A DNA stretch of 64,000 bases, taken from assembly GCF_036046055.1 (NCBI RefSeq), contig NZ_CP107939.1, positions 6,820,001 through 6,884,000 of the forward strand, read 5' to 3'. The notes beneath the pieces were generated by a model, which was not told the origin of the DNA, did not search any database, and worked only from the letters and a program-made list of their open reading frames with translations. Each line of letters opens with the position of its first letter. The stretch's first letter is position 1. A program made the position numbers and the translations under genes. Positions 1-64,000 of this stretch are shown in pieces. This DNA is from Nocardia sp. NBC_00403. GTDB taxonomy: Bacteria > Actinomycetota > Actinomycetes > Mycobacteriales > Mycobacteriaceae.

Positions 1-2
1 CC

Positions 3-509
3 CTTGCCGCCCTGGCGAAGCTGCCGTCGGTGGTCACCGGCGGCAACATCACCGCAGGCAACTCCTCCGGTCTCAACGACGGCGCGGCCGCGGTGCTGAT
101 CGCCTCCGAGCGGGCGGTCGAACGGTACGGGCTCTCGCCGCTGGCCCGCGTCGATGCCGCGGTATCGATCGGTGTGCCCCCACGTGTCATGGGGATCGGC
201 CCCTTCCCGGCAACCGAAAAGCTGCTCATGCGAACAAAACTCGGCATCGGCGACATCGATGTCCTCGAGGTCAACGAAGCCTTCGCGGCACAGTCGTTAG
301 CGACGCTCCGGCAACTTGGTTTGCCTGACGACGCCGAGCACGTCAACCCCAACGGTGGCGCGATCGCCCTCGGCCACCCCCTCGGAGCCAGCGGCGCCCG
401 GCTCGCCTTGACCGCGGCGCTCGAACTAGCCGACCGCGACGGCCGGCGCGCGATCGCGACCATGTGCATCGGCGTCGGCCAAGGCATCGCGGTATTGATA
501 GAACGATAG
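3..509 (+). CDS. Thiolase (acetyl-CoA acyltransferase), 3' part only
   Basis: This is the C-terminal part of a thiolase, which cleaves 3-ketoacyl-CoA or condenses acetyl-CoA; the start lies left of the window. The fragment carries NEAFA, the [10 protein letters not shown] loop with the active-site histidine, and a C-terminal CIGVGQG with the second catalytic cysteine. It ends 8 bases before an acyl-CoA synthetase start on the same strand, which suggests a fatty-acid or aromatic-acid degradation operon. The family call is firm; the substrate is unknown. Confidence 0.93.
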
Positions 510-517
510 GAATTCTC

Positions 518-2002
518 ATGAATGCGACCCTGTCACTGGCGAGCATCCTTGCCGAGCAGGCTCGGCGGCGCCCTCACCACGTAGCGCTCATCGAGGGCGC
601 GCGCCGTATCACTTTTGTGGAGTTGTGGGAGCAGGCACGTGCACAAGCCAACGCACTGATTGCGCTGGGAGTGCGGCCGGGCGACCGGGTCGGACTGATG
701 GGACCGAACACTGCAGACTTTCCGCGCGCCTACTATGCAATCCTGGCCGCTGGAGCCGTTGTCGTCGCGGTGCACCCGCTGCTCACCGCAGAGGAAGCCG
801 AATACGTGTTGCGCGACAGCGGAACACAGCTTTTGCTGTGTCATGAGCAGTTCGCGTCGGTGGGCCTGGAGGCGGCGCAACGGGCAGGAATCGACTGCCT
901 CGACCCGAAGTCTCTTGCCGCCCAGCCGATTGCGGCGTTCATCTCACGCCGTCCGATGGACACTGCCGTGGTGTTCTACACCAGCGGGACCACAGGCCGA
1001 CCGAAGGGCGCTGAGCTCAGCCACCTGAATATGGTGATGTGTGCAACCGTCAACGCATTCGACGCCAATGAAGTACGCCGCGACGACGTAGCGCTGGGCG
1101 CGCTGCCACTCTTCCACGTCTTCGGGCAGACAGTCTCGATGAATTCGACCTGGCGGGCGGGCGCCACGCTCGTGCTGCAACCCAGATTCACGGCCGCTGA
1201 AGCGATTTCACTGATGATCGCCGAGGGTGTCAACACATTCCACGGCGTACCCACCATGTACGTCGGACTGATCGAGGCAGCTCGGGAAGCACCGGCCCTT
1301 CCCAAGCTGCGGCTGTGTATCTCGGGCGGAGCGTCACTGCCACAGACCGTCCTGGACGCATTCGAGAACACCTTCGACGCCAGCGTGCTGGAAGGCTACG
1401 GGTTGTCGGAAACCTCCCCGACAGCCACGGTGAATCAGCCGCAACTCACACCGAAGGCCGGAACCGTCGGACATCCGGTCTGGGGCGTCGACGTGGAGAT
1501 CGCCGACCCCGACGTACGCGACCGGATCGAGTTGCTACCCACCGGCACGATAGGCGAGGTAGTCATTCGCGGACACAACCTGTTCAACGGCTACATAGGA
1601 AGACCGGACGCCACTGCGGAAGTCATGGTGGACGGTTGGTTCCGCAGCGGCGATCTCGGCCGCAAGGACACCGACGGCTACCTCACGATCGTCGACCGCA
1701 TCAAGGAGATGATCATCCGGGGCGGATTCAACGTGTACCCGACCGAGATCGAGGACGTGCTGCTTCGTCATCCCTACGTTGCGGCAGCTGCGGTCATCGG
1801 TGTTCCGGACGCCACCTACGGCGAAGAGATCTGTGCCGTCATCATCAGATCCGGACCCGTCACTGATGAGGAGATCATCGCCTATGGTCGCGAGCATCTG
1901 GCCAAGTACAAGTACCCGCGCCGAGTCGAATTCGTACCCGAACTTCCCATCGGGCCCACCCACAAGGTCCTCAAACGAGAACTGAGGAAACAGTTCTCAT
2001 AG
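518..2002 (+). CDS. Acyl-CoA synthetase (class I adenylate-forming enzyme)
   Basis: This 494-residue enzyme activates a carboxylic acid to its acyl-CoA through an acyl-AMP. It shows the full motif set: the phosphate loop YTSGTTGRPKGAE, the GYGLSETSP motif, GWFRSGDLG, the hinge DRIKEMIIRGGFNVYPTEIE, and the C-terminal lysine in PTHKVLKREL. The ATG at 518 is preferred over an upstream in-frame start because an AGGAA stands just before it and the upstream stretch is arginine-rich and overlaps the thiolase. Length is normal for fatty acyl-CoA ligases. With the upstream thiolase it probably forms a beta-oxidation-type operon; chain length cannot be read from sequence. Confidence 0.93.
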   Translation: MNATLSLASILAEQARRRPHHVALIEGARRITFVELWEQARAQANALIALGVRPGDRVGLMGPNTADFPRAYYAILAAGAVVVAVHPLLTAEEAEYVLRDSGTQLLLCHEQFASVGLEAAQRAGIDCLDPKSLAAQPIAAFISRRPMDTAVVFYTSGTTGRPKGAELSHLNMVMCATVNAFDANEVRRDDVALGALPLFHVFGQTVSMNSTWRAGATLVLQPRFTAAEAISLMIAEGVNTFHGVPTMYVGLIEAAREAPALPKLRLCISGGASLPQTVLDAFENTFDASVLEGYGLSETSPTATVNQPQLTPKAGTVGHPVWGVDVEIADPDVRDRIELLPTGTIGEVVIRGHNLFNGYIGRPDATAEVMVDGWFRSGDLGRKDTDGYLTIVDRIKEMIIRGGFNVYPTEIEDVLLRHPYVAAAAVIGVPDATYGEEICAVIIRSGPVTDEEIIAYGREHLAKYKYPRRVEFVPELPIGPTHKVLKRELRKQFS

Positions 2003-2650
2003 GACAGAGCGCTTCAACGCCGGCCCTGGCGCTGCAGTATCTTTGCGGTCGGCGGCGGCACACCCACGCCACCGCAGGCCTGGTCGGCTGATCACTCGGG
2101 TCGGCGAGCACACTCTGTGGTCGACCGGCTCAAAGCTGCGTGTGCTGTCCGAGCGCGTGGGAGCACCACTGGCCGTGGGCATTTCGGCCGCCAACACCAA
2201 CGATGTCGAGGCACTGGGCCCACTCGGAAGAGTCGGTCGACTGTTCCAGCTGCGAGGCCGAAATATCCATTGCCGCGACAGAGACCGGCCTGTTGTACAG
2301 GGACACGCTGACCACTCCGAACAACAGCTCCCCGACTGCCATCGGAGCGAATCGCTACATTTCGCGCGGAAGGCGAGCACGCCGATGCCTGTGGTGCATC
2401 GAGCACGAACTGACGCAGCTCGGACAACCGCAGCATGGTCGTAACATACGCACATTCTGCTGGTTGCCCGATCTACAGACGTCGACGTTGGGATATTCGT
2501 CGTTCACGGTGGGGTTGGGCCGTCTCGACGCTTCTGCCCTGACTCTGTCGATCTGGTGTTTCGGTACGAGTTTGATGATGTCCCTGCGCGAGGTGATCAT
2601 AAGCTTCTCGAAAACTGCGGCGATCTGCGCGTCGATCGTCCTGGAGGAGT
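2003..2650. other. Decayed region without an intact gene
   Basis: No convincing reading frame covers this stretch. Overlapping open frames on both strands have arginine- and cysteine-rich translations and look fortuitous. The one recognisable piece is an IS5-type transposase fragment near 2103-2240. It lies between the acyl-CoA synthetase gene and an IS30 relic, so it is probably IS debris. Confidence 0.5.
2103..2240 (+). pseudogene. IS5-family transposase fragment
   Basis: The translation includes GSKLRVLSERVGAPLAVGIS followed by AANTNDVEALGPL. This matches the conserved stretch of actinobacterial IS5-family DDE transposases, usually GSK.H.L.D..G.PL.VGISAAN.HD...L.PL. No start, no other catalytic parts and no inverted repeats are visible, so only a relic remains. 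The call rests on this one motif. Confidence 0.5.
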
Positions 2651-3163
2651 TTCCCCGACGAGATGAAACTGCGCCGCGAACTGGCCTCGGCGCTGCGCAC
2701 CGGCCGCGCTCGGCGCAAACCACGACGCCAGATCGCCTGCCGCCAACCCCGGTTCACTCATCCGATGATCATGATCAGTGACCGGCCCGCTGAGGTCGAA
2801 GACCGGGCCGTGCCCGGGCACGGGGAGGGCGATCTGATCATCGGCAAGGACGGTGGTTCGGCCATCGGCACACTCGTCGAGCGCAGCACTCGTTACGTCA
2901 TGCTCGTCCATCTGCCTGCTGGCCGCACTGCCGAGCAGGTGAACCAGGCCCTGCAACGAACGGTCGGGCAGCTACCGCCGCATCTGATGCGATCGCTGAC
3001 TTGGGATCAAGGCAGCGAACTCGCCGAGCACCACCAATTCAGCGTCGCCACCGACATCCCGGTCTACTTCTGCAATCCCGCCAGCCCTTGGCAACGCGGC
3101 TCTAACGAGAACACGAACGGCCTACTGGAGTGGTCCCCGAAAGTTGGACCTTGGAATTAAACC

Positions 3164-4057
3164 TTATGCGGCGGCGGAGGTTTGGGCGAGGTACTCGTCG
3201 GGGCTGAGGTAGCCGAGCCGTTGTTGGATGCGGGTCGTGTTCCACCACTGCAGGTAGTCGGTCAGTCCGGCGTGGAACTCGTCAGTGGTCGCGGGCTGCT
3301 GGATTCGGAACCATTCCTCTTTGAGATGGCTGAAGAATCCTTCCATGACGGCGTTGTCGAGGCACGTGCCTTTTCTGGACATGGATTGCGTGAGGCCGGC
3401 CTCGCGGAGCACGTCCTGCCAGAGGGGGTGGCGGTACTGAAATCCTTGATCGGAGTGAACCAGCGGTTTCTCACCTGACTGCAGGCTGTCGATTGCGGTG
3501 CGCAGGCCATCGGTAACCATCTTCACGCTCGGTGATGGCCCGGCCGCGGCAGAGATGACTCGGTTGTTATAGAGGTCGAGGACTGGCGAGACATATACCT
3601 TGGAGGCCCCGATCGCGAACTCGGTCACGTCCGTGACCCACTTGGTGTGCTTGACTGCTGCGGTGAACTGGCGGTTCAACACGTTGTCGGCCGCCTGGCC
3701 AACCTCGCCCCGGAAGGAGTTGTATCTCCGCCGACGGCGCACAGGGCACTGCAGGCCGAGCGTGCGCATCAGTTTCAGAACGGTCTTTTTCGACACCCGC
3801 CACCCGCGACGCAGCAGGATCGCCAGGATGCGCCGGTGCCCGTATGCGCGTCTTGCCTCTTCAAAGGCTTGACGGATGGCTTCTTTCAGCTCAGCATGCC
3901 GATCCGCGCGGGCGATTCTGTTCCGGTGGTCGTAGAACGTTGACCGGGGAAGGTGCGCGATCTGCAGCAAGAGCGACAGTGGGTACTGCGCCTTGAGGTC
4001 TTCGACGGCTTGAACCTTCAGCGGCGTTCCTGTGACTTCAAGGCCCGCAATTTTCCC
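3164..4057 (-). CDS. IS3-family transposase OrfB (DDE integrase domain)
   Basis: OrfB supplies the catalytic RNase H-like integrase domain. DDE residues are visible in WVTDVTEF, LVHSDQGFQY and NAVMEGFFSHLKEEW, and the HTH_21-like segment RRAYGHRRILAILLRRGW lies upstream. The C-terminus ends 38 bases from the left IS end. The orfB frame stays open upstream of the slippery site without a good start, so it is probably made only as the OrfAB frameshift fusion of about 445 residues (4500 to 3164). The left coordinate is the stop; the right one marks the slip. Confidence 0.9.
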   Translation of the reverse strand, partial: GKIAGLEVTGTPLKVQAVEDLKAQYPLSLLLQIAHLPRSTFYDHRNRIARADRHAELKEAIRQAFEEARRAYGHRRILAILLRRGWRVSKKTVLKLMRTLGLQCPVRRRRRYNSFRGEVGQAADNVLNRQFTAAVKHTKWVTDVTEFAIGASKVYVSPVLDLYNNRVISAAAGPSPSVKMVTDGLRTAIDSLQSGEKPLVHSDQGFQYRHPLWQDVLREAGLTQSMSRKGTCLDNAVMEGFFSHLKEEWFRIQQPATTDEFHAGLTDYLQWWNTTRIQQRLGYLSPDEYLAQTSAAA

Positions 4058-4500
4058 AGGTACGCGACCTCTGCGCGCAACCGCTCGTTCTCCTTGCGCA
4101 GCGTCTCGATCTCGTTCTGCGGTGGAGGGTTTCCGCGATCGGTCGGGGGCCGGCCGCGTCTCTTGGGTCGCAGCCCGTCTTCGCCCTCGCGTCGATAGAT
4201 ACTCGTCCAGTTGGCGACGGTGCTGGGCGAGGGGAGCCCGTATTCCTCGGCGAGAGCCCGTCCAGACTCGCCCGCAACATGACGGAGCACGATCTCGAGC
4301 TTGGTCCCGAAGTCGTACTGCCTGCGTTCCCTCGTCACCAGCGCATCCCGTCCTCTCAGCTGCCATCGCTGGTACAACATTTGAACGGGGTTCGGGGCGA
4401 GGTCAAGGGACAGGGACGCGGACTTCGCGGTGAAGCCATGTTCAAACAGTTCGACGGCCAAGCCGGCGTCGGCCTGACTCAACGTGCTTCCCGAGTACAT
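4018..4500 (-). CDS. IS3-family transposase OrfA (helix-turn-helix)
   Basis: OrfA is 160 residues and binds the IS ends. It has two helix-turn-helix-like segments (about residues 8-50 and 60-105; the second includes GRALAEEYGLPSPSTVANW). A basic linker with RGRPP follows, then a leucine-zipper-like coil, NEIETLRKENERLRAEVAYL, typical of the IS150 group. It starts at ATG 4500, just inside the right end of the element. Its 3' end overlaps orfB, and a GGGAAAA slippery heptamer allows an OrfAB fusion. Confidence 0.9.
   Translation of the reverse strand: MYSGSTLSQADAGLAVELFEHGFTAKSASLSLDLAPNPVQMLYQRWQLRGRDALVTRERRQYDFGTKLEIVLRHVAGESGRALAEEYGLPSPSTVANWTSIYRREGEDGLRPKRRGRPPTDRGNPPPQNEIETLRKENERLRAEVAYLGKLRALKSQERR
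4051..4057 (-). other. Programmed -1 frameshift heptamer GGGAAAA
   Basis: Read on the minus strand, orfA contains CTG GGA AAA TTG. A -1 slip on G GGA AAA gives GGG AAA ATT and enters the orfB frame exactly, producing LGK then IAGLEVTG. X XXY YYZ heptamers are the known signal for OrfAB fusion in IS3-family elements. The frame arithmetic fits; slippage itself is inferred. Confidence 0.85.
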
Positions 4501-4775
4501 CGGCCTGCCCTCCTGAAGATGGACGCTTACTTACGGTGTCCAACTTCTGGGGACCACTCCACTACTACGGCAATACTTTCCGAAGGGAACCGACCTCTCC
4601 GTCCACAGCCGCGAACACCTCGACATTGTCGCCATCGAGCTCAACGGCCGACCACGCAAAACGCTCGGCTGGGAAACCCCAGCCGAGCGTCTGGCTAAAG
4701 TACTCACGGCCTAATAGCAACCAGGTGTTGCGACAACTCCTCGAATCCGCGGACCTGAGCAAGGGGCTTTTTTGG

Positions 4776-4832
4776 TGGTGGTCCCAGCTGGTTTCGAACC
4801 AGCGAACTTCCGCTGTGAGGCGGACACTCCGA
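4776..4832 (-). pseudogene. tRNA-Val 3' fragment (possible attachment-site copy)
   Basis: Thirty bases (4776-4805) are identical to the 3' end, CCA and T-arm of the tRNA-Val(CAC) at 33269-33343, in the same orientation. Beyond them the anticodon arm is recognisable but one base short in the loop, and the D-arm has diverged. The flanking GGGCTTTT-type sequence is also shared. It cannot fold as a full tRNA. Such 3' tRNA fragments commonly mark the far end of an element integrated in a tRNA gene. Confidence 0.8.
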
Positions 4833-5014
4833 GCGCTACCCCCGGCGCCGCTGTTCTACTTGTGCCTGATGCGCTCGTCTCGCCGCCAAGACGAATGCCG
4901 CAGGATCCGCGTTGACCGCGTCGACACCTGGCCCTAACGTTTGCATCGTCAGCAGCGCCGAAACAGTCTGAACTGCAACGAAACCGGCTGGTCGCAGAGT
5001 TCTCCTGCGGAAAC

Positions 5015-5043
5015 GGATGGGTTCAAATCCCTATCCTCCGCCA
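5015..5043 (+). pseudogene. tRNA-Ser-like 3' fragment
   Basis: GGGTTCAAATCCC followed by TATCCTCCGCCA matches the T-arm, acceptor strand and CCA of actinobacterial tRNA-Ser genes. Nothing upstream resembles the 5' acceptor strand, D-arm or anticodon arm, so this is a fragment. A stem-loop follows directly, as it would after a real tRNA. It may be another scar of integration at a tRNA 3' end. Confidence 0.65.
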
Positions 5044-5050
5044 CAAACGG

Positions 5051-5083
5051 CAGGTCAGGGCACGTTTTCGTTGCACTGACCTG
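5051..5083 (+). terminator. Stem-loop after the tRNA-Ser fragment
   Basis: CAGGTCAG and CTGACCTG form a perfect 8-bp stem around a 17-base loop that includes GTTTTCG. TGCTGTTTGTTG follows, only weakly T-rich. Its position just after the tRNA-Ser-like fragment suggests a former tRNA terminator. Confidence 0.5.
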
Positions 5084-5434
5084 CTGCTGTTTGTTGACCG
5101 ACAACGTCGACAACTCACGACGCAGCGCAGACCTTGCCGGTCGGCCCGGTTTCGATATCCGTCCCGTACGGGATCCACTCCCCTGAACCGCAGGCCGGTC
5201 CACCCCTCCCCGGGATCCAGCTCCGACTGCTCGGCAAGTCCGACCGAATCATGTTCATTGTTGCGGCATGCCTGGTCTTGGTGGACATGTTCACCCACGA
5301 TCCAGCTGCTTAGCACCCCGGATAGTACTGGTGATGGCCCTGGTTCGAACCTGTCACAGCATGCTCGACCATCCAAGACGCCCCGTGATCCGAATGCGAA
5401 TCGACAAGGTCTCTGCACTGTGAAAGGAAATAGA

Positions 5435-6322
5435 TTGGGCACAGGCAAGCACAGAAAAGTCAGTTCGCGTCAACAGAAGGTGGGGTCGATGGTGGTGGCG
5501 GGAGCGGTTCCCGTCGTTCTCACTCTGGTGGGTAGCAGCGGTACCGCGAACGCCGAGCTCGATCGGTACGTTCCGGTGAGTCAGACCGAGCACGACGACC
5601 ACGTTGCCTTCGTGGCCGACGACACGGATTCAGGCGCGGGGACCCCCGCCGTGCAGGCAGAGCAGACGGAGCAGTCCCCGGACTGGCCCGCCGCCCAAGT
5701 GCCGAATGTGCGCCCGTACCGGGGAACGCGAATCCCGGACGACACGCGCAGTTCGCTGCAGTGGGCGCGGCCGGTACCGAAAAGCGAGTATCTGTCGCCG
5801 GTCGAGTTCCTGCACGGCCCGCTCCCGGTCGCGCCGGTGCCGCCGATCGCGCCGCCGCCGGGCATGTTGCGTTTCGGCAACGTGCAGGTCGAGGCGCCGG
5901 ATTGGCTGCCGCGGGAGCCCGCCATCCAACTCAACGACGCCGCGGCGGTGACCGAGGCCGATCTCGCAACGTTCTTCGACTCGGTCGGTATGGAACGCAC
6001 TCGCTCCGATCGTGTTGCGAGTCAGACTGTCGGCTCCGCGGCGCTCGGTGCTGCCGCAGGCGCAGCGGTGGCGAGCCCATTCGCACTGATCGGCGCAGGT
6101 GTCGGCGGTGCACTCGGTCTGGCGATCGGCATGCCGTTCGCACCGATCGGTCTCGCCGCGGTGCCCATCGGCGCCACATACGGCGCGGCCCTCATGGCGG
6201 CACCGCTCGCCGCCATCGGCGCGGGAATCGGCGCGGGTCTCGGCGCGACGCAGGCCCTCACCGCACCCCCACGTGCCCTCGGCCCAGCTGAGGCCGCCAC
6301 AGACGAACCGGCGACCGATTGA
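5435..6322 (+). CDS. Secreted protein with glycine-zipper C-terminal domain
   Basis: The 295-residue protein has a basic N-terminus and a signal peptide ending near SGTANA. An acidic, proline-rich region without known motifs follows (about residues 40-190). The C-terminal 100 residues are a Gly/Ala-rich hydrophobic stretch with repeated PFAPIG, GAGIGAG and AAVASP units, resembling a glycine-zipper membrane-inserting domain. TTG 5435 is chosen for the GAAAGGA five bases upstream; GTG 5420 is possible. A protein with the same layout is encoded at 23180. Its function is unknown. Confidence 0.75.
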   Translation: MGTGKHRKVSSRQQKVGSMVVAGAVPVVLTLVGSSGTANAELDRYVPVSQTEHDDHVAFVADDTDSGAGTPAVQAEQTEQSPDWPAAQVPNVRPYRGTRIPDDTRSSLQWARPVPKSEYLSPVEFLHGPLPVAPVPPIAPPPGMLRFGNVQVEAPDWLPREPAIQLNDAAAVTEADLATFFDSVGMERTRSDRVASQTVGSAALGAAAGAAVASPFALIGAGVGGALGLAIGMPFAPIGLAAVPIGATYGAALMAAPLAAIGAGIGAGLGATQALTAPPRALGPAEAATDEPATD

Positions 6323-6395
6323 CAGACGTTCCACTTTGTCGAACAGGTCGCGATACTGCCTGAATTGGACCGGCAGATATATCGGCTGCGGCACG

Positions 6396-6438
6396 CGGCC
6401 CCTTTGGCCTGTCGATTCGTGACAAGTCAAAGGGGCCG
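6396..6438 (+). terminator. Strong stem-loop after the glycine-zipper gene
   Basis: CGGCCCCTTTG pairs perfectly with CAAAGGGGCCG across a 21-base loop, about 75 bases after the stop at 6322. There is no T-tract, as is usual for terminators in GC-rich actinobacteria. The rest of 6323-6665 holds no gene and probably carries the promoter of the next small gene. Confidence 0.6.
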
Positions 6439-6665
6439 AGGTATCGGAGATACCGATACCTGGCATGGATCACATTCGAGGAGAAATCGCAGGTCGCGGG
6501 ACTGATCTCAACGCATTTCACCAGGTCAGGTCAATTACCGCCACGGATCGACGGATGCTGGCGGCGACCTGCGCTACGCGCCTAGGATCAGATGCGTCGG
6601 GGAATGCATAGCTCGACGCATCGGCGAGTCGGATCCGTGCGACGAACTCGCCGGAAGAAGGCACC

Positions 6666-6974
6666 ATGATTACCAAGAAGACCACCGCCGACTCCGGTCG
6701 GCTGCTCGCGAAGGTCGCGCTTGTTGGGGTCGCGATGACGATTCCGATGGTGTCGGTTCCTGCCATGGCGGCACCGGCCCCCGCACCCGGGGTCGTGCAC
6801 ACTGATAACCCTCACTGTGACAGCTACGGCCTTTGGGGCATCGATCGCTGGCAGAGTGATCGTTGGGGCAAGGACAAATGCGACGGCTGGAACCAAGGCT
6901 GGGGCTCGAGCAATTTCTTTCCCCCCGGCTGGGGATCGAACAATTTCTTTCCCAAAGGCTGGGGCAGTAGCTGA
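6666..6974 (+). CDS. Small secreted Trp/Gly-rich repeat protein
   Basis: The 102-residue protein has a clear signal peptide cleaved near VPAMAAPA. The mature part holds two cysteines (HCDSYG and KCDGW), which could form one disulfide. It ends with a tandem repeat: GWGSSNFFPP, GWGSNNFFPK, GWGSS. GAAGAAGG stands four bases before the ATG. Tryptophan is strongly enriched (WGID, RWQSDRW, GW repeats). No family is recognised. A secreted or cell-wall role, or a peptide with aromatic repeats, is possible. Its neighbours give no clue. Confidence 0.75.
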   Translation: MITKKTTADSGRLLAKVALVGVAMTIPMVSVPAMAAPAPAPGVVHTDNPHCDSYGLWGIDRWQSDRWGKDKCDGWNQGWGSSNFFPPGWGSNNFFPKGWGSS

Positions 6975-7483
6975 CCCAGCGTATCCGCGCGTCGCGCAGT
7001 AGGAATCGAGCTTACTCGGCGATGTCGACCGGGCGGCCACATCGCTGGATGGCGCATGCCCGAACACCTGCTGCCGAGGGGCCTCGACTTTTGGCGTGGC
7101 AGAAAGACCACTTCCGCATCCCGCCTGACCTGACACCGTTCTTCGCCCGCCGTCGGCGGGTCTCCCGTTCCCCGGTCCGCCGCGGTGTTCACTCCCACGG
7201 CGCGCCGGGCACACCCCAGCCCGCACGCGCTACCCATATTCCGCCCCTCCACCATCTTCCCTGCCTTCACTCCACGCTCTCCACCACCGCACTGCCTCTT
7301 TGCCACCTCGATCACTCTCACACTGTCCGTTACGGTTTCAACCTTGTGGACAGCGTCGCGCCTGACCTGCGGCCCTCCACGCATGCCAAACGGTTCGGCA
7401 GCCGGGCCGTTCGGACCTACCTTGCGAATTCGACGGAATCCGCGACGGCGGTGCCGGCGTGTCAACGTCTGTGGCCAGTACAG
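6975..7483. other. Intergenic region, no gene seen
   Basis: About 500 bases between the small secreted protein gene and the end of the kinase gene. Open frames here have arginine- and proline-rich shadow-like translations, and none has a good ribosome-binding site. Confidence 0.5.
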
Positions 7484-9070
7484 CTAGCCGACCAGCACGG
7501 TTACGCCGGGGGACGACGGGGCGCCATGCAGGACCAGCCGACCCGGGGTGTCGTTCTTCTTGTCGTCCTTTTTCTTGTCGTTCTTGTCCTTGCTGGGCAG
7601 GTCGAAGGCCAGCAGGATCGTGCCGGTACTGCCGGGAGCGATCTGGTCGACGCCGTTGCGGGATGGGTTGAGTTCGGTGGTCGCGGTCGCGTCGGGGACG
7701 AGGGAGCGGCCGGCGACGGTGATCAGGCGCTGATCGGCGATGCGGAAGACTTGCTCGCGTTGGGAGAGGTTGGTGACCGTCAGCGTCACGACGGTGTAGG
7801 AACCACCTGGGCTCACTGAACCGGTGCGGCTCACATTGGACACCATCTCGGTCACGGTGAAAGCAAAGTTCCCGTCGCGCACCGCACCAGCCGGATCCGG
7901 GGGTTGTCCGCCGGTCGAGGGCGGCAGGGAATCGTTGGGAGCGGCAGCGGACGCCGCGCGCGTCGTCGTGTTCGGAGCGGAATCAGACTCGAGGACTCCA
8001 CTCAGCAACCACAGTGCCGCCGCGGCGACGAGTGCAAGCCCGGCGGCAACCGGTAGCCATCGGCGCACCAGAAGCTTTTGCCGATCCGGATGCGCGGCCG
8101 GAGCAGGTGAGAATCTCTCGGGCTCGGGAGTTTGCGGCGGCCGGGTCTCGGCCAGGGTCGGGGGTGGGCCGACGGCGGTCATGACGCGGGTAAGCGGGTG
8201 GCTGCCCGATGTCGCAGGGTCCGCGACCGGCGGGGTCGGTTGCGCCGATTGGGGCCAGCCCAAGGCCGCACATGCCGCGGCGGCGAATTCACCCGCGCTG
8301 GCGTAGCGTTCCCCCGGTCCCTTGGCCATACCGCGGGCGATAACAGCGTCCAGCGCTGGCGGGACACCTTGGGCAGCCTGCGAGGCACGCGGCGGTTCGG
8401 ACATTAAATGCGCGTGCATCTGCTGTGCCGGGTCTCCGTCACCGTACGGCAGGTTCCCGGTGAGAGTTTCATACAGCACGCAGGCCAGCGAATAGACATC
8501 CGAGCGGGCCTCGGCCGTGCCGGTGAACCGCTCCGGCGCCATATAGCCCAACGTGCCCACTACCAGGCCGGTGGCTGTGAGGGCAGTGCCGTCGGCGGCG
8601 CGAGCAATACCAAAGTCGATCAGATACACGAAACCGCTGGTGTCCTCGACGATATTGCCCGGCTTCACATCCCGATGAACAAGCCCCGCCGCATGAGCGG
8701 CATCCAGCGCCTCCGCGGCCTGGGCGATGACCTCGACCGCCCGAGCCGGCACCAGCGCACCCGACCGCAGCCGCGTCGCCAAATCGACGCCCTCGATGTA
8801 GGCCATCTCCAAAAACAGGTGACCATCGACCTCGCCAAAGGCACGGATCGGCACGATGTGGGGGTTGCGCACCCGGGCGCCCAGCCGGGCCTCCCGCTCG
8901 AAACGGCGCCGATAGCCCGGATCGGCGGAATACGCCGTAGACAACACCTTCAATGCAACGGTGCTGCCGGTGCGGTCGCGCGCCAACCACACCTCACCCA
9001 TACCGCCACGACCCACCAAGCGTTCGAGGTGGTAGTTCCCGAACGAGCCGCCAGCGCTCTGCACCGACAC
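7484..9070 (-). CDS. Transmembrane Ser/Thr protein kinase (PknB-like)
   Basis: Numbered from GTG 9070, the kinase domain covers about residues 11-270: glycine loop GRGGMG, catalytic Lys41, HRD at 132-134, DFG at 152 and APE near 180. A Pro-rich linker, one membrane helix (about 339-358) and an outer domain follow; the latter is like DUF4352 (SYTVVTLTVTNLSQREQVF, a solvent-exposed beta sandwich). This is the usual layout of actinobacterial sensor kinases. The frame stays open up to 9130; GTG 9070 is chosen because the sequence beyond it is arginine-rich, but no strong ribosome-binding site decides. Lys/Asp-rich DKNDKKKDDKK runs near the C-terminus are odd. Confidence 0.92.
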   Translation of the reverse strand: MSVQSAGGSFGNYHLERLVGRGGMGEVWLARDRTGSTVALKVLSTAYSADPGYRRRFEREARLGARVRNPHIVPIRAFGEVDGHLFLEMAYIEGVDLATRLRSGALVPARAVEVIAQAAEALDAAHAAGLVHRDVKPGNIVEDTSGFVYLIDFGIARAADGTALTATGLVVGTLGYMAPERFTGTAEARSDVYSLACVLYETLTGNLPYGDGDPAQQMHAHLMSEPPRASQAAQGVPPALDAVIARGMAKGPGERYASAGEFAAAACAALGWPQSAQPTPPVADPATSGSHPLTRVMTAVGPPPTLAETRPPQTPEPERFSPAPAAHPDRQKLLVRRWLPVAAGLALVAAAALWLLSGVLESDSAPNTTTRAASAAAPNDSLPPSTGGQPPDPAGAVRDGNFAFTVTEMVSNVSRTGSVSPGGSYTVVTLTVTNLSQREQVFRIADQRLITVAGRSLVPDATATTELNPSRNGVDQIAPGSTGTILLAFDLPSKDKNDKKKDDKKNDTPGRLVLHGAPSSPGVTVLVG

Positions 9071-9577
9071 ACCCCGACCGTACGCCCGGGATCGCAGCCA
9101 CCGCGACGGGGAGACCCTCACCACGGCCACACCCGTCGCCGCCAGCCGTTGACGGATAAGCCAGCGACGCTTCGTGGCCAGCGCGTGGCGCCCCAGATCG
9201 CCGCGTCGCGCCGGGGACCAGAACTCGCTCGACCGACACCCGATCCTGTCGAGCTGAACGATCGACCACCCGCAGGTCGATGACCTGCGGGTGGTCGGGA
9301 GGAATCGACTCAGCTCGCCAGCTCATTCAGTTCTCGCCTCCGTCCTATTGGCCGACGACCGCTCGCACTGGCGGTCTGGCCGTATACGCCCTGCACTTCG
9401 GCACCGTCCACGACGACCGCCAATGGTCGATCCGCACGGCCGATCGAGTCGGCATTCGGGGGAATCATGCTGGGGCTCATGGGATTATGTGCTCCATCTT
9501 CAGGGCGGTACGGGACACGGCGGCCGCGCGCAGTCAGCGGCCGATCAGGTCGACCCGCGGTCGAATCGGGTTGGGGC
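9071..9577. other. Intergenic region with a perfect hairpin
   Basis: Some 500 bases between the kinase start and the broken oxidoreductase gene. Apart from the 9263-9297 hairpin no gene is supported. The part next to 9070 should hold the kinase promoter. Confidence 0.5.
9263..9297. repeat. Perfect 16-bp inverted repeat with 3-base loop
   Basis: CGACCACCCGCAGGTC is followed, after GAT, by its exact reverse complement. This makes an unusually stable hairpin about 190 bases upstream of the kinase start and 280 bases left of the end of... no T-tract follows. It could be a terminator for a lost gene, a protein-binding palindrome or a regulatory RNA structure. Confidence 0.7.
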
Positions 9578-10813
9578 TCAACAGGACACCTTCTCCGTGG
9601 TCGGTTCGCCTGGATGGGAGACGATGACGGCTGGGCGGTCGACAGCGAAGGGTGCGATGTCGACCCGGTCCGGGCGGCCGATGAGGGCGGAGGTGAGCAA
9701 TTGCGCGGTGCCGACCGATAGACCGATGCCGGCTCCCTCGTAACCGGTCGCGTGCCAGAGGCCGGGTAGGCGGGAGTCGGGGCCGATCACCGGGAGGTGG
9801 TCATCGACGTAGGGGCGGAAACCGCCGTAGGCGCGCATGATTGCGACGTCGGCGAATACCGGGAACAGGTGTAACGCCCTGCGGGCGATCGCGGCCAGGC
9901 TGTCCGGCCGCAGTCGGTCGTCGAAGCCACATTGACGGCGTGACGAGCCGAGTAGGAGTGGGCCGCCGCGGGTGGACTCGACCACGGCGGAGGGCTTGCA
10001 GTCCGGTATCCGAGCTACCGACTGCGCCGACATAATCCGCGGCGTAGACCTTGTGGAAAACGGTGGGCGGCATGGGTGCGGTGATCAGGACATCACCCCG
10101 CCGTGGTTTGACCGCGATCAGTGCGCCGAGGCGGTCGGACACCCGGCCCGACCACGGACCAGCCGCGTTGATCACGACATCGGCGTACCGTGCCCCCTTG
10201 GTGGTTTGCACGCCGATCGGCCGACCGTCGCGGACGATGGGCTCGGTAACAGCACAACGGGTCTCGACCTGCGCACCGGCCGCGACGGCGGACCCGATCA
10301 GGGCCCCCGCCGCGCCGACAGGTTGGACCTGGGCGTCGTCAGGGTAATAGACGCCCGCGGTCACATCCCGGGTCAATGCTGGTTCGGCCTCGGCCAGCCG
10401 GTCCGCGTCGAGATCTTCGCAATGCACCCGGCCGCGCGTTGGCCACGGGCGAACTCGTCCAGTGCGGCGGCACCGGCGTCCGTGGTGGCAACTACGATGC
10501 CGCCCTCGGGTTCCCATTCGACGGCGACCACTTCCTCGGGCAATCGCTCGGCGATGCGCTCGGGGATGCCGGGCCACAGCCCGCGCGAGAGCTGCGCGAG
10601 TTCCAATTCGGGCCCCGGACCCTTATCCGAAACGAGGACGTTACCCTCGCCGTGCGCAGTGGTTCCGGAAGCCACACCGCCTGCCTCGCAGACCCGCACC
10701 GACGCACCAGTGAGCACGAGCCGGTCCGCAAGCGCACATCCGATCATGCCACCGCCGACAATCAGCACGTCGGTCCCAGCCAGAGCCGCCGCATGGGACG
10801 AGTCGAGAGTCAT
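9578..10813 (-). pseudogene. FAD-dependent D-amino-acid dehydrogenase (DadA-like), frameshifted
   Basis: The protein is spread over three frames. The first (10813 leftwards) starts with the FAD-binding VLIVGGGMIGCALADRL. The second takes over near 10430 with EDLDADRLAEAEPAL, INAAGPWSGRV and PRRGDVLITAP. The third takes over near 10015 and ends with GGFRPYVDDHLPVIG and GYEGAGIGLSVGTAQLL. Together they make a full glycine/D-amino-acid oxidase family enzyme of about 410 residues with two indels. The ATG overlaps the end of the upstream aldehyde dehydrogenase (ATGA). In context it would be a D-hydroxyproline dehydrogenase. Confidence 0.88.
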
Positions 10814-12174
10814 TGCGCGAGTGCCCCGTTCACCGAGCGAGGTACACCGAGTGGATTCTCGGTGCGCAATGGCGGCGGCAGCAGCTGATCGGGTACCGAC
10901 TGGAACACCACTGGACAGGAGTTCCAGAGCACTCGCCCGGCCGCACCCGCCGCGGCGGTGAGAAGCGCGCGGGTGGTGTCGTCGGCGTGCTCGCCGAAAT
11001 CGACACGGTCAACTCGCCATGGACCGACCGGGCCAGCTCCAGCAGCTCCGCGGTATCTCGATAGCTCACCAACAGCGTTGCCGGACCGAACATCTCGTGC
11101 ATCAGCCGGTCACGATCGGCCAGTACCGTCCGCGCAGTCGTGGCGAGCAGCAATGCTTCCCGGGGTCCGCCACCGGTCAGCACCCGCACATCTGGATGTG
11201 CACGCACCTGTTCGACAGCCCTGGTGAAGCCGTCCTCGATCTGATCGTTGAGCATCTCGCCCGTCGGCACCGGCGCGGTACGGATCAGCTCGGCCAGCAC
11301 CAGCGACCCCTCAGGCACCGCTACCAGCCCAGGCTTCGTGCAGAGTTGCCCAGCACTCGAACTCACTGCCATCAGCAGCCCCTCGGCGATCTCCGCCGCC
11401 CGCGCCCGCGCCGCCTCGGCCGTCACGAACACCGGATTGATCGATCCCAATTCCCCGTAGAACGGAATCGGCACCGACCGCCCACCAGCCAAGTCGTACA
11501 GTGCACGTCCGCCCGCAGTGGAGCCGGTGAAGGCCGCGGCGGCGACTGCGGGATGCAGGAGCGCACGCACCCCGGCGTCGCGGCCGAAGATCAGACCGAA
11601 TGTCCCATGGGGAGCACCACATTCGGCGATCACCTCGTCGAGGAGCCGGCCGACCGCACGGGACAGAGCCGGGTGCCCAGGATTGGCCTTGACGATGATC
11701 GGGCATCCGGCAGCCAACGCGGATGCGGTGTCACCACCGGCAACGGAGAACGCGAACGGGAAGTTGCTGGCCGAGAAGTTGAGGACCGGGCCGAGCGGAA
11801 TATTCATCCGGCGCAGATCCGGTCGCGGGGCACCCATCGGCCACTCCGCATCCGCACCATCGATGCGCACATCGAGGAATCCGCCGTCGAGTACCGACTG
11901 CGCGAACAGACGCAGTTGGAAGCTTGTGCGCTTCAGCTCACCCGCGAGTCGCGGTTGCGCCAGATGTGTCTCGAGCATGGCCAGTGGGATCAGCTCGGCG
12001 GCATGTGCGTGGAGCCGGTCCGCGATACCATCGAGCACCCTGGCCCGGTCGGGCAGTGCCATCCCTGCCCGCTGCCGCCGCCGCGCCTTCGACGATCGCA
12101 TCGACCTCGTCCGCGGTCATGTCGGCGACGGATTCGACCATGTAGGTGATCGCGTTCTCACCTCCCGTAGTCAC
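10811..12174 (-). pseudogene. Aldehyde dehydrogenase (ketoglutarate-semialdehyde type), frameshifted
   Basis: The reading starts at 12174 (MTTGGENAITYMVES) and shifts near 12070 into the long frame carrying PLGPVLNFSASNFPFAFS, TGSTAGGRALYDLA, ELGSINPVFV and SSAGQLCTKPG (catalytic cysteine). Near 10998 it shifts again: the correct frame, FGEHADDTTRALL, continues to a stop overlapping the dadA-like ATG. Two single-base indels therefore break it. The sequence type fits 2,5-dioxovalerate (alpha-ketoglutarate semialdehyde) dehydrogenase. The start lies 6 bases after the dapA-like stop, so the genes form one operon. Confidence 0.88.
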
Positions 12175-12180
12175 GTGGGA

Positions 12181-13092
12181 TTACCGGTAGCCCTTGGCGA
12201 GCACATCGCGGGTGTCGGCGGTGATCTTCGCGACCAGCTCGGGCGCCAGCGGAACCCGTGGCGGGCGGCACGCACCGCCACGACGTCCGGCCAGATCCAT
12301 CGACAGCTTGATCGCGTGAACGAATTCGGTCTTCGAATCCCAGCGCAGCAACTTGTGCAGCTCGCGATACAGCGGCAGTGCCTTATCCAAGTCTCGGTTC
12401 ACCGACGCGATGTACAGCTCCATCGTCGCCTGCGGAATCGCATTCGGATATCCGGCCACCCAGCCGACCGCGCCGGCGATCCCGAGCTCGAGCACCACAT
12501 CGTCGGAGCCGATGAGCACGTCCAGTTCGGGGGCGAGTTCCTTGATTTCGTAGAAGCGGCGCACATCGCCGGTGAACTCCTTGACACCGACGATGAGGCC
12601 CTCGGCATGCAGGTCGGCCAGGATGTCCGGGGTCAGGTCGATGCGCGTATCGATCGGGTTGTTGTACGCCACGATCGGCAGGCCCACCTGCGCCACGGTG
12701 CGATAGTGATCGAGGATCGAATCCCGACCGCCGCGATAGATGTTGGGCGGCAACAGCATTACCGCATGCGCCCCGGCCTCGGCGGCCTGCTCCGCCCACC
12801 TGCGCGCCTGTAGCGCCCCATAGGCCGCGATACCCGGCATCACCGTAAATCCTGCGGGGGCCGCGGCAATGGCCGTGGTCACCACCTTGGCGCGCTCCTC
12901 GTCGCCGAGGGTCTGATATTCGCCGAGCGATCCGTTCGGGCTCACGCCGTGGCAACCGTTGGCCGCCAACCACGCCACATGTTCGCCATAGGTGTCGTAA
13001 TCGACCGAGAGGTCCTCGGTGAACGGCAAGGTCGTCGCGACCAACACCCCATGCCAGGGCTTATTCGCTGCCGACGCGGTCGTTTCGGACAT
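12181..13092 (-). CDS. DapA-family lyase/deaminase (Schiff-base aldolase)
   Basis: The 303-residue protein belongs to the dihydrodipicolinate synthase/N-acetylneuraminate lyase family. It has the Schiff-base lysine in GVKEFTGD, the tyrosine of VAYNNP, and the substrate loop GSLGEYQTL. ATG 13092 has GGAGG six bases upstream. Neighbours encoding a D-amino-acid dehydrogenase and a ketoglutarate-semialdehyde dehydrogenase suggest a delta-1-pyrroline-4-hydroxy-2-carboxylate deaminase of the hydroxyproline pathway. A sugar-acid dehydratase is the alternative. The gene is intact, unlike its operon partners. It is transcribed away from the MFS gene across an elaborate operator region. Confidence 0.85.
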   Translation of the reverse strand: MSETTASAANKPWHGVLVATTLPFTEDLSVDYDTYGEHVAWLAANGCHGVSPNGSLGEYQTLGDEERAKVVTTAIAAAPAGFTVMPGIAAYGALQARRWAEQAAEAGAHAVMLLPPNIYRGGRDSILDHYRTVAQVGLPIVAYNNPIDTRIDLTPDILADLHAEGLIVGVKEFTGDVRRFYEIKELAPELDVLIGSDDVVLELGIAGAVGWVAGYPNAIPQATMELYIASVNRDLDKALPLYRELHKLLRWDSKTEFVHAIKLSMDLAGRRGGACRPPRVPLAPELVAKITADTRDVLAKGYR

Positions 13093-13155
13093 GAGAGCCT
13101 CCATCGAATCGAGAGTCCGGGTAGAGCGCCCGGCCGCCAGTGCCACTTCAGTGCC

Positions 13156-13245
13156 GTGTGACATTGCACTGACGCTAGCGGTGTGGCACCGCTCACGCAA
13201 CCACTTGCGTGAGCGGCATCACTTCTTTATAGTGCAATGTCACAC
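13156..13245. promoter_or_regulatory. Nested inverted repeats between divergent catabolic genes
   Basis: GTGTGACATTGCACT (13156-13170) has its exact reverse complement at 13231-13245. Inside lies a second perfect repeat, CCGCTCACGCAA (13189-13200) and TTGCGTGAGCGG (13205-13216), with a 4-base loop. The region separates the dapA-like operon from the MFS gene, so it is a good candidate for a shared operator, probably for the nearby GntR-type regulator. The repeats are seen; the binding protein is inferred. Confidence 0.7.
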
Positions 13246-13352
13246 ATCACAGTGCATACTTTTCGCGCCTAGTATCAACAACTCGGCAGCGCTGACTCCG
13301 GCGTGCTCGGTTCACCCGACCCGCCATTCGATCTCCGACGAAGGTGAACACC

Positions 13353-14705
13353 ATGACCGCTGTCGACGACACCGCGACTACTCGGCTACGGGCCGATGCC
13401 CCCATCGGACTACGCCGTATCGTGGCCGCGGCCATGGCAGGCGCCGTCGCCGAGTGGTACGAGTTCTTTCTGTACGGCACGGCCTCGGCACTAGTCTTCG
13501 GCCAGGTGTTCTTCCGTTCCAGTGGCAATGCCGTCGACGGCATCATCGCCGCGTTCGCGCTGTACGCGGTCGGCTTCCTTGCCCGGCCCTTCGGCGGATT
13601 GCTGTTCGGCCACTTCGGCGACCGCGTCGGACGCAAGGCATTGCTCCAGCTCAGCCTGGTCGTCGTCGGTATCACCACTTTCCTGATGGGTTGCCTGCCC
13701 ACCTTCCACACCATCGGATACTGGGCGCCGATCCTGCTGGTGACGCTGCGTTTGATCCAAGGTTTCGCGTTCGGCGGGGAATGGGGTGGTGCGGTACTAC
13801 TCGTCAGCGAGCACAGCCCGGATCACCGGCGCGGATTCTGGGCCAGTTGGCCACAGGCGGGGGTACCGCTGGGCAACGTGCTCGCAACCGTCGTGATGCT
13901 GGTCCTGTCGGCGAATCTGACCGACGAGCAGTTCCTGTCCTGGGGCTGGCGCATCGGCTTCTGGCTGTCCGCCATTGTCGTGATCGTCGGCTATTGGGTG
14001 CGCTCCAGCGTCGACGACGCACCGATCTTCGTCGAGGCGCAGGCCATGATCGAGGTGGATCAGCGCCGCTCGCTCGGCATCGTAGAGGTGCTCCGCTGCC
14101 ATTGGCGTGAGGTGCTGATCGGCATCGGCGCCCGATTCGCCGAGAACATCCTCTACTACATCGTGGTGACCTTCTCGATCACGTATCTCAAGCTCGTGGT
14201 GAAGGTGGATACCGCCCCGATCCTGGCACTGATGCTCGCGGCACACTTACTGCACTTCTTCATGATCCCGGCCGCGGGTCTGCTCTCGGATCTGATCGGC
14301 CGCAGGCCGGTGTATCTCACCGGCGCGGTACTCACCGCCGGATGGGGATTCGTGGCCTTCCCCATGATGGATACCGGCAACTACGCGGCCATCATCACCG
14401 CCATCACGCTGGGGCTGGCCATCGAATCGCTCACCTACGCACCATATTCCGCGTTGATGACCGAAATGTTCCCGACCCACATCCGCTATACGGCGCTGTC
14501 GTTCTGCTATCAGATCGCGCCGATTCTGGCGGGCTCGCTGGCCCCGCTGATCGCCATCAGCCTGCTCAACGGATTCCACAGTTCGGTCCCGATCTCGCTG
14601 TATCTGGTTGCGGCGGCGACGATCTCGGTGATCGCGGTCGGCCTCGCGAAAGAGACCTCCGGCAAGTCGCTGCGAGCTGTCGATGCAGAGGCCGCCGAGC
14701 GGTGA
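13353..14705 (+). CDS. MFS transporter, metabolite:H+ symporter (MHS) family
   Basis: The 450-residue protein has about 12 membrane segments. The MHS features include [12 protein letters not shown] in helix 1, the signature [14 protein letters not shown] between helices 2 and 3, [14 protein letters not shown], and the cytoplasmic repeat [10 protein letters not shown]. This family (ProP, KgtP and ShiA relatives) takes up small acids and zwitterions. ATG 13353 follows AAGGTG; GTG 13344 is an alternative. Divergent from the dapA-like operon over a shared operator, it probably imports that pathway's substrate, plausibly hydroxyproline or a related acid. Confidence 0.9.
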
Positions 14706-14785
14706 GGGTGTTCTATGCAACGTGACCTGGCATAGAACACCTTGGGCCGATCGAATCAGCTGGCCATGGGCAGGGGAACGATGAC

Positions 14786-15315
14786 GTGAGTATCGACCAG
14801 TTCACCCAGATGGAGAAGGTCAGCCTGCGCGATAAGGTCTCGCGGGCACTCCACGCGGCCATCATCGCCGGCGAGATGGAGCCGGGCGTGGTGTATTCGG
14901 CGCCGACCCTCGGAGCACGATTAGGGGTATCCGCCACCCCGGTCCTCGAAGCAATGCTCGATCTGGCGCGCGAAAACCTCATCTCGATCGTGCCCAACAA
15001 GGGATTCCGCGTCACCGAAGTCGCCGAGAAGGATCTCGACGACATCACCCAGATCCGGCTGCTACTCGAACCTCCCATCGTTCGCGACGTCACGCCGCTG
15101 ATTCCAGCCGAGGACCTCCCCCAGTTGCGCGAGCTCGCCGCCAAGATCGTCGAAGGCGCCGAAAAGGGGATCTGGTCGAATACACCGCAGCCGACCAGAT
15201 CTTCCACCTGACGTTGCTCGACTACGCAGACAATCCGCGCGTGACCACCCTCGTCTCGGACCTGCGCGACCACATCAGGCAGGCCCGTGGCCGCTGGGCC
15301 AAGCCCGAGGACTAG
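14786..15315 (+). pseudogene. GntR/FadR-type regulator, frameshifted and short
   Basis: The N-terminal winged helix is intact (SRALHAAIIAGEMEPG, LGARLGVSATPVLEAM, IVPNKGFRVTEV), followed by the start of an FCD ligand domain (DITQIRLLLEPPIVRD). Near 15168 a GGGG run puts the frame off by one; the other frame continues TAADQIFHLTLLDYADNPRV up to a stop at 15315. The total of about 176 residues is shorter than the usual 215-240, so the C-terminus is also lost. It is the likely regulator of the adjacent dapA/MFS locus, now probably inactive. Confidence 0.82.
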
Positions 15316-15490
15316 CGGGTACTGACCTGAGAGATCAGGTTTGCGGCTGGCTGGTGGTTGTCCTCCGAGTGCTGTGCGGCCGCGGTGGTGGCTGACGGTG
15401 GGGTCGTCGCCCGCCGCAAGGTCGCAAACCTGTGCAAGCGGCTCAGAAAGCGCGCCGGACTACGTCGCATCCCGCTGTTAGCGCATGGAG

Positions 15491-15814
15491 CTAACCGACT
15501 GCCATCTCGCCCATATCCGACCAGTCGGTGACATCGATGGTCTGGCTAATGATCTTTGGGGTCGACGCGAGTGCCTGTGGTAGTTCGTTCATCGCGGTCT
15601 TGAAGTGGGGACTGGCGACGTGGGCACCGCCCGCGGCTTGGTCTCGGAAGGCTTCCACGAGAACGAATTCGGTCGGGTCGTGGACGCTGCGTGACCAGTC
15701 GAACCAGAGGTTGCCGTCCTCGGCACGAGTGGCGGCGGTGAACGGCCCTACGAGGTCGAGCCAGCGGTCGGTCCATTCGGGCTTGGTCTTGAATTTGACC
15801 ACGATGAAGATCAT
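15491..15814 (-). CDS. Putative quinol monooxygenase (ABM family)
   Basis: This 107-residue antibiotic-biosynthesis-monooxygenase (ABM) fold protein belongs to a family of small cofactor-free ferredoxin-like dimers. Typical features are MIFIVVKFKTKPEW at the start, GNLWFDWSRS, EFVLVEAFRDQAAG, and HVASPHFKTAM in the middle. GGAGGAAGGA stands before the ATG. It is monocistronic between the GntR relic and the TenA-like gene. Members oxidise quinols or similar compounds, or act in stress responses; the substrate is unknown. Confidence 0.87.
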   Translation of the reverse strand: MIFIVVKFKTKPEWTDRWLDLVGPFTAATRAEDGNLWFDWSRSVHDPTEFVLVEAFRDQAAGGAHVASPHFKTAMNELPQALASTPKIISQTIDVTDWSDMGEMAVG

Positions 15815-16051
15815 GTCGGTCCTTCCTCCTGCCGTGGGTGGGCTGCCGCGACACCGCCCGACTCCCGTGGGTGCCGGGCGGTGCTAGTTGCGAACATCCC
15901 ATTGTCGGTCGATCAGTAAACGTTGGAAGGCCGAATCAGCCATTGCCGGGTCGCCGAATCCGCGGCGATGATCGAGCCGGGGTTGACCATAGTCTCTTCG
16001 ACAATCAGGGTCTCGGTGGTGAGCAGTAGAGCGGCGATCGACGTGGCGCTG

Positions 16052-16708
16052 CTACGCCGAGAACTCGTCGGCGAGGGTGTTCCAGAACATGAGCTCGTAA
16101 TTCTGGAAGAGCCTGGCGTATAAGTGCGCCTCGCCCGGCTTCAGCCGCCCGGTGTCGAGTCCGGCTTGGATGGCGGCGAGGGCCCGCTGCTCGATCTCGG
16201 AGACCTCGGCGGCGAAGAAGTCGAAGAACGCGCACGCGGGGTCGTCGAAGTCGTAGTGGGTGCGCATCGCCTCGGCTACGGCCTTGCAGTAGCGGCTCCA
16301 TGCGGTGAAATTGGAGTAGATACCCGCTGCGGCGGCGGAGGGTTCGGCGTGCATCGCCAACCAGGCGACATAGGCCGGATACGCCTGGCAGCCCGCCCTC
16401 GGCAGCTCCATGCCCTGGTCGGGTCCCACCGCCGCCACCAGCGCGTCCAGCATGCCGTTCGCCTGCTGCTCGCCCGGTGGGAGCCCACCGAAGAAGACAC
16501 TGGCGTGCGGTTCGTCCGCCCGCGCCGCCATGGCGTGGAAGCTGCGCCAGTCGCTGCTGGTGATGCGCTGCTGCTCCGCCGCGATCGCCGCGAAGACCGC
16601 CAGTGGCGCCTTACCCGCCGCGATCAGCGGGATCAAGCGGTTGTCGTCGTCGTGCGGGCCCAGCTCCGCCTGGATACCGTCGAGCAGTGCACGGGCGGAA
16701 ACAGTCAT
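16052..16708 (-). CDS. TenA/thiaminase-II-like protein (haem-oxygenase fold)
   Basis: The 218-residue helical protein resembles the TenA/PqqC group: EQQRITSSDWRSFHAMA, YPAYVAWLAMHAEPSAAAAG, AWSRYCKAVAEAM, and FFDFFAAEVSEIEQRALAAI with the acidic helix near the C-terminus. ATG 16708 has GGGAGGTT five bases upstream. The reading frame also stays open upstream into the HxlR gene, so software may merge the two. Members cleave thiamin breakdown products or act in other amine chemistry; no thiamin genes lie nearby, so the exact role is open. Confidence 0.8.
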   Translation of the reverse strand: MTVSARALLDGIQAELGPHDDDNRLIPLIAAGKAPLAVFAAIAAEQQRITSSDWRSFHAMAARADEPHASVFFGGLPPGEQQANGMLDALVAAVGPDQGMELPRAGCQAYPAYVAWLAMHAEPSAAAAGIYSNFTAWSRYCKAVAEAMRTHYDFDDPACAFFDFFAAEVSEIEQRALAAIQAGLDTGRLKPGEAHLYARLFQNYELMFWNTLADEFSA

Positions 16709-17113
16709 CGGAACCTCCCTATCGGACGGGTATCTCTCTCTATTCAACCGCCCCGCGACAGCTATCGCGGTCATTCGGTTCCGTCGACGCCGTGTTCGAC
16801 ATCCCTGCATTGCCGGGCCGAGGCGATGACATCCTTGCGATCTCGCGACCAGATTGTGTCCGGTCTCGGTGAGCCGATACTCCACCTGCGGCGGGATCGT
16901 CGGATACGCGACCCGCTCCACCATGCCGTCCCGGCACAGTCGTTTGGTCGTCGGTGTCAGCATCCGCTGCGAGATCCCCGGAATCGCCCGCTCCAATTCA
17001 CGGAACCGCCGCACACCCTTGCTCAACTCCACGATCACCAACGCCGTCCACCGATCGCCGAGCCGGTCGAGCACATCGCGGATGCCGCAGTCGTCACCGC
17101 CACAGGGGCCCAT
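16709..17113 (-). CDS. HxlR-family winged-helix regulator, end unclear
   Basis: The N-terminal 90 residues are a typical HxlR (MarR-like) regulator: CGIRDVLDRLGDRWTALVIV, FRELERAIPGISQRMLT, LCRDGMVERVAYPTIPPQVE and YRLTETGHNLV. After that the frame turns into arginine-rich sequence and runs without a stop into the TenA-like gene, giving a 353-residue open frame. In another frame a stop falls at 16740, which would give a normal 124-residue HxlR protein. A single-base indel near 16850 is therefore likely. It probably controls the adjacent TenA-like gene. Confidence 0.68.
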
Positions 17114-17450
17114 CGGTTACGAGCCGCTCGAGCAGTGATCTGCCACGCAACAACGTGAGGGAGACATTCGCACCGAAGAATGCCATCGAACTGAGACAAC
17201 ACCACTGGCCACAACCTGAGACAACCCAGAAGCGGCCAGGTCAATCACCCGGCGGCTGCCCCTCCGCTGACCGGTTGGTGAAATCTCCGCCAGTTGCGAC
17301 GCCGGACCCTTGTCCTTCTCGTCTGTGCTGAGGACGAAACCGCCTGCGTCCCTGACAAATTTGGTCACTGTGGGCAGGAACTCGCGGAAACGGAAGCCAG
17401 TTATCGCACAATCCGCGTGTCGACGGTGCACATCCACTTACCCTGACGTG
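17114..17450. other. Divergent promoter region, no gene supported
   Basis: This separates the HxlR gene (minus) from the GH1 gene (plus). A minus-strand open frame at 17117-17437 contains the fairly protein-like FREFLPTVTKFVRDAGGFV, but it has no recognised family and no good start. It may be a relic. Confidence 0.4.
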
Positions 17451-18800
17451 ATGCGACTCCGGTTTCGTCGGTATGCCCTGGCCGTACTCGCCGCTGCCGC
17501 GTCGACCATGCTGCTATGTACGGACGCTCCGGCGGCCCCGCCGATCCGGCCGGTCGCTGCCACACCGCCGCTGCACTCGGGTTTTCTCTGGGGTGTCGCG
17601 GCCTCCGGATTCCAGTCCGAAGGCCATGCGCCCGACAGCAATTGGATGCGCTACATTCCCTCGCACCACGATTACGACGCATTGCAGGATTCGGTCGACT
17701 TCTATGACCGCTTTGCGTCGGACATCGACTTGGCGGCCGCGCTCGGCGTGCGGGTGTTCCGGATCGGGATCGAATGGGCCCGACTGCAGCCGGCACCGGG
17801 GATTCGGGACGAGGCCGCGTTCCGTTTCTACGATGCCGTCATCGCGAATATCGTGCGGGCGGGGATGCGACCGATGATCACCCTTGACCACTGGGTGTAC
17901 CCGGGCTGGGCGGTCGACCGCGGGGGCTGGCGCAGTCCGGGCATGATCGACGACTGGCTGGCCAACATGCGTACGGTGGTCGATCGCTACGCCTCCCACA
18001 ATCCGCTGTGGGTCACGGTGAACGAGCCGGCCGCCTATATCTCGCACGAGGTCCGCAGGGGCGCCGCCGATCCCGGCGAGATGCAGGAGCGGATCGCGCA
18101 GGCGCACAACGCCATCTACGATTACATCCACCAAATCCAGCCCGGTGCACAAGTGACCAGCAACGTCGGCTATGTCGCCGGCTCGGAGGCCGAAGTCAAC
18201 GGGGCATTCCTCGATCGCGTCGCGTACCGGCTCGATTACGTCGGCATCGACTACTACTTCGGCTACGATCCAGCGCAGTCGCTGCTCGGGTCCATCACCA
18301 AAGCCACCGGATCTACTCTTCCAAACCCGCCAGGCACGAACATCTGGGATCTTCCCTTGCGTACCGAGGGCATCTACTATGCGCTGCAACACTATTCGCG
18401 CCGCTTCCCGGACAAACCGCTCTACATCGTCGAGAACGGCATGCCCACCGAGAACGGCCGCCCCCGGGCCGACGGCTACTCCCGCAGCGATCATCTGCGC
18501 GACACCGTCTACTGGATCCAGCGCGCCGAGGCCGACGGCATGAACGTCATCGGCTACAACTACTGGAGCATCACCGACAATTACGAATGGGGCAGCTACA
18601 CACCACGATTCGGCCTCTACACCGTCGACGTGCGCACCGACCCGGCCCTCACTCGCCGCCCCACCGATGCAGTCGACACCTACACGCAGCTCGTCGCCGC
18701 AAACGGCGTCCCCGCCGATTACCGTCCCAGCCGCAGCCCGGCCTTCTGCTTCCTGGTCGATCCACCGGCCAGCTGCCTGACCCTGGTCGCGGTCCCGTAG
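17451..18800 (+). CDS. Secreted glycoside hydrolase family 1 (beta-glucosidase-like)
   Basis: The 449-residue protein starts with a signal peptide (RRYALAVLAAAASTMLL, cleaved near APAAPP). A GH1 TIM barrel follows: FLWGVAASGFQSEGH, WARLQPAPG, the acid/base glutamate in WVTVNEPAAYI, NYWSITDNYEWGSY, and the nucleophile glutamate in LYIVENGMPTENG. Both catalytic glutamates are present, so it should hydrolyse beta-glycosides outside the cell. ATG 17451 is chosen because the signal peptide begins there. It appears monocistronic. Two C-terminal cysteines, in AFCFLVDPPASC, may form a disulfide. Confidence 0.9.
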   Translation: MRLRFRRYALAVLAAAASTMLLCTDAPAAPPIRPVAATPPLHSGFLWGVAASGFQSEGHAPDSNWMRYIPSHHDYDALQDSVDFYDRFASDIDLAAALGVRVFRIGIEWARLQPAPGIRDEAAFRFYDAVIANIVRAGMRPMITLDHWVYPGWAVDRGGWRSPGMIDDWLANMRTVVDRYASHNPLWVTVNEPAAYISHEVRRGAADPGEMQERIAQAHNAIYDYIHQIQPGAQVTSNVGYVAGSEAEVNGAFLDRVAYRLDYVGIDYYFGYDPAQSLLGSITKATGSTLPNPPGTNIWDLPLRTEGIYYALQHYSRRFPDKPLYIVENGMPTENGRPRADGYSRSDHLRDTVYWIQRAEADGMNVIGYNYWSITDNYEWGSYTPRFGLYTVDVRTDPALTRRPTDAVDTYTQLVAANGVPADYRPSRSPAFCFLVDPPASCLTLVAVP

Positions 18801-19518
18801 CCACGTCCCCAATTCTCTTGGCGGCCAGAGTCGCACTGGTACGACCGGTCGTCGTGCGGAGCCGTGGATCACGACCCGGCCGAGGAAATGCCATCGCCTG
18901 CATCCGATGCCCAATGCTCAACATCAACCCAAGATGCTCTCGCGCTTGTCCGAGATCGAAGCTGACCTGGTTGGCCGACGGGCACAGAGAACGAAGCCTG
19001 GCTCGGTGAGGTCGAAGGCACATCGACCTGACATTGTCCTCCCTGCGGTAGAAGCGTTCGGAGACAGAGCGATGCGGTCCGGTCATGATCACGCTCGAAC
19101 ATCCGCCGATCAAGTCAGGTTGATCGTGCCCGCCAGCATGCTGAACCGCCTCGTGTCCGGGCTCGGTTGATCTGATACCGGCTCAATCAGTCTGATGCGG
19201 ATGACACGAAATCCGATGGTGCTCAGTGAATCTGATGTAGGCGGCCAGGCCAGGTCAGGATTCCTTCCTGTGTCAGGACGGTGGTCCGAGCCAGCCGGAG
19301 GTCGCATCGGAATCTGACGACGCCCCGTTGCATGGCATCGATGCCGTGGCCGGTTCGGCCAGCGCGGTATGCGGCAGTTCAGTGCGATGCCGATGCCGAT
19401 GCCGAGATGATCTTGGCCCGTAGATCTTCGGGAGTGCCGCGTGGCCGGTCCGAACAGCGCGCCACGCGGCGTCGACGATCAGCTGCCGTCAGCGGGTGGA
19501 CCGGCTCAATCCCTAGGA
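18801..19518. other. Long intergenic region without a recognisable gene
   Basis: About 700 bases between convergent genes (GH1 and TetR). Open frames on both strands lack ribosome-binding sites and familiar motifs. Repeated GATCTGAT/CAGTCTGATG-like words around 19160-19230 hint at decayed sequence, but nothing can be assigned. Confidence 0.45.
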
Positions 19519-20157
19519 TCAAAAAGAAGTGGCGATGAGTTCCGCTACTCGGGCAAGAGCCGTCACCTCGTTGGCATCGACCAATCGTTGTTGTGCTTCA
19601 GCTCGGCAAGCAACGCCGAAAAACGAGTCGTAGATGATCTCGGCAGCGTTGGGAGCAGATTTCGAGCCATCCTGGCCTCGAAGATCAGCGATTGCTCGAA
19701 CAAGAGGCCGCAGGAGCTGCTCACGCATTGCCGCTAGTTCGTTGGGAAACATCATTTCCCACCGGTACGTATGGAGCAGGATCGCTCGATGTCCCGGCGA
19801 CGCATCCCGGGTGTGGGGGGCGATGGCGGCTTCGACCCATGCGCGCACACGCTCCAGCGGCGTACTTGCCATCGCCATCTGTTCTTCGATATAGCTGATT
19901 TTCCAGCTGGTGCCGTCCTGCAGAACGGCGATGATCAGCTCTTCCTTCGAATTGAATAGCCGGTAGAACGCCCGGGTTCCGAGACCTGCTCGTTCGAGGA
20001 TCGCATTGACGGGTGGATCAACCTGCCCAGTTTCAGCGATCAGACCGCTGCAAGCCTGGATCAGACGTTGGGCTTCCGCAAAGTACTCGCCGCGGTGCTT
20101 GTCGAACAGCCGCTCGATCGCGGCAGTGGCAATCGGGTTCGCGCGCGACCGTTCCAT
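19519..20157 (-). CDS. TetR-family transcriptional regulator
   Basis: The 212-residue protein has an N-terminal TetR DNA-binding domain. The recognition part is VNAILERAGLGTRAFYRLFNSKEELIIAVL at about residues 35-65, and a helical ligand domain of low similarity follows. ATG 20157 (GTG 20166 also possible) follows an AAGG. The open frame reaches much further upstream, but that part is not protein-like. It is divergent from the DUF1214/MFS genes, with a 17-bp palindrome between them. It probably represses that cluster and itself. Confidence 0.85.
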   Translation of the reverse strand: MERSRANPIATAAIERLFDKHRGEYFAEAQRLIQACSGLIAETGQVDPPVNAILERAGLGTRAFYRLFNSKEELIIAVLQDGTSWKISYIEEQMAMASTPLERVRAWVEAAIAPHTRDASPGHRAILLHTYRWEMMFPNELAAMREQLLRPLVRAIADLRGQDGSKSAPNAAEIIYDSFFGVACRAEAQQRLVDANEVTALARVAELIATSF

Positions 20158-20186
20158 CGACGTCACCTTGCCGGCCTCCAATGCAG

Positions 20187-20203
20187 CGAAAATACTATTT
20201 TCG
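20187..20203. promoter_or_regulatory. 17-bp palindrome, probable TetR operator
   Basis: CGAAAATACTATTTTCG is a perfect palindrome (8+1+8) 30 bases upstream of the tetR start, in the divergent region of an otherwise GC-rich sequence. Size, position and symmetry fit a TetR-family operator. Confidence 0.65.
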
Positions 20204-20359
20204 AAACTGAGTATAGCACCCACCCACGAACCGTTTCCGGCGTTCCGAGCCCGAACAGTCGGTCCACAGAGTGGACACATGGGGTTGACAATGCCATTTT
20301 CAATGTCGACTATGTCATTCACGTCACACACAACACGGCGGCGACATGGAGGAAGAAAC

Positions 20360-21562
20360 ATGACCGAACGCGTGGAGTCGGTGCGCTCAGGCGCCCTATT
20401 CGAGCAGCTAGGCCAGGCATGGCATCGGTTCGGCCGCACCGTGGTCTTCGATGACCCGGATACCGATACTCCACTCCTGCGGGCGGAGGGCCTACGCTTC
20501 GCCACCCGGTACCTGGCGGCCGGCGCCCTGCTGAGCATGGAATTGGCAGATCCGAACTATCCGGAGTTCGGCAGATGGGCCGACACCACCTGCAGCTGGG
20601 GGATCGACAACCCGGATTTGATCTACACACTCGCCGCGGTCAGCGGTGACCGCGTCTACCGGATCCACGGCGATCGGGGCACCGCGCACTACTTCGATAT
20701 TCAGGTGCACTCACCGCACTTCTGCGAAGCACCCGATTACCGAATCAACTCCAACATCGACAGTCGCACACTCGTGGCCGGACCTGACGGGGAGTTCGAG
20801 TTGCTCCTGGGCCCCGAGCGGCCGGCCGGGTACACCGGAAATTGGTTGACGATCGACGCCCACGCGGGCTCGCTGTGTGTGCGTCAGGTCTTCAGTGATT
20901 GGGCGACCGAGCGCCCGGCCAATCTCGTGATCGAGTGCGTCGATGCCGTTTATCCCCCGCCCGCCGCACTGTCGGAGGCCGACGTCGCTGCCCGCGCCGA
21001 GCGGCTGGTGCGCTGGCTGGACAAGGCCGGCGCCTACTGGGACAAAATGTGCAAACTCTCACTGAATGCCCCCGCGAACTCCCTGGCATTTACTCCGCTG
21101 AGCGAAAGCGCGTGGGGTGGATTCCAGAACCAGGCATACGGCATGGGCAGTTTTCGGTGCGCCCCTGACGAAGCAGTCATCCTGGAGTTCACCCCGCCGT
21201 CCTGTCACTACTGGAGTTTCGGCCTGGGGAACTGGTATTGGGAGACCGTCAACTGGTTTTCTCGCCAATCCTCGCTCAATCATGCCCAAGCCCGACTCGA
21301 TGACGACGGCGTCTTCCGCGCGGTCATCGCCCACCGGGACCCGGGCGTGCCGAATTGGCTTGATACCGGCGGGCATACGCACGGCACCGTCAACGGCCGC
21401 CTGCTACTGACCGACGGTGTACCGAGTCCGGTCATGCGGTTGGTGCCCTTCGCGGACGTGCGCAAGTTCCTACCCGAGGCAACTCCGACCCTCACCGTCA
21501 CCGAGCGCACGGAGCAGATTCAGGCCCGCCGCCGTTCCGCACATTTGCGAAACAGCCACTAG
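20360..21562 (+). CDS. DUF1214-type protein of unknown function
   Basis: The 400-residue cytoplasmic protein starts at ATG 20360, with GGAGGAAG upstream. The C-terminal half resembles DUF1214: SCHYWSFGLGNWYWETVNWF followed by SSLNHAQARLDDDGVFRAVI, then VPNWLDTGGHTHGTVNGRLL. The N-terminal half contains TRYLAAGALLSMELADPNYP and SNIDSRTLVAGPDGEFELLL. Relatives are common in mycobacteria and often sit beside TetR regulators, but no biochemical role is established. It is followed after 30 bases by an MFS exporter gene, so they are probably co-transcribed under TetR. Confidence 0.78.
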   Translation: MTERVESVRSGALFEQLGQAWHRFGRTVVFDDPDTDTPLLRAEGLRFATRYLAAGALLSMELADPNYPEFGRWADTTCSWGIDNPDLIYTLAAVSGDRVYRIHGDRGTAHYFDIQVHSPHFCEAPDYRINSNIDSRTLVAGPDGEFELLLGPERPAGYTGNWLTIDAHAGSLCVRQVFSDWATERPANLVIECVDAVYPPPAALSEADVAARAERLVRWLDKAGAYWDKMCKLSLNAPANSLAFTPLSESAWGGFQNQAYGMGSFRCAPDEAVILEFTPPSCHYWSFGLGNWYWETVNWFSRQSSLNHAQARLDDDGVFRAVIAHRDPGVPNWLDTGGHTHGTVNGRLLLTDGVPSPVMRLVPFADVRKFLPEATPTLTVTERTEQIQARRRSAHLRNSH

Positions 21563-21592
21563 CGCAACCCGCCTCACCGGATCGAGAGCAAT

Positions 21593-23068
21593 ATGACCGA
21601 GACCACGACCAACACTCCCGAACCGCAGTCGGGTGACGATCCGCCGGGTCGACGGCCGGGCTGGCGGTACGGTGCGGCGCTTGCGCTCATCGTGCTTATG
21701 TCCGAGCTCGCGCCGATGGAAATCATGCTGGTGTATCCGGCAATTCCACACATGTCGTCGAATTTCCACACACTGCACCTGGGCTGGGTCCTGACGATGG
21801 TGAGTTTGGCGGCGGTTGTCAGCTTGCCGCTGGTCGGCAAACTCGCCGACGCCTTCGGCAAGAAGCGGGTGATGCTTTCCCTGGCAGTACTTTTCGCTGT
21901 CGGATCCCTGATCTGCGCAACCGCCGATTCGTTCGCGGTACTTCTGGCTGGCCGGGCGCTGCAGGGCACCGCCGGAGGGATGGTCGCGGTGGCCTATGCG
22001 CTGGTCCGTGACATCTTCCCGCGTCGCTGGGTCCCGGTAGCACTCGGGACGGTGGCCGCCGGAATCGGCGTCAGCGCGCTCGCGTCACCGTTCGTCGCCG
22101 GATGGTTCATCGACAACCACGGCTGGCAATCGCTGTTCTGGTTCATGTTCGGCTACGCCGTGTTGCTGATACCGGTGGTGGCTATCCTCGTGCCCGAGTC
22201 TTCGCTGCGACTGCGGCATCGCCTGGATCTATTCGGCGTCGCACTCCTGGGCTCCGGGGTCGGGCTGATACTGGTCGGCATCAGCCAGGGCGCCAAATGG
22301 GGGTGGGTCAGCAGCGGAACACTCTTGACCCTGATCGGCGGGGCCGGGATCCTCATCGCATTCGTGGTGTGGGAGCTGCGCGTCCCCGCACCAGCGATCG
22401 ACCTGCGATTGCTGGCCGGAAATGCGCTGCGATCGACACTATTGGCGTACTTGTTCATCGGGTTCATGATTGCCGGATACGGGCTGCTCATGCCGCAGTT
22501 GCTGCAGACCCCGGCCCAACCCGGTATCACGTACGGCGTGGGGTTGACGGCGACCGCGTTTGCCCTGTGGACCTTTCCCACCGGCGTGCTGACCATGGGC
22601 TGCGGACCTCTCGGCGGTCTCGTCGCCCGCCGTCGAGGCGCGCGGCTCACCCTCATCGGTGCGGTGTGCGCAATGATCACCGGTCTGGCAGCTGCCGCCG
22701 CATTGCCCGACCATCGATGGCAGATCATGCTGCTCTCCGCTGTTTTCGGAATCGGGATGGGGCTGTACTACGCGTCCGGACCGAACCTCGTGATGGACGC
22801 CGTACCGGCCGAACAGAGCGCGGTAGGCGCGGCCATGCTCGGGGTCGTTGCCCAGCTCGGCAATGCAATCGCGGTGACCGTTCTCGGTGTCGTCATGGCA
22901 CAGAACATCGCGCGCCAGAACCCCACTACGGGACGAATCACCTACTCGGACACCGCATTCCAGCATTCCTTCCTGGTTGCGGCGGTGGTCGGCCTCGCCG
23001 GACTCGCTGTCGCGACAGTAATGCGACACGGCCGGACTCCCGCAACAGGCGGCGCAGAACCCCGCTGA
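21593..23068 (+). CDS. MFS drug:H+ antiporter, DHA2-type
   Basis: The 491-residue protein has about 13-14 membrane helices. Family motifs include GKLADAFGKKRVML between helices 2 and 3, LAGRALQGTAGGMVAVAYAL, and helix-5 GIGVSALASPFVAGWFIDNH like the antiporter motif. It resembles EmrB/QacA exporters and is longer than 12-helix MFS proteins. A weak GAGAG precedes the ATG. It is probably co-transcribed with the DUF1214 gene and repressed by the divergent TetR protein; the exported compound is unknown. Confidence 0.88.
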   Translation: MTETTTNTPEPQSGDDPPGRRPGWRYGAALALIVLMSELAPMEIMLVYPAIPHMSSNFHTLHLGWVLTMVSLAAVVSLPLVGKLADAFGKKRVMLSLAVLFAVGSLICATADSFAVLLAGRALQGTAGGMVAVAYALVRDIFPRRWVPVALGTVAAGIGVSALASPFVAGWFIDNHGWQSLFWFMFGYAVLLIPVVAILVPESSLRLRHRLDLFGVALLGSGVGLILVGISQGAKWGWVSSGTLLTLIGGAGILIAFVVWELRVPAPAIDLRLLAGNALRSTLLAYLFIGFMIAGYGLLMPQLLQTPAQPGITYGVGLTATAFALWTFPTGVLTMGCGPLGGLVARRRGARLTLIGAVCAMITGLAAAAALPDHRWQIMLLSAVFGIGMGLYYASGPNLVMDAVPAEQSAVGAAMLGVVAQLGNAIAVTVLGVVMAQNIARQNPTTGRITYSDTAFQHSFLVAAVVGLAGLAVATVMRHGRTPATGGAEPR

Positions 23069-23179
23069 GCCGTCTGCTCCGCATCTCCTGATCCACACCG
23101 AATACCGCACCCGCCGAATCGAATTGCCTATTCGGTGGCGATGCGTGCTGTCCCCCGCAACACAATATAAGGAAACCAG

Positions 23180-23881
23180 ATGAGGAATATCGCGACCACC
23201 TCCGCGCTGCTGATCGGCGCACTCGCCGTCTCGGCCGCCACCGCCACCGCGGCCCCCGCACCGGCGAACCCGAATGTCGGCTACACGGCCACGCTCGGTG
23301 ACACCGCAGCGGTGCTCACCACCGACACCGGCTCGCTCTCCGCCGACAATGGCGTGCTCACCATCGCCAATGCGACGGGAAAGGCGCTCGCCAGCGCCGT
23401 ATTGTCCTTCCGGGTAGACGATTTCGTCTTCCCGATCACCGCCGACATCAGCGGCCGCACCGCGACGCTGACCCCGCGCTTCGACCTAGAACATGCCACC
23501 TACAGCCCGGTCGCGCTGCCCTTCGAGAACCAGGCTCCGTGGCGGTCGGAGTACGACCGCGAGCAGGCGGCCTGGGGCCGAATGGTGAGCACCATTACCG
23601 CGGGAGCCGCCATCGGCAGCACCGTCGGAGTACTCAGTGGCGCCGCAGTCGGGTGCGTCCTCGGCGGCATCGCGGGCGCGACCGTCGCGGCCGCCGCGAT
23701 CATCGGCCTGTTCGGCGGATTCCTGCCCGCTGCCGCCCTCGGATGCGTCGGCGGCATCCTCGCTGTGGGCGCACTGGGCGCCATCGCCGGGCAGCTTCTC
23801 ATTACCGCCCCCTTCATCCTGATGGCGGCAGCCCAGTACTTCACCACCATCACCCAGCCCGCCCCCACTCCTGCGAAATAG
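23180..23881 (+). CDS. Secreted protein with glycine-zipper C-terminal domain
   Basis: The 233-residue protein has a signal peptide (SALLIGALAVSAATATAAPA). A short beta-rich region follows (SADNGVLTIANATGKALASA, FRVDDFVFPITADISGRTAT), then a long Gly/Ala hydrophobic C-terminal stretch with GAAIGSTVGVLSGAAVG and two cysteines. AAGGAAACC precedes the ATG. The layout matches the protein at 5435, so both belong to an actinobacterial secreted glycine-zipper group of unknown function. It comes 110 bases after the MFS gene and may be separate. Confidence 0.78.
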   Translation: MRNIATTSALLIGALAVSAATATAAPAPANPNVGYTATLGDTAAVLTTDTGSLSADNGVLTIANATGKALASAVLSFRVDDFVFPITADISGRTATLTPRFDLEHATYSPVALPFENQAPWRSEYDREQAAWGRMVSTITAGAAIGSTVGVLSGAAVGCVLGGIAGATVAAAAIIGLFGGFLPAAALGCVGGILAVGALGAIAGQLLITAPFILMAAAQYFTTITQPAPTPAK

Positions 23882-24106
23882 TCTGCCGCACAGAGTATTC
23901 GTCGTAGTCCAACAGATCGCTGAACACAGCGCGGGCCGCACACAGGATTCCTGTGCGCGGCCACGCGAGTTCAGCAACCTCCACGATTTCGCACAGGCTC
24001 TGCGCCCGCGCTTACTCGACGAGGATGTTCGAATCGTCACCGTTGACACCTCGAACAAATGTGGACATCCAGTCCACGATTGGTCAGCTTGTCGTACGGA
24101 GGGTGA

Positions 24107-24460
24107 ATGGTTCGGGATAATTGTGCGGTCGAGGCGAGCGTGGACCACGAGCCGGACTATCGATGCACCCTGGCGAACGAACGCACTTTCCTGGCATGGG
24201 TGCGCACAGCACTGGGCTTGCTGGCGGGCGGTATCGCGGTCAGCCAGTTCTATGCGTCAACCCCGTTGTGGCACAAAACAATCGGTGCGGTCTGTGTCGT
24301 ACTTGCCGGCGCGATCGCGGTGGGCGCGTTCTGGCAGTGGCGGCGCGTACAGGTCGCCATGCGCCGCGATCAACCCCTGCCGCGACCGCCGATGGTTCCG
24401 GTCACCGTGGTGGGAGTATGCGTAGCAGCGTTACTGGCGATAGCGCTCGTGGCGCTGTGA
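24107..24460 (+). CDS. DUF202 (YidH-like) membrane protein
   Basis: This 117-residue protein carries the DUF202 signature CTLANERTFLAWVRTALGLLAGGIA followed by two more membrane helices. GGAGGGTGA precedes ATG 24107. DUF202 proteins are small inner-membrane proteins without an agreed function. The next gene, another DUF202 protein, overlaps it by 4 bases (GTGA), so the two are translated together and may form a heteromer. Confidence 0.87.
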   Translation: MVRDNCAVEASVDHEPDYRCTLANERTFLAWVRTALGLLAGGIAVSQFYASTPLWHKTIGAVCVVLAGAIAVGAFWQWRRVQVAMRRDQPLPRPPMVPVTVVGVCVAALLAIALVAL

Positions 24461-24759
24461 ACGCGCCGGGGCTGCAGCCCGAACGAACCATCCTCGCGTG
24501 GCAACGCACCCTGCTCGCCGCAACAGTGGCCTGTGCCGGGTGCGCGCGAGCCGCGACGGGCCGCCCTTCCGCCTCACTGACGGCCGCAACACTCGTACTG
24601 AGCGCCGTCCTCGTCGTGATCACGATCGGTACGAGGTTGCGCCGCCGCCGATATCGCCGCCGAGCCGACGATCCACGTCCAATACCCCAGACGGTAGGGG
24701 CGCTCCTCTGCGCAGGAATCGGCGCCGCAGCAGGTTGCGTGCTGCTGAGCCTCTTGTGA
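24457..24759 (+). CDS. Second DUF202 membrane protein
   Basis: The 100-residue protein begins at GTG 24457 inside the stop of the previous gene; ATG 24418 is an alternative start. It has the signature GLQPERTILAWQRTLLAATV and three predicted membrane helices, with a basic loop RLRRRRYRRRADDP. Paired DUF202 genes with overlapping ends are common in actinobacteria, which supports the start choice. Function is unknown. Confidence 0.82.
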   Translation: MNAPGLQPERTILAWQRTLLAATVACAGCARAATGRPSASLTAATLVLSAVLVVITIGTRLRRRRYRRRADDPRPIPQTVGALLCAGIGAAAGCVLLSLL

Positions 24760-25376
24760 GAACCGCACGCCCTGCCGTCCGCCCACCATCCAGAAGGCTC
24801 GTCGATCGGATCAGTGCTCGGCTCGGGTGTACGACGCCGAGGTGGCGAGCGGAGTCACTACCGCACCGCCCCCACACGTACCAGCCGACCAGTTGCCCTG
24901 GCCATGTCCTATGGGCGGCCTGGCCTGATTCGACCTCTGATTCAGGCGCCGGACCCTGGGTCCAATGACTCGGTCTCGAGGAACCTCGCCGAATCCCGGC
25001 TGGCCTGCTCGTACAGCGCTGCGGCTTCATCGGCGAACCGGTTGTGCGCGTACACCCAGCCTCCGGTACCCAAACGTTCACGCGCGGTCTGACCCATATC
25101 GCTGAGATCCACGCACGGGGACAGACTCCAGGTCAGCCAAACCCCTTGACCTGCGGAAACGGCGCATTGGAGACGTTGACGCGGGCGGCGCCGTGGGTGA
25201 AGTTGCGTTCCTCGACAACGACGGCGAAATACGACGGCTGTGCCACGTCCACAACCAATCACTGTCGGTGATGGTCACTAGCACGAATCGTTGGATTCGA
25301 TCACGTCGTTGGGCGAAGGTGAAAGGGCAAGCAAAGTACGACCGAACACCTGCCATCGAAAAGGGAGGAAGCCCTG
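24760..25376. other. Region of gene remnants upstream of the monooxygenase
   Basis: No intact gene is seen. A minus-strand frame ending at 24942 carries the protein-like GTGGWVYAHNRFADEAAALY and EQASRDSARFLETESLDPG, of no recognised family. Next to it lies a LysR N-terminal fragment. Both look like decayed pieces. Confidence 0.5.
25133..25240 (-). pseudogene. LysR-type regulator, N-terminal fragment
   Basis: The minus strand encodes SYFAVVVEERNFTHGAARVN followed by VSNAPFPQVKGFG and a stop. This aligns with the LysR helix-turn-helix consensus L.YF..V.EE.NFTRAA..L.VSQ..LS..V. The rest of the protein is missing and there is no start. It lies divergent from the FAD monooxygenase gene, the usual place for a LysR activator of such genes. 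Confidence 0.6.
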
Positions 25377-26906
25377 ATGGTGCTCGACAACGACCTCGCG
25401 AGCGAATCGCCGACCGCGGTTGCCTTCGACGACCGCGCCGATGTGATCGTGGTCGGCGGCGGCCCCACAGGGATGACCGCGGCCGGGGATCTAGCACGGG
25501 CCGGCCGGTCGGTCGTCGTGCTCGAGCGGTGGCCGCAGATCAACCCGGCCAGCCGTGCCTTCGCGACCATGGCCCGCACCCTGGAAGTCCTCGACGCGCG
25601 CGGACTGGCCGACGATCTGCTCGCCCTCGGGTCCACCACGCCCGCGGTGCACCTGTTCGCCGGTGCCACAGTCGATTTGACCCGATTGCGGTCGCGGTAC
25701 CGGTACGGGTTGATCACTCCGCAAACCAATGTCGATCAGGCCCTGACCCGCTACGCCGAGCACCAGGGCGCCGCGATCCACCGCGGCGTCGAGGTCGTCG
25801 CGCTCGACCAGGACACCGACGGCGTCGCCGTCAGTACCCGCTCCAAAGACGCTTCCTCGGGTGACAGCGAAACACACTGGTGGGCACAGTATTTGGTGGC
25901 CGCTGACGGCGCGCACAGCAGCGTCCGCGGCTTGCTGGGCATCGAGTTCCCTGGCAAATCGGTGCTGTCGTCGGTGGTGCTGGCCGACGTGCGCCTCACC
26001 GCCGGACCGACCGGCGGCGGGCTAACTCTCGGCAGCACCAGAGACTGCTTCGGATTCCTCGTCCCCTACGGCACGGGGCCCGCCGCCGGCTGGTACCGGT
26101 CGATGACCTGGGACCGCCACCACCAACTCCCCGACACTGCACCCGTCGAACCCGCCGAGATACAGTATGTCCTCAACCGCGCGATGGGCCGCGACGTCGG
26201 AGTCGCCGAAATCAGCTGGCACTCCCGGTTCCACTGCGACGAACGCCAAATCCGCCAATACCGGTGCGGGCGAGTATTTTTCGCCGGAGACGCCGCACAC
26301 GTGCACTCCCCGATGGGCGGGCAGGGCATGAACACCGGCATCCAGGACGCCGCCAACCTGGCCTGGAAACTCGACGCCGTCCTCGGCGGCGCCGACGACC
26401 GAGTACTCGACACCTACCACACCGAACGCCACCCCATCGGCGAACGAGTGCTGTTGCAGAGCGGGGCGATGATGCGCGGGGTCACCCTGCGCCCACGCCC
26501 AGCCCGCTGGCTACGCGACCACATCGCCCCCACCGCCCTCGGATTCGGGCCCATCGCGAACACGATCGCCGGCAGCTTCGCCGGGACCACACTGCGTTAC
26601 CGCCGCCGCCGCGGCGAGCACCGGCTGGTCGGCACCCTCGCCACCGAAACACCCCTGACCGGCGATCGCCTCACCGTGCTGCAACGCACACGAGGATTCG
26701 TCCTCATCCGCGAGCACGGTGCCCCACCCGTCGACATCGACCTGCCGCAGGCCGAGCGCACCGACTCCGGTCCGGCGCTGCTGGTCCGCCCCGACGGCTA
26801 CATCGCCTGGGCCGGACCCTCCACCCACAGCCAGGCCTTGCGGCAGGTGTGGCAATGGTGGATCGGCTCGCACACCCCGACACCGCATGACCCTCCATCA
26901 ACGTGA
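25377..26906 (+). CDS. FAD-dependent aromatic-ring monooxygenase (PheA/TfdB type)
   Basis: The 509-residue class A flavoprotein has the three family motifs: VIVVGGGPTGMTAAGDLARA (FAD ADP binding), VAADGAHSSVRGLLGI (DG motif), and FFAGDAAHVHSPMGGQGMNT (GD motif). The C-terminal thioredoxin-like domain of this family is shortened but present (RTRGFVLIREHG, LVRPDGYIAWAG). AAAAGGGAGGA precedes ATG 25377. It should hydroxylate a phenolic or polyketide-like compound using NAD(P)H. The next gene starts 20 bases after the stop and is probably co-transcribed. Confidence 0.92.
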   Translation: MVLDNDLASESPTAVAFDDRADVIVVGGGPTGMTAAGDLARAGRSVVVLERWPQINPASRAFATMARTLEVLDARGLADDLLALGSTTPAVHLFAGATVDLTRLRSRYRYGLITPQTNVDQALTRYAEHQGAAIHRGVEVVALDQDTDGVAVSTRSKDASSGDSETHWWAQYLVAADGAHSSVRGLLGIEFPGKSVLSSVVLADVRLTAGPTGGGLTLGSTRDCFGFLVPYGTGPAAGWYRSMTWDRHHQLPDTAPVEPAEIQYVLNRAMGRDVGVAEISWHSRFHCDERQIRQYRCGRVFFAGDAAHVHSPMGGQGMNTGIQDAANLAWKLDAVLGGADDRVLDTYHTERHPIGERVLLQSGAMMRGVTLRPRPARWLRDHIAPTALGFGPIANTIAGSFAGTTLRYRRRRGEHRLVGTLATETPLTGDRLTVLQRTRGFVLIREHGAPPVDIDLPQAERTDSGPALLVRPDGYIAWAGPSTHSQALRQVWQWWIGSHTPTPHDPPST

Positions 26907-26926
26907 CCACCATGGAAGGAAGCACG

Positions 26927-27340
26927 ATGACCGTCACCGCCATCCAGATCGGGCTGCACCCCGACGTCATCGACTACACATCGCCCGACTTCACCCAATT
27001 CCCCGGGCTCACCAAGGAGGTCCTGCGCCGCGCCAACGACGATAACGTCGCTGCCCTGCGCGCCGCCGGATACGAAGTCGACAACTGCCTGATCGAGTTC
27101 GGAACCTCCGGTGCCGACACCGCCCGCCGCGCGCTGGCGGCCAAATCCTACGACGCCGTCCTCATCGGCGCCGGAGTCCGGCTCGTCGCGTCCAACACCC
27201 TGCTGTTCGAGACCATCGTCAACGCTGCCCACACCCTGCAACCAGACTGCCGGTTCATATTCAATTACTCCGCCACCGCCACCTCTGACGACATCCGCCG
27301 CTACTACCCCACACCCCACGACAACACACCCGCCCACTGA
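26927..27340 (+). CDS. Conserved-looking small protein after the monooxygenase
   Basis: The 137-residue soluble protein is not recognised. It contains GLHPDVIDYTSPDFTQFPGL, LRRANDDNVAALRAAGYEVD and SYDAVLIGAGVRL, which suggests an alpha/beta fold. ATG 26927 follows GGAAGGA; GTG 26903, overlapping the previous stop, is an alternative. Its position directly after the FAD monooxygenase suggests a shared pathway. No catalytic motif is evident. Confidence 0.72.
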   Translation: MTVTAIQIGLHPDVIDYTSPDFTQFPGLTKEVLRRANDDNVAALRAAGYEVDNCLIEFGTSGADTARRALAAKSYDAVLIGAGVRLVASNTLLFETIVNAAHTLQPDCRFIFNYSATATSDDIRRYYPTPHDNTPAH

Positions 27341-27419
27341 CTGAACTGATGATGCGGCTGGCTATTACGTATCGCCGAACGCCGGACGCCCCGACGACAT
27401 CTCGGTCCGGGTGGCGCGT

Positions 27420-28166
27420 TCAGTCGCCATCGTGCCCACCCGAGAAGTAACTGGGGACGCACGCGCGATCCAGCCGGGCGGGATAGGGGTCGCCCAATCG
27501 GGCCGGTAGGTGACCCCTTCGGTATGCACGGTCCACGTGCATCTGCGATAGCGGTTCAGACCCGAGTGCCCGGAACTCCCACCTTGTTCCCGTGGAATCC
27601 GGTTGCCAACCGTCCGAGTCGAGCCCGTATACCCGCGCGACGAATCGGTCGACGACAACGATGGCGTAATGGGCGTTGCGTCTCGCGGCACTGCTCACCC
27701 GCCACCATCGCCGATCTCGCTCGTAGAGCGCTTCGGGGGACCGGAGGGTAGACGGCCCGCCATCCGGCCACGGCTGCGAGATGATGAGCGCAATACGTTC
27801 ACCGACCGCGGTGAGGGCGCCCCAGCGCTGATAGGCATGCGCCCGGTCCAGGCCCGTGACGGAGGCGATGTCGCCCAGCCCGGCCGTATGGTCGAGGGCC
27901 GCGGCGGCAGCTTCCAACATCCCGGCGTCGATCTCGTTCGCGAGCACACTGTGCACTCGCAGCAGGGCTAGTTGGAACTCACGCGCCTCCGCGAATTCCA
28001 GCTCACCGTCTTCATAGCGGGTCCATGCCTGTGGTCCGAGCCCGCTCAGTTGGCCGGCGAGTCCGACCAGGATGGTCCGCACGGACCGTGACAGCCATAA
28101 CCTCTCGGTTGCCCACATATCGCGCGCAAAGGAGTACCCGCAGCCGTTTACGTGTCCATCGGTCAT
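27420..28166 (-). CDS. Hypothetical protein
   Basis: This 248-residue soluble protein is of no recognised family. It has alpha-helical segments such as REFQLALLRVHSVLANEIDA and LDHTAGLGDIASVTGLDRAH, the latter like a helix-turn-helix, and aromatic-rich parts (ERDRRWWRVSS). ATG 28166 is chosen; the frame is open to a GTG at 28196. The gene converges with the monooxygenase pair. A regulatory or DNA-binding role is possible but weakly supported. Confidence 0.62.
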   Translation of the reverse strand: MTDGHVNGCGYSFARDMWATERLWLSRSVRTILVGLAGQLSGLGPQAWTRYEDGELEFAEAREFQLALLRVHSVLANEIDAGMLEAAAAALDHTAGLGDIASVTGLDRAHAYQRWGALTAVGERIALIISQPWPDGGPSTLRSPEALYERDRRWWRVSSAARRNAHYAIVVVDRFVARVYGLDSDGWQPDSTGTRWEFRALGSEPLSQMHVDRAYRRGHLPARLGDPYPARLDRACVPSYFSGGHDGD

Positions 28167-28526
28167 AGCCGAGGACTCTAGCGAGGAGATACACACAGTT
28201 CACAGATTTACCGGATCGATCTCAATTAAATCTCAATTAGATAGCTAAATGTTTGCGACATGGCAATCGGTCGGTTCGTAGCTACTATTCGCTCGATTTC
28301 GCGAACATCTACCGAAACGGTCTTTCGGTCCACGACATCCCGCTCGAACAAACCTGGACCCCTGATAACAGGACCTCGGACAAGGCGATGCCCGAGGTCC
28401 TCCCCCAAATCGATCGGCCAACGTAACGATATGTCGGCCCACCACCGAAGTCTGGGCATCTGTGCGTTCCGCGAACACTGTCGATGCTCGAAAAGGGAGG
28501 ACACACTGATTACACCGACCAATCCG

Positions 28527-29015
28527 ATGACATCCACGGCCTCCGCCGCCGAACCCGCCACCACTGCCAACCGGTTCGATTGGTCGATCAGCCACGCCGA
28601 GGACACGATCGTGGTGACGTTCGGAGTGGAACGCGCCGGAATCGAGTTACCCGCCCCGCTGCGAATCGGGGTGGAGTTGTTTTTCCAGGACAACGGCCTG
28701 TCGGGACCCACCATCGCTATCGGTGGTCCGGTCGGGCGCCATATCCGGCTCGTCACCGGCATCAGCAAAGCCGATCGGGCCATTGAGTACCTCGAACACT
28801 GCGGGGCGGTGCTCCACGTCGGCCGCGCCGTATGGCATCTGTCACCCGTTTCGGGCCCCGGCCTCGAGTGGTCGGCCGGCGGCGGACACGGCCATCGCAT
28901 ACCCCCGCTCGTAGCGGTCGCCGCCGCGGTTCGAGCGGTGCGCCTGTACACACCCGACGGACTCGAGCAACTTCCGCAGGCGTCACGCGGCGAATCGTCG
29001 CTGACCGCTCGGTAG
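28527..29015 (+). CDS. Hypothetical protein, possibly with an ATT start
   Basis: From ATG 28527 the protein has 162 residues: FDWSISHAEDTIVVTFGVER, PAPLRIGVELFFQDNGL, KADRAIEYLEHCGAVLHVGR and LVAVAAAVRAVRLYTPDG. No family is recognised. The good ribosome-binding site, AAAAGGGAGGA, lies 28 bases too far upstream of this ATG. It is spaced correctly for ATT 28509 (or CTG 28506), and the leader resembles that of the gene at 25377, where ATG stands at the same position. The true start may therefore be ATT. Confidence 0.6.
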   Translation: MTSTASAAEPATTANRFDWSISHAEDTIVVTFGVERAGIELPAPLRIGVELFFQDNGLSGPTIAIGGPVGRHIRLVTGISKADRAIEYLEHCGAVLHVGRAVWHLSPVSGPGLEWSAGGGHGHRIPPLVAVAAAVRAVRLYTPDGLEQLPQASRGESSLTAR

Positions 29016-30052
29016 GTGCCGATTCGACTGCGGCCGAGCAGCGTTCGACCTACGGCTACCGCGTCCGACGGCGGCTGTCCGGCCACACCACCGACCTGCC
29101 CGCGGACGGCAGCGGGGTCGTGTCGCATGCGGGGATGTTGCGGGAGGTCGCGGACCTGACTGGTCTGTCCTCACAGGTCACAGCGTGTCGGCGGAGACGT
29201 ATCGGGGTCCGTGGCCCTTTGGTTGACAGTCCCCACAGCATCGACTCAGCCAACCCCGACACTCCGCCTCGGCAAGACCTCAATGCGATGAAGGCCGCTG
29301 TGCGGCGTAAGACATCTGGGAACGCGACGCGCGCAGCTGATGGTGGATATGGTGAGCCAGGTTCAGCAGATCCGGGCGTTGCTCGAGTGCGTGTGGCCGG
29401 CCGCCGCGATGGAGAGCGCTCGCCAGCCGTTCCGCTCCCGCGCGTGGGTCGCTACGGCGAATTAGATCTCGACGAGATGGCGCTGCCCGAACAGCCCGGC
29501 CCTGACCTGGCAGACCACAGGCGATGGTGCCGCCGACTCTCGAGGTGTCCGAGTCGCCGCACAGGGCATCACGACACGGGGTTGCACCACACGACCCTTA
29601 CCTGAGTCGAACGCACCTTCAGCTACGGTATTGCCCGCGCAGACGCCGGTGTTTGGCCGACGCGGGTCCGAGGGGTAGGAAGTCGGCGTGCGGTGAAGGG
29701 CTTTCCGTTGCGGTATGGACGGGTCCGATCACCATCTGCCGACCGCGGTAACCGCTCCCGGCACCGACCAGTTTCGTGACGTACTCCCGACCGCGGCGGC
29801 GTTGGCGCGGATGGCATTCGGCGTTGAATGCTTGTGGGCTGGCCGGTGACTCGGCGAGCGAACCGTTCACCCGCCCGGGGCAGGCACATCGAATGCGCCA
29901 GCGCCCCGAGGCGTCCGACACCGGGAATGACCGGTGCGGTTCTGGCAAATTCACTGCAATAGCGTGCGCTCGCTGATGCGTAGCGTCGCGGCACAAAAGA
30001 GATCCGGCCCCGGGGGGCGCCATGGAGGAAGCGGTGATCTACCGAGACCGAA
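29016..30052. other. Decayed region with IS110 remnant
   Basis: About 1 kb without an intact gene. Apart from the IS110-type fragment at 29325-29464, the open frames on both strands are arginine- and proline-rich and lack ribosome-binding sites. Confidence 0.5.
29325..29464 (+). pseudogene. IS110-family transposase fragment
   Basis: The frame contains QLMVDMVSQVQQIRALLECV, WPAAMESARQPFRSR and AWVATAN before a stop at 29462-29464. This matches a conserved stretch of one actinobacterial IS110 subgroup (VDMVSQVQQIRDLLECVWPA). No other parts or element ends are visible. Confidence 0.65.
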
Positions 30053-30370
30053 TCAGGCGGCGGGCTTGGGCTGGCTCAGGTCCCTGACGCCGGTGATGGC
30101 ATCGATGATGTTGACGATGGCGGAGGTGCCGCCGTCGAGGGCCGAGCTGCCGGAGTCGAGCATGGCGGAACCGGAGGACGAGCCGGCCGAACCGGTGGAG
30201 GAGCCGGCCGAACCGGAGGCCGAACCCGAGGCCGAACCCGAGGCCGCACCCGCGGAGCCGGTGGCGGCGGAGTCAGCGGAGGTGGCGGCGGAGGCCACCG
30301 CGACCGGGCCGAAGAACAGGGCGGCGGCGGAGACGGTGCCGGCGGCGGCGAGGATCTTGCGAGAGAACAT
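30053..30370 (-). CDS. Small secreted Ser/Gly/Ala-rich protein
   Basis: The 105-residue protein has a signal peptide (KILAAAGTVSAAALFFGPVA, cleaved near ASAATS). A low-complexity part of GSASGSASGSAGSS-type repeats follows, then a short C-terminal segment, SAIVNIIDAITGVRDLSQP. GGAAGG stands before the ATG. Such proteins are frequent in Nocardia and mycobacteria; function is unknown. The repeats are encoded by an imperfect 12-base tandem unit that could vary in length. Confidence 0.75.
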   Translation of the reverse strand: MFSRKILAAAGTVSAAALFFGPVAVASAATSADSAATGSAGAASGSASGSASGSAGSSTGSAGSSSGSAMLDSGSSALDGGTSAIVNIIDAITGVRDLSQPKPAA

Positions 30371-30804
30371 GTACGGGGCTTCCTTCCACAGATGGATAAC
30401 GACGCCATAACGGGCGGCACCAGCAACGTTATGAAAAAGAGATCTGTAAATCCACTTATATTATTGTGAGATGAATCACCGTTAATAATGGGCTAACACT
30501 CTATTGTGTCGAGGTAACGCAATTTGATCTTCACTCCGGGTGCGGATTCGAAGATCAAATTAGTTTGATTTATTCGACGGTGCCCGTATCGGTGTGCGGC
30601 GGAGTCGATCTCGCATTTGATCTTCACCCCGGATGCGGATTCGAAGATCAAATTCGGTGATCGAATTCGGTTGGTTTATCCGATGCGCCGCGTGTCGACG
30701 GGCGGCGGAGCCGGCGGACCTTTGGGAGCGGGCTGCGCCGGGTGAGAGCGTAGACCAGTGGGCTGATCGGCGACTACCGTTTACTTCGGCCCGGGAGGTG
30801 CAGG
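30371..30804. other. Divergent promoter region, unusually AT-rich
   Basis: This separates the secreted repeat protein gene (minus) from the beta-propeller gene (plus). Around 30421-30520 it is strikingly AT-rich for this genome, and it contains a duplicated stem-loop unit (30521-30712). No gene is seen. Confidence 0.6.
30521..30712. repeat. Tandem ~94-bp repeat, each copy with a long stem-loop
   Basis: Copy 1 contains AATTTGATCTTC (30521-30532) and GAAGATCAAATT (30550-30561), an exact 12-bp inverted repeat around a 17-base loop. Copy 2 repeats this at 30615-30625 and 30643-30653 with the same loop length. The similarity continues past the stems (TTTGATTTATTCGACGG versus TTGGTTTATCCGATGCG, then GGCGGAG). 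Confidence 0.75.
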
Positions 30805-31827
30805 ATGCGGCTCGCGCGCAGGCTTGCTGCGCTGTTGGGGATCGTTGCCGTGGTGGCGAGTGGGTGCACCCAATCGTCGCAGTCGCCGCCGCCGAACACC
30901 GGTGAACTGCCCTGGCGCAGGGTCGGTGAGGTGGTGTTGACCGGTGGTCCGGCGCGGTTCGACTACACCAGTCTCGACCAGGGGCGTGGGCTGCTGTTCA
31001 TCGCGCACATGGGCGTGGGCGAACTCGTCGAAGTCGATGTGCACAGACACCAGGTGGCCCGCACGATCCCGGATCTGCCTGATGTTCATGGCGTGATCGT
31101 GGTCCCCGACAAGCATCGTGTCTATGCCACGGCTACCGGCCGCAATCAACTGGTCGCCCTCGACGAGGACAGCGGTGCAGTGCTGTTCACCGCACCGACT
31201 GGTAACTATCCCGACGGCCTGGTCTACGACCCGGTCCGCAACGCGGTCTGGACGACCAATGAGCATGCTGGCACCGAGACTGTCGTCGACGCTGACACCG
31301 GAGAAGTCCGCGCCACCGTGGCTTTGGGCGGTGAGGTCGGCAACGTCGTCTATGAACCGGCGGCGGACCGTATGGTGGTAGCCGTGCAGGGCCGCGGGGA
31401 ACTCGCGCTGATCGATCCGGCGGGACACACAGTCACCGAGCGGATTCCAACCCCCGGCTGCGCCAGTCCTCACGGCCAAGCCCTGGACGCCGCCGGACAG
31501 GTGATATTCGTCGGCTGCGAGGCCAATGCCGCCATGGTCACCGTCGATCTGGCCCACCGCGCCGTCACCGGCCACTACAAGGTCGGCGACACCCCCGACG
31601 TGCTGGCCTACGACGCCGGAGCGCACCGGCTGTACGTTGCGGCCGAAAGCGGCTGGGTCAGCTTGTTCGACAGGCGTGACGCGACAACCGTCGCGGTCGG
31701 ATCAACACATCTGGCCGACGGTGCGCACTCCCTGGCGCTCGACCCAGGCACCCACCGCAGCTACGTCCCCGTCCCGAAGGGTCCAGGCGGCGTGCCTGTG
31801 CTGTGGGAATTCGAACCCACCGGCTGA
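30805..31827 (+). CDS. YncE-like beta-propeller lipoprotein
   Basis: The 340-residue protein has a lipoprotein signal (LLGIVAVVASGC; lipid on Cys21). A repeated propeller follows, with blade signatures such as GVIVVPDKHRVYATATGRNQ, LVYDPVRNAVWTTNEHAG and DVLAYDAGAHRLYVAAESG. GGGAGGTGCAGG precedes the ATG. YncE-type proteins bind ligands or partners at the cell surface; no enzymatic residues can be named. The next gene, a DUF1259 lipoprotein, starts 51 bases after the stop, so they probably act together. Confidence 0.85.
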   Translation: MRLARRLAALLGIVAVVASGCTQSSQSPPPNTGELPWRRVGEVVLTGGPARFDYTSLDQGRGLLFIAHMGVGELVEVDVHRHQVARTIPDLPDVHGVIVVPDKHRVYATATGRNQLVALDEDSGAVLFTAPTGNYPDGLVYDPVRNAVWTTNEHAGTETVVDADTGEVRATVALGGEVGNVVYEPAADRMVVAVQGRGELALIDPAGHTVTERIPTPGCASPHGQALDAAGQVIFVGCEANAAMVTVDLAHRAVTGHYKVGDTPDVLAYDAGAHRLYVAAESGWVSLFDRRDATTVAVGSTHLADGAHSLALDPGTHRSYVPVPKGPGGVPVLWEFEPTG

Positions 31828-31877
31828 ATCCGAAGCGTCGCACCAACCGGTGGCGACAACAAGCGAAGGAGAAAGCC

Positions 31878-32855
31878 ATGACTGTTCCGGCACATCGACT
31901 TCCGAGTTGTGCGGCCGTGCTGACCGCCCTGCTAGCGCTCACGGTGGCGATAGGCTGCTCGAATAACGGCGACTCGAGCACGCCGAGCCCGACCACCACC
32001 GCCGAAAGCCAGCACCGACCGGCCACGACCACCGAGACGGACTGGAAGCCGATCACCGAGACTCTCGGCCGCACCGGCAAATTCGGCGACGACAACACTG
32101 TCTACCGCATCCCGCTGGTCCGCACCGACCTGCAGGTGACCACTGCAGGCGTGCCGATCAAACCGGGTCTGTCCCTCGGCGGCTACGCCGTGTTCGGCAA
32201 GTATGACGACGGAACCCTGCTGATGGGCGATCTGGTGGTCACCGAACAGGAGCTGCCCAAGGTCACCGACGCCTTGCACGCCAACGGGATCGAGCAGACC
32301 GCCCTACACAAGCACCTGCTCGAACAGTCCCCGCCGATCTGGTGGACCCACATCCATGCCATGGGCGACCCTGCACAGCTGGCCAAGGGTCTCGAGGCAG
32401 CCCTCGATGCCACCGCCATCGGCCCGGCCGCCGTCCCGCCCGCCCAACAGCCGCCGGTTGACATCGACACCGCCGCCGTCGACGCCGCCCTCGGCCGCAA
32501 AGGCACTGCCGATGGAGGACTGTACAAATACACCCTCGCCCGCGCGGAGACCATCACCGATACCGGACACGTCTTACCCCCGACCTATGGCGTCACCACC
32601 GTCATCAACTTCCAGCCCACCGGAGACGGCAAGGCCGCGATCAATGGCGACTTCGCGCTCACCGGCCCCGAGGTGAACAAGGTCATCGAAGCGCTGCGCC
32701 GTGGCGGTATCTCGGTGGTGGAAGTACACAACCACGCCCTCACCGATAGCCCGCGCCTGTTCTACCTGCACTACTGGGCCAATGAGGACGCCGTCGCCCT
32801 GGCGAAGGCGCTGCGGCCCGCCCTCGACGCCACAAACTTGGCACCGGCCAAATAG
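31878..32855 (+). CDS. DUF1259 lipoprotein with two repeats
   Basis: The 325-residue protein has a lipobox (LALTVAIGC) and two tandem DUF1259 domains. Domain 1 contains VYRIPLVRTDLQVTTAGVPI, MGDLVVTEQELPKVTDALHA and ALHKHLLEQSPPIWWTHIHA. Domain 2 contains YKYTLARAETITDTGHVLP, GDFALTGPEVNKVIEALRRG and EVHNHALTDSPRLFYLHYW. The histidines in these stretches could bind a metal, but the family has no established function. AAGGAGAAAG precedes ATG 31878. It is expected to be anchored outside the cell beside the propeller lipoprotein. Confidence 0.85.
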   Translation: MTVPAHRLPSCAAVLTALLALTVAIGCSNNGDSSTPSPTTTAESQHRPATTTETDWKPITETLGRTGKFGDDNTVYRIPLVRTDLQVTTAGVPIKPGLSLGGYAVFGKYDDGTLLMGDLVVTEQELPKVTDALHANGIEQTALHKHLLEQSPPIWWTHIHAMGDPAQLAKGLEAALDATAIGPAAVPPAQQPPVDIDTAAVDAALGRKGTADGGLYKYTLARAETITDTGHVLPPTYGVTTVINFQPTGDGKAAINGDFALTGPEVNKVIEALRRGGISVVEVHNHALTDSPRLFYLHYWANEDAVALAKALRPALDATNLAPAK

Positions 32856-33222
32856 CCTGCACCACCCAACCCTTCGCCTCCAGATAACCAGCACTGGACG
32901 AGCGAACGAGCAGCGGGACGTCATTCGGAGAACGCAGCTCGCCATGTCGTCGGTGGCAAGCCCTGGAGGGGCGTCCGGCCAAGGTCCGATGAGCCGCTAC
33001 GGCATCTAATTGCCGGGCCCTCCGTCGAGACAGAGCCGGAAATGTAGATGCCCCCTTAACGTCCTGTATTGCCTGCATATCGCACGTTCGGTCTGGTTAC
33101 AGACGCCACCTATATGTGACAGATAGGAACTGCCGTCACTGCTCCGGTGATCACTGGCGGAGTGGCAGCAGACTGATCCCCATTGATCCAGGCGTTTCGG
33201 TAGGGGCTTCGGCAGGCACGAA
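32856..33222. other. Intergenic region, no gene seen
   Basis: Between the DUF1259 stop and the tRNA-Val terminator no supported frame is present. It holds the expected end of the preceding operon and, if the 4.8-33.3 kb region is an integrated element, its right junction. Confidence 0.45.
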
Positions 33223-33265
33223 AAAAGCCCCTCGCTCAGGTTTCTGACCTGATCAAAGGGCTTTT
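33223..33265 (-). terminator. Terminator of tRNA-Val(CAC)
   Basis: AAAAGCCC and GGGCTTTT form the base of a hairpin whose upper stem is TCAGGT/ACCTGA. Read on the minus strand it ends in a run of T, directly after the tRNA 3' end. It may also stop plus-strand transcription. Confidence 0.8.
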
Positions 33266-33268
33266 CGG

Positions 33269-33343
33269 TGGTGGTCCCAGCTGGTTTCGAACCAGCGACC
33301 TTCCGCGTGTGAGGCGGACGCTCTCCCGCTGAGCTATGGGACC
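33269..33343 (-). tRNA. tRNA-Val, anticodon CAC
   Basis: The sequence folds as a cloverleaf: acceptor GGTCCCA/TGGGACC, D-arm GCTCAGCGGGAGAGC, anticodon stem TCCGC/GCGGA with loop CTCACAC, T-arm GCTGGTTCGAAACCAGC and encoded CCA. The anticodon CAC reads the valine codon GUG. Its 3' part is duplicated at 4776-4832. Confidence 0.95.
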
Positions 33344-33822
33344 GAACTCTGCCGCCCGGTTGGCGCTGAAGCGTCATCCGAACGAGGAGGAACATTAGCA
33401 CGCACCACCGGGCGTCTACCAAATCGCCACCTCGATGACGCCGGGATGCCAAGCCGCACTTGCGATCGGGCAACGTGGGTCGCGGGTCCGACGAGCTACT
33501 CCGGCAACGCAACCCTGCCACGTCAGCGGCGCGACCATCCCCGAGGGCTACCTACCTTCTGGACACCCGATCTCGACACACCCCACCCACTTAGGCCGCG
33601 TGTCCCGTACGCCTGCCACGGTCGCCACCGAGCACCCTGCACCGCACCTCGACCCGAATCGCGCGCAATCCGCAGCCCAACACCCGGACAGCCAACCGAA
33701 CAACACTTGTGTGATTCGAATTCGACCCCTTCTACCAGCGGATTTGTACCTTTCCGCAAACGTCGTCTAATGTTTCATCTCGCACCACGGAGGACAGCGA
33801 GACCACCTCCGAGATGCAAAAT
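33344..33822. other. Intergenic region before the tRNA cluster
   Basis: No gene is supported. Near its end TTGTAC (33744-33749) and TCTAAT (33766-33771), 16 bases apart, make a plausible sigma-70-type promoter about 50 bases before tRNA-Gly. Confidence 0.5.
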
Positions 33823-33895
33823 GCGGATGTAGCGCAGCTGGTAGCGCATCACCTTGCCAAGGTGAGGGTCGCGGGTTCGAATCCCGTCATCCGCT
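33823..33895 (+). tRNA. tRNA-Gly, anticodon GCC
   Basis: The cloverleaf has acceptor GCGGATG/CATCCGC, anticodon stem TCACC/GGTGA with loop TTGCCAA, T-arm GCGGGTTCGAATCCCGT, and discriminator T. CCA is not encoded. It is first in a Gly-Cys-Val cluster. Confidence 0.95.
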
Positions 33896-33944
33896 CGAGA
33901 GGTAGGCCAGGCTTAAATATTCTTTATGCCGTCCTCCTTTGCGC

Positions 33945-34015
33945 GGTGGAGTGGCCGAGTGGTGAGGCAACGGCCTGCAAAGCCGTGCACACGGGTTCGA
34001 TTCCCGTCTCCACCT
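33945..34015 (+). tRNA. tRNA-Cys, anticodon GCA
   Basis: The cloverleaf has acceptor GGTGGAG/CTCCACC, anticodon stem ACGGC/GCCGT with loop CTGCAAA, T-arm ACGGGTTCGATTCCCGT, and discriminator T. It begins 49 bases after tRNA-Gly and ends one base before tRNA-Val. Confidence 0.95.
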
Positions 34016-34016
34016 C

Positions 34017-34091
34017 GCGCGATTAGCTCAGCGGGAGAGCGCTTCCCTGACACGGAAGAGGTCACTGGTTCAATCCCAGTATCGCGCACCA
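34017..34091 (+). tRNA. tRNA-Val, anticodon GAC
   Basis: The cloverleaf has acceptor GCGCGAT/ATCGCGC, anticodon stem CTTCC/GGAAG with loop CTGACAC, T-arm ACTGGTTCAATCCCAGT, and encoded CCA. It lies one base after tRNA-Cys and belongs to the same transcript. Confidence 0.95.
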
Positions 34092-34106
34092 CCGTAGTAC
34101 CAGGTC

Positions 34107-34138
34107 AGCCCCGGTTTTCACCGGGGCTGTTCTTGTTT
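34107..34138 (+). terminator. Terminator of the tRNA cluster
   Basis: AGCCCCGG and CCGGGGCT form a perfect 8-bp stem with loop TTTTCA, followed by GTTCTTGTTT, 15 bases after tRNA-Val(GAC). Confidence 0.85.
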
Positions 34139-34322
34139 CATGAACTGATTTGCTTCAGCTTGGTCGGAACTTGTCGTTGCAAACCTCGCACCGGATCCCG
34201 CCGGCACTGTAGGTGCTCGGTGCGACTCGGAGAATGTGTGTTCCGCTGGTTACCCGAGGATAAACAATGCGGGTGCGACAGAGACGACTGACAGTCGAGA
34301 AACGCTGCGGCACACTGAGACA

Positions 34323-35081
34323 ATGACCGATGTCGGCAGCCCCCGCCTGTACACCGGTGCCGCCCGCGCGGCGATGGAGCGGGCCGCAAGGCATGCGGCC
34401 GACTGGGGGCACACCCACACCACGCCATTGGACCTGCTGCTCGCGTTGGTAGACGATCACGCATCCGGAATGGTGACTGTGATCCTGGGCGATCTACGCA
34501 TCACGCCGATAGACATTCGCCGTGCGATCGCGGGAAGGGCAGGCACCGCCGCGGCGAGCGCTGCGCCGATAGCTCCTGTACTGGAATGCGCACTGCAGCA
34601 AAACCCGACACTGCCGGTCGGATCCGACCACCTGTTGATCGGTTTGCTCGCAGCCGACGGCGGCGCCACAGACGTGCTCGCCGCACAGGGGGTCACGGTG
34701 GACGCGGTCCGGGCCGCGCGGACTGCAGCCAGCAGTGCCGTGTGCTACGGGTGCGCCGAAGGAGACAGCCGGCCAACGCCTTACACGATCGCTGCGGCGA
34801 ATCTGCCCGATGATCTCACCAAGGTTCTCGACGACATCGAGCACTGGCGCAACGCGAAGGAACAAGCAGTGGACGCCGGGGATTTCGAGCGAGCGGCGCG
34901 CATGCGTGACAAGGAGAAGAAGGCACGCGCAGCGGTTGCCGAGTGGGACGAGTCCACCGTCTGCAACCGACTGGGCATCGCTCTCGACGAAATCCTAAGG
35001 TTGCGAATGGCTACCGACCGGCTCACCGAGCTACTCCATCACAGACACGCAGCTGTCGAGGCCAATCGTAGGGCGCCCTGA
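34323..35081 (+). CDS. Clp N-domain plus UVR-motif protein
   Basis: The 252-residue protein has an N-terminal Clp_N (ClpA/ClpC adaptor-binding) double repeat: AARAAMERAARHAADWGHTH then PVGSDHLLIGLLAADGGATD, about residues 10-140. A UVR motif follows near 185-220 (NAKEQAVDAGDFERAARMRD). ClpC has the same parts around AAA+ modules, but here no ATPase domain is present. It may act as an adaptor for Clp protease or as a stress-sensing protein. One CYGC pair at about residue 140 could bind metal. ATG 34323 is chosen; the frame is open to 34236. Confidence 0.82.
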   Translation: MTDVGSPRLYTGAARAAMERAARHAADWGHTHTTPLDLLLALVDDHASGMVTVILGDLRITPIDIRRAIAGRAGTAAASAAPIAPVLECALQQNPTLPVGSDHLLIGLLAADGGATDVLAAQGVTVDAVRAARTAASSAVCYGCAEGDSRPTPYTIAAANLPDDLTKVLDDIEHWRNAKEQAVDAGDFERAARMRDKEKKARAAVAEWDESTVCNRLGIALDEILRLRMATDRLTELLHHRHAAVEANRRAP

Positions 35082-35411
35082 CCCCGCAGATCCGAACTCT
35101 CTGCTCGACAGCACGACACCAGCAGCAGAGCCATTCACCGGCACCGATCGTCAGATCCCGGAATCGGCATGAGGGTGCGCTCAATGACCGACGCCGGAAG
35201 TCGCAACGTTGCCACACTGGCCAACTTTCATTGCGACCGCCAACTACAGCTGCGAGTCACATACCGTGATCAGGTCGGTAGCAAACTGCCAGCCCGGACA
35301 TCACTCTCGGTGACAGATACGTTGGCCAGTCACAAACACCTTGAAGGCCTCCGTTTTCCGATCCAGCGTGCGACTATCGGTTGCAGTTCGCAAGCAGATC
35401 GGAGGCGATGG
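35082..35411. other. Intergenic region, no gene seen
   Basis: No supported frame or clear regulatory motif is visible between the Clp-N/UVR gene and the broken reductase gene, except the GGAGG of the latter at its end. Confidence 0.45.
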
Positions 35412-36021
35412 ATGGGCGACACCGAGCCGCAGATCGCGGACGGAAAAGTGCTGTGGCACTTCACGATGTCACTGGACGGATTCGTGGCGGGGCCGAACCA
35501 CGAGATGGACTGGATGGCCGGTGTTTCGTTCGATCGGGACCTGGTCGAGGAGTAAGCCGAAACCACCGGCGCCGTGCTGGGGGGAACGGCTGGGACCGAT
35601 TCCCGGACGCCGGCGGTGTGTACGGCGGTGCCTGGCGCGGACTGATCTTCGTGTTCACCCACCACCCCGAGGACGCGACACCTGCCGCTGGAGTCACGTT
35701 CTTGAATTGCGGCGCGGCCGAGGCGGTGCGGCCGAGGCGGTACGGATCGGACTGGCGGTGGCAGGCGGGAAGAACCTCGAAGTGTTCTCGCCGACCATCG
35801 GCCGTCAGCTGCTCGAACTGGGACTGATCGATGAGGTCGACCTGCACATCGCACCGATCCTGCTCGGCGAGGGCATCCGGCTGCACGACAACCCGGGCAG
35901 TGCGCCGATCCGTCTCCACTGGATCAGCGAAGGCGACCCTACGTCGGCCGTCAACGTACGGTACCGACCGGTCTCACCGGCGAAAGATCCCGACCGAGAC
36001 AGTGTCGTCACCGAGCGATGA
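35412..36021 (+). pseudogene. DHFR-like (RibD C-terminal family) reductase, frameshifted
   Basis: It begins with GGAGG, ATG and FTMSLDGFVAGPNHEMDWM, a typical start of the dihydrofolate-reductase-like family. A stop follows at 35553 (DRDLVEE). Later parts lie in other frames: GGVYGGAWRGLIFVFTHHPE in one, then AGGKNLEVFSPTIGRQLLEL and IDEVDLHIAPILLGEGIRL in another, up to the end at 36021. At least two indels separate the pieces. The product was about 200 residues and resembled uncharacterised NADPH-dependent reductases. Confidence 0.85.
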
Positions 36022-36197
36022 CGGTTGGCGCCAGGCCGCGGCGGGCGTCGACAGTCGGCGACGGAGTTGACGAACGGTCGACGTCAGCGCACGACAACAG
36101 CGCGTTCGACTGCGTGCGCTGGATCGACCGGGATGTCGGTGGGCGGCGTTAGGCTTTGCCGCGTTGCGTTGTGAAGTCGAGGTAGGGGGTTGCCGCG

Positions 36198-37421
36198 TTG
36201 ACGATGGATCGAGGCCTGGCGCCGAGTGCGGGCGATGGCGGCCACGATGATGCGGAATTCGAGCTTGTCGACGACATCGAAGGGGATGTGTCGCTCGGGC
36301 TCGAGGAGATCAACGAGTTGTTGGGTGAACTGGTCGAGATGCATGGGGATCGGCGGCGGCGGGATGCGGAGATCGTCGGGTTCCGATTGGGGGTGAGCGG
36401 GGAGGCGCCGGAGACGTTGGCGCGGATCGGGGCCCGATATGACCTGTCGCGGGACCGAATTCGGCAGTTGCATACGCGGGCGGTGGGGCAGATCATTCGG
36501 GAAGCGCAGCTGAGCGGGCATCGAGCGGCGGGGGTGTTCGGGGCGCGATATCCGGTGGGGACGCGGGATTCGCAGTTGGTGCGGGCGTTGCTGGTGGAGA
36601 CGTACGCGACGGACAGCGATATCGCGGCCAACGAGTTGTCGTATCTGAAGCTGCGGCTTGCGGGGCATGCCGGGGAGGACGCGCGGCGGATCGCGGGGTT
36701 TGTGATGCAGCGGATCATGGCATGGCAGAAGAAGACGAATCGGCGGCTGGCGAAGTTGCACCATGCGGAACCGTCGGCGAGCGATGAGGTGAATTCGTGG
36801 CTGGGGCAAGTTGATCGGCCCGGGTCGGTGGTTGCTGCTGCGCTGCCCCGCGGGTCGGCGCGGGTCGTCGACGGCGATGACGACGGTAGGGGCAGGTTCT
36901 ATCTGGGCAAGGTGGGGCGCGACGTGCCGTTCGATTCCGGGCTGGAGGCTCGACTGTTGCGGATCCTCAACGCGAGCGATCTGATCGCCACGTTCCAGGA
37001 GCAGCCGAGCGCCGTCGAATATCAGGTGGACGGCACCGATCGGGTCTTCTACCCGAGCATCGTCGCCGAGCTGGCCGACAAACGGGCCGTGCTGATCGAT
37101 GTCCAACCGCTGGGACACGTCGGCTTTCACATCAATAGGGCCAAGTCGGCTGCGGGGCGTGCCTACGCGCACGCCAACGGGTGGGGCTGGCTGGTCTGGA
37201 CAGGTAGCCGACTCGGTGTGCCGGAACTGCGTGGGCGGCAGGTCGATTCACAGTCCGAGAGTCGGTTGCGTGAGCTGGTCGACAGCGGGCCGGTGCACTG
37301 GCCTGCAATACAACGCTTGCGGACGGAGACCGGACTCGAATTGCTCGACCTCACCACACTGGTCCTGCGCAACGAATGGCGCTGGGATCGCGCGCCGTTC
37401 CGATTGACCGCGGGCCGCTGA
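36198..37421 (+). CDS. Sigma-4-like HTH fused to a TnsA-like nuclease fold
   Basis: The protein has 407 residues. Residues 1-60 are acidic. Residues 66-100 (EAPETLARIGARYDLSRDRI, RQLHTRAVGQII) match the sigma-70 region 4 helix-turn-helix. A helical linker follows. Residues 233-340 resemble the TnsA N-terminal endonuclease: Glu250 in GLEARLLRIL, then IATFQEQPSAVEYQVDG, RVFYPSIVAEL and AVLIDVQPLG. The usual PD and ExK positions read PS and DVQ, so activity is doubtful. The end (HWPAIQRLRTETGLELLDLT) may be another small domain. The TTG start has GGGGG eight bases upstream; ATG 36204 is also possible. The gene converges with a CoiA-like gene. Function is unknown. Confidence 0.78.
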   Translation: MTMDRGLAPSAGDGGHDDAEFELVDDIEGDVSLGLEEINELLGELVEMHGDRRRRDAEIVGFRLGVSGEAPETLARIGARYDLSRDRIRQLHTRAVGQIIREAQLSGHRAAGVFGARYPVGTRDSQLVRALLVETYATDSDIAANELSYLKLRLAGHAGEDARRIAGFVMQRIMAWQKKTNRRLAKLHHAEPSASDEVNSWLGQVDRPGSVVAAALPRGSARVVDGDDDGRGRFYLGKVGRDVPFDSGLEARLLRILNASDLIATFQEQPSAVEYQVDGTDRVFYPSIVAELADKRAVLIDVQPLGHVGFHINRAKSAAGRAYAHANGWGWLVWTGSRLGVPELRGRQVDSQSESRLRELVDSGPVHWPAIQRLRTETGLELLDLTTLVLRNEWRWDRAPFRLTAGR

Positions 37422-37438
37422 CGCGGCCGTCGTCCATC

Positions 37439-38419
37439 TCAGCGCACCACCATCGCACCGGCCAGGAAGGTGACGATCAGCATCATGGCGCAGCAGGTGA
37501 TCAGTTGCCAGTGGCTGATGGTCTGCTGGAGATTGGTGATGGTGGCGCGCAGGCTGGTGTCGACTCGATTGTGGTCGGCGAGCCTGCGCTGCGCTGCGGC
37601 AAGTGAGTCGGCGTGCTCCTGGGTGGATTCCTCGGCGCGCTCCAACCGGGCGGTGAGCTTCATGATCTGTTTCTGCTTGTCCCGCACCGATTTCCGGGAC
37701 AGGGCCAGCGTGGTGCGCTGATTGACCAGTTCCCGGCGTTGGCGGGCGATGACGCTGGCCTGCGTTCTGGTGTGGTGTTCCCAGTCGGTCACGGTTGCCC
37801 ATCCTCCTGTCGTCACGTCGCGGTAGCCCCACACGATGTCACCGGTGACCCAGCCCCGCAGAAAGTCGCGCAGTTCATACGGTTCGCGTTGCGGAACGAC
37901 CACGGCACTGTGCGCGGCGTCGAGCATTCCGAGGTCGATGAGGTAGTCGCAGGCGGGTGGCGCAAGATCGGCGACCCCGATCGCGGGCAAGTAGGCCACC
38001 CAATAGCCCGGCGCGCACAGCCAGAGCACACCGGCACACCCGGACGCACGCAGCCGCTCGGTATGTTGCTGTGCCGAATCCCGATCCAGCGGCCCGCTGC
38101 GCACCTCGATGGCGAACTGCCGGTCGCCGACCCGCCAGTAGATGTCCACCGGCACGTCGCCGACGCGGCGATCAACCTCGGCCTCGTCGGCGCCGTAGGC
38201 GAGCATCCTGGCGGCCAGCCAATACTTCAGCCGCCGAATATTCCATTGCGCGTCGACACATTCCGGGCACCGACAGGCATATCCGGACTCGTCCCGCACC
38301 GGTCCGCGCACACGCCCATCGGACACCGCGTCATCGGACACGCGACTATCCGATATGCCCAATTCGGCGAGCATCGCCCGACGCCCGCAAGCGGTGTCCA
38401 CTCGCTGCTTCGTCCTCAC
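37439..38419 (-). CDS. CoiA-like nuclease-fold protein with C-terminal membrane anchor
   Basis: The 326-residue protein starts at GTG 38419, seven bases after GGGGAG. A CxxC pair (CRCPEC, possible zinc binding) precedes a PD-(D/E)xK-like core, VPVDIYWRVGDRQFAIEVRS, followed by a helix and GCAGVLWLCAPGYWV. This is like the competence protein CoiA, with Arg where CoiA has Gln or Lys. A long coiled coil (about residues 215-300, RKSVRDKQKQIMKLTARLER) and a final hydrophobic helix, LITCCAMMLIVTFLAGAMVV, follow, so it is probably tail-anchored in the membrane. It converges with the TnsA-like gene, 17 bases between stops. Function is unknown. Confidence 0.78.
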   Translation of the reverse strand: MRTKQRVDTACGRRAMLAELGISDSRVSDDAVSDGRVRGPVRDESGYACRCPECVDAQWNIRRLKYWLAARMLAYGADEAEVDRRVGDVPVDIYWRVGDRQFAIEVRSGPLDRDSAQQHTERLRASGCAGVLWLCAPGYWVAYLPAIGVADLAPPACDYLIDLGMLDAAHSAVVVPQREPYELRDFLRGWVTGDIVWGYRDVTTGGWATVTDWEHHTRTQASVIARQRRELVNQRTTLALSRKSVRDKQKQIMKLTARLERAEESTQEHADSLAAAQRRLADHNRVDTSLRATITNLQQTISHWQLITCCAMMLIVTFLAGAMVVR

Positions 38420-38949
38420 GCGACCACTCCCCTGCCCAAACCACCGCAGTTCCGACGACCTCGATCGCCGGCCATAGATCAAGAGTGCGTCAGACTTCCA
38501 TCGCCCGCCAGTCCCCTTTACCCCGCGCTCGGGTGCGCCACAATTGGAGAACTACCGCCTACCAGCCAATGTGCAGTGCGTCACAAGGGATTTCGCAGCG
38601 ACATACGAGAGCATCACCACAGAAGTTCCGGCGGATTGCCACTTGCCGCCATTCCATGACACGGCCGGACCACGACGCACGTGCATTCGAGACGTTCGGC
38701 CGTCTGTGCCGAGGCGTCCATGCCACCCGTACAGCCCCCTCGACACAGTCGCTCGCTTCCATGCCGATCTACTATCGGTCGATCACCGCTGCAGCGATAG
38801 CGCACGACAGCGAGTAGTTTCCCAAGCGAACGAAAAGTGCCGCGGCCCACTGGGTGTTGGTTGCCTCGAGCCGCGTATCTACCGATCGACGGATAGAATC
38901 GGCCGGCCACGGGCGGAGTTCGGGCACATACGGGGAAGAAGGTAAACGA
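38420..38949. other. Intergenic region, no gene supported
   Basis: About 530 bases between divergent genes. Several open frames cover it on both strands, but none has a familiar motif or good ribosome-binding site. It should hold promoters for both neighbours. Confidence 0.5.
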
Positions 38950-40140
38950 ATGGACCACGGCGAGCCGGGTGGCGAGTCGATCGGCGCGCTCTTGTCGAGC
39001 CTCGCGACGACCTTGCGCGAGGTGAGCGACAAGCTGGACGCTGTGGCCGGCCGCGTGGACGATCGCGAAGACAACGACGTGGTCGAGCGCCTTGCGAAGC
39101 TGGAGGCGTGGGCTTTTCGTGCCGGGGACGATGTGGCGAAGCTGGACGTGCGATTGGAACGCGTCGAATCCGGCAGCGCCACGAGCAAGGACACCGTCGA
39201 GGCCGCTTCCAGCAGGCTCGACGCGAGTCGTCCGGATTCGCCGAAGCTGCCCTCGCGCGCGCAACGCCGCGAAGCGACCGCGATACCGCCGCTCGCAGAC
39301 CAGTCCGAACGGACACCGACAGCGCCCTTCGACGTTACTCCGGCGACGCCACGCCGAGACCCCGCCTCAGCCGTGACTCCGGATAGCCGGACCGAGCCCG
39401 CGGCTCCCGCCTTCCGCAACGAACGGCCCGAATCCCTGGCGACTCCAATGCAGCACGAGCAGGTCGAGCCGGCGACGATCACCCCACGCACACCACGCGC
39501 CGAGTCGACCGCAGCCCCGTTCCACAACGAACCCTTCGGTCCCGCGACACACAGCGAGCCACGTAACTCCCGGCTCGAGCAGACGGCACCGACCTTCGGC
39601 AACGAGCGCCTGGAGCCCCTAGCGCCGCCCCCTGGCGAATGGGCGCAGGCAGCCCCCACTACGCACTCCGAGCGACCCGAACCTGCCGAGACCCGGAGCA
39701 ACGAACGCCTCACTCCCCCTCCCCCGGCATCCCGAAACGACTGGGCCGACTTCAGCACACCCGCCGCGGGCAACGGCCGCGGCGCATCCACGCCGACCAC
39801 GAACCACGACCGGGTCGACTACAACAACGCAGGATCGAGCAACGGCCGGACCGACTACAACACGCCTGGTTCGAGTAACGGCCGCCTAGAACCGCCCCCG
39901 TCCCGACCCGATTCCAGCATGACCGCGCCCCGCAACGACCGCGAAGAAGTCGTCCCCATGTCGCCGGGAGCCCATCGCGCCGCCGCCACAAACACCGAAG
40001 ACAATTCTCACGTGGACAAGCTGCAGGCGATGCTCGACGAACTCAAGCGCAACGGCCCCTTCGGCGCTCGCCCCGAGGCGCCTTCTCAAAGCGAATTGCC
40101 CGGTATCGACCCGCATTTCGCGGTGCGAACCGAGGGGTAG
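38950..40140 (+). CDS. Coiled-coil protein with long disordered region
   Basis: The 396-residue protein has an N-terminal helical coiled coil (about residues 10-90: LLSSLATTLREVSDKLDAVA, VVERLAKLEAWAFRAGDDVA). A Pro/Thr/Asn/Glu-rich disordered region follows, with irregular repeats of the type RNERPES, FGNERLEP and NNAGSSNGRTDY, SSNGRLEPP. A short C-terminal helix, HVDKLQAMLDELKRNGPFGA, ends it. There is no signal peptide or membrane helix. No family is recognised; a scaffold or cell-envelope-associated role is possible. ATG 38950 follows AAGGTAAACG. Confidence 0.72.
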   Translation: MDHGEPGGESIGALLSSLATTLREVSDKLDAVAGRVDDREDNDVVERLAKLEAWAFRAGDDVAKLDVRLERVESGSATSKDTVEAASSRLDASRPDSPKLPSRAQRREATAIPPLADQSERTPTAPFDVTPATPRRDPASAVTPDSRTEPAAPAFRNERPESLATPMQHEQVEPATITPRTPRAESTAAPFHNEPFGPATHSEPRNSRLEQTAPTFGNERLEPLAPPPGEWAQAAPTTHSERPEPAETRSNERLTPPPPASRNDWADFSTPAAGNGRGASTPTTNHDRVDYNNAGSSNGRTDYNTPGSSNGRLEPPPSRPDSSMTAPRNDREEVVPMSPGAHRAAATNTEDNSHVDKLQAMLDELKRNGPFGARPEAPSQSELPGIDPHFAVRTEG

Positions 40141-40543
40141 ACAGCGGCCCTCCGGTGCCTGACACGGGCTGTTCGTCCCCCTGAACACGCCACCGCGGCC
40201 GACCCCAAGCCGTACCGATCGCAGAAACTGAACCCCGCATAGAACTCTCGGGCGACGATGCCGAGGGCCCTCGTTCGAGACCGCAGGACCGGGTGACCAA
40301 GGCCTGCCTGCGACTTCGATGCAGTCCTGAAACAGCCGTCACCACGCCCGCAAGCGCATACCACCTCGACCTGGTGTCCGGGCGGCTCGGCGGGCTCAGC
40401 ACAAGGCAGCGGCACGATCGAGGCGGGCGAGCCGATGTCGACGGCGGACTGTCCCGACTACCGGTTGTTTGCCCACGAACCCCGGCCGGCGTCTGATGAA
40501 CCCCGGCCCGCGTCTGATATCGACAGGGCACGGCCGAGGCGGC
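40141..40543. other. Intergenic region with a short tandem repeat
   Basis: No gene is seen between the coiled-coil gene and the end of the LysR gene. It contains a 21-base tandem repeat at 40477-40518. Confidence 0.5.
40477..40518. repeat. 21-bp tandem duplication
   Basis: GAACCCCGGCCGGCGTCTGA(T) at 40477-40497 is followed at once by a copy differing in one base at 40498-40518. Confidence 0.85.
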
Positions 40544-41482
40544 CTACTGTCGGTCGCCGTGGCGAGGGCTCGGGTCGGCGCCCTCGACAGCGTTGGTGAG
40601 GACGGCGCGGATCAGCTCACGAAACCAGCGGTGGCCACTGTCGGCAGTGTTGCGGGGGTGCCAGGCCATACCGATGGTCACCTCCGGCAGGGGTAGCGGA
40701 ATCTTGAAGGCACACAACCCGAGTGCGGTCAGTGTGGTGGCGCTGAGGGCCGCGGGGGCCGGGCAGATCAGGTGACCCGCGCGGACGGCGAGCAATGCGG
40801 TGGTGAGGTTCGGGACGGTCGCCACGACGCGGCGGGTGCGCCCGTGCAAGGCCAGTCGGTCGTCGATGGGTCCCCGGGCGCGCCCGAGTCGGGAAATGGC
40901 GAGGTGGGCGGCCGAGGCGAAGGCCGCCACCGTGACGCGGTCGGTGACGAGCGGGTGGTCGGGCGCGGCGACGCCGATCACGCGGTCGCCGAGCACCCGT
41001 TGCACCGTCGTTTCCGGATCGGTGTGGTCTATGACGCCCACCTCGATGTCGACTCGACCGTCACGTAACGCTGCGGTCCCTTCGAGAGTGTCGGGCAGAA
41101 AATGCACTGTGACGCCAGGGGCTCGGGTCCGGACGGCGGCCAGCAGCGGGGCGGCAAGTTCGGTCAGCACCGTGTCGCCCGCCTGCACGGCGAAGCTGCG
41201 CTTGAGCCCCGCGGGGTCGAGGGCGCCGTGCGGGGTGAGCAGCGCACGGCCCTGCTCGACCAACACGCTCACTTCGTAGCGCAACTCCAGCGCGCGCGGC
41301 GTCGGCACCAGATTGCGGCCTGCGCGCACCAGCAGTGGATCGCCGAGCACGCGACGCAACCGAGCCAGCGTTCGGCTCATCGCGGGGGCCGAGGTGTGCA
41401 ACCGCTCGGCAGCCCGCGTGACGCTGTGGGTGTCCAGTAGCGCATCCAGAGCAACCAACAGGTTCATGTCCAAGGCTTCCAC
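40544..41482 (-). CDS. LysR-family transcriptional regulator
   Basis: The 312-residue protein has an N-terminal LysR winged helix (LLDTHSVTRAAERLHTSAPA, MSRTLARLRRVLGDPLLVRA) and a periplasmic-binding-like effector domain (FAVQAGDTVLTELAAPLLAA, VDIEVGVIDHTDPETTVQRV). It starts at GTG 41482 or ATG 41467. It is divergent from a now broken beta-propeller gene, and the region between them holds a perfect 12-bp inverted repeat, so that gene and lysR itself are the likely targets. The ligand is unknown. Confidence 0.9.
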   Translation of the reverse strand: MEALDMNLLVALDALLDTHSVTRAAERLHTSAPAMSRTLARLRRVLGDPLLVRAGRNLVPTPRALELRYEVSVLVEQGRALLTPHGALDPAGLKRSFAVQAGDTVLTELAAPLLAAVRTRAPGVTVHFLPDTLEGTAALRDGRVDIEVGVIDHTDPETTVQRVLGDRVIGVAAPDHPLVTDRVTVAAFASAAHLAISRLGRARGPIDDRLALHGRTRRVVATVPNLTTALLAVRAGHLICPAPAALSATTLTALGLCAFKIPLPLPEVTIGMAWHPRNTADSGHRWFRELIRAVLTNAVEGADPSPRHGDRQ

Positions 41483-41486
41483 CTAT

Positions 41487-41538
41487 GGATTATCACCATC
41501 GGAAAGACAACTTACCAATATTGCACTGGTGATAATCC
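41487..41538. promoter_or_regulatory. Inverted repeat between lysR and the propeller gene
   Basis: GGATTATCACCA (41487-41498) and its exact reverse complement TGGTGATAATCC (41527-41538) flank 28 bases that include ACTTACCAATATT. Position and spacing suit a LysR-type regulator binding both sites. The left arm starts 4 bases upstream of the lysR start codon. Confidence 0.65.
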
Positions 41539-41617
41539 GTGTCGGCTCCTAGCGCTGTCGACAGACGGTGCCGTCCTGCCGATCTCGAAATCCACTGCCG
41601 GAAGGACGCATCCACTC

Positions 41618-42371
41618 ATGTCCCCGCATCCCCAGCTCGCTGTGCTGAGCCAGAGCGGCTGCAGACGGAGCTTCTTCGACCTCTCCACCCGAACCCGTAC
41701 AGCACGAATCGATGTCCTCCCCGAAGGACACGAACTGCGTTTCGATCCCAGCTCACGGCTGTTATACGCCAGCCACACCTATCGCTCGGGCCATTGGCCG
41801 GCTCATGCGGCCGAGAGCCACGAGATCACCGTGGTCGATGTCGACACCCATGACGTCGCCGATGTCATCAACCTGTCTCCGGAGCACGCACCGCACGAAC
41901 TGTTGCTCGACTCCGATGCTGGGCTGCTGTACGCGAGTGTCGAGGAGGGACCCGCAGGACCGGGCGGGCTTGTGGCGATCGATCTGGAATCCCGACATAT
42001 GGTGCGCCGCATCTCGGCGGACGCCGCGATCCCGCACTGGGCCACACTCACCGCGGACGGCAAGAAGGTCTAAACCAGCAACAATCGGGCACCATTCGTT
42101 TCGGTGCTCGATCTCGCCGGTCATGGGGCGGCACGACGGCTACCGGTGCCGGGGTAGCGAGGGCTTGGCCCTGTCACCAGACGGCATTGTCTCGACTCCC
42201 AATGGAGCACTGGGATTCGTGAGCAACCTGCAATCCGGGACCGTCAGCGTCGTCGACAACGCAGCGGTCACCGCGACTCTGGGCGTGGATCGCGGCGATG
42301 ATCTGCCGCTGGACAGATCGATCCCCAATCAGGGTGCGCACGGCGTGGCCTACATTCCGGCCATCGCCTAG
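41618..42371 (+). pseudogene. Cytoplasmic beta-propeller (YncE-like) gene, broken
   Basis: The first frame encodes QLAVLSQSGCRRSFFDLSTR, GHELRFDPSSRLLYASHTY and HELLLDSDAGLLYASVEEGP, then a stop TAA at 42071 after TADGKKV. The same frame continues NNRAPFVSVLDLAGHGAARR and hits another stop. The remaining blades (GLALSPDGIVSTPNGALGFV, NQGAHGVAYIPA) lie in another frame to 42371. One nonsense change and one indel therefore break it. It has no signal peptide, unlike the propeller at 30805. It is divergent from lysR. Confidence 0.85.
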
Positions 42372-43897
42372 CTGCCCGGCACCGCCTGGGTTCCGGCGGG
42401 CACCTGCACCCCCGGCGTGGTTTCGTTCGCCGGTGGTCGACGCTCGCCGAGACCGCGGTAGGACGACGGTTTGATCGTCCGGAACCATTGGGCGGCGCGA
42501 GTTCTCAGCGGCAACCGATAGTGCAGGTCGGCGAGCATCTCATCGATGTTGTGGATGGAGAACGGGGTGATCGCAGTGCCGTGGGCGTGGTGGCCGTTGG
42601 TCCGCTCGGCCATCCACTGCAGGCGTTCGTCGACCTGCGCGCCCATGGTCTCGGCGGTGGGCAGTGCGAGCCTGCCGTTGAGCAATGCAGCGGTCCAGTG
42701 CGCGGCGACCTCGGCGTTGAGCGCACTGATCACCGAGGAGTTGTAGCCGACGAAGGTCAGGTTCGGGACGCCGACAGGCAGGATCTGGCGGTACAGGCGG
42801 AAATTGCCGTCGTCGTCGGTGAGCTGACGCTGGATGTACGGGGTGAGGAACGGGACACGCTGATGGAATCCGGTGGCGCAGATGACGACGTCGGCCTGGA
42901 TCGTCTCGCCGGTGGACAGCTGCACGCCGGGTCCGCTGTCGCCGAGCATCTCCGCGATGGTGGCGTCGCGATGGACCGCGATGCGGCCCGCCGCCACCTG
43001 CTCGTAGAAGTTTTCGGTGGTGAGGCCGACGGTGCTTTCCGCGATCTCCTCGAACCGACCCTCAGGCACCAGACCCAATTCCCGCAGGTTCATGTGCTTG
43101 GTGGCGAGCTCCTGGATCACATCCAAATTGGTGTCGCGGAACGAGTCGCCACGACCGTGCAGGAAGCGTTCGAACCGGCCGAGCTCCTGATAGCGGAAAT
43201 GTGCCTCCCCCAGGCGGGTCAGCATCAGTCGCTCGTAATCCAGGACGCGGGCCAGCTTGCGCGGCATCTTCCACAGCAGCCGTCGCGCGACCACACTGGT
43301 CGAGGCGGCGACGTGGCTGACCGCTTCGGCGATATCGCAGGCGGACTTGCCGTAGCCGACCACCACGACCGACTTGCCGCGCACGGCTTCGACGTCATGG
43401 AATTTCGAGGCGACACCCAGCTGCCCGCCCGCGCGGCGGAAACGGTCGGCACCCGGGAAGTCGGGTAGCACGGGATCGCTGAACACGCCGTTGGCGATTA
43501 CCAGGTGGTCGCAGGAGGTGCGGTGGATACCGCCCCTGTCACGAATCTCCAGTAGCCAACCGCTGTCGACGGGATCGGCGGCGACCACCTCGGTATTGAG
43601 CCGCAGGTGCTCGCCCAGGCCGTTGTGACGGACGTATCCGTCCAGGTACGCCTGCATCTGTTGCCCGTCGGGCACGCGAGGGTAGTCCGCGGGCATCGGA
43701 TAGTCCGAGAAGTGATAGGTGTGCTTGCTGTTCTGCGCGCGCAGCCCCGGATACCGGCGCGTCGCGCTCCACACACCCCCGACGTCGGGAGTCCGGTCGA
43801 ATACCTCGACCGGAAATCCCTCCTGTCGCAACACCTTCGCGCAGGCGAGGCCTGCGATGCCCGCACCTACGATCGCGATGCGGTTCCCGCTCGTCAT
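42368..43897 (-). CDS. FAD-containing monooxygenase (FMO/Baeyer-Villiger-like)
   Basis: The 509-residue flavoprotein has an FAD site, IAIVGAGIAGLACAKVLRQE, an NADPH site, VVVVGYGKSACDIAEAVSHV, and the late motif ADVVICATGFHQRVPFL. An FxGxWxxx(H/D)-like region is not fully clear (FDRTPDVGGVWSATRRYPGL, then KHTYHFSDYPMP), so it sits between N-hydroxylating/FMO and Baeyer-Villiger types. ATG 43897 is chosen before the FAD motif. The start lies 51 bases downstream of a P450 stop on the same strand, so the two oxygenases are probably co-expressed and may act on one substrate. Confidence 0.88.
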   Translation of the reverse strand: MTSGNRIAIVGAGIAGLACAKVLRQEGFPVEVFDRTPDVGGVWSATRRYPGLRAQNSKHTYHFSDYPMPADYPRVPDGQQMQAYLDGYVRHNGLGEHLRLNTEVVAADPVDSGWLLEIRDRGGIHRTSCDHLVIANGVFSDPVLPDFPGADRFRRAGGQLGVASKFHDVEAVRGKSVVVVGYGKSACDIAEAVSHVAASTSVVARRLLWKMPRKLARVLDYERLMLTRLGEAHFRYQELGRFERFLHGRGDSFRDTNLDVIQELATKHMNLRELGLVPEGRFEEIAESTVGLTTENFYEQVAAGRIAVHRDATIAEMLGDSGPGVQLSTGETIQADVVICATGFHQRVPFLTPYIQRQLTDDDGNFRLYRQILPVGVPNLTFVGYNSSVISALNAEVAAHWTAALLNGRLALPTAETMGAQVDERLQWMAERTNGHHAHGTAITPFSIHNIDEMLADLHYRLPLRTRAAQWFRTIKPSSYRGLGERRPPANETTPGVQVPAGTQAVPGS

Positions 43898-43948
43898 GGG
43901 ACGGAGATTACGTCGCCTGCGCCCGTGCGGCAAAGCCCGCCTAAGATT

Positions 43949-45265
43949 TCACCCGTCTGAACGCGGAGTGACGACCATCTTGGCCTTGCCGCGCGGCACG
44001 GTAGTGATGTTGCGTACACGACCGCGTTCCGGCTTCGCGCCTGCAGGCGCCGACAGGCGGTATCTGCTCAGGATTTCGCGTAGCACGGTGGTGCCCTCCA
44101 TGAGCGAGAAACCCGCACCGATGCAGCGGCGCACCCCGCCGCCGAAGGGGAGCCAGGTGTTCGGCTCCACCTCCCCGTCGAGGAAACGCGACGGCCGGAA
44201 TGCGACGGCGTCGCGATAGTTCTCCGTGCTGCGGTGCGCCAGCAGGATGGAGCAGCTGACCACGGTGCCCGCGGGCAGCTGCCAGCCGCCGATGGTCATG
44301 TCGTCGGTGAGTTTGCGGACGGCGCCGGGAATCACGGTGCGCAGCCGCATGGCTTCCTTCATGACGGCTTCGAGTGCTTTGTCGTCGTCGGTGCGCACCG
44401 CCTCGAAGGCCTGCTGTTGCAGTTCGGGGTGGACCGCGAGTTCGTGCAGGGCCCAGGACAGCGCGGCGGCGGTGGTTTCGTGCCCGGCCAGCAGCAGGGT
44501 GATCAGCTGGTCGCGCAATTCGGCATCGGTGAGCGGCGGATCAGCGTCGGTCGTACCGCCTGCTTGCAGCAGCCTCGACAGCACATCGGTGCGCTCGGCG
44601 AGGTCGGGCGCGGTGCGGCGGGCCGCGATCTCCGCGTAGAGCAGATCGTCGATGGCGACCAGGTTGTCGTGGAAGTCCTTCCACGGCGCGAACCGCTGCA
44701 GCGCGGGTTTCAGGAGGCCGATGTACTGGATAGCGCCGATGGTGACGATGCGATGCAGCCGCGGTGCGAGTGCCGCGCGGGTGCGTGCGTCGGTGACGCC
44801 GAACACCACCCGCATGATGACCTCGAGGGTGAGCGCGTTCATCCGATCGAGGGTGATCACTGTTGAACCGGGCTGCCAGCGGTGCACTTCCGCGCCGGCG
44901 ATCTCGGCGACCACGTCCCGGTAGCCGCGCAGTGCCGCACCGTTGAAGGCAGGCATCAGCAATCGGCGCGCCCTGGCGTGCTCGGCTTCGTCGGTCATCA
45001 AGACCGAATGCGCGCCCATGATCGGCCCGAGAATCTGGTTGCCTTCACCGGCATGCAGGTCGCGCGGGTCGCCCGCGAAGATCTGCTTGATGTGTTCGGG
45101 CCGGGTGAACACGACGAGCTTGTCCGCGAAGGGCGGCACGCGCAGAGCGAACACATCGCCGTAGTGGCGACGCAGCGGCGGCAAGATCAGTGACCGACGG
45201 CGGATGTACAAGAAGCCCTGCACGAATGCCGGTAGCGGCGGGCCAGGCGGATACGTTGCTGTCAT
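43949..45265 (-). CDS. Cytochrome P450
   Basis: The 438-residue P450 has the oxygen-binding helix LLLAGHETTAAALSWALHEL, the ExxR motif in KEAMRLR, and the haem-binding FGGGVRRCIGAGFSLMEG with the thiolate cysteine. ATG 45265 has GGAGGAAG just upstream. There is no membrane anchor, so it should be a soluble enzyme that needs a separate ferredoxin system, not present here. It is upstream of and probably co-transcribed with the FAD monooxygenase. The proline-rich start YPPGPPLP is typical of P450s with lipid or hydrophobic substrates; the actual substrate is unknown. Confidence 0.94.
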   Translation of the reverse strand: MTATYPPGPPLPAFVQGFLYIRRRSLILPPLRRHYGDVFALRVPPFADKLVVFTRPEHIKQIFAGDPRDLHAGEGNQILGPIMGAHSVLMTDEAEHARARRLLMPAFNGAALRGYRDVVAEIAGAEVHRWQPGSTVITLDRMNALTLEVIMRVVFGVTDARTRAALAPRLHRIVTIGAIQYIGLLKPALQRFAPWKDFHDNLVAIDDLLYAEIAARRTAPDLAERTDVLSRLLQAGGTTDADPPLTDAELRDQLITLLLAGHETTAAALSWALHELAVHPELQQQAFEAVRTDDDKALEAVMKEAMRLRTVIPGAVRKLTDDMTIGGWQLPAGTVVSCSILLAHRSTENYRDAVAFRPSRFLDGEVEPNTWLPFGGGVRRCIGAGFSLMEGTTVLREILSRYRLSAPAGAKPERGRVRNITTVPRGKAKMVVTPRSDG

Positions 45266-45577
45266 CGCTTCCTCCGAATCCGAGGCCGGAGACATCCTTG
45301 TGTCCGGCCACGAACAAATGTCGCACATTCCGCCGACAGCACGAAAGGGCCGAGGGCCCGCCTACCGTAGTGCGCACGGCAGGCATACGGTGCACGAAAG
45401 AGATCCGCCTGCGGCTGTCCCATCTCGATGATCCCTCCCCGGACGGGTTGCCTTGCACCCCTTCGATACTGGCACGCGACGCCATGATCGGCCAACGTGC
45501 GGCACGGGGGCGCGGCACAGCTCCCGGCGTGCACGATTCGGCGGACGTGCCGCTGTCGGTGTCGTTACCCTTCGGGA
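45266..45577. other. Divergent promoter region
   Basis: About 310 bases between the P450 start (minus) and the MFS start (plus). No gene or clear operator is visible; promoters for both are expected here. Confidence 0.45.
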
Positions 45578-46819
45578 ATGAGTTCGATTGCGCCTGCTCT
45601 GCGCGGCGCCCGGATCGCGAACTCCTTCGCGTTCGGGTTGCAGGGTTTGTTCTTGGCCGTGGTACTGACCCACTTGCCGCAGCAGAAGGAACGATTCGGC
45701 CTGTCCGACGGCCTGATCGTCGGGTCGGTGGTGTTGGTGTCGCTGCTCGCCGGTGGCGGCAGCGTGGCGGCCGAGCAACTGGCGATCCGCTGGTCGAGCC
45801 GCACCACGCTGCGCATCGGTCTGCTGGGCATCGCGATCACCGGCTGCGCGATCGCGATGGCGCCGAACACGATCGTGCTGTTGGTGACGCTCGGCTGCTA
45901 CGGATTCGCGGTCGGCATCGTCGATGCAAGCACCAATATGCAGGCGGTGTTCATCCAGCACGGGTACGGCACCTTCATCCTGTCGTCGTTCTACGCAGCC
46001 TGGAGCGCGGGATCGATCACCGGCGCGCTGTTCGTGTCCGGCTGCGAAGCACTCGAGGTCACGCTGCGCGAATCGGTCCTGACGGCGGCGGGGGTGGTAC
46101 TCGTGCTCGGGCTGGTACTCGGACCGCGGCTGCTCGGCGCCGACGAGGCGGAAACAGGTCAGGCGGAAGCGGCTGCGGCCGAGAGCGAATCCGGAGCAAC
46201 GGAACCATCGGGGGCCGTCGCATTCTCGGCCTATCTGGTGTTCGGCATCGCCATGGCGCTGGTGTTCGCGATCGACATCGCGGTCAGCAACTGGTCTGCG
46301 CTCTATCTGACCGACGACCTGCTCGCCAGTTCGGCGACCGCGGCCTTGGCATTGGCCGCCTATCAGGGCACCTCGCTGATCGCCCGGCTCAGCGGCGACC
46401 TCTGGGTCCGGCGCTTCGGGCCGCACCGGGTCGTGCAGATCGCCGCCACGATCGGAGTGGTCGGCCTTACCGTGGTGGTGGCGGCTCCTGGGCCGGTGGT
46501 CGCCATTGTCGGCTTCTTGGTCGCGGGCCTCGGGATGCCGGTGATCGCACCGCTATGTTTCAGTGAGGCGGGTCAGCTGACCACCGGACGCGCATTGGAC
46601 GCGCTGATGGCGCGCCTGAACCTGTTCAACTATGCGGGCACGCTCGTGGGTGGCGGTGTGGTAGGCGCGATCGCCGCCGGGTTCGGACACCGTGTCGGAT
46701 TCGTCCTTCCACTCGTCTTCGCGGCAGTCCTCATCGGGCTCGCACGCGTATTCCATTCACGTTCCGAAGCGGGCAAGTTTCTCGCAGCGGGCGACGATCA
46801 TGCTGTACTGGACAGATGA
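45578..46819 (+). CDS. MFS transporter
   Basis: The 413-residue protein has about 12 helices: ANSFAFGLQGLFLAVVLTHL, VVLVSLLAGGGSVAAEQLAI, TLGCYGFAVGIVDASTNMQA, and in the second half LAAYQGTSLIARLSGDLWVR. It resembles the YbjJ group of MFS proteins rather than drug exporters with clear antiporter motifs. A hydrophilic Ala/Glu-rich central loop (EAETGQAEAAAAESESGATE) is long. ATG 45578 is chosen. The stop overlaps the start of the next gene (ATGA), so a GNAT enzyme is co-translated. Confidence 0.85.
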   Translation: MSSIAPALRGARIANSFAFGLQGLFLAVVLTHLPQQKERFGLSDGLIVGSVVLVSLLAGGGSVAAEQLAIRWSSRTTLRIGLLGIAITGCAIAMAPNTIVLLVTLGCYGFAVGIVDASTNMQAVFIQHGYGTFILSSFYAAWSAGSITGALFVSGCEALEVTLRESVLTAAGVVLVLGLVLGPRLLGADEAETGQAEAAAAESESGATEPSGAVAFSAYLVFGIAMALVFAIDIAVSNWSALYLTDDLLASSATAALALAAYQGTSLIARLSGDLWVRRFGPHRVVQIAATIGVVGLTVVVAAPGPVVAIVGFLVAGLGMPVIAPLCFSEAGQLTTGRALDALMARLNLFNYAGTLVGGGVVGAIAAGFGHRVGFVLPLVFAAVLIGLARVFHSRSEAGKFLAAGDDHAVLDR

Positions 46820-47355
46820 GCAACATCCCAGTCACCGTCGACCGGGCCGGATTGTGGGACGCCGAGGCCCTCAGTGACGTTGCGGCCGCGACCTTTCCAC
46901 TAGCCTGCCCGCCCGGCGCCACCGCCGACGACATCGAGATCTTCATCAGCGATGTGCTGTCCGGAGAGCGCTTCGGCGAATACCTGACCGACCCGACGCG
47001 CACGGTGCTGAAGGCGGTCGCGAACGGTGACATCGTCGGCTACGCGATGCTGCACGCAGGCGATCCGGCCGATCCCCAGGTCGCCGCGGCGGTGAATCTG
47101 CGGCCGGTCGTCGAGATCAGCAAGATGTATGTGCTGCCGGGCCATCACGGCAGTGGGGTGTCGAAGGCGCTGATGCGCGCCGCACTCCAGCGCGCTCGCG
47201 AAGAGGGGGCCGCGGGAGTCTGGCTCGGGGTCAATCAGGAAAACACCCGTGCCCAACGTTTCTACGCCAAGCACGGGTTCACCAGGGTGGGCACCAAGAC
47301 CTTCCACGTCGGCAACCAGCTGCATCACGACTTCGTGATGCGAATGGCGCTCTAG
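46816..47355 (+). CDS. GNAT N-acetyltransferase
   Basis: The 179-residue protein has the acetyl-CoA binding motif A in ISKMYVLPGHHGSGVSKALM (here HGSGVS replaces the classic R/QxxGxG/A) and motif B in GVNQENTRAQRFYAKHGFTR. It should transfer an acetyl group to an amine; the substrate is unknown. The ATG overlaps the MFS stop by 4 bases. The end overlaps the stop of the convergent hydrolase gene by 4 bases. Confidence 0.9.
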   Translation: MSNIPVTVDRAGLWDAEALSDVAAATFPLACPPGATADDIEIFISDVLSGERFGEYLTDPTRTVLKAVANGDIVGYAMLHAGDPADPQVAAAVNLRPVVEISKMYVLPGHHGSGVSKALMRAALQRAREEGAAGVWLGVNQENTRAQRFYAKHGFTRVGTKTFHVGNQLHHDFVMRMAL

Positions 47356-48107
47356 CTCTTCACGAAATTCACCAGCGCCGCGTGAAATGCCGGTTCGATC
47401 ACGGCCATCAAGTGGTCGCCGGGCACCACGGCCAGGGTGCCGTCGGGTAAGGCGGCGGCGAGGCGTTCGGGTTCAGCGGCGAAGGGGTCGGCGGCGCCTG
47501 CCAGAACCAGCGTGGGCACGGTAACACCGGCCAGTGTGGTGATCGGTTCGTCGTCGAGACCGGTCGCGACCGCCTCGATGGCCACCCGGTCGGCACTGAT
47601 CGCATCGGCGAGAATCCGGAACATCATGGCGACCTGGGATGCGCCCGCGCCGTCGCCGTGCATGGCGGTGCGCAGGTCGTCGATGTCGATGACGCGGCGG
47701 TCGACGCCACCGCAGTCGAGCACACCCGAGCCGATGCCGCCGACGGCCAGCTTCGTCACCCGATCGTCGGCGGCCGCGACCAGCAGCGAGATGACCCCGC
47801 CCATCGAATAGCCGACCTGCACAACGCGATCGAAGCCGAGCTCGTCGTACAGCGCGCTGACGTCCTTCGCCATCGCCGCCCACGAGTACCGCGCGGCATC
47901 GTGCGGTTTGTCCGAGCGGCCGTGTCCGCGGGCGTCGAGCGAGACGACGGTGTGCCCGGCAGCCCGCAAGGCCTGCACCACACCAGTGCCCATCCAGTTG
48001 GCGTTGGTGTCGGCGACGACCCCGTGCTGTAGCACGACCGGGACCCCGTCGCCCTCCCACACACGGTAGTTGAGCTCCAACCCGTCCCAGGTCTCGAACT
48101 TCGTCAT
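47352..48107 (-). CDS. Alpha/beta hydrolase
   Basis: The 251-residue protein has the alpha/beta-hydrolase fold: VVLQHGVVADTNANWMG (oxyanion region), SLDARGHGRSDKPHD, the nucleophile serine in VVQVGYSMGGVISLL, aspartate in LVLAGAADPFAAEPE and histidine in VPGDHLMAV. The triad is complete. It has no signal peptide, so it acts in the cytoplasm as an esterase, lipase or C-C hydrolase of unknown substrate. It appears monocistronic, and its promoter region faces the ABC operon. Confidence 0.9.
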   Translation of the reverse strand: MTKFETWDGLELNYRVWEGDGVPVVLQHGVVADTNANWMGTGVVQALRAAGHTVVSLDARGHGRSDKPHDAARYSWAAMAKDVSALYDELGFDRVVQVGYSMGGVISLLVAAADDRVTKLAVGGIGSGVLDCGGVDRRVIDIDDLRTAMHGDGAGASQVAMMFRILADAISADRVAIEAVATGLDDEPITTLAGVTVPTLVLAGAADPFAAEPERLAAALPDGTLAVVPGDHLMAVIEPAFHAALVNFVKS

Positions 48108-48137
48108 GCCCGCATCGTAATAGGGTCCGACTCGGGG

Positions 48138-48171
48138 TTGACAAGTTCTGGATGTTCAGTCTTTACTGAAC
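48138..48171 (+). promoter_or_regulatory. Promoter with overlapping palindrome for the ABC operon
   Basis: TTGACA (48138-48143) and TTTACT (48162-48167) are 18 bases apart, a good sigma-70-type promoter. GTTCAGT (48154-48160) and ACTGAAC (48165-48171) form a perfect palindrome over the -10 box, about 65 bases before the ATPase start. A repressor there, perhaps the GbsR/MarR protein encoded downstream, would block transcription. Confidence 0.65.
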
Positions 48172-48236
48172 ACATCAGTTCTTACGGAAACCACAAGACA
48201 TACAGAACCTGATCGAGAACCTTTCGAAGGAGCATC

Positions 48237-49124
48237 ATGACCACCGCCGCGATTCGCACCGAGGGCCTGACCAAGCACTACGGCAAGCATGTCGCCCTCA
48301 CCGAGCTGAATCTCGAGGTCGGCCAGGGCGAGGTATTCGGATTTCTCGGGCCCAATGGCGCGGGCAAGTCCACCACCATCCGCATCCTGCTGGATCTGAT
48401 CCGACCGACCTCGGGCCACGTCGAAGTTCTCGGCGTCGATCCGCGCGCAGGCGGCGCAGAACTGCGCAAGCGCATCGGCTATCTGCCGGGCGAGCTCGAG
48501 ATCGAGGGCCGCAACACCGCACGCGACCTGCTCGGGTTCCTGGCCGATCTGCGCGGCACGGTCCCGGCGAATCGGATCACCGACCTCGCCGATCTGCTCG
48601 ATCTGGATCTGTCCAAGAAGGTCGGCGCGATGTCCAAGGGCAACAAGCAGAAGGTCGGCATCATCGCCGCCTTCATGCACAACCCGGACCTGCTCATCCT
48701 CGACGAACCGACCTCCGGCCTGGATCCGCTACTGCAGCAGCGCTTCCTGGACCTGGTCACCGCGGCGAAGCACAACGGGCAGACGGTGTTCATGTCCTCC
48801 CACATTCTCAGCGAAGTGCAGCAGACCGCCGATCGGGCCGTCATCATGCGCGCGGGCAAGCTGCTCGGCACCGAGAACGTCGAGGATTTGCGGCGGCGTT
48901 CGCCGCGCTCGGTCGAGCTGGTGTTCGGCGAGGATATTTTCGCCGATGACTTCGCAAAGCTGCCCGATGTGCGCGACCTGACCATCGAGGGAAAAACGTT
49001 GCGCTGCACCACCGAAGGTGAAGTCGACGACCTGTTCAAGATGGCGGCGAAGTACCGCCTGGTCAGCGTGCTCTCCACCGAGCCGGATCTCGAGCAGATC
49101 TTCTTCAGCCTCTACGGCCGCTGA
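48237..49124 (+). CDS. ABC transporter ATP-binding protein
   Basis: The 295-residue ATPase has Walker A GPNGAGKST, the signature MSKGNKQKVG (a variant of LSGGQ, common in exporters of this type), Walker B LLILDEPTSGLDPLLQ and an H-loop in MSSHILSEVQQTADR. A C-terminal extension with VRDLTIEGKTLRCTTEGEVD is typical of DrrA/CcmA-like subunits. GAAGGAGCATC precedes the ATG. It energises the membrane protein encoded next, probably for export of a drug or lipid-like compound. Confidence 0.94.
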   Translation: MTTAAIRTEGLTKHYGKHVALTELNLEVGQGEVFGFLGPNGAGKSTTIRILLDLIRPTSGHVEVLGVDPRAGGAELRKRIGYLPGELEIEGRNTARDLLGFLADLRGTVPANRITDLADLLDLDLSKKVGAMSKGNKQKVGIIAAFMHNPDLLILDEPTSGLDPLLQQRFLDLVTAAKHNGQTVFMSSHILSEVQQTADRAVIMRAGKLLGTENVEDLRRRSPRSVELVFGEDIFADDFAKLPDVRDLTIEGKTLRCTTEGEVDDLFKMAAKYRLVSVLSTEPDLEQIFFSLYGR

Positions 49125-49176
49125 CCCACACCGGCAAGCACACCACCGAAATACTTATCGCACAGGAGAACTCGTC

Positions 49177-49956
49177 ATGACCCGCTCGGTTTTCACCCAG
49201 ACACTGAAGGAACAGCGCCGCGGCCTGATCGGCTGGTCGATCGGCTTGGCCATCGTCCCGATGATGTACCTGCCCAACTTCCAGTCGCTGCAGCAGCAGG
49301 GCTCGCTCGATATCAAGCAGAACAAGATGTACGAAGCCATGGGGATGGGCGATTTCGCCAGCGCCACCGGCTATATGCAATCCATGGTGTACGCGATGAT
49401 GGGTACGCTGTTGTTGCTCATCTTCGCGGTCACCTTCGCAGCACGTTCGGCCGCCCAGGAGGACAGCGGAACGCTGGATCTGCTACTGGCCCAACCGATC
49501 AGCCGCCGGGTTCTGCTCGCTCAGCGGTTCGCGGCGCTGGCGGTGCAAACCGGAATCGTCACCACTGTCTTCACCCTGAGCATCATCGCCGGCGCCAACG
49601 CGGGACAGATGAACATCCCAGCGGGCAATATCGTTGCCGCAAGCGCGGGACTCGGTCTGCTCGCCCTCGTCGTCGGCACGATCACGTTGTTGATCGGCGC
49701 ACTCACCGGAAAGCGTACGCTGACACTGGGATTCGCCGCGCTGGTCGCGCTGGCGGCCTACCTGGCCAACAACCTCGGCGGGATGTTCGACGGTACCGAA
49801 TGGCTGCGCAAGCTGTCGCCGTTCTACTACGCGATCGGTGACTCGCCACTGGTCAACGGCTGGAACGGCATCAACCTCGCGGTGCTGGTCGCCGTGGTTG
49901 TCCTCGCCGTGGCGGCCGCGCTGATCGCCTTCGATCGCCGCGACCTGGCGGTCTGA
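49177..49956 (+). CDS. ABC-2 type permease
   Basis: The 259-residue membrane protein has six predicted helices. It has the ABC-2 features TLKEQRRGLIGWSIGLAIVP at the start, SAAQEDSGTLDLLLAQPISRRVL between helices 2 and 3, and LVNGWNGINLAVLVAVVVLA near the end. GGAGAACTCGTC precedes ATG 49177. It follows the ATPase gene by 52 bases and forms the membrane half of the exporter. The layout EDSGTLDLLLAQPISR is common in bacterial multidrug or bacteriocin-type exporters. Confidence 0.92.
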   Translation: MTRSVFTQTLKEQRRGLIGWSIGLAIVPMMYLPNFQSLQQQGSLDIKQNKMYEAMGMGDFASATGYMQSMVYAMMGTLLLLIFAVTFAARSAAQEDSGTLDLLLAQPISRRVLLAQRFAALAVQTGIVTTVFTLSIIAGANAGQMNIPAGNIVAASAGLGLLALVVGTITLLIGALTGKRTLTLGFAALVALAAYLANNLGGMFDGTEWLRKLSPFYYAIGDSPLVNGWNGINLAVLVAVVVLAVAAALIAFDRRDLAV

Positions 49957-49964
49957 TTTTTCCG

Positions 49965-49995
49965 AACGGGGCGGGCCGACACGGCTCGCCCCGTT
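49965..49995 (+). terminator. Stem-loop after the ABC permease gene
   Basis: AACGGGGCG and CGCCCCGTT form a perfect 9-bp stem starting nine bases after the stop, preceded by TTTTTCC. It probably attenuates or ends the operon before the regulator gene. Confidence 0.6.
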
Positions 49996-50108
49996 TACCC
50001 ATATCGACACCACCGAAGGGATACTCGACCGATGAGCGAGCGCAGCGAACGAAACACATGCACAGCGCCACTGGGGATCACCGAACAGCGCGCCAGCGAG
50101 GCCCGATC

Positions 50109-50603
50109 ATGAGCAGCACGGACAACGAACCGACCAGCGACCCCACCCCGGAACAGTTGACGTTCGTCGAGGATCTGGCGCTCGTATTCGAAAAAATGGG
50201 CCTGGTCCGGATGGTCGGCCGGGCGGCGGCCTGGCTGCTGATCTGCGACCCGCCCCAGCAGACGTTCGGCCAGATCGCCAACGCGCTGCAGGCATCGAAG
50301 GGATCCATCTCGAGCGCACTGAAGACCCTGGTCGCCATGCGTTGGGTGGACAAGACGTCCAAGCCGGGTGACCGCAGGGACTACTACTCGATCCGACCTG
50401 GAATCCTCCCCGACCTGCAGCGCCAGCAGCTCGCTCAATACACCGATCTCACGGACACGACCACACGCGGCCTCGCGTTGTTCGACGACCCGAACGGCGA
50501 ACAAGCCGCCCGTGTCCGCGACATGCACGAGTTCTTCCTGTTCGTCTCCACGGAGATCCCCATGCTGCTCGATCGCTGGGACGCCGCGCACCCGCGCTCC
50601 TGA
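50109..50603 (+). CDS. GbsR/MarR-type transcriptional regulator
   Basis: The 164-residue protein has a MarR-like winged helix: RMVGRAAAWLLICDPPQQTF, GQIANALQASKGSISSALKT and WVDKTSKPGDRRDYYSIRPG. A C-terminal dimer helix follows. This form (GbsR-like, with WLLICDP) is often found next to ABC-2 exporters. It is the third gene after the ATPase and permease and probably represses the operon at the palindrome near 48160. ATG 50109 is chosen; the frame is open to 50058. Confidence 0.87.
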   Translation: MSSTDNEPTSDPTPEQLTFVEDLALVFEKMGLVRMVGRAAAWLLICDPPQQTFGQIANALQASKGSISSALKTLVAMRWVDKTSKPGDRRDYYSIRPGILPDLQRQQLAQYTDLTDTTTRGLALFDDPNGEQAARVRDMHEFFLFVSTEIPMLLDRWDAAHPRS

Positions 50604-50658
50604 TCCGGGCATCCGAGGATCCCGGCATCAGCCGGGATCCCTTGCACGACAGCCGAAA

Positions 50659-51453
50659 TCAGGCCAGCATCTTGGCCTTCAACGCGGCGACGTCGGCGGT
50701 CGAGAGCCGCAGGCCGTCGCGGACGTAGTTGTCGAAACTGCCGTAGGTCTCGGCGGCCTGATCGAAGGCGGCGTCGAGCCAGGGCTGCTGGACGCCGTTG
50801 ATGGTGTCGTTCGGGCCGGTGTTGCGGTACTGGTTGGACAGCAGATAGTCCTGGTTCACGGTGCCGCGATCGACGCCGAGAATGGTCAGCAGGACCGCGG
50901 AGGTCCAGCCGGTACGGTCCTTGCCCGCGGTGCAGTGGAACAGCACGGCGCCGTCTCCGGTGTCGATGATGTCGCGCAGCACCGCGGCGAAGGCCTCATT
51001 GGCGCCGGGGGCGGTGATGAAGGCGCGATAGAGGTCGTCGCCACCGGTCAGGGTGGTGATCAGGGTCTGTGGCGGCGCCTGGCCGATGACATCGGCCCAG
51101 TGCGCGGTGGCGCCGGCAGGCACCTTGTCGGGGCCGATGGCGCGTTCGTAGACGGTGCGCAGGTCGTCGACGTAGCGGACCTGACGGTGGGTCAGGTCGG
51201 CGAGATCGGCCGGTGTCGCATTGTTGAGCTGGCCGGTGCGGTACACCAGGCCGGTGCGTACCAGTCGGCCGTCGACGGTGCGGTAGCCGCCCGCGTCACG
51301 CGCGTTCTGCACGCCCTGCAGGTTCAGCGAGCGGTCGAACACGGTCGCCGAGACGGTCGGCGGGTCGGCGAGGGCAACGCCTGTCACGGGCCCGAAGGCG
51401 ACGGTGAGGCCGGCGGCGAGTGCCACCGGGACACGGATCGAACGACTGACCAT
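50659..51453 (-). CDS. Secreted tyrosine-protein phosphatase
   Basis: The 264-residue protein has a signal peptide (VPVALAAGLTVAFGPVTGVA, cleaved near ALADPP). A tyrosine-phosphatase fold follows, with the active-site loop FHCTAGKDRTGWTS (C-x5-R) and NARDAGGYRTVDGRLVRTGL near the start. It resembles the PtpB/Y_phosphatase3 group, which dephosphorylates phosphotyrosine and phosphoinositides. GGGAGAC precedes ATG 51453. Secretion suggests action on external or host molecules, as for M. tuberculosis PtpB, but this is inference. Confidence 0.9.
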   Translation of the reverse strand: MVSRSIRVPVALAAGLTVAFGPVTGVALADPPTVSATVFDRSLNLQGVQNARDAGGYRTVDGRLVRTGLVYRTGQLNNATPADLADLTHRQVRYVDDLRTVYERAIGPDKVPAGATAHWADVIGQAPPQTLITTLTGGDDLYRAFITAPGANEAFAAVLRDIIDTGDGAVLFHCTAGKDRTGWTSAVLLTILGVDRGTVNQDYLLSNQYRNTGPNDTINGVQQPWLDAAFDQAAETYGSFDNYVRDGLRLSTADVAALKAKMLA

Positions 51454-51547
51454 GACAAGTCTCCCATCGGTTGAACGAACAGCCTCCCGGCTTCGAGACC
51501 CACCCAACCAATTGAAATACCAGTAGGTCAACTTTGTGCCGTGACCC

Positions 51548-52567
51548 CTATGCGGCAGCCGCTTCGAAACGCGACAGCGCCAGCAGTCGCGAGATCGCGC
51601 GCAGGTATTTCTTGCGGTAGCCGCCGTCGAGCATCTCCTGCGAGAAGATCTCGTCGAGCTTGGCGCCGGACACGGTCACCGGAATGCTCGCGTCGTAGAG
51701 CCGGTCCGCAAGCACCACGATGCGCAGTGCGACGGCCTGGTCGTTGACCTGGTGCACGTTCGAGATGTACACCGACGACACTCCAGAGATCAGTGCACCG
51801 TACTTCGACGGATGCAGCGTGCTCAGGTGTTGCAGCAGCGCGTCGAACTCGTCGAGCGTGGATCCCGATGTGGCAGTGGCCCGCTCGGTCAACAGCTCCG
51901 GCGAGGTCGGCTCGGGAGCAGGCGGCAGATCGCGGTGGCGGTAGTCGGGGCCGTCGACACGCACGGCCTCGAAAATCGAGCCGAGCTTCTTGATTTCCCG
52001 CAGGAAGTCCTGCGCGGCGAAACGGCCCTCGCCCAGCTGACCGGGCAACGTGTTGGAGGTCGCGGCGATCGACACCCCGCGCGCGGACAGCTCGGTCAGC
52101 AGTCGCGAGACCAGCATGGTGTCGCCGGGATCGTCGAGTTCGAATTCGTCGATGCACAGCACACTGTTGGCCGCCAGCCGCTCGACAGCATTGTTGAAGC
52201 CGAGCGCACCGACGAGATTGGTGAGTTCACCGAAGGTGCCGAACGACTTCGGCGCGGGCGCGCTGTGGAAGATCGAGGCAAGCAAGTGGGTCTTGCCGAC
52301 ACCGAATCCGCCGTCGAGATACAGGCCCGCGCCACTGACCGGCTTCTTCTTGCCGAACAGGCTCTTTTTGTTGGCCGCATGGTTGATCTTGGCGACCTGG
52401 CCGGCGAAGTCCTCGGCCTTGCGCACCGCGGCGGCCTGGCTCGGCTCCTTCGGATCCGGAATGTAGGAGGCGAAACTGACCTCGTCGAACATGGGCGGGG
52501 GCACCATCTGCGCGACCAACTGGTCTGCCGGAACCTCCGGATGGCGATCGACAAGGTGTTCTTGCAT
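51548..52567 (-). CDS. zapE: ZapE/AFG1-like cell-division ATPase
   Basis: The 339-residue P-loop protein has Walker A GGFGVGKTHLLASIFH, Walker B VLCIDEFELDDPGDTMLVSR, and the AFG1 features VYISNVHQVNDQAVALRIVV and LADRLYDASIPVTVSGAKLD. ZapE interacts with FtsZ in E. coli under oxygen limitation, and the AFG1 family acts in membrane-protein turnover in mitochondria. It is divergent from the RibD-like gene, as remembered for M. tuberculosis Rv2670c/Rv2671. Confidence 0.92.
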   Translation of the reverse strand: MQEHLVDRHPEVPADQLVAQMVPPPMFDEVSFASYIPDPKEPSQAAAVRKAEDFAGQVAKINHAANKKSLFGKKKPVSGAGLYLDGGFGVGKTHLLASIFHSAPAPKSFGTFGELTNLVGALGFNNAVERLAANSVLCIDEFELDDPGDTMLVSRLLTELSARGVSIAATSNTLPGQLGEGRFAAQDFLREIKKLGSIFEAVRVDGPDYRHRDLPPAPEPTSPELLTERATATSGSTLDEFDALLQHLSTLHPSKYGALISGVSSVYISNVHQVNDQAVALRIVVLADRLYDASIPVTVSGAKLDEIFSQEMLDGGYRKKYLRAISRLLALSRFEAAAA

Positions 52568-52602
52568 AGACGGAGCCTAATGACGTGGTGTGATGTTGCT
52601 TC

Positions 52603-53364
52603 ATGCAGCGTATCCACAATGCGATCCAACTCACACGGCTGAGCGACGATGACCTGGCCGAGCTGTACGCCTACCCCGCCCGGCTCCACCGGCCCTGGGT
52701 CCGAGCCAATTTCGTGTCCAGCATCGATGGCGCCGCCACCAGCGGCGGACTGTCCGAGGGTCTCGGCACGCCCGCCGACAAGTCGGTGTTCACGATGCTG
52801 CGCGAGCTGGCCGATGTGATCCTCGTCGGCGCAGGCACCGTGCGAGCCGAGAACTACGGCGGCGTCCGCGCCGACCCACAGCGGCGCCGCGCGCTCTACG
52901 ACCGCGGACTCGGCGGCCACCGCGACGGCGCACCGCCGCCGATCGCCGTGCTCACTGCGAGCGCCGCGATCGACCCCGGCTCGCGGCTGTGCACCGATAC
53001 CTCCGTCGCACCCATCATCATTACGACCGCGGCAGCGCCGCAGGACCGCAAGCAGCAGTTGTGCGACGCGGGCGCGCGGGTCGTCGAGGCGGGCGATATC
53101 GCGGTCACACCGAAAGGGCTGCTGCGCGCGTTGGAGAAGCTCGAATTGCGCCGCGTGCTGTGCGAGGGCGGGCCCCACCTGTTCGGCGAGCTGCTCGACG
53201 CCGACGCGATCGACGAACTGTGCCTGACCACCGCACCCGTGCTGGTCGGCGGGACGGCGCGACGAATTTCGCTGTCCGCGCACGAGTTCCGCACCCCCAT
53301 GGCACGCACGCACATCCTGCTCGACGACGACGGCACGATACTCACCCGTTGGGCCCGTCGCTGA
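52603..53364 (+). CDS. Pyrimidine reductase-like protein (RibD C-terminal family)
   Basis: The 253-residue protein belongs to the RibD C-terminal/DHFR-like reductase family: VRANFVSSIDGAATSGGLSE, ADVILVGAGTVRAENYGGVR, LRRVLCEGGPHLFGELLDAD and LTTAPVLVGGTARR. It lacks a deaminase domain, as in M. tuberculosis Rv2671, which is reported to have dihydrofolate-reductase-like activity under some conditions. The start is 35 bases from the divergent zapE start. It probably catalyses an NADPH-dependent reduction of a pterin- or riboflavin-precursor-like substrate. Confidence 0.9.
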   Translation: MQRIHNAIQLTRLSDDDLAELYAYPARLHRPWVRANFVSSIDGAATSGGLSEGLGTPADKSVFTMLRELADVILVGAGTVRAENYGGVRADPQRRRALYDRGLGGHRDGAPPPIAVLTASAAIDPGSRLCTDTSVAPIIITTAAAPQDRKQQLCDAGARVVEAGDIAVTPKGLLRALEKLELRRVLCEGGPHLFGELLDADAIDELCLTTAPVLVGGTARRISLSAHEFRTPMARTHILLDDDGTILTRWARR

Positions 53365-53443
53365 CGTGCGCGACACCCACGCCCCGGCGCTCATCTACGG
53401 CTCCTTTGTGAAACAACCGGGCGAACCTGGCAGGCTGTAGCGC

Positions 53444-55000
53444 ATGCGCTGGACTCGGGCCGCCGTGCTGGCCTCGACACTCTCGATCATGATCGCCGGA
53501 TGCGGTGCGGGCCCCTCCGATCGCCCCGGTGTCGCCGTCGAGCGCGCGCCCGCCGTCGGGGGGCCCGCCGCCACGTCGACGCCGCCACCGCCGCCCAAGG
53601 CCGAGCTGCCCAAGACCGACCTGAGCTGGCGGGAGTGCACGGCACCGACGCTCGACCTGCTCGGGCTCGGCCCAGCGCCCGCAGGCCTGGTCCTGGATTG
53701 CGCGGAGTTCTCGACACCGATCGACGGGACGGGCTCGGTGCTCGGCAGCTTCCGTGCGGGCGCCATGCGGGCCCGCCTGCCGCAGACCCCGGCCGACGCC
53801 GCCCCGCTGGTGCTCACCTCCGGAGCGGATCGGTCCTCCTCGGCCACCCTGGCCGGGCTGGCCGTCGGACCGGCGAGCAGTCTGCTGACCACGCGTCCGA
53901 TTGTCGCGGTGGACCGCCGGGGCCTCGGCACCTCGCAACCGATCGACTGCCTGCCGATCGACGTGCGCCGCGGCCTCGCCGACAACGCTCAATTCGCGCC
54001 GGGCGCAACCGATCCCGCCGAGGCGGTGACCGGGTTCAGCCAGGACGCCACCATCGCGTGCCGCGACTTCCTGCACCCCTACGAGGGCACGTTCGACGCC
54101 CCCCACGCCGCCGACGACATCGAACAGCTGCGCAAGCAGTGGCAGGTCGAGCACATCGACCTGCTCGGCAGCGGCAACGGCGCCAAGGTGGCGCTCAGCT
54201 TCGCCCGCAGGTACGGCGACCACCTGTCGCGCCTGGTCCTCGACTCCCCCGAAGCCGTCGGCGCCGACGCGACCACCAGGACCGAACAGCAGGTCCAAGG
54301 CGCGGAGGCGGCGCTGACCGCCTTCTCGCAGCGCTGCACCGGAATCAACTGTTCGCTCGGCGCGGACCCGCGCGCGGCGGTCACCGATCTGCTGAAACGC
54401 GCGAGCACCGGCGGTCTCGGCGATATCTCCGCGAATGCGCTGCTGACCGCGGTGACCGGTTTCCTCGGCGGACCGCGCGCCGACCAGGCCAACCGCATTG
54501 CCGAACTCGCCGACGCACTCTCGGCGGCCGGACGCGGCGACCGCGGTGCGCTCGGCAACCTCATCCTGCGGGAATCCGCCGCCACCGCGAGCGACGGGCA
54601 ATTCGTGAACCGCTGCACCGACAATCAGACGCCGCCGACCCCCAGCCGGGCCACGGAACTCAGTGCCGAGTGGGGACAGAAGTATCCGGTCTTCGGCAAG
54701 GCCGCCGCGATCGCCATGATGGCGTGCGCCGCCTGGCCGGTCTCGGGTGCGCCACCGCTGCCCGCAAAGCTCGACCTGCCGGTTCTCGTTCTGGGCGGGA
54801 TCGCGGATCCGGTCGTCGGCACCAGTGGCCAGGCGTCGGTGACCGGCGCGCTCGGCGCAGCGGGCGCCCGCCACGCCTCGGTGGCATGGCAGGGCTGGGG
54901 CCATCCGGTCTTCACCCACTCCGGCTGTGCGCAACAGGCGCTGCTCGACTATCTGAAGGACGCGAAGTTGCCCAAGGATGGCACCGCGTGCCCCGCATGA
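53444..55000 (+). CDS. Secreted alpha/beta-hydrolase lipoprotein (TAP/Rv2672-like)
   Basis: The 518-residue protein has a lipobox (STLSIMIAGC) and a Pro-rich linker. A tripeptidyl-peptidase-type alpha/beta-hydrolase fold follows: VAVDRRGLGTSQPIDC, VEHIDLLGSGNGAKVALSFA, LDLPVLVLGGIADPVVG and WQGWGHPVFTHSGCAQQALL. Asp and His of the triad are visible, but the nucleophile elbow reads GSGNG rather than GxSxG, so the usual serine is missing. It is the syntenic equivalent of the predicted secreted protease Rv2672. Several cysteines suggest disulfides. Confidence 0.87.
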   Translation: MRWTRAAVLASTLSIMIAGCGAGPSDRPGVAVERAPAVGGPAATSTPPPPPKAELPKTDLSWRECTAPTLDLLGLGPAPAGLVLDCAEFSTPIDGTGSVLGSFRAGAMRARLPQTPADAAPLVLTSGADRSSSATLAGLAVGPASSLLTTRPIVAVDRRGLGTSQPIDCLPIDVRRGLADNAQFAPGATDPAEAVTGFSQDATIACRDFLHPYEGTFDAPHAADDIEQLRKQWQVEHIDLLGSGNGAKVALSFARRYGDHLSRLVLDSPEAVGADATTRTEQQVQGAEAALTAFSQRCTGINCSLGADPRAAVTDLLKRASTGGLGDISANALLTAVTGFLGGPRADQANRIAELADALSAAGRGDRGALGNLILRESAATASDGQFVNRCTDNQTPPTPSRATELSAEWGQKYPVFGKAAAIAMMACAAWPVSGAPPLPAKLDLPVLVLGGIADPVVGTSGQASVTGALGAAGARHASVAWQGWGHPVFTHSGCAQQALLDYLKDAKLPKDGTACPA

Positions 55001-55053
55001 CCCCCTGATATGGCGCGCCGGGCAGGTCCCCGCAACCGTCATGAGCTGATCCG

Positions 55054-56412
55054 GTGTACCGTGCCCCAGTGTTACTTCGACAGCTCGAGCCGCGCACCGC
55101 TCGTACCACCGCCGAAGCGATCAAGTTCGCACTCTGGCCCTTAGCGGTCATGACTGTGCTCAATCGGGTCTTCATCAAGGCTGTCAACGGGTTCATCACC
55201 GACGACTTCAAACCGGTCTACAACGCGTCGTTGGCCTTCCTCAACGGCAACCCGGTGTACACCGCCAATTTCGACTCGGTGGACCCGCACTACCTATACC
55301 CGCCGAGCGGCACCCTGTTGATCGCGCCGCTGGCCCTGGTCGATCCGGAAAAGTCGCGCTGGTGCTTCATCCTGCTGAACGCCGCCGCCATCATCCTGGC
55401 CTGTTACCTGCTGCTGAAGCTGTTCAAGTTCACGCTGTCCTCGGCGGCGGCTCCGGTGCTGCTGTTCGCCATGTTCATCTCCGAAACAGTCACCAACACA
55501 CTAGTTTTCACCAACGTCAACGGTTGCATTCTGCTGGCCGAGGTGATCTTCCTGCATCTGCTGCTGCAGCGCCGAGACCTATGGGCAGGCGCGATACTCG
55601 GCTTGAGCATCGCCGTGAAACCGACACTGGCACCGCTGATCCTGATCGCGGCCGCCCGCGGGCAGTGGAAGGTCTTCTACACCGCGATCGGCGTACCTGT
55701 CGCGCTGACCGCGATCGCCTGGCCATTGTCGAAGGACGCGGACAAGTTCTTCACCCGCACCGCGCGCTACATCGTCGAGTCGCGGGATTACTTCAACAGC
55801 GCCATCGTCGGCAATGCGGCCTACTACGGTCTGCCGCTGTGGCTGACCTGGGGTATGCGCATCTTCATGGGCATTCTGGTCGCCATCACGCTGTGGCTGC
55901 TGTACCGCTACTACCGCCAGGACGAACTGTTCTTCGTAACGACCGCGTCCGGTGTGCTGATGACCGCGTCGTTCCTGCTGCCCTCACTCGGGCAGATGTA
56001 CTACTCGATGATGCTGTTCCCGTTGCTGATGTCGGTGGTGCTGCACAATTCGGTGCTGCGCAACTGGCCTGCCTGGCTGGCGGTGTTCGGGTTCATGTCC
56101 TACGACAAGTGGCTCTCGGACCGCTGGCAGGGCTTCGGGCGCAACCTGGAGTACCTGCGCATCACCTTCGGCTGGGGTCTGCTGCTCATCGTGATCTTCT
56201 GCGTGCTCGGTGACCGTTATCTGGCGGCCAAGCGTGACGGTCGACTGCAATTCGGCATCGACCCGACCTGGGCGTCGGCGCCTGATTCCCGCGGCGACAC
56301 GGTTTCCGCCGCCGTGGCGCAGAGTGCGAGCAAGACGGACTCCGAGGACAGCGACACCGAGGACAGCGAACGGTCCGGACTTCGGGAACCGGAGCCGAGC
56401 GCAGTCAAGTAG
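55054..56412 (+). CDS. aftC: Alpha-(1->3)-arabinofuranosyltransferase, AftC-like (GT87)
   Basis: The 452-residue membrane protein has about 10 helices and the GT-C aspartate region FITDDFKPVYNASLAFLNGN after helix 1. It also has DPHYLYPPSGTLLIAPLALV and ILGLSIAVKPTLAPLILIAA, features of DUF2029/GT87 arabinosyl- and mannosyltransferases. Synteny with Rv2673 (after Rv2672, before msrB) makes AftC the best call. AftC branches arabinan in arabinogalactan and lipoarabinomannan using decaprenyl-phosphoarabinose outside the membrane. The charged C-terminal tail (SKTDSEDSDTEDSERSG) is cytoplasmic or disordered. The start is GTG. Confidence 0.88.
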   Translation: MYRAPVLLRQLEPRTARTTAEAIKFALWPLAVMTVLNRVFIKAVNGFITDDFKPVYNASLAFLNGNPVYTANFDSVDPHYLYPPSGTLLIAPLALVDPEKSRWCFILLNAAAIILACYLLLKLFKFTLSSAAAPVLLFAMFISETVTNTLVFTNVNGCILLAEVIFLHLLLQRRDLWAGAILGLSIAVKPTLAPLILIAAARGQWKVFYTAIGVPVALTAIAWPLSKDADKFFTRTARYIVESRDYFNSAIVGNAAYYGLPLWLTWGMRIFMGILVAITLWLLYRYYRQDELFFVTTASGVLMTASFLLPSLGQMYYSMMLFPLLMSVVLHNSVLRNWPAWLAVFGFMSYDKWLSDRWQGFGRNLEYLRITFGWGLLLIVIFCVLGDRYLAAKRDGRLQFGIDPTWASAPDSRGDTVSAAVAQSASKTDSEDSDTEDSERSGLREPEPSAVK

Positions 56413-56459
56413 CGACCTGGCTTGCGGCGCGGCAGCCGAAAACCTATTAGCGTGGAGCA

Positions 56460-56903
56460 ATGAGTTCCGACGCTGACACGACCCTGCCCGCGCCTCGCAT
56501 CCAGCTGACGCCGCAGGAGTGGAAGGCCAAGCTGAATCCCGAGGAGTACGCGGTGCTGCGGCAGGCCGCGACCGAACGCCCCTTCACCGGCGAGTACACC
56601 GACACCAAGACCGAAGGCGTCTACGTGTGCCGTGCGTGCGGGGCCGAGTTGTTCCGCAGCACCGAGAAGTTCGACTCGCACTGCGGGTGGCCTTCGTTCT
56701 TCGATCCGGCCGAGTCGGAGGCGGTCATCCTGCGCTCCGACGACACCCTCGGCATGCGAAGGGTCGAAGTGGTGTGCGCGAATTGCCACAGCCACCTCGG
56801 CCACGTGTTCGAGGGCGAGGGGTATAACACGCCCACCGACAAGCGCTACTGCATCAACTCCATCGCACTGCAGCTGCACCCCTCGGGCACCGCAGCGCAG
56901 TAG
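56460..56903 (+). CDS. msrB: Peptide methionine-(R)-sulfoxide reductase MsrB
   Basis: The 147-residue enzyme reduces methionine-R-sulfoxide in proteins. It has the family parts YAVLRQAATERPFTGEY, the zinc CxxC pairs CRACG and CANCH, FDSHCGWPSFFDPA, GHVFEGEGY, and the catalytic cysteine in DKRYCINSIAL. The length is typical for a stand-alone cytoplasmic MsrB. It lies 47 bases after aftC, as in mycobacteria. A strong palindromic terminator follows 43 bases after its stop. Confidence 0.95.
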   Translation: MSSDADTTLPAPRIQLTPQEWKAKLNPEEYAVLRQAATERPFTGEYTDTKTEGVYVCRACGAELFRSTEKFDSHCGWPSFFDPAESEAVILRSDDTLGMRRVEVVCANCHSHLGHVFEGEGYNTPTDKRYCINSIALQLHPSGTAAQ

Positions 56904-56946
56904 TCTTCGGCGCTCAGCGGAAAGATACGGATCGCGGTCACGGTGC

Positions 56947-56972
56947 GCATGCCCCGAAATTTCGGGGCATGC
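56947..56972. terminator. Perfect 26-bp palindrome, bidirectional terminator
   Basis: The 13-base half GCATGCCCCGAAA is followed at once by its reverse complement. It lies between the convergent msrB gene and the small secreted protein gene, so it can end both transcripts. Confidence 0.8.
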
Positions 56973-56993
56973 GGTCTGCTGCGTCGCGATTGC

Positions 56994-57275
56994 TCAGAAA
57001 TTGCAGTGCCTGCCGCCGAAGGCAGGTCGACGAAAACACGGCACAGCAGGTAGACGACACCACTTGCGCGCTGTCCGGCCGCTGCCGAAGAATGCCTCTC
57101 CGCTCGCGTCTGCCGAGCCGGACGGGACGTCCGCCGAACCTGACGTGGCCGATCCTGGATTCAGCTCGGCAGCGTGGAATTCTGCTGCCGGGAATTCCGC
57201 GGTGGCCCCTGGTGCGGCCGCCAGCAGTGTCGTCGCCACCACGAGGCCGGCCGCATGTCGTCTCCCATCGGACAC
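56994..57275 (-). CDS. Small secreted protein
   Basis: The 93-residue protein starts at GTG 57275 with GGAGG seven bases upstream. A signal peptide (HAAGLVVATTLLAAAPGATA) is followed by an Ala/Ser/Gly-rich mature part with a SGSADVPSGSADASGEAFFG repeat and a Cys-containing, basic tail (ARKWCRLPAVPCFRRPAFGG). There is no recognised family. It lies between msrB and hemQ, where M. tuberculosis has a methyltransferase gene instead. Confidence 0.7.
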   Translation of the reverse strand: MSDGRRHAAGLVVATTLLAAAPGATAEFPAAEFHAAELNPGSATSGSADVPSGSADASGEAFFGSGRTARKWCRLPAVPCFRRPAFGGRHCNF

Positions 57276-57461
57276 TCGCCGACCTCCGGATTGTCCGCCC
57301 CAGCACGCACCGAAGTGGTGCCCGCGGCGGGGCCTGGTCCGAATCGCCCGAGGTCAAGACGCACGTCGACCCGCTCGGCAGCCGCAATACCGCGCTATGG
57401 CCCGCATCCGTGGTGACCGCAGGCGGGGAGGCTCCGATGTCGCCGCCGAAGACTGTCCGGC

Positions 57462-58157
57462 TCAGGGCAGCGCGGCGATGAGCTTGTCTACCTCGACGCG
57501 CGGACCGGTGTAGAACGGAACCTCTTCACGCACATGCAGGCGAGCCTCGGTGGCGCGCAGATCACGCATCAGGTCCACGATGCGGTGCAGCTCCGGCGCC
57601 TCGAAGGCGAGAATCCACTCGTAGTCGCCGAGGGCGAACGAGCTGACGGTGTTGGCGCGCACATCCGGGTAGCCACGGGCGGCTTTGCCGTGATCGGCGA
57701 GCATCTTGCGGCGCTCGTCGTCGGGCAGTAGGTACCACTCGTAGGACCGCACGAACGGATAGACGCAGATGTAATTGCCGGGGTCTTCACCGGCAAGAAA
57801 CGCCGGGACGTGACTCTTGTTGAACTCGGCAGGCCGATGCAGCGCCACATTGCTCCACACCGGAGTACTCGCCCTACCCAGCTCTGTGGTGCGACGGAAG
57901 TCGGCGTACGCGGCCTGCAGATCCTCGACACGTTCGGCGTGCGTCCAGATCATGAAGTCGGCGTCGGCTCGCATGCCCGCGACGTCGTAGATGCCGCGCA
58001 CCACCACGTCACGATCGGCAAGCCCCTCGAAAAACGCCTGCGCATCGGCAATGGCCTTCGCCCGATCTTCCCCGAGCACACCCGGTTTCACCTGGAATAC
58101 CGAGAACATCAGGTACCGGATGGTGGAGTTGAGGGCCTGGTAGTCGAGTCGCGCCAT
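57462..58157 (-). CDS. hemQ: Coproheme decarboxylase HemQ
   Basis: The 231-residue chlorite-dismutase-fold enzyme makes protohaem from iron-coproporphyrin (coproheme) by two oxidative decarboxylations, the last step of Gram-positive haem synthesis. The catalytic tyrosine is Tyr133 in [15 protein letters not shown] and the proximal histidine is His156 in [13 protein letters not shown]. It is last in the haem block, after hemG/hemY. The syntenic gene is Rv2676c. Confidence 0.95.
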
Positions 58158-58375
58158 GCCTCCATCGTGCCACTCGACCGAACGCGGTCGCCCACGGGCC
58201 GAGCGAAGTCACCATGCCGAACGATCGCGCGGCCTCGCCACCTATCGCCGACGAAACTCGTCATCGAAGCCCGCGCCGACTGCTGGCATCACACGCCGAG
58301 AACCTTCGAACGATACGAATCGCAGACCGCGTCAGCTCCTCGCACGGCCCGGAGGCCGAGCAGCAGGGGCTGTGT

Positions 58376-59722
58376 TCACGCTTGTCCACCTGCGATCCGG
58401 TGGGCAGCCGCCGTGCCCGAGGCTACGCAGGCCGGGACACCGACGCCGTGGAGATAGGCGCCCGCGACGGCGAGGCCATCGAGATTTGCTGTCGCCGACT
58501 CGATTTCGGCGACACGGTTGGTGTGGCCGGGGGCGTATTGGGCGAGGCCGCCCGGCCACCGTTGAACGAGTGCGCCGATCGGTTCTATGGTGGCGCCGGT
58601 GACGGTGGCGAGGTCTTCGGTGGCGGCGGCGATCAGGTCGGCGTCGGACCAGGACAGGGTGGAATCGTCGCCGAATTTACCGAAGGAGACACGCACAGCT
58701 GCGGTTTCGCGCTGCGCCAGATGTGCCCATTTGCGGCTGGACAGGGTGAATGCCTTGGCCCGCAAAGATTCTCCAGTGGCGACAAGGATGCCGGAGTTCT
58801 GCGGAAGCGCCGTGTCCCGCGGAAGTGCCAGTGCGACAAGCGCAGACGAGGACAGCTCGATTCCTGCCGCTGCGGCGGACGCGGCGGGCGCGAGGGTGCG
58901 CAGCAGGCGGGCGGTCACCGGCGCCGGGGTGGCGAGCACGACCGCGTCCACGGCACCGACCGGGTCGACGACCCAGCCGCGCCCGCCGCGGGCCAGTCGA
59001 GTAGCCGGTGTCGCGGTGACGAACTTCGCATCGGATCTGGCCGAGAGTGCTTCCAGCAGTACCCGATAGCCGTCGCGGATGCCGCCGAAGACGGGCGCGT
59101 CGGACGGCGGCGGCATGGCAGCGGCGACCGCGTGGGTCAGGCTCGGTGCGCCGTCGTCGAGTGCCGCGGCCAGCGTCGGCAGCGCCGCACGTACACCGAT
59201 CGAACGGGAGCTGCCGGCGTACACCCCGCCGAGCAGTGGGTCGACGCTGCGCTCGGCGACCTGTGCACCGAACCGGTCGGCGATCAGGCTGTAGACGTCG
59301 ATATCGGCGTCGGGGTACCATGCCATCGGCCTATCGGCCTCCGCGTCGATCCGCGCGAGTGTGTCGGCGTCGACCAGCCCGCGCATCGACTCGGCATCCA
59401 CGGGGATGCCCATCAGAGTGCGCTCCGGCATCGGATGCGCACAGCCCTCCGACCACAGCAGTGGACGCAGCCCCGCCGGAACGACCAGTTGCGGCTCCAA
59501 TCCGAGTTCACGCACCAGCCCCGGCACCTCCGGCCGCCGGCCGACGAAGGCCTCAGCTCCGAGATCCAAAGGCTCCCCGGCCAATTCACCGGTGTACAGA
59601 ATGCCGCCCACTCGATCGGCCCGATCGATGACCACGATGTCGGCTCGCGGCCCGAGCAGTGTCCGCAATCGATACGCGGCAACCAATCCCGTGATTCCGC
59701 CGCCGACAACCGCGATTCTCAT
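58376..59722 (-). CDS. hemG: Coproporphyrinogen III/protoporphyrinogen oxidase (HemY type)
   Basis: The 448-residue FAD enzyme oxidises coproporphyrinogen III to coproporphyrin III in the HemQ-dependent pathway (also named HemY or CgoX; often annotated hemG). It has MRIAVVGGGITGLVAAYRLR, IDRADRVGGILYTGELAGEP, DPLLGGVYAGSSRSIGVRAA and the C-terminal VAGAYLHGVGVPACVASGTA. ATG 59722 begins the FAD motif; the frame is open to 59773. It follows the P-loop kinase gene by 22 bases, so the haem genes share a transcript. Confidence 0.94.
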   Translation of the reverse strand: MRIAVVGGGITGLVAAYRLRTLLGPRADIVVIDRADRVGGILYTGELAGEPLDLGAEAFVGRRPEVPGLVRELGLEPQLVVPAGLRPLLWSEGCAHPMPERTLMGIPVDAESMRGLVDADTLARIDAEADRPMAWYPDADIDVYSLIADRFGAQVAERSVDPLLGGVYAGSSRSIGVRAALPTLAAALDDGAPSLTHAVAAAMPPPSDAPVFGGIRDGYRVLLEALSARSDAKFVTATPATRLARGGRGWVVDPVGAVDAVVLATPAPVTARLLRTLAPAASAAAAGIELSSSALVALALPRDTALPQNSGILVATGESLRAKAFTLSSRKWAHLAQRETAAVRVSFGKFGDDSTLSWSDADLIAAATEDLATVTGATIEPIGALVQRWPGGLAQYAPGHTNRVAEIESATANLDGLAVAGAYLHGVGVPACVASGTAAAHRIAGGQA

Positions 59723-59744
59723 ACCTTCGACCGTAACCTGCCCG

Positions 59745-60296
59745 CTATCGGCCGCTGGTGTCGCCACCGACAATCAGGTCTGCCTGCTCCCGGGTGCGAT
59801 CGGCCGCGAAGTGCGCGTCCTCGGTCGCCATCCACTGCTGCCACAGCGGCAGCGTATGGGCACCGTCCCGCTCGAGCCCACGGGCCAACCGCACGTCGGG
59901 TGGTGTCTCGACCCACACCGCCAACGACAGCCGATCACGCACAGCGGCACGCGCGGAGGACACGCCTTCCAACACGATCACGCCACCTGGCGTGACCTCG
60001 CGCCACTCGGCCAAGACCCGATCAACCCAGTCGTAGCGCTGATACCGCCCCGGCCTGCCGCACGCGATCGGTTCGAGCACCTGCTCTTCCAACCGCGGCC
60101 ACCAGGCGAGCTGGTTGTTCTCGGCCGCGAAATCATCGGTGTGCACCACCTGCGCGCCACACTCCGCGGCCAAAGACGCTGCGAGCGTGGATTTCCCGGC
60201 GCCACCGCCCCCGTCCACCGCCACCAGACGCGTCGACCCGAGCCGCGGCTGATGCGCGAATATCCGCGCGACAATCTCCTGCACCGACACATCCAC
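59745..60296 (-). CDS. Uridine-kinase-like P-loop protein
   Basis: The 183-residue protein has Walker A VAVDGGGGAGKSTLAASLA, VVHTDDFAAENNQLAWWPRL and VIVLEGVSSARAAVRDRLSL, like uridine/cytidine kinases and related small-molecule kinases. GTG 60296 follows GGAGGG; GTG 60290 is another option. It sits between hemE and hemG/hemY, where M. tuberculosis has no such gene. Whether it serves haem synthesis or nucleoside salvage is not clear. Confidence 0.82.
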   Translation of the reverse strand: MDVSVQEIVARIFAHQPRLGSTRLVAVDGGGGAGKSTLAASLAAECGAQVVHTDDFAAENNQLAWWPRLEEQVLEPIACGRPGRYQRYDWVDRVLAEWREVTPGGVIVLEGVSSARAAVRDRLSLAVWVETPPDVRLARGLERDGAHTLPLWQQWMATEDAHFAADRTREQADLIVGGDTSGR

Positions 60297-60398
60297 GACG
60301 GATTGAACCCTCCGCTGATCAGCCCTGTTCCCGATATCTGCGGACGAGACCACCGGCCGGTGCGAATCGGCCGAGCAGCGATCACGCAAAGGGCAAGC

Positions 60399-61454
60399 TC
60401 AGAGCTCGTGGACCAGCTCGACCAAGGCCGTCAGCACGCCGGGATCGGTGTCGGGCAGTACGCCATGGCCGAGGTTGAAGATGTGTCCTGCCGCGCCCAT
60501 GGTGATCGCCTCGTCGGCTTCGCGGGCGATCCGGCGCGTCTCGGCCTCGACGGCTGCCGGACCGGCGAACAGGACCGCGGGATCCAGGTTGCCCTGCAAC
60601 GCTTTTCCCGGTCCGACGCGACGCACCGCTTCGGTCAGCGGTACCCGCCAGTCGACACCGACGACGTCCGCGCCCGCCTCTCCCATCGCGCCGAGTAGCT
60701 CACCGGTCCCGACACCGAAATGGATGCGCGGCACGCCTGCGGCAGCAACCTCCGCGAACACCCGCTCGGAGTGTGGCAGCACGAAGGTGCGGTAGTCGGC
60801 GAGTGAGAGCGCGCCCGCCCACGAGTCGAACAACTGCACCGCGTCGACGCCCGCGGCCAGCTGCGCCTGCAGGAACGCGATGGTGATGTCGGTCAGTACG
60901 CCGAGCAGCTCGTGCCAGGTCTGCGGGTCGGCGTGCATCATCGCCTTGGTTCGCTCGTGGTTCTTGCTCGGTCCACCCTCCACCAGGTACGAAGCGAGCG
61001 TGAACGGGGCGCCCGCGAACCCGATCAGCGGCGTGTCGCCGAGTGCGTCGGTCAACAGCCGCACGCCGTCGGTGACCGCGCCCACTTCCTCGGGACGCAG
61101 TCGCGGCAGTGCCCGCACATCGGCGGTGGTGCGTACCGGCGACGCGATCACCGGACCGACACCTGGCACGATGTCGAGGTCGATGCCCGCGGCCTTCAAC
61201 GGAACCACGATGTCGGAGAACAAGATCGCCGCATCCACGCCGTGCCTGCGGATCGGCTGCATGGTGATCTCGCACACCAGCTCCGGATCGAAGCAGGATT
61301 CGAGCATCCCGATGCCCTTGCGCAGTTCGCGGTACTCGGGCAGCGACCGCCCGGCCTGACGCATGAACCAGACCGGCCGACGGCTCGGTGCGGCGCCAGT
61401 GGCGGCGGCCAGGAACGGAGCATCGGTCAACCGGCGGCGGGTGTGAGTGTTCAT
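60399..61454 (-). CDS. hemE: Uroporphyrinogen III decarboxylase HemE
   Basis: The 351-residue enzyme removes four carboxyl groups from uroporphyrinogen III to give coproporphyrinogen III. Signatures are [20 protein letters not shown] near the start, [38 protein letters not shown], and [16 protein letters not shown] at the end. ATG 61454 gives a start like that of M. tuberculosis HemE; ATG 61463 is equally readable. It is first in the leftward haem block. Confidence 0.96.
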
Positions 61455-61703
61455 CGCCTTCATCGTAAGCGGGCCACCGCCCGGTCTTCGCTCGGCCGGG
61501 CGAAGAGCCACTCCTGAGACGACGTCCGACACGCGACCGCGGCCGGCCGGGCAGTGCCCGCGGCAAGCCACACCCACAGCCGGCCTGACTCGTCTTCATT
61601 CGCCCCGCACGGCGCCGCAGAAACACCGCATCCGACGGTGCAGAAAGCGGCTCGGCGGCGCGCCTCCGACCGCGTCGGGGGGACTAGGTCTACCGTCGCT
61701 TTC

Positions 61704-62339
61704 GTGACACCGCTCGACTTCCGCGACGGAGCCGCACCGACCGAGGGACCCGATGAGCCAGCTCAATTTCGTGCCGCGGTCGAGGCGATGGCCACCGCTA
61801 CCGTGCACCCTCGGATCGAGCTGGCACCGATCCGCCCGCCGCAACGCCTGGCCCCCTATTCGTACGCGCTCGGCGCCGAAGTCAAACACCCCGAAACCGC
61901 TGTCGTGCCAGTCGATTCCGAGGGCGATGCGTTCGGCAGGCTGATCCTCCTACACGATCCGGACGGCGACGACGCATGGCACGGCACCTTCCGTCTGGTC
62001 GCCTATATCCAGGCCGACATCGACGGCGCGCTGGCCACCGACCCGCTGTTGCCGGAGGTCGCCTGGAGTTGGCTGGTGGACGCTCTCGAAACGCGCAACG
62101 AGCCGTTCACGGCCCTGGGCGGCACCGTCACCTCGACGAGTTCGGTGCGCTACGGCGACATCGCCGGGCCGCCACGGGCGCACCAATTGGAGCTGCGCGC
62201 ATCGTGGACTGCGGTCACCACCGACATGCGGCCACACGTGGAAGCGTTCTGCGAAGTGCTCGCCTACGCGGCCGGGCTGCCGCCCGCCGGGATCACCCAT
62301 CTGCGGCCAGAGTCCTATACCAGCAACGACCACATCTAA
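61704..62339 (+). CDS. DUF3000 protein
   Basis: The 211-residue protein is the DUF3000 type found in actinobacteria next to RNase D (M. tuberculosis Rv2680): FRAAVEAMATATVHPRIELA, PYSYALGAEVKHPETAVVPV, GRLILLHDPDGDDAWHGTFR and SSVRYGDIAGPPRAHQLELR. It starts at GTG 61704. It lies 22 bases upstream of the RNase D gene and is surely co-transcribed. No function is established. Confidence 0.9.
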   Translation: MTPLDFRDGAAPTEGPDEPAQFRAAVEAMATATVHPRIELAPIRPPQRLAPYSYALGAEVKHPETAVVPVDSEGDAFGRLILLHDPDGDDAWHGTFRLVAYIQADIDGALATDPLLPEVAWSWLVDALETRNEPFTALGGTVTSTSSVRYGDIAGPPRAHQLELRASWTAVTTDMRPHVEAFCEVLAYAAGLPPAGITHLRPESYTSNDHI

Positions 62340-62361
62340 CCGCCACGTAAAGTTCAAGTTT

Positions 62362-63645
62362 ATGCCGGTAGCAGACGAGTCCGACCAGGGCAGCACAGCG
62401 GAAGACAACGCAGCGGAGCCGCTGCTGGTCCCCGCGGCGGGTGTTCCACCCGTACTGGCTACCGCACGCGAGATCGCCGATGCCGCTGCCCGCCTTGCCG
62501 GGGGCACCGGTCCGCTGGCTGTCGACGCCGAACGTGCGTCCGGTTTCCGATATTCGGCCCGGGCTTACCTGATCCAACTGCGCCGCGCCGGAGCGGGCAG
62601 CTTCCTCGTCGACCCGATTCCGGTGACCGATGAGCTCGCCCCGCTGGCCGAGGCGATCAACGATCTCGAATGGGTACTGCATTCGGCGGACCAGGACCTG
62701 CCGGGTCTCGCCGAACTCGGTCTGCATCCCGCGCGGCTGTTCGACACCGAATTGGGTGGCAGGCTGGCCGGTTTCGAACGCGTCGGGCTCGCGGCGATGG
62801 TCGAGAAGCTGCTCGGCAGGGCGCTGCGCAAGGGCCATGGCGCGGCCGACTGGTCCACGAGGCCGCTGCCCGACGAGTGGCTGAACTACGCCGCGCTCGA
62901 TGTCGAGCTGCTACTGGAACTGCGCGACGAAGTCGCGAAAGCACTCGACGAACAGGGCAAGACAGATTGGGCCGCACAGGAATTCGAGCACGTTCGCAGC
63001 ACCGAGCCCGGCGCGCCGAAGGCCGATCGGTGGCGGCGTACCTCCGGTATCCACCAACTGCGCCGCACCAGGCAGCTGGCGATCGTGCGCGAACTGTGGA
63101 ACACCAGGGACGGGTTGGCGCGATCCCGCGACGTCGCGCCCGCGCGCATCCTCCCGGACTCCGCGATCGTTTCCGCCGCGACCACCGAGCCGCGCACCAT
63201 CGCCCAGCTGCGGGCGCTGCCGGTCTTCGGCGGGCCACGGCAGCGGCGGTACTCCCGAGAGTGGCTCGGCGCCGTCGACCGCGGTCGGACGCTGCCCGAC
63301 AGTGAGCTGCCGCCACTGACCCAGCCCTTCGACGGGCCGCCTCCGGTGAACCGGTGGGAACGCCGGGATGCCGCTGCGGCCGCCCGGCTGACCAGGGCGC
63401 GTGCCGAGATGGGTGAGCTGTCCACCGAACATGCCATTCCGGTGGAGAATCTGCTCTCCCCCGACCTGGTGCGGCGCCTGTGCTGGGACGGGCTGCCGGA
63501 TTACGACCGTATCCCGGATTCACCCGCCGACCTGGCGGCGGCCATCGACGGATTCCTCAAGTCGGGCGGGGCGCGGCCGTGGCAGCGGGAGCTGGCGGTA
63601 CCTCGGCTGACGGCAGCGCTGACTCCGGAAACGCGCGACGCTTAA
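62362..63645 (+). CDS. Ribonuclease D-like 3'-5' exonuclease with HRDC domain
   Basis: The 427-residue protein has a DEDD exonuclease domain: LAVDAERASGFRYSARAYLI (DxE), WVLHSADQDLPGLAELGLHP, and the third motif YAALDVELLLELRDEVAKAL. An HRDC domain for RNA binding (LRRTRQLAIVRELWNTRDGL, ILPDSAIVSAATTEPRTIAQ, LRALPVFGGPR) and a C-terminal helical part follow. RNase D trims tRNA 3' ends. It is syntenic with Rv2681. Confidence 0.93.
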   Translation: MPVADESDQGSTAEDNAAEPLLVPAAGVPPVLATAREIADAAARLAGGTGPLAVDAERASGFRYSARAYLIQLRRAGAGSFLVDPIPVTDELAPLAEAINDLEWVLHSADQDLPGLAELGLHPARLFDTELGGRLAGFERVGLAAMVEKLLGRALRKGHGAADWSTRPLPDEWLNYAALDVELLLELRDEVAKALDEQGKTDWAAQEFEHVRSTEPGAPKADRWRRTSGIHQLRRTRQLAIVRELWNTRDGLARSRDVAPARILPDSAIVSAATTEPRTIAQLRALPVFGGPRQRRYSREWLGAVDRGRTLPDSELPPLTQPFDGPPPVNRWERRDAAAAARLTRARAEMGELSTEHAIPVENLLSPDLVRRLCWDGLPDYDRIPDSPADLAAAIDGFLKSGGARPWQRELAVPRLTAALTPETRDA

Positions 63646-63702
63646 CGCCCGTTCCTGGATCTGCGCCACACCATTGGCCTGCCGGGCGAGACGCGGAACA
63701 AG

Positions 63703-64000
63703 TCAGGATTTGGCGGTGACCGCGCCTTCGACGGTTTCCTTGAAGACCCGCAAACCTTCGTCCATGCCCACACCGAACGCGACCGCGAGTTCGTCGGGCA
63801 GCACGTCGTGGATCCAGACGAACCGGCTGCCGTTGTCGTGCGGGAAGACCTGCATCGACGCATTGTTGTGCACCGGCGCGACACTGTCGCCGACGATGGA
63901 GTACACGAATCGGTGCTCCGCCTCGTCCAACGCGATCAGACGCTCACGCAGCACCGTTCCGTTCACGAACGTGGCCACCCGAACGCCGGGATCATCGAGC
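63703..64000 (-). CDS. SRPBCC-fold protein, 5' end beyond the window
   Basis: The visible C-terminal 99 residues (TVLRERLIALDEAEHRFVYS, SRFVWIHDVLPDELAVAFGV) match SRPBCC/polyketide-cyclase-like proteins, small proteins that bind hydrophobic ligands in a cavity. The stop is at 63703 and the start lies right of the window. It converges with the RNase D gene. Confidence 0.85.
   Translation of the reverse strand, partial: LDDPGVRVATFVNGTVLRERLIALDEAEHRFVYSIVGDSVAPVHNNASMQVFPHDNGSRFVWIHDVLPDELAVAFGVGMDEGLRVFKETVEGAVTAKS

Follow-up and report, generated by a model that had tools for sequence, protein, structure and literature searches.

A sigma-region-4/TnsA-like protein with a degenerate active site and a membrane-tailed CoiA-like protein are conserved convergent neighbours in Nocardia, the former behind a DNA damage-type promoter sequence

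Two convergent genes, A and B, were analyzed in a 64,000-nucleotide stretch of the Nocardia sp. NBC_00403 genome (the window) and compared across Nocardia, other genera, and plasmids. On sequence evidence, the best explanation (probability about 0.6) is that A is a domesticated, damage-induced, DNA-binding protein that does not cut, and that B is a separately expressed, membrane-anchored, altered CoiA. The data suggest that an enzyme from a mobile element was recruited as a DNA-damage protein in the case of A. If this is true, two mobile-type nuclease families with lost or altered active sites have been fixed as core genes, one of the two under a DNA-damage promoter, in a genus whose core genome is small and whose gene turnover is high according to an excerpt of PMC12153302.

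Gene A (36204–37421, forward strand) encodes 405 amino acids from an ATG, a length that agrees with database protein P0003 (405 aa, 99% identical). An alternative TTG start is possible at 36198, from which residues are numbered here. Gene B (37439–38419, reverse strand) encodes 326 amino acids from a GTG. The stops of the two genes are separated by a 17-base spacer (37422–37438), exactly as the sequence-only reading had described. A cluster of four tRNA genes lies 5' of A. Between the cluster and A, 34236–35081 codes for a 281-aa protein whose only Pfam matches are Clp N-terminal and UVR, and 35169–36021 contains multi-frame pieces resembling a broken reductase, including an ORF (35341–36021) with a RibD_C match just under the cut-off. 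A YncE-like and lipoprotein gene pair is located further upstream of A (30805–32855).

The product of A combines a sigma-region-4 helix-turn-helix (HTH), a helical middle, and a TnsA-like pseudo-nuclease. The HTH (36357–36494, residues 54–99) matches Pfam sigma-70 region 4 above the cut-off (E = 1.2e-6) and has a structural match to sigma domain 4. It is followed on the same strand by a conserved helical section (36525–36764, residues 110–189) and a domain identified as a TnsA fold (36846–37211, residues 217–338). The fusion of a sigma-region-4 HTH to a TnsA-like domain had been called from motifs and is upheld here. The recognition helix RDRxRQ, which reads RDRIRQ in the window (36450–36467), is invariant: R85, D86, R87, R89, and Q90 are present in 122/122 core Nocardia A proteins. 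This invariance and the structural match would fit a sigma-like transcription regulator that contacts −35-type DNA or the flap of RNA polymerase through region 4 and uses the dead TnsA fold only to dimerize. We regard such a regulator as unlikely, given that invariant columns also occur throughout the middle helices and in the TnsA part and that sigma regions 2 and 3 are absent (Pfam, no match at E ≤ 1), so A cannot be a full sigma factor.

Catalytic positions in the TnsA fold are degenerate. The window has E250 (36945), S287 (37056), D301 (37098), and Q303 (37104), all on the forward strand, and the complete E..D..ExK triad occurs in none of the 122 core proteins, with D at position 287 in one and K at position 303 in none. 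The PD and ExK motifs are thus degenerate across the genus, as had been read from the single sequence; Glu250, kept in the window, is present in 64 of the 122. D246 and D301 are conserved, so an unusual active site is still conceivable. In one A gene (G071, locus L299), the helical part and the TnsA domain are separated by a repetitive insert of ~80 residues that stays in frame.

Relatives of A outside the Nocardia core comprised plasmid proteins together with entries from the best 120 of 196 matches (P0229–P0273 minus P0262, a core member); entries below P0273 were ordinary sigma factors or HTH fragments and were left aside. The triad is intact in 45 of 47 non-core relatives, most of which are not proven to be plasmid-borne. 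The remaining two are P0272, a fragment without the domain, and P0260, which has EEEK. The recognition helix is similarly retained (R85 in 42 relatives; D86, R87, R89, and Q90 in 45), with the region missing in two. With midpoint rooting, a tree built from 31 of the 122 core sequences and 46 of the 47 others places core A in one group (support 0.90) that is nested in intact-triad sequences and is sister to actinobacterial-type intact ones. This topology is most simply explained by the triad having been lost once, on the Nocardia stem. One Nocardia protein with the triad kept (P0261) falls outside the core group.

Both A and B are Nocardia core genes. Full-length A is present in 147 of 148 genomes, including one with a TGA within the aligned stretch (G022) and one in which A is in two pieces of one open frame (G071). 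B is likewise present in 147 of 148, with one copy ending at a contig end (G015). The genome with neither full-length A nor B (G054) has an A match only at E 3e-5. Its assembly is split into 1340 contigs, with the flanking ZapE-like gene 336 bases away from the end of a contig, which leaves loss and an assembly gap indistinguishable. The neighborhood supposed from the window is kept across the genus, with A and B convergent on the same contig in 146 of 147 genomes (in G068 they are on two contigs). The gap between them, measured from alignment ends and hence approximate, is ≤200 bases in 110 of 146 genomes and >200 bases in 36, up to 21 kb; the frames overlap in 52.

The 36 loci that we inspected were hand-chosen to include many with additional sequence separating the two genes. 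Eight of the intervening genes at hand-picked loci were scanned and code for two P-type ATPases, two FAD-dependent oxidoreductases, a solute-binding protein, a protein kinase, a MACPF-domain protein, and one protein with no match. Very long genes (about 1500–1900 codons) occur between A and B at six loci (L058, L059, L060, L061, L062, and L063), and the two that were scanned (L059 and L062) are P-type ATPases. ARAGORN identified a Gly-Cys-Val tRNA cluster at 16 of the 36 hand-picked loci (with a further tRNA-Val at 15), a lone tRNA-Gly at nine, and no tRNA inside the stretch at 11. Gene content between the tRNAs and A differs among loci.

There is about an even chance that A and B are linked by synteny alone, as core genes beside a tRNA cluster with no common function, an explanation that is compatible with the one we prefer. 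The 36 of 146 genomes with >200 bases between the genes and a promoter on A only (see below) are in keeping with it, as is the behavior of a control MFS gene beyond B. Scored at E ≤ 1e-60 only, the MFS gene was found in 82 of 148 genomes; in 79 of these it shared a contig with B, and in 78 the two were no more than 10 kb apart. Against synteny alone, the MFS gene is found at this threshold in just those 82 genomes and A and B are closer to each other than B is to it, with distances of ≤200 bases in 110 of 146 genomes for A–B and in 0 of 79 for B–MFS. That A and B are linked in function is a putative relationship only.

Values of dN/dS indicate that A and B are under purifying selection. The 12 most similar pairs range from 0.085 to 0.28 for A and from 0.09 to 0.19 for B. 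When every pair with pS < 0.6 is counted, the medians for A (0.42, 504 pairs) and B (0.43, 546 pairs) are higher than those for the LysR (0.27, 95 pairs) and FMO (0.37, 120 pairs) genes, so A and B are under looser constraint than these neighbors. These estimates and the promoter scores for 35 loci below used 35 of 37 sources for A (L069 and L080 yielded no A call) and likewise 35 of 37 for B.

A and B are rare in the other sampled genera. All named matches are Nocardia among the best 120 of 166 for A and among 99 for B. A full-length A profile was searched against 230 genomes from 30 other genera of the family, with the top seven candidates per genome scored; the best E value per genome was no better than 1.7e-10, and the matches listed cover the HTH part only. 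A profile of the TnsA part alone was compared with about 349 non-Nocardia genomes (401 genomes minus 52 matching Nocardia) and produced a strong match in two (G378 and G446) and a weaker match in seven (E 2e-10 to 7e-9). The TnsA-type gene of G378 keeps E..D..ExK by eye, and no ORF was reported by the ORF caller at the strong match in G446. Look-alikes of the YncE-like and lipoprotein pair (by eye) lie on contig C1 of G378 (L282, 15789–17793), ~6 kb from a triad-keeping sigma4-TnsA gene. A B-type protein was found in one non-Nocardia genome (G161, 66% complete).

Three parts that the sequence-only reading assigned to B are present. On the reverse strand, they are a CoiA-like core of the PD-ExQ type (37970–38242, residues 60–150), a coiled coil (37505–37783) within a single predicted helix (213–325), and a C-terminal hydrophobic tail identified by hydropathy (37448–37507). 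B has no CoiA (PF06054) profile match in the Pfam scan, and Foldseek returned no match at E ≤ 0.001. The active site of CoiA is given as PD-EXQ in an extract of PMC1189080. Among 100 core B proteins, D92 is kept in 97, E105 in 95, and Q107 in none; position 107, which is R107 in the window, is R in 74, S in 16, H in four, C in three, T in two, and V in one. The membrane tail is present in 100/100, and core B has a new Cys motif, unlike CoiA.

Four relatives of B suggest that it is of mobile-element ancestry. P0222, from G161, passes CoiA_nuc and shares 35% identity with B across 246 aa. Three further CoiA-like coiled-coil genes are found in Nocardia genomes (L284, L285, and L286), in surroundings judged by eye to be mobile-looking. 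All four of these mobile-type proteins have PD and ExQ, and a tail was called in three. A SprT-like gene (by eye) adjoins the CoiA-like coiled-coil gene in 4/4 stretches (L084, L284, L285, and L286). With D92 and E105 kept, B might still cut. Cutting by B, and perhaps also by A, through an unusual active site is in our view quite unlikely: the conserved D92 and E105 of B and D246 and D301 of A would fit, but B is without Q107, and in A, E250 is variable, D287 occurs in 1/122, and K303 in 0/122.

A conserved convergent pair, within 200 bases in 110 of 146 genomes, with A relatives on plasmids and B relatives on mobile-type stretches, could also be a two-gene defense or DNA-processing system that directs nuclease folds against foreign DNA at the membrane. 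Defense had been raised from the sequence together with DNA uptake and phage sensing. We found evidence for neither of the latter two, and the proposed defense island does not fit, with A and B being core genes and those with a match among the eight genes scanned between them in other species coding for kinase, transport, oxidoreductase, and MACPF-domain proteins. A defense pair is very unlikely on these grounds and because the full A triad is seen in 0/122 proteins, the Q of B is lost in 100/100, the damage-type promoter is on A only, and no mobile element was seen with both an A-type and a B-type gene.

Several candidate assignments were tried and rejected. PADLOC matched A at the HTH only and B at the coiled coil only, and none of five genes between A and B in other species had a PADLOC match at E ≤ 0.001. 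For the MZA defense system, MzaA aligned to A at the HTH only (residues about 52–100), with 28 bits against a cut-off of 800. A phage origin was set aside after the phage collection gave no match for P0222 (E ≤ 1e-3) or P0224 (E ≤ 1e-10). PLSDB plasmids contained no B-type gene with P0222 and B as queries. Profile A4, searched against genome and viral contigs, matched the HTH part only past the first few entries, and L176 was set aside as phage sigma factors. A CoiA domain turned up in a phage-defense screen, as stated in a portion of PMC9519451, and no tie between it and B appeared in this analysis.

Upstream of A, the window contains TGTCGGTG-N8-TAGGCT (36134–36155, forward strand), and TGTCGGTG-N8-TA-N3-T is conserved ahead of A in most of the Nocardia loci compared. 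The RecA-NDp promoter was reportedly defined by Gamulin in 2004 as TTGTCRGTG-N8-TANNNT, and by this consensus we take the conserved sequence to be a RecA-NDp (PafBC)-type promoter. Exact sites occur 38 times in the 8.7 Mb genome, one of them at 36134–36155, and a reversed-pattern control occurs 0 times. On a 12-position score, 25 of 35 A loci reach at least 10 and 16 reach at least 11, compared with 1.1% and 0 of Markov resamples. Scores of at least 10 were absent upstream of B (0/35), C (0/8), LysR (0/15), FMO (0/15), MFS (0/18), and c2 (0/21). In a wider set of 67 distinct Nocardia upstream regions of A, 48 score at least 10 (three of these sites are 184–210 bases away) and 32 at least 11, with resamples at 0.7% and 0. 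The other 19 of the 67 score below 10, and some members of the genus may therefore lack the promoter or have it at another position. Two mycobacterial plasmid relatives of A have upstream scores of 10 and 9.

Other sites in the same genome stand mostly before genes for repair or replication (13/15 scanned ORFs), a proportion that is not unbiased, as the 15 were chosen by eye from 37 ORFs as recognizable. The 13 are RecA, PolA, UvrA, UvrB, two NAD ligases, a RarA-type protein, deoxyribonuclease IV, SbcD, a Fpg-type glycosylase, DnaX, pol III delta', and an AlkZ-like protein; the remaining two are a WGR-domain protein and TnpB. Several of the scanned ORFs are truncated where the fetched stretch ends and score below their curated cut-offs. 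The genome encodes PafC (E = 2e-41). No LexA box (GAAC-N4-GTTC) was found upstream of A or B in the window, and TTGAC upstream of A is not significant (5/35 vs a shuffle mean of 2.25, largest 9). A is probably damage-induced via PafBC.

Four 383-codon ORFs with similar first 60 residues (L307, L309, L321, and L323, near 402, 1318, 6294, and 7924 kb of the host genome) begin 7 bases past the −10 element of a site with the RecA-NDp pattern. L309, the one that was scanned, is an IS605-type TnpB, and an insertion element may use the damage promoter.

Under the proposed domestication of A, its ancestor would have been a sigma4-HTH/TnsA endonuclease of the plasmid-found family, in which the catalytic residues were gone before the Nocardia radiation and the recognition helix was retained. 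A would be transcribed from the PafBC (RecA-NDp) promoter; the targets of its sigma4 HTH would be promoter-like DNA, DNA at damaged loci, or RNA polymerase, while the dead TnsA fold may act as a DNA clamp or dimer platform. B would be anchored to the membrane by its coiled coil and tail, probably binding DNA there, with the two genes remaining conserved convergent neighbors whose expression is separate. Induction of A, DNA binding, and the functions of both proteins are predictions drawn from these comparisons of sequences. The PafC HTH touches sigma A domain 4 according to a section of PMC11804915, making the sigma4 domain of A a possible decoy. A could accordingly be imagined as a damage-induced brake, whose sigma-4-like domain competes for PafC or RNA polymerase and thereby turns off the PafBC response; alternatively, both proteins could be dominant-negative against intact A- and B-type nucleases brought into Nocardia by mobile elements. 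We consider this proposal quite improbable and return to domestication of A as the preferred reading.

We searched for relatives of A on plasmids and prior work on them. A tblastn search with A returned 292 plasmid records, comprising Mycobacterium abscessus pGD21-1 (41%), an M. farcinogenes plasmid (39%), one Niallia, and for the rest mostly Escherichia and Shigella. Among the matches listed, those in Escherichia and Shigella are 26% identical over A residues 54–353 and include both domains, and the pGD21-1 protein is about 40% identical to A over 407 aligned positions. With the pIP72 protein as query, 315 plasmid records were found, of which 302 are typed conjugative. The first three plasmid proteins retrieved exceed both Pfam cut-offs. 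In pCT, the A-type gene (47259–48845) sits between excA and a Hok/Gef gene, and its product has about 100 extra N-terminal residues relative to A, a sigma4 domain, and an intact E..D..ExK by eye. In pIP72, an IS3 transposase gene separates excA from the A-type gene and the protein start is later. Primer positions for pCT_066, as given in part of PMC3377399, fall within pCT 47259–48845, and one of these primers was located inside the gene. Excerpts of Cottell et al. 2014 (PMC4083329) report that inactivation of pCT_066 ("putative sigma factor") left stability, conjugation, host growth, biofilm, and competition unaffected; a knock-out without phenotype offers no clue to function. Our literature search found no paper describing a sigma4-TnsA fusion as such. 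The convergent neighbor of the A relative on pGD21-1 is not a B homolog.

Compared with known systems, A resembles the PafBC/RecA-NDp regulon in promoter sequence and spacing, which recA, uvrA, uvrB, and polA of the same genome also have, and is not among the known members as far as we found. The core of B can be aligned with the four CoiA-like (PF06054) mobile-type proteins, and coiled coils are common to all, but the PD-ExQ active site of CoiA is incomplete in core B, with Q substituted in 100/100. No tnsB or tnsC was recognized beside A by eye among the window ORFs, and A differs from TnsA of Tn7 in its lost triad and fused sigma4 domain. The closest likeness is to the plasmid sigma4-TnsA proteins (pCT_066 of the IncK plasmid pCT, pIP72, and pGD21-1), which have the same order of the two domains as A over their full length. 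Because it is without the intact triad of that family, A is classed by its sequence as a non-catalytic branch: the plasmid proteins keep E..D..ExK, whereas A is chromosomal, core, and catalytically degenerate.
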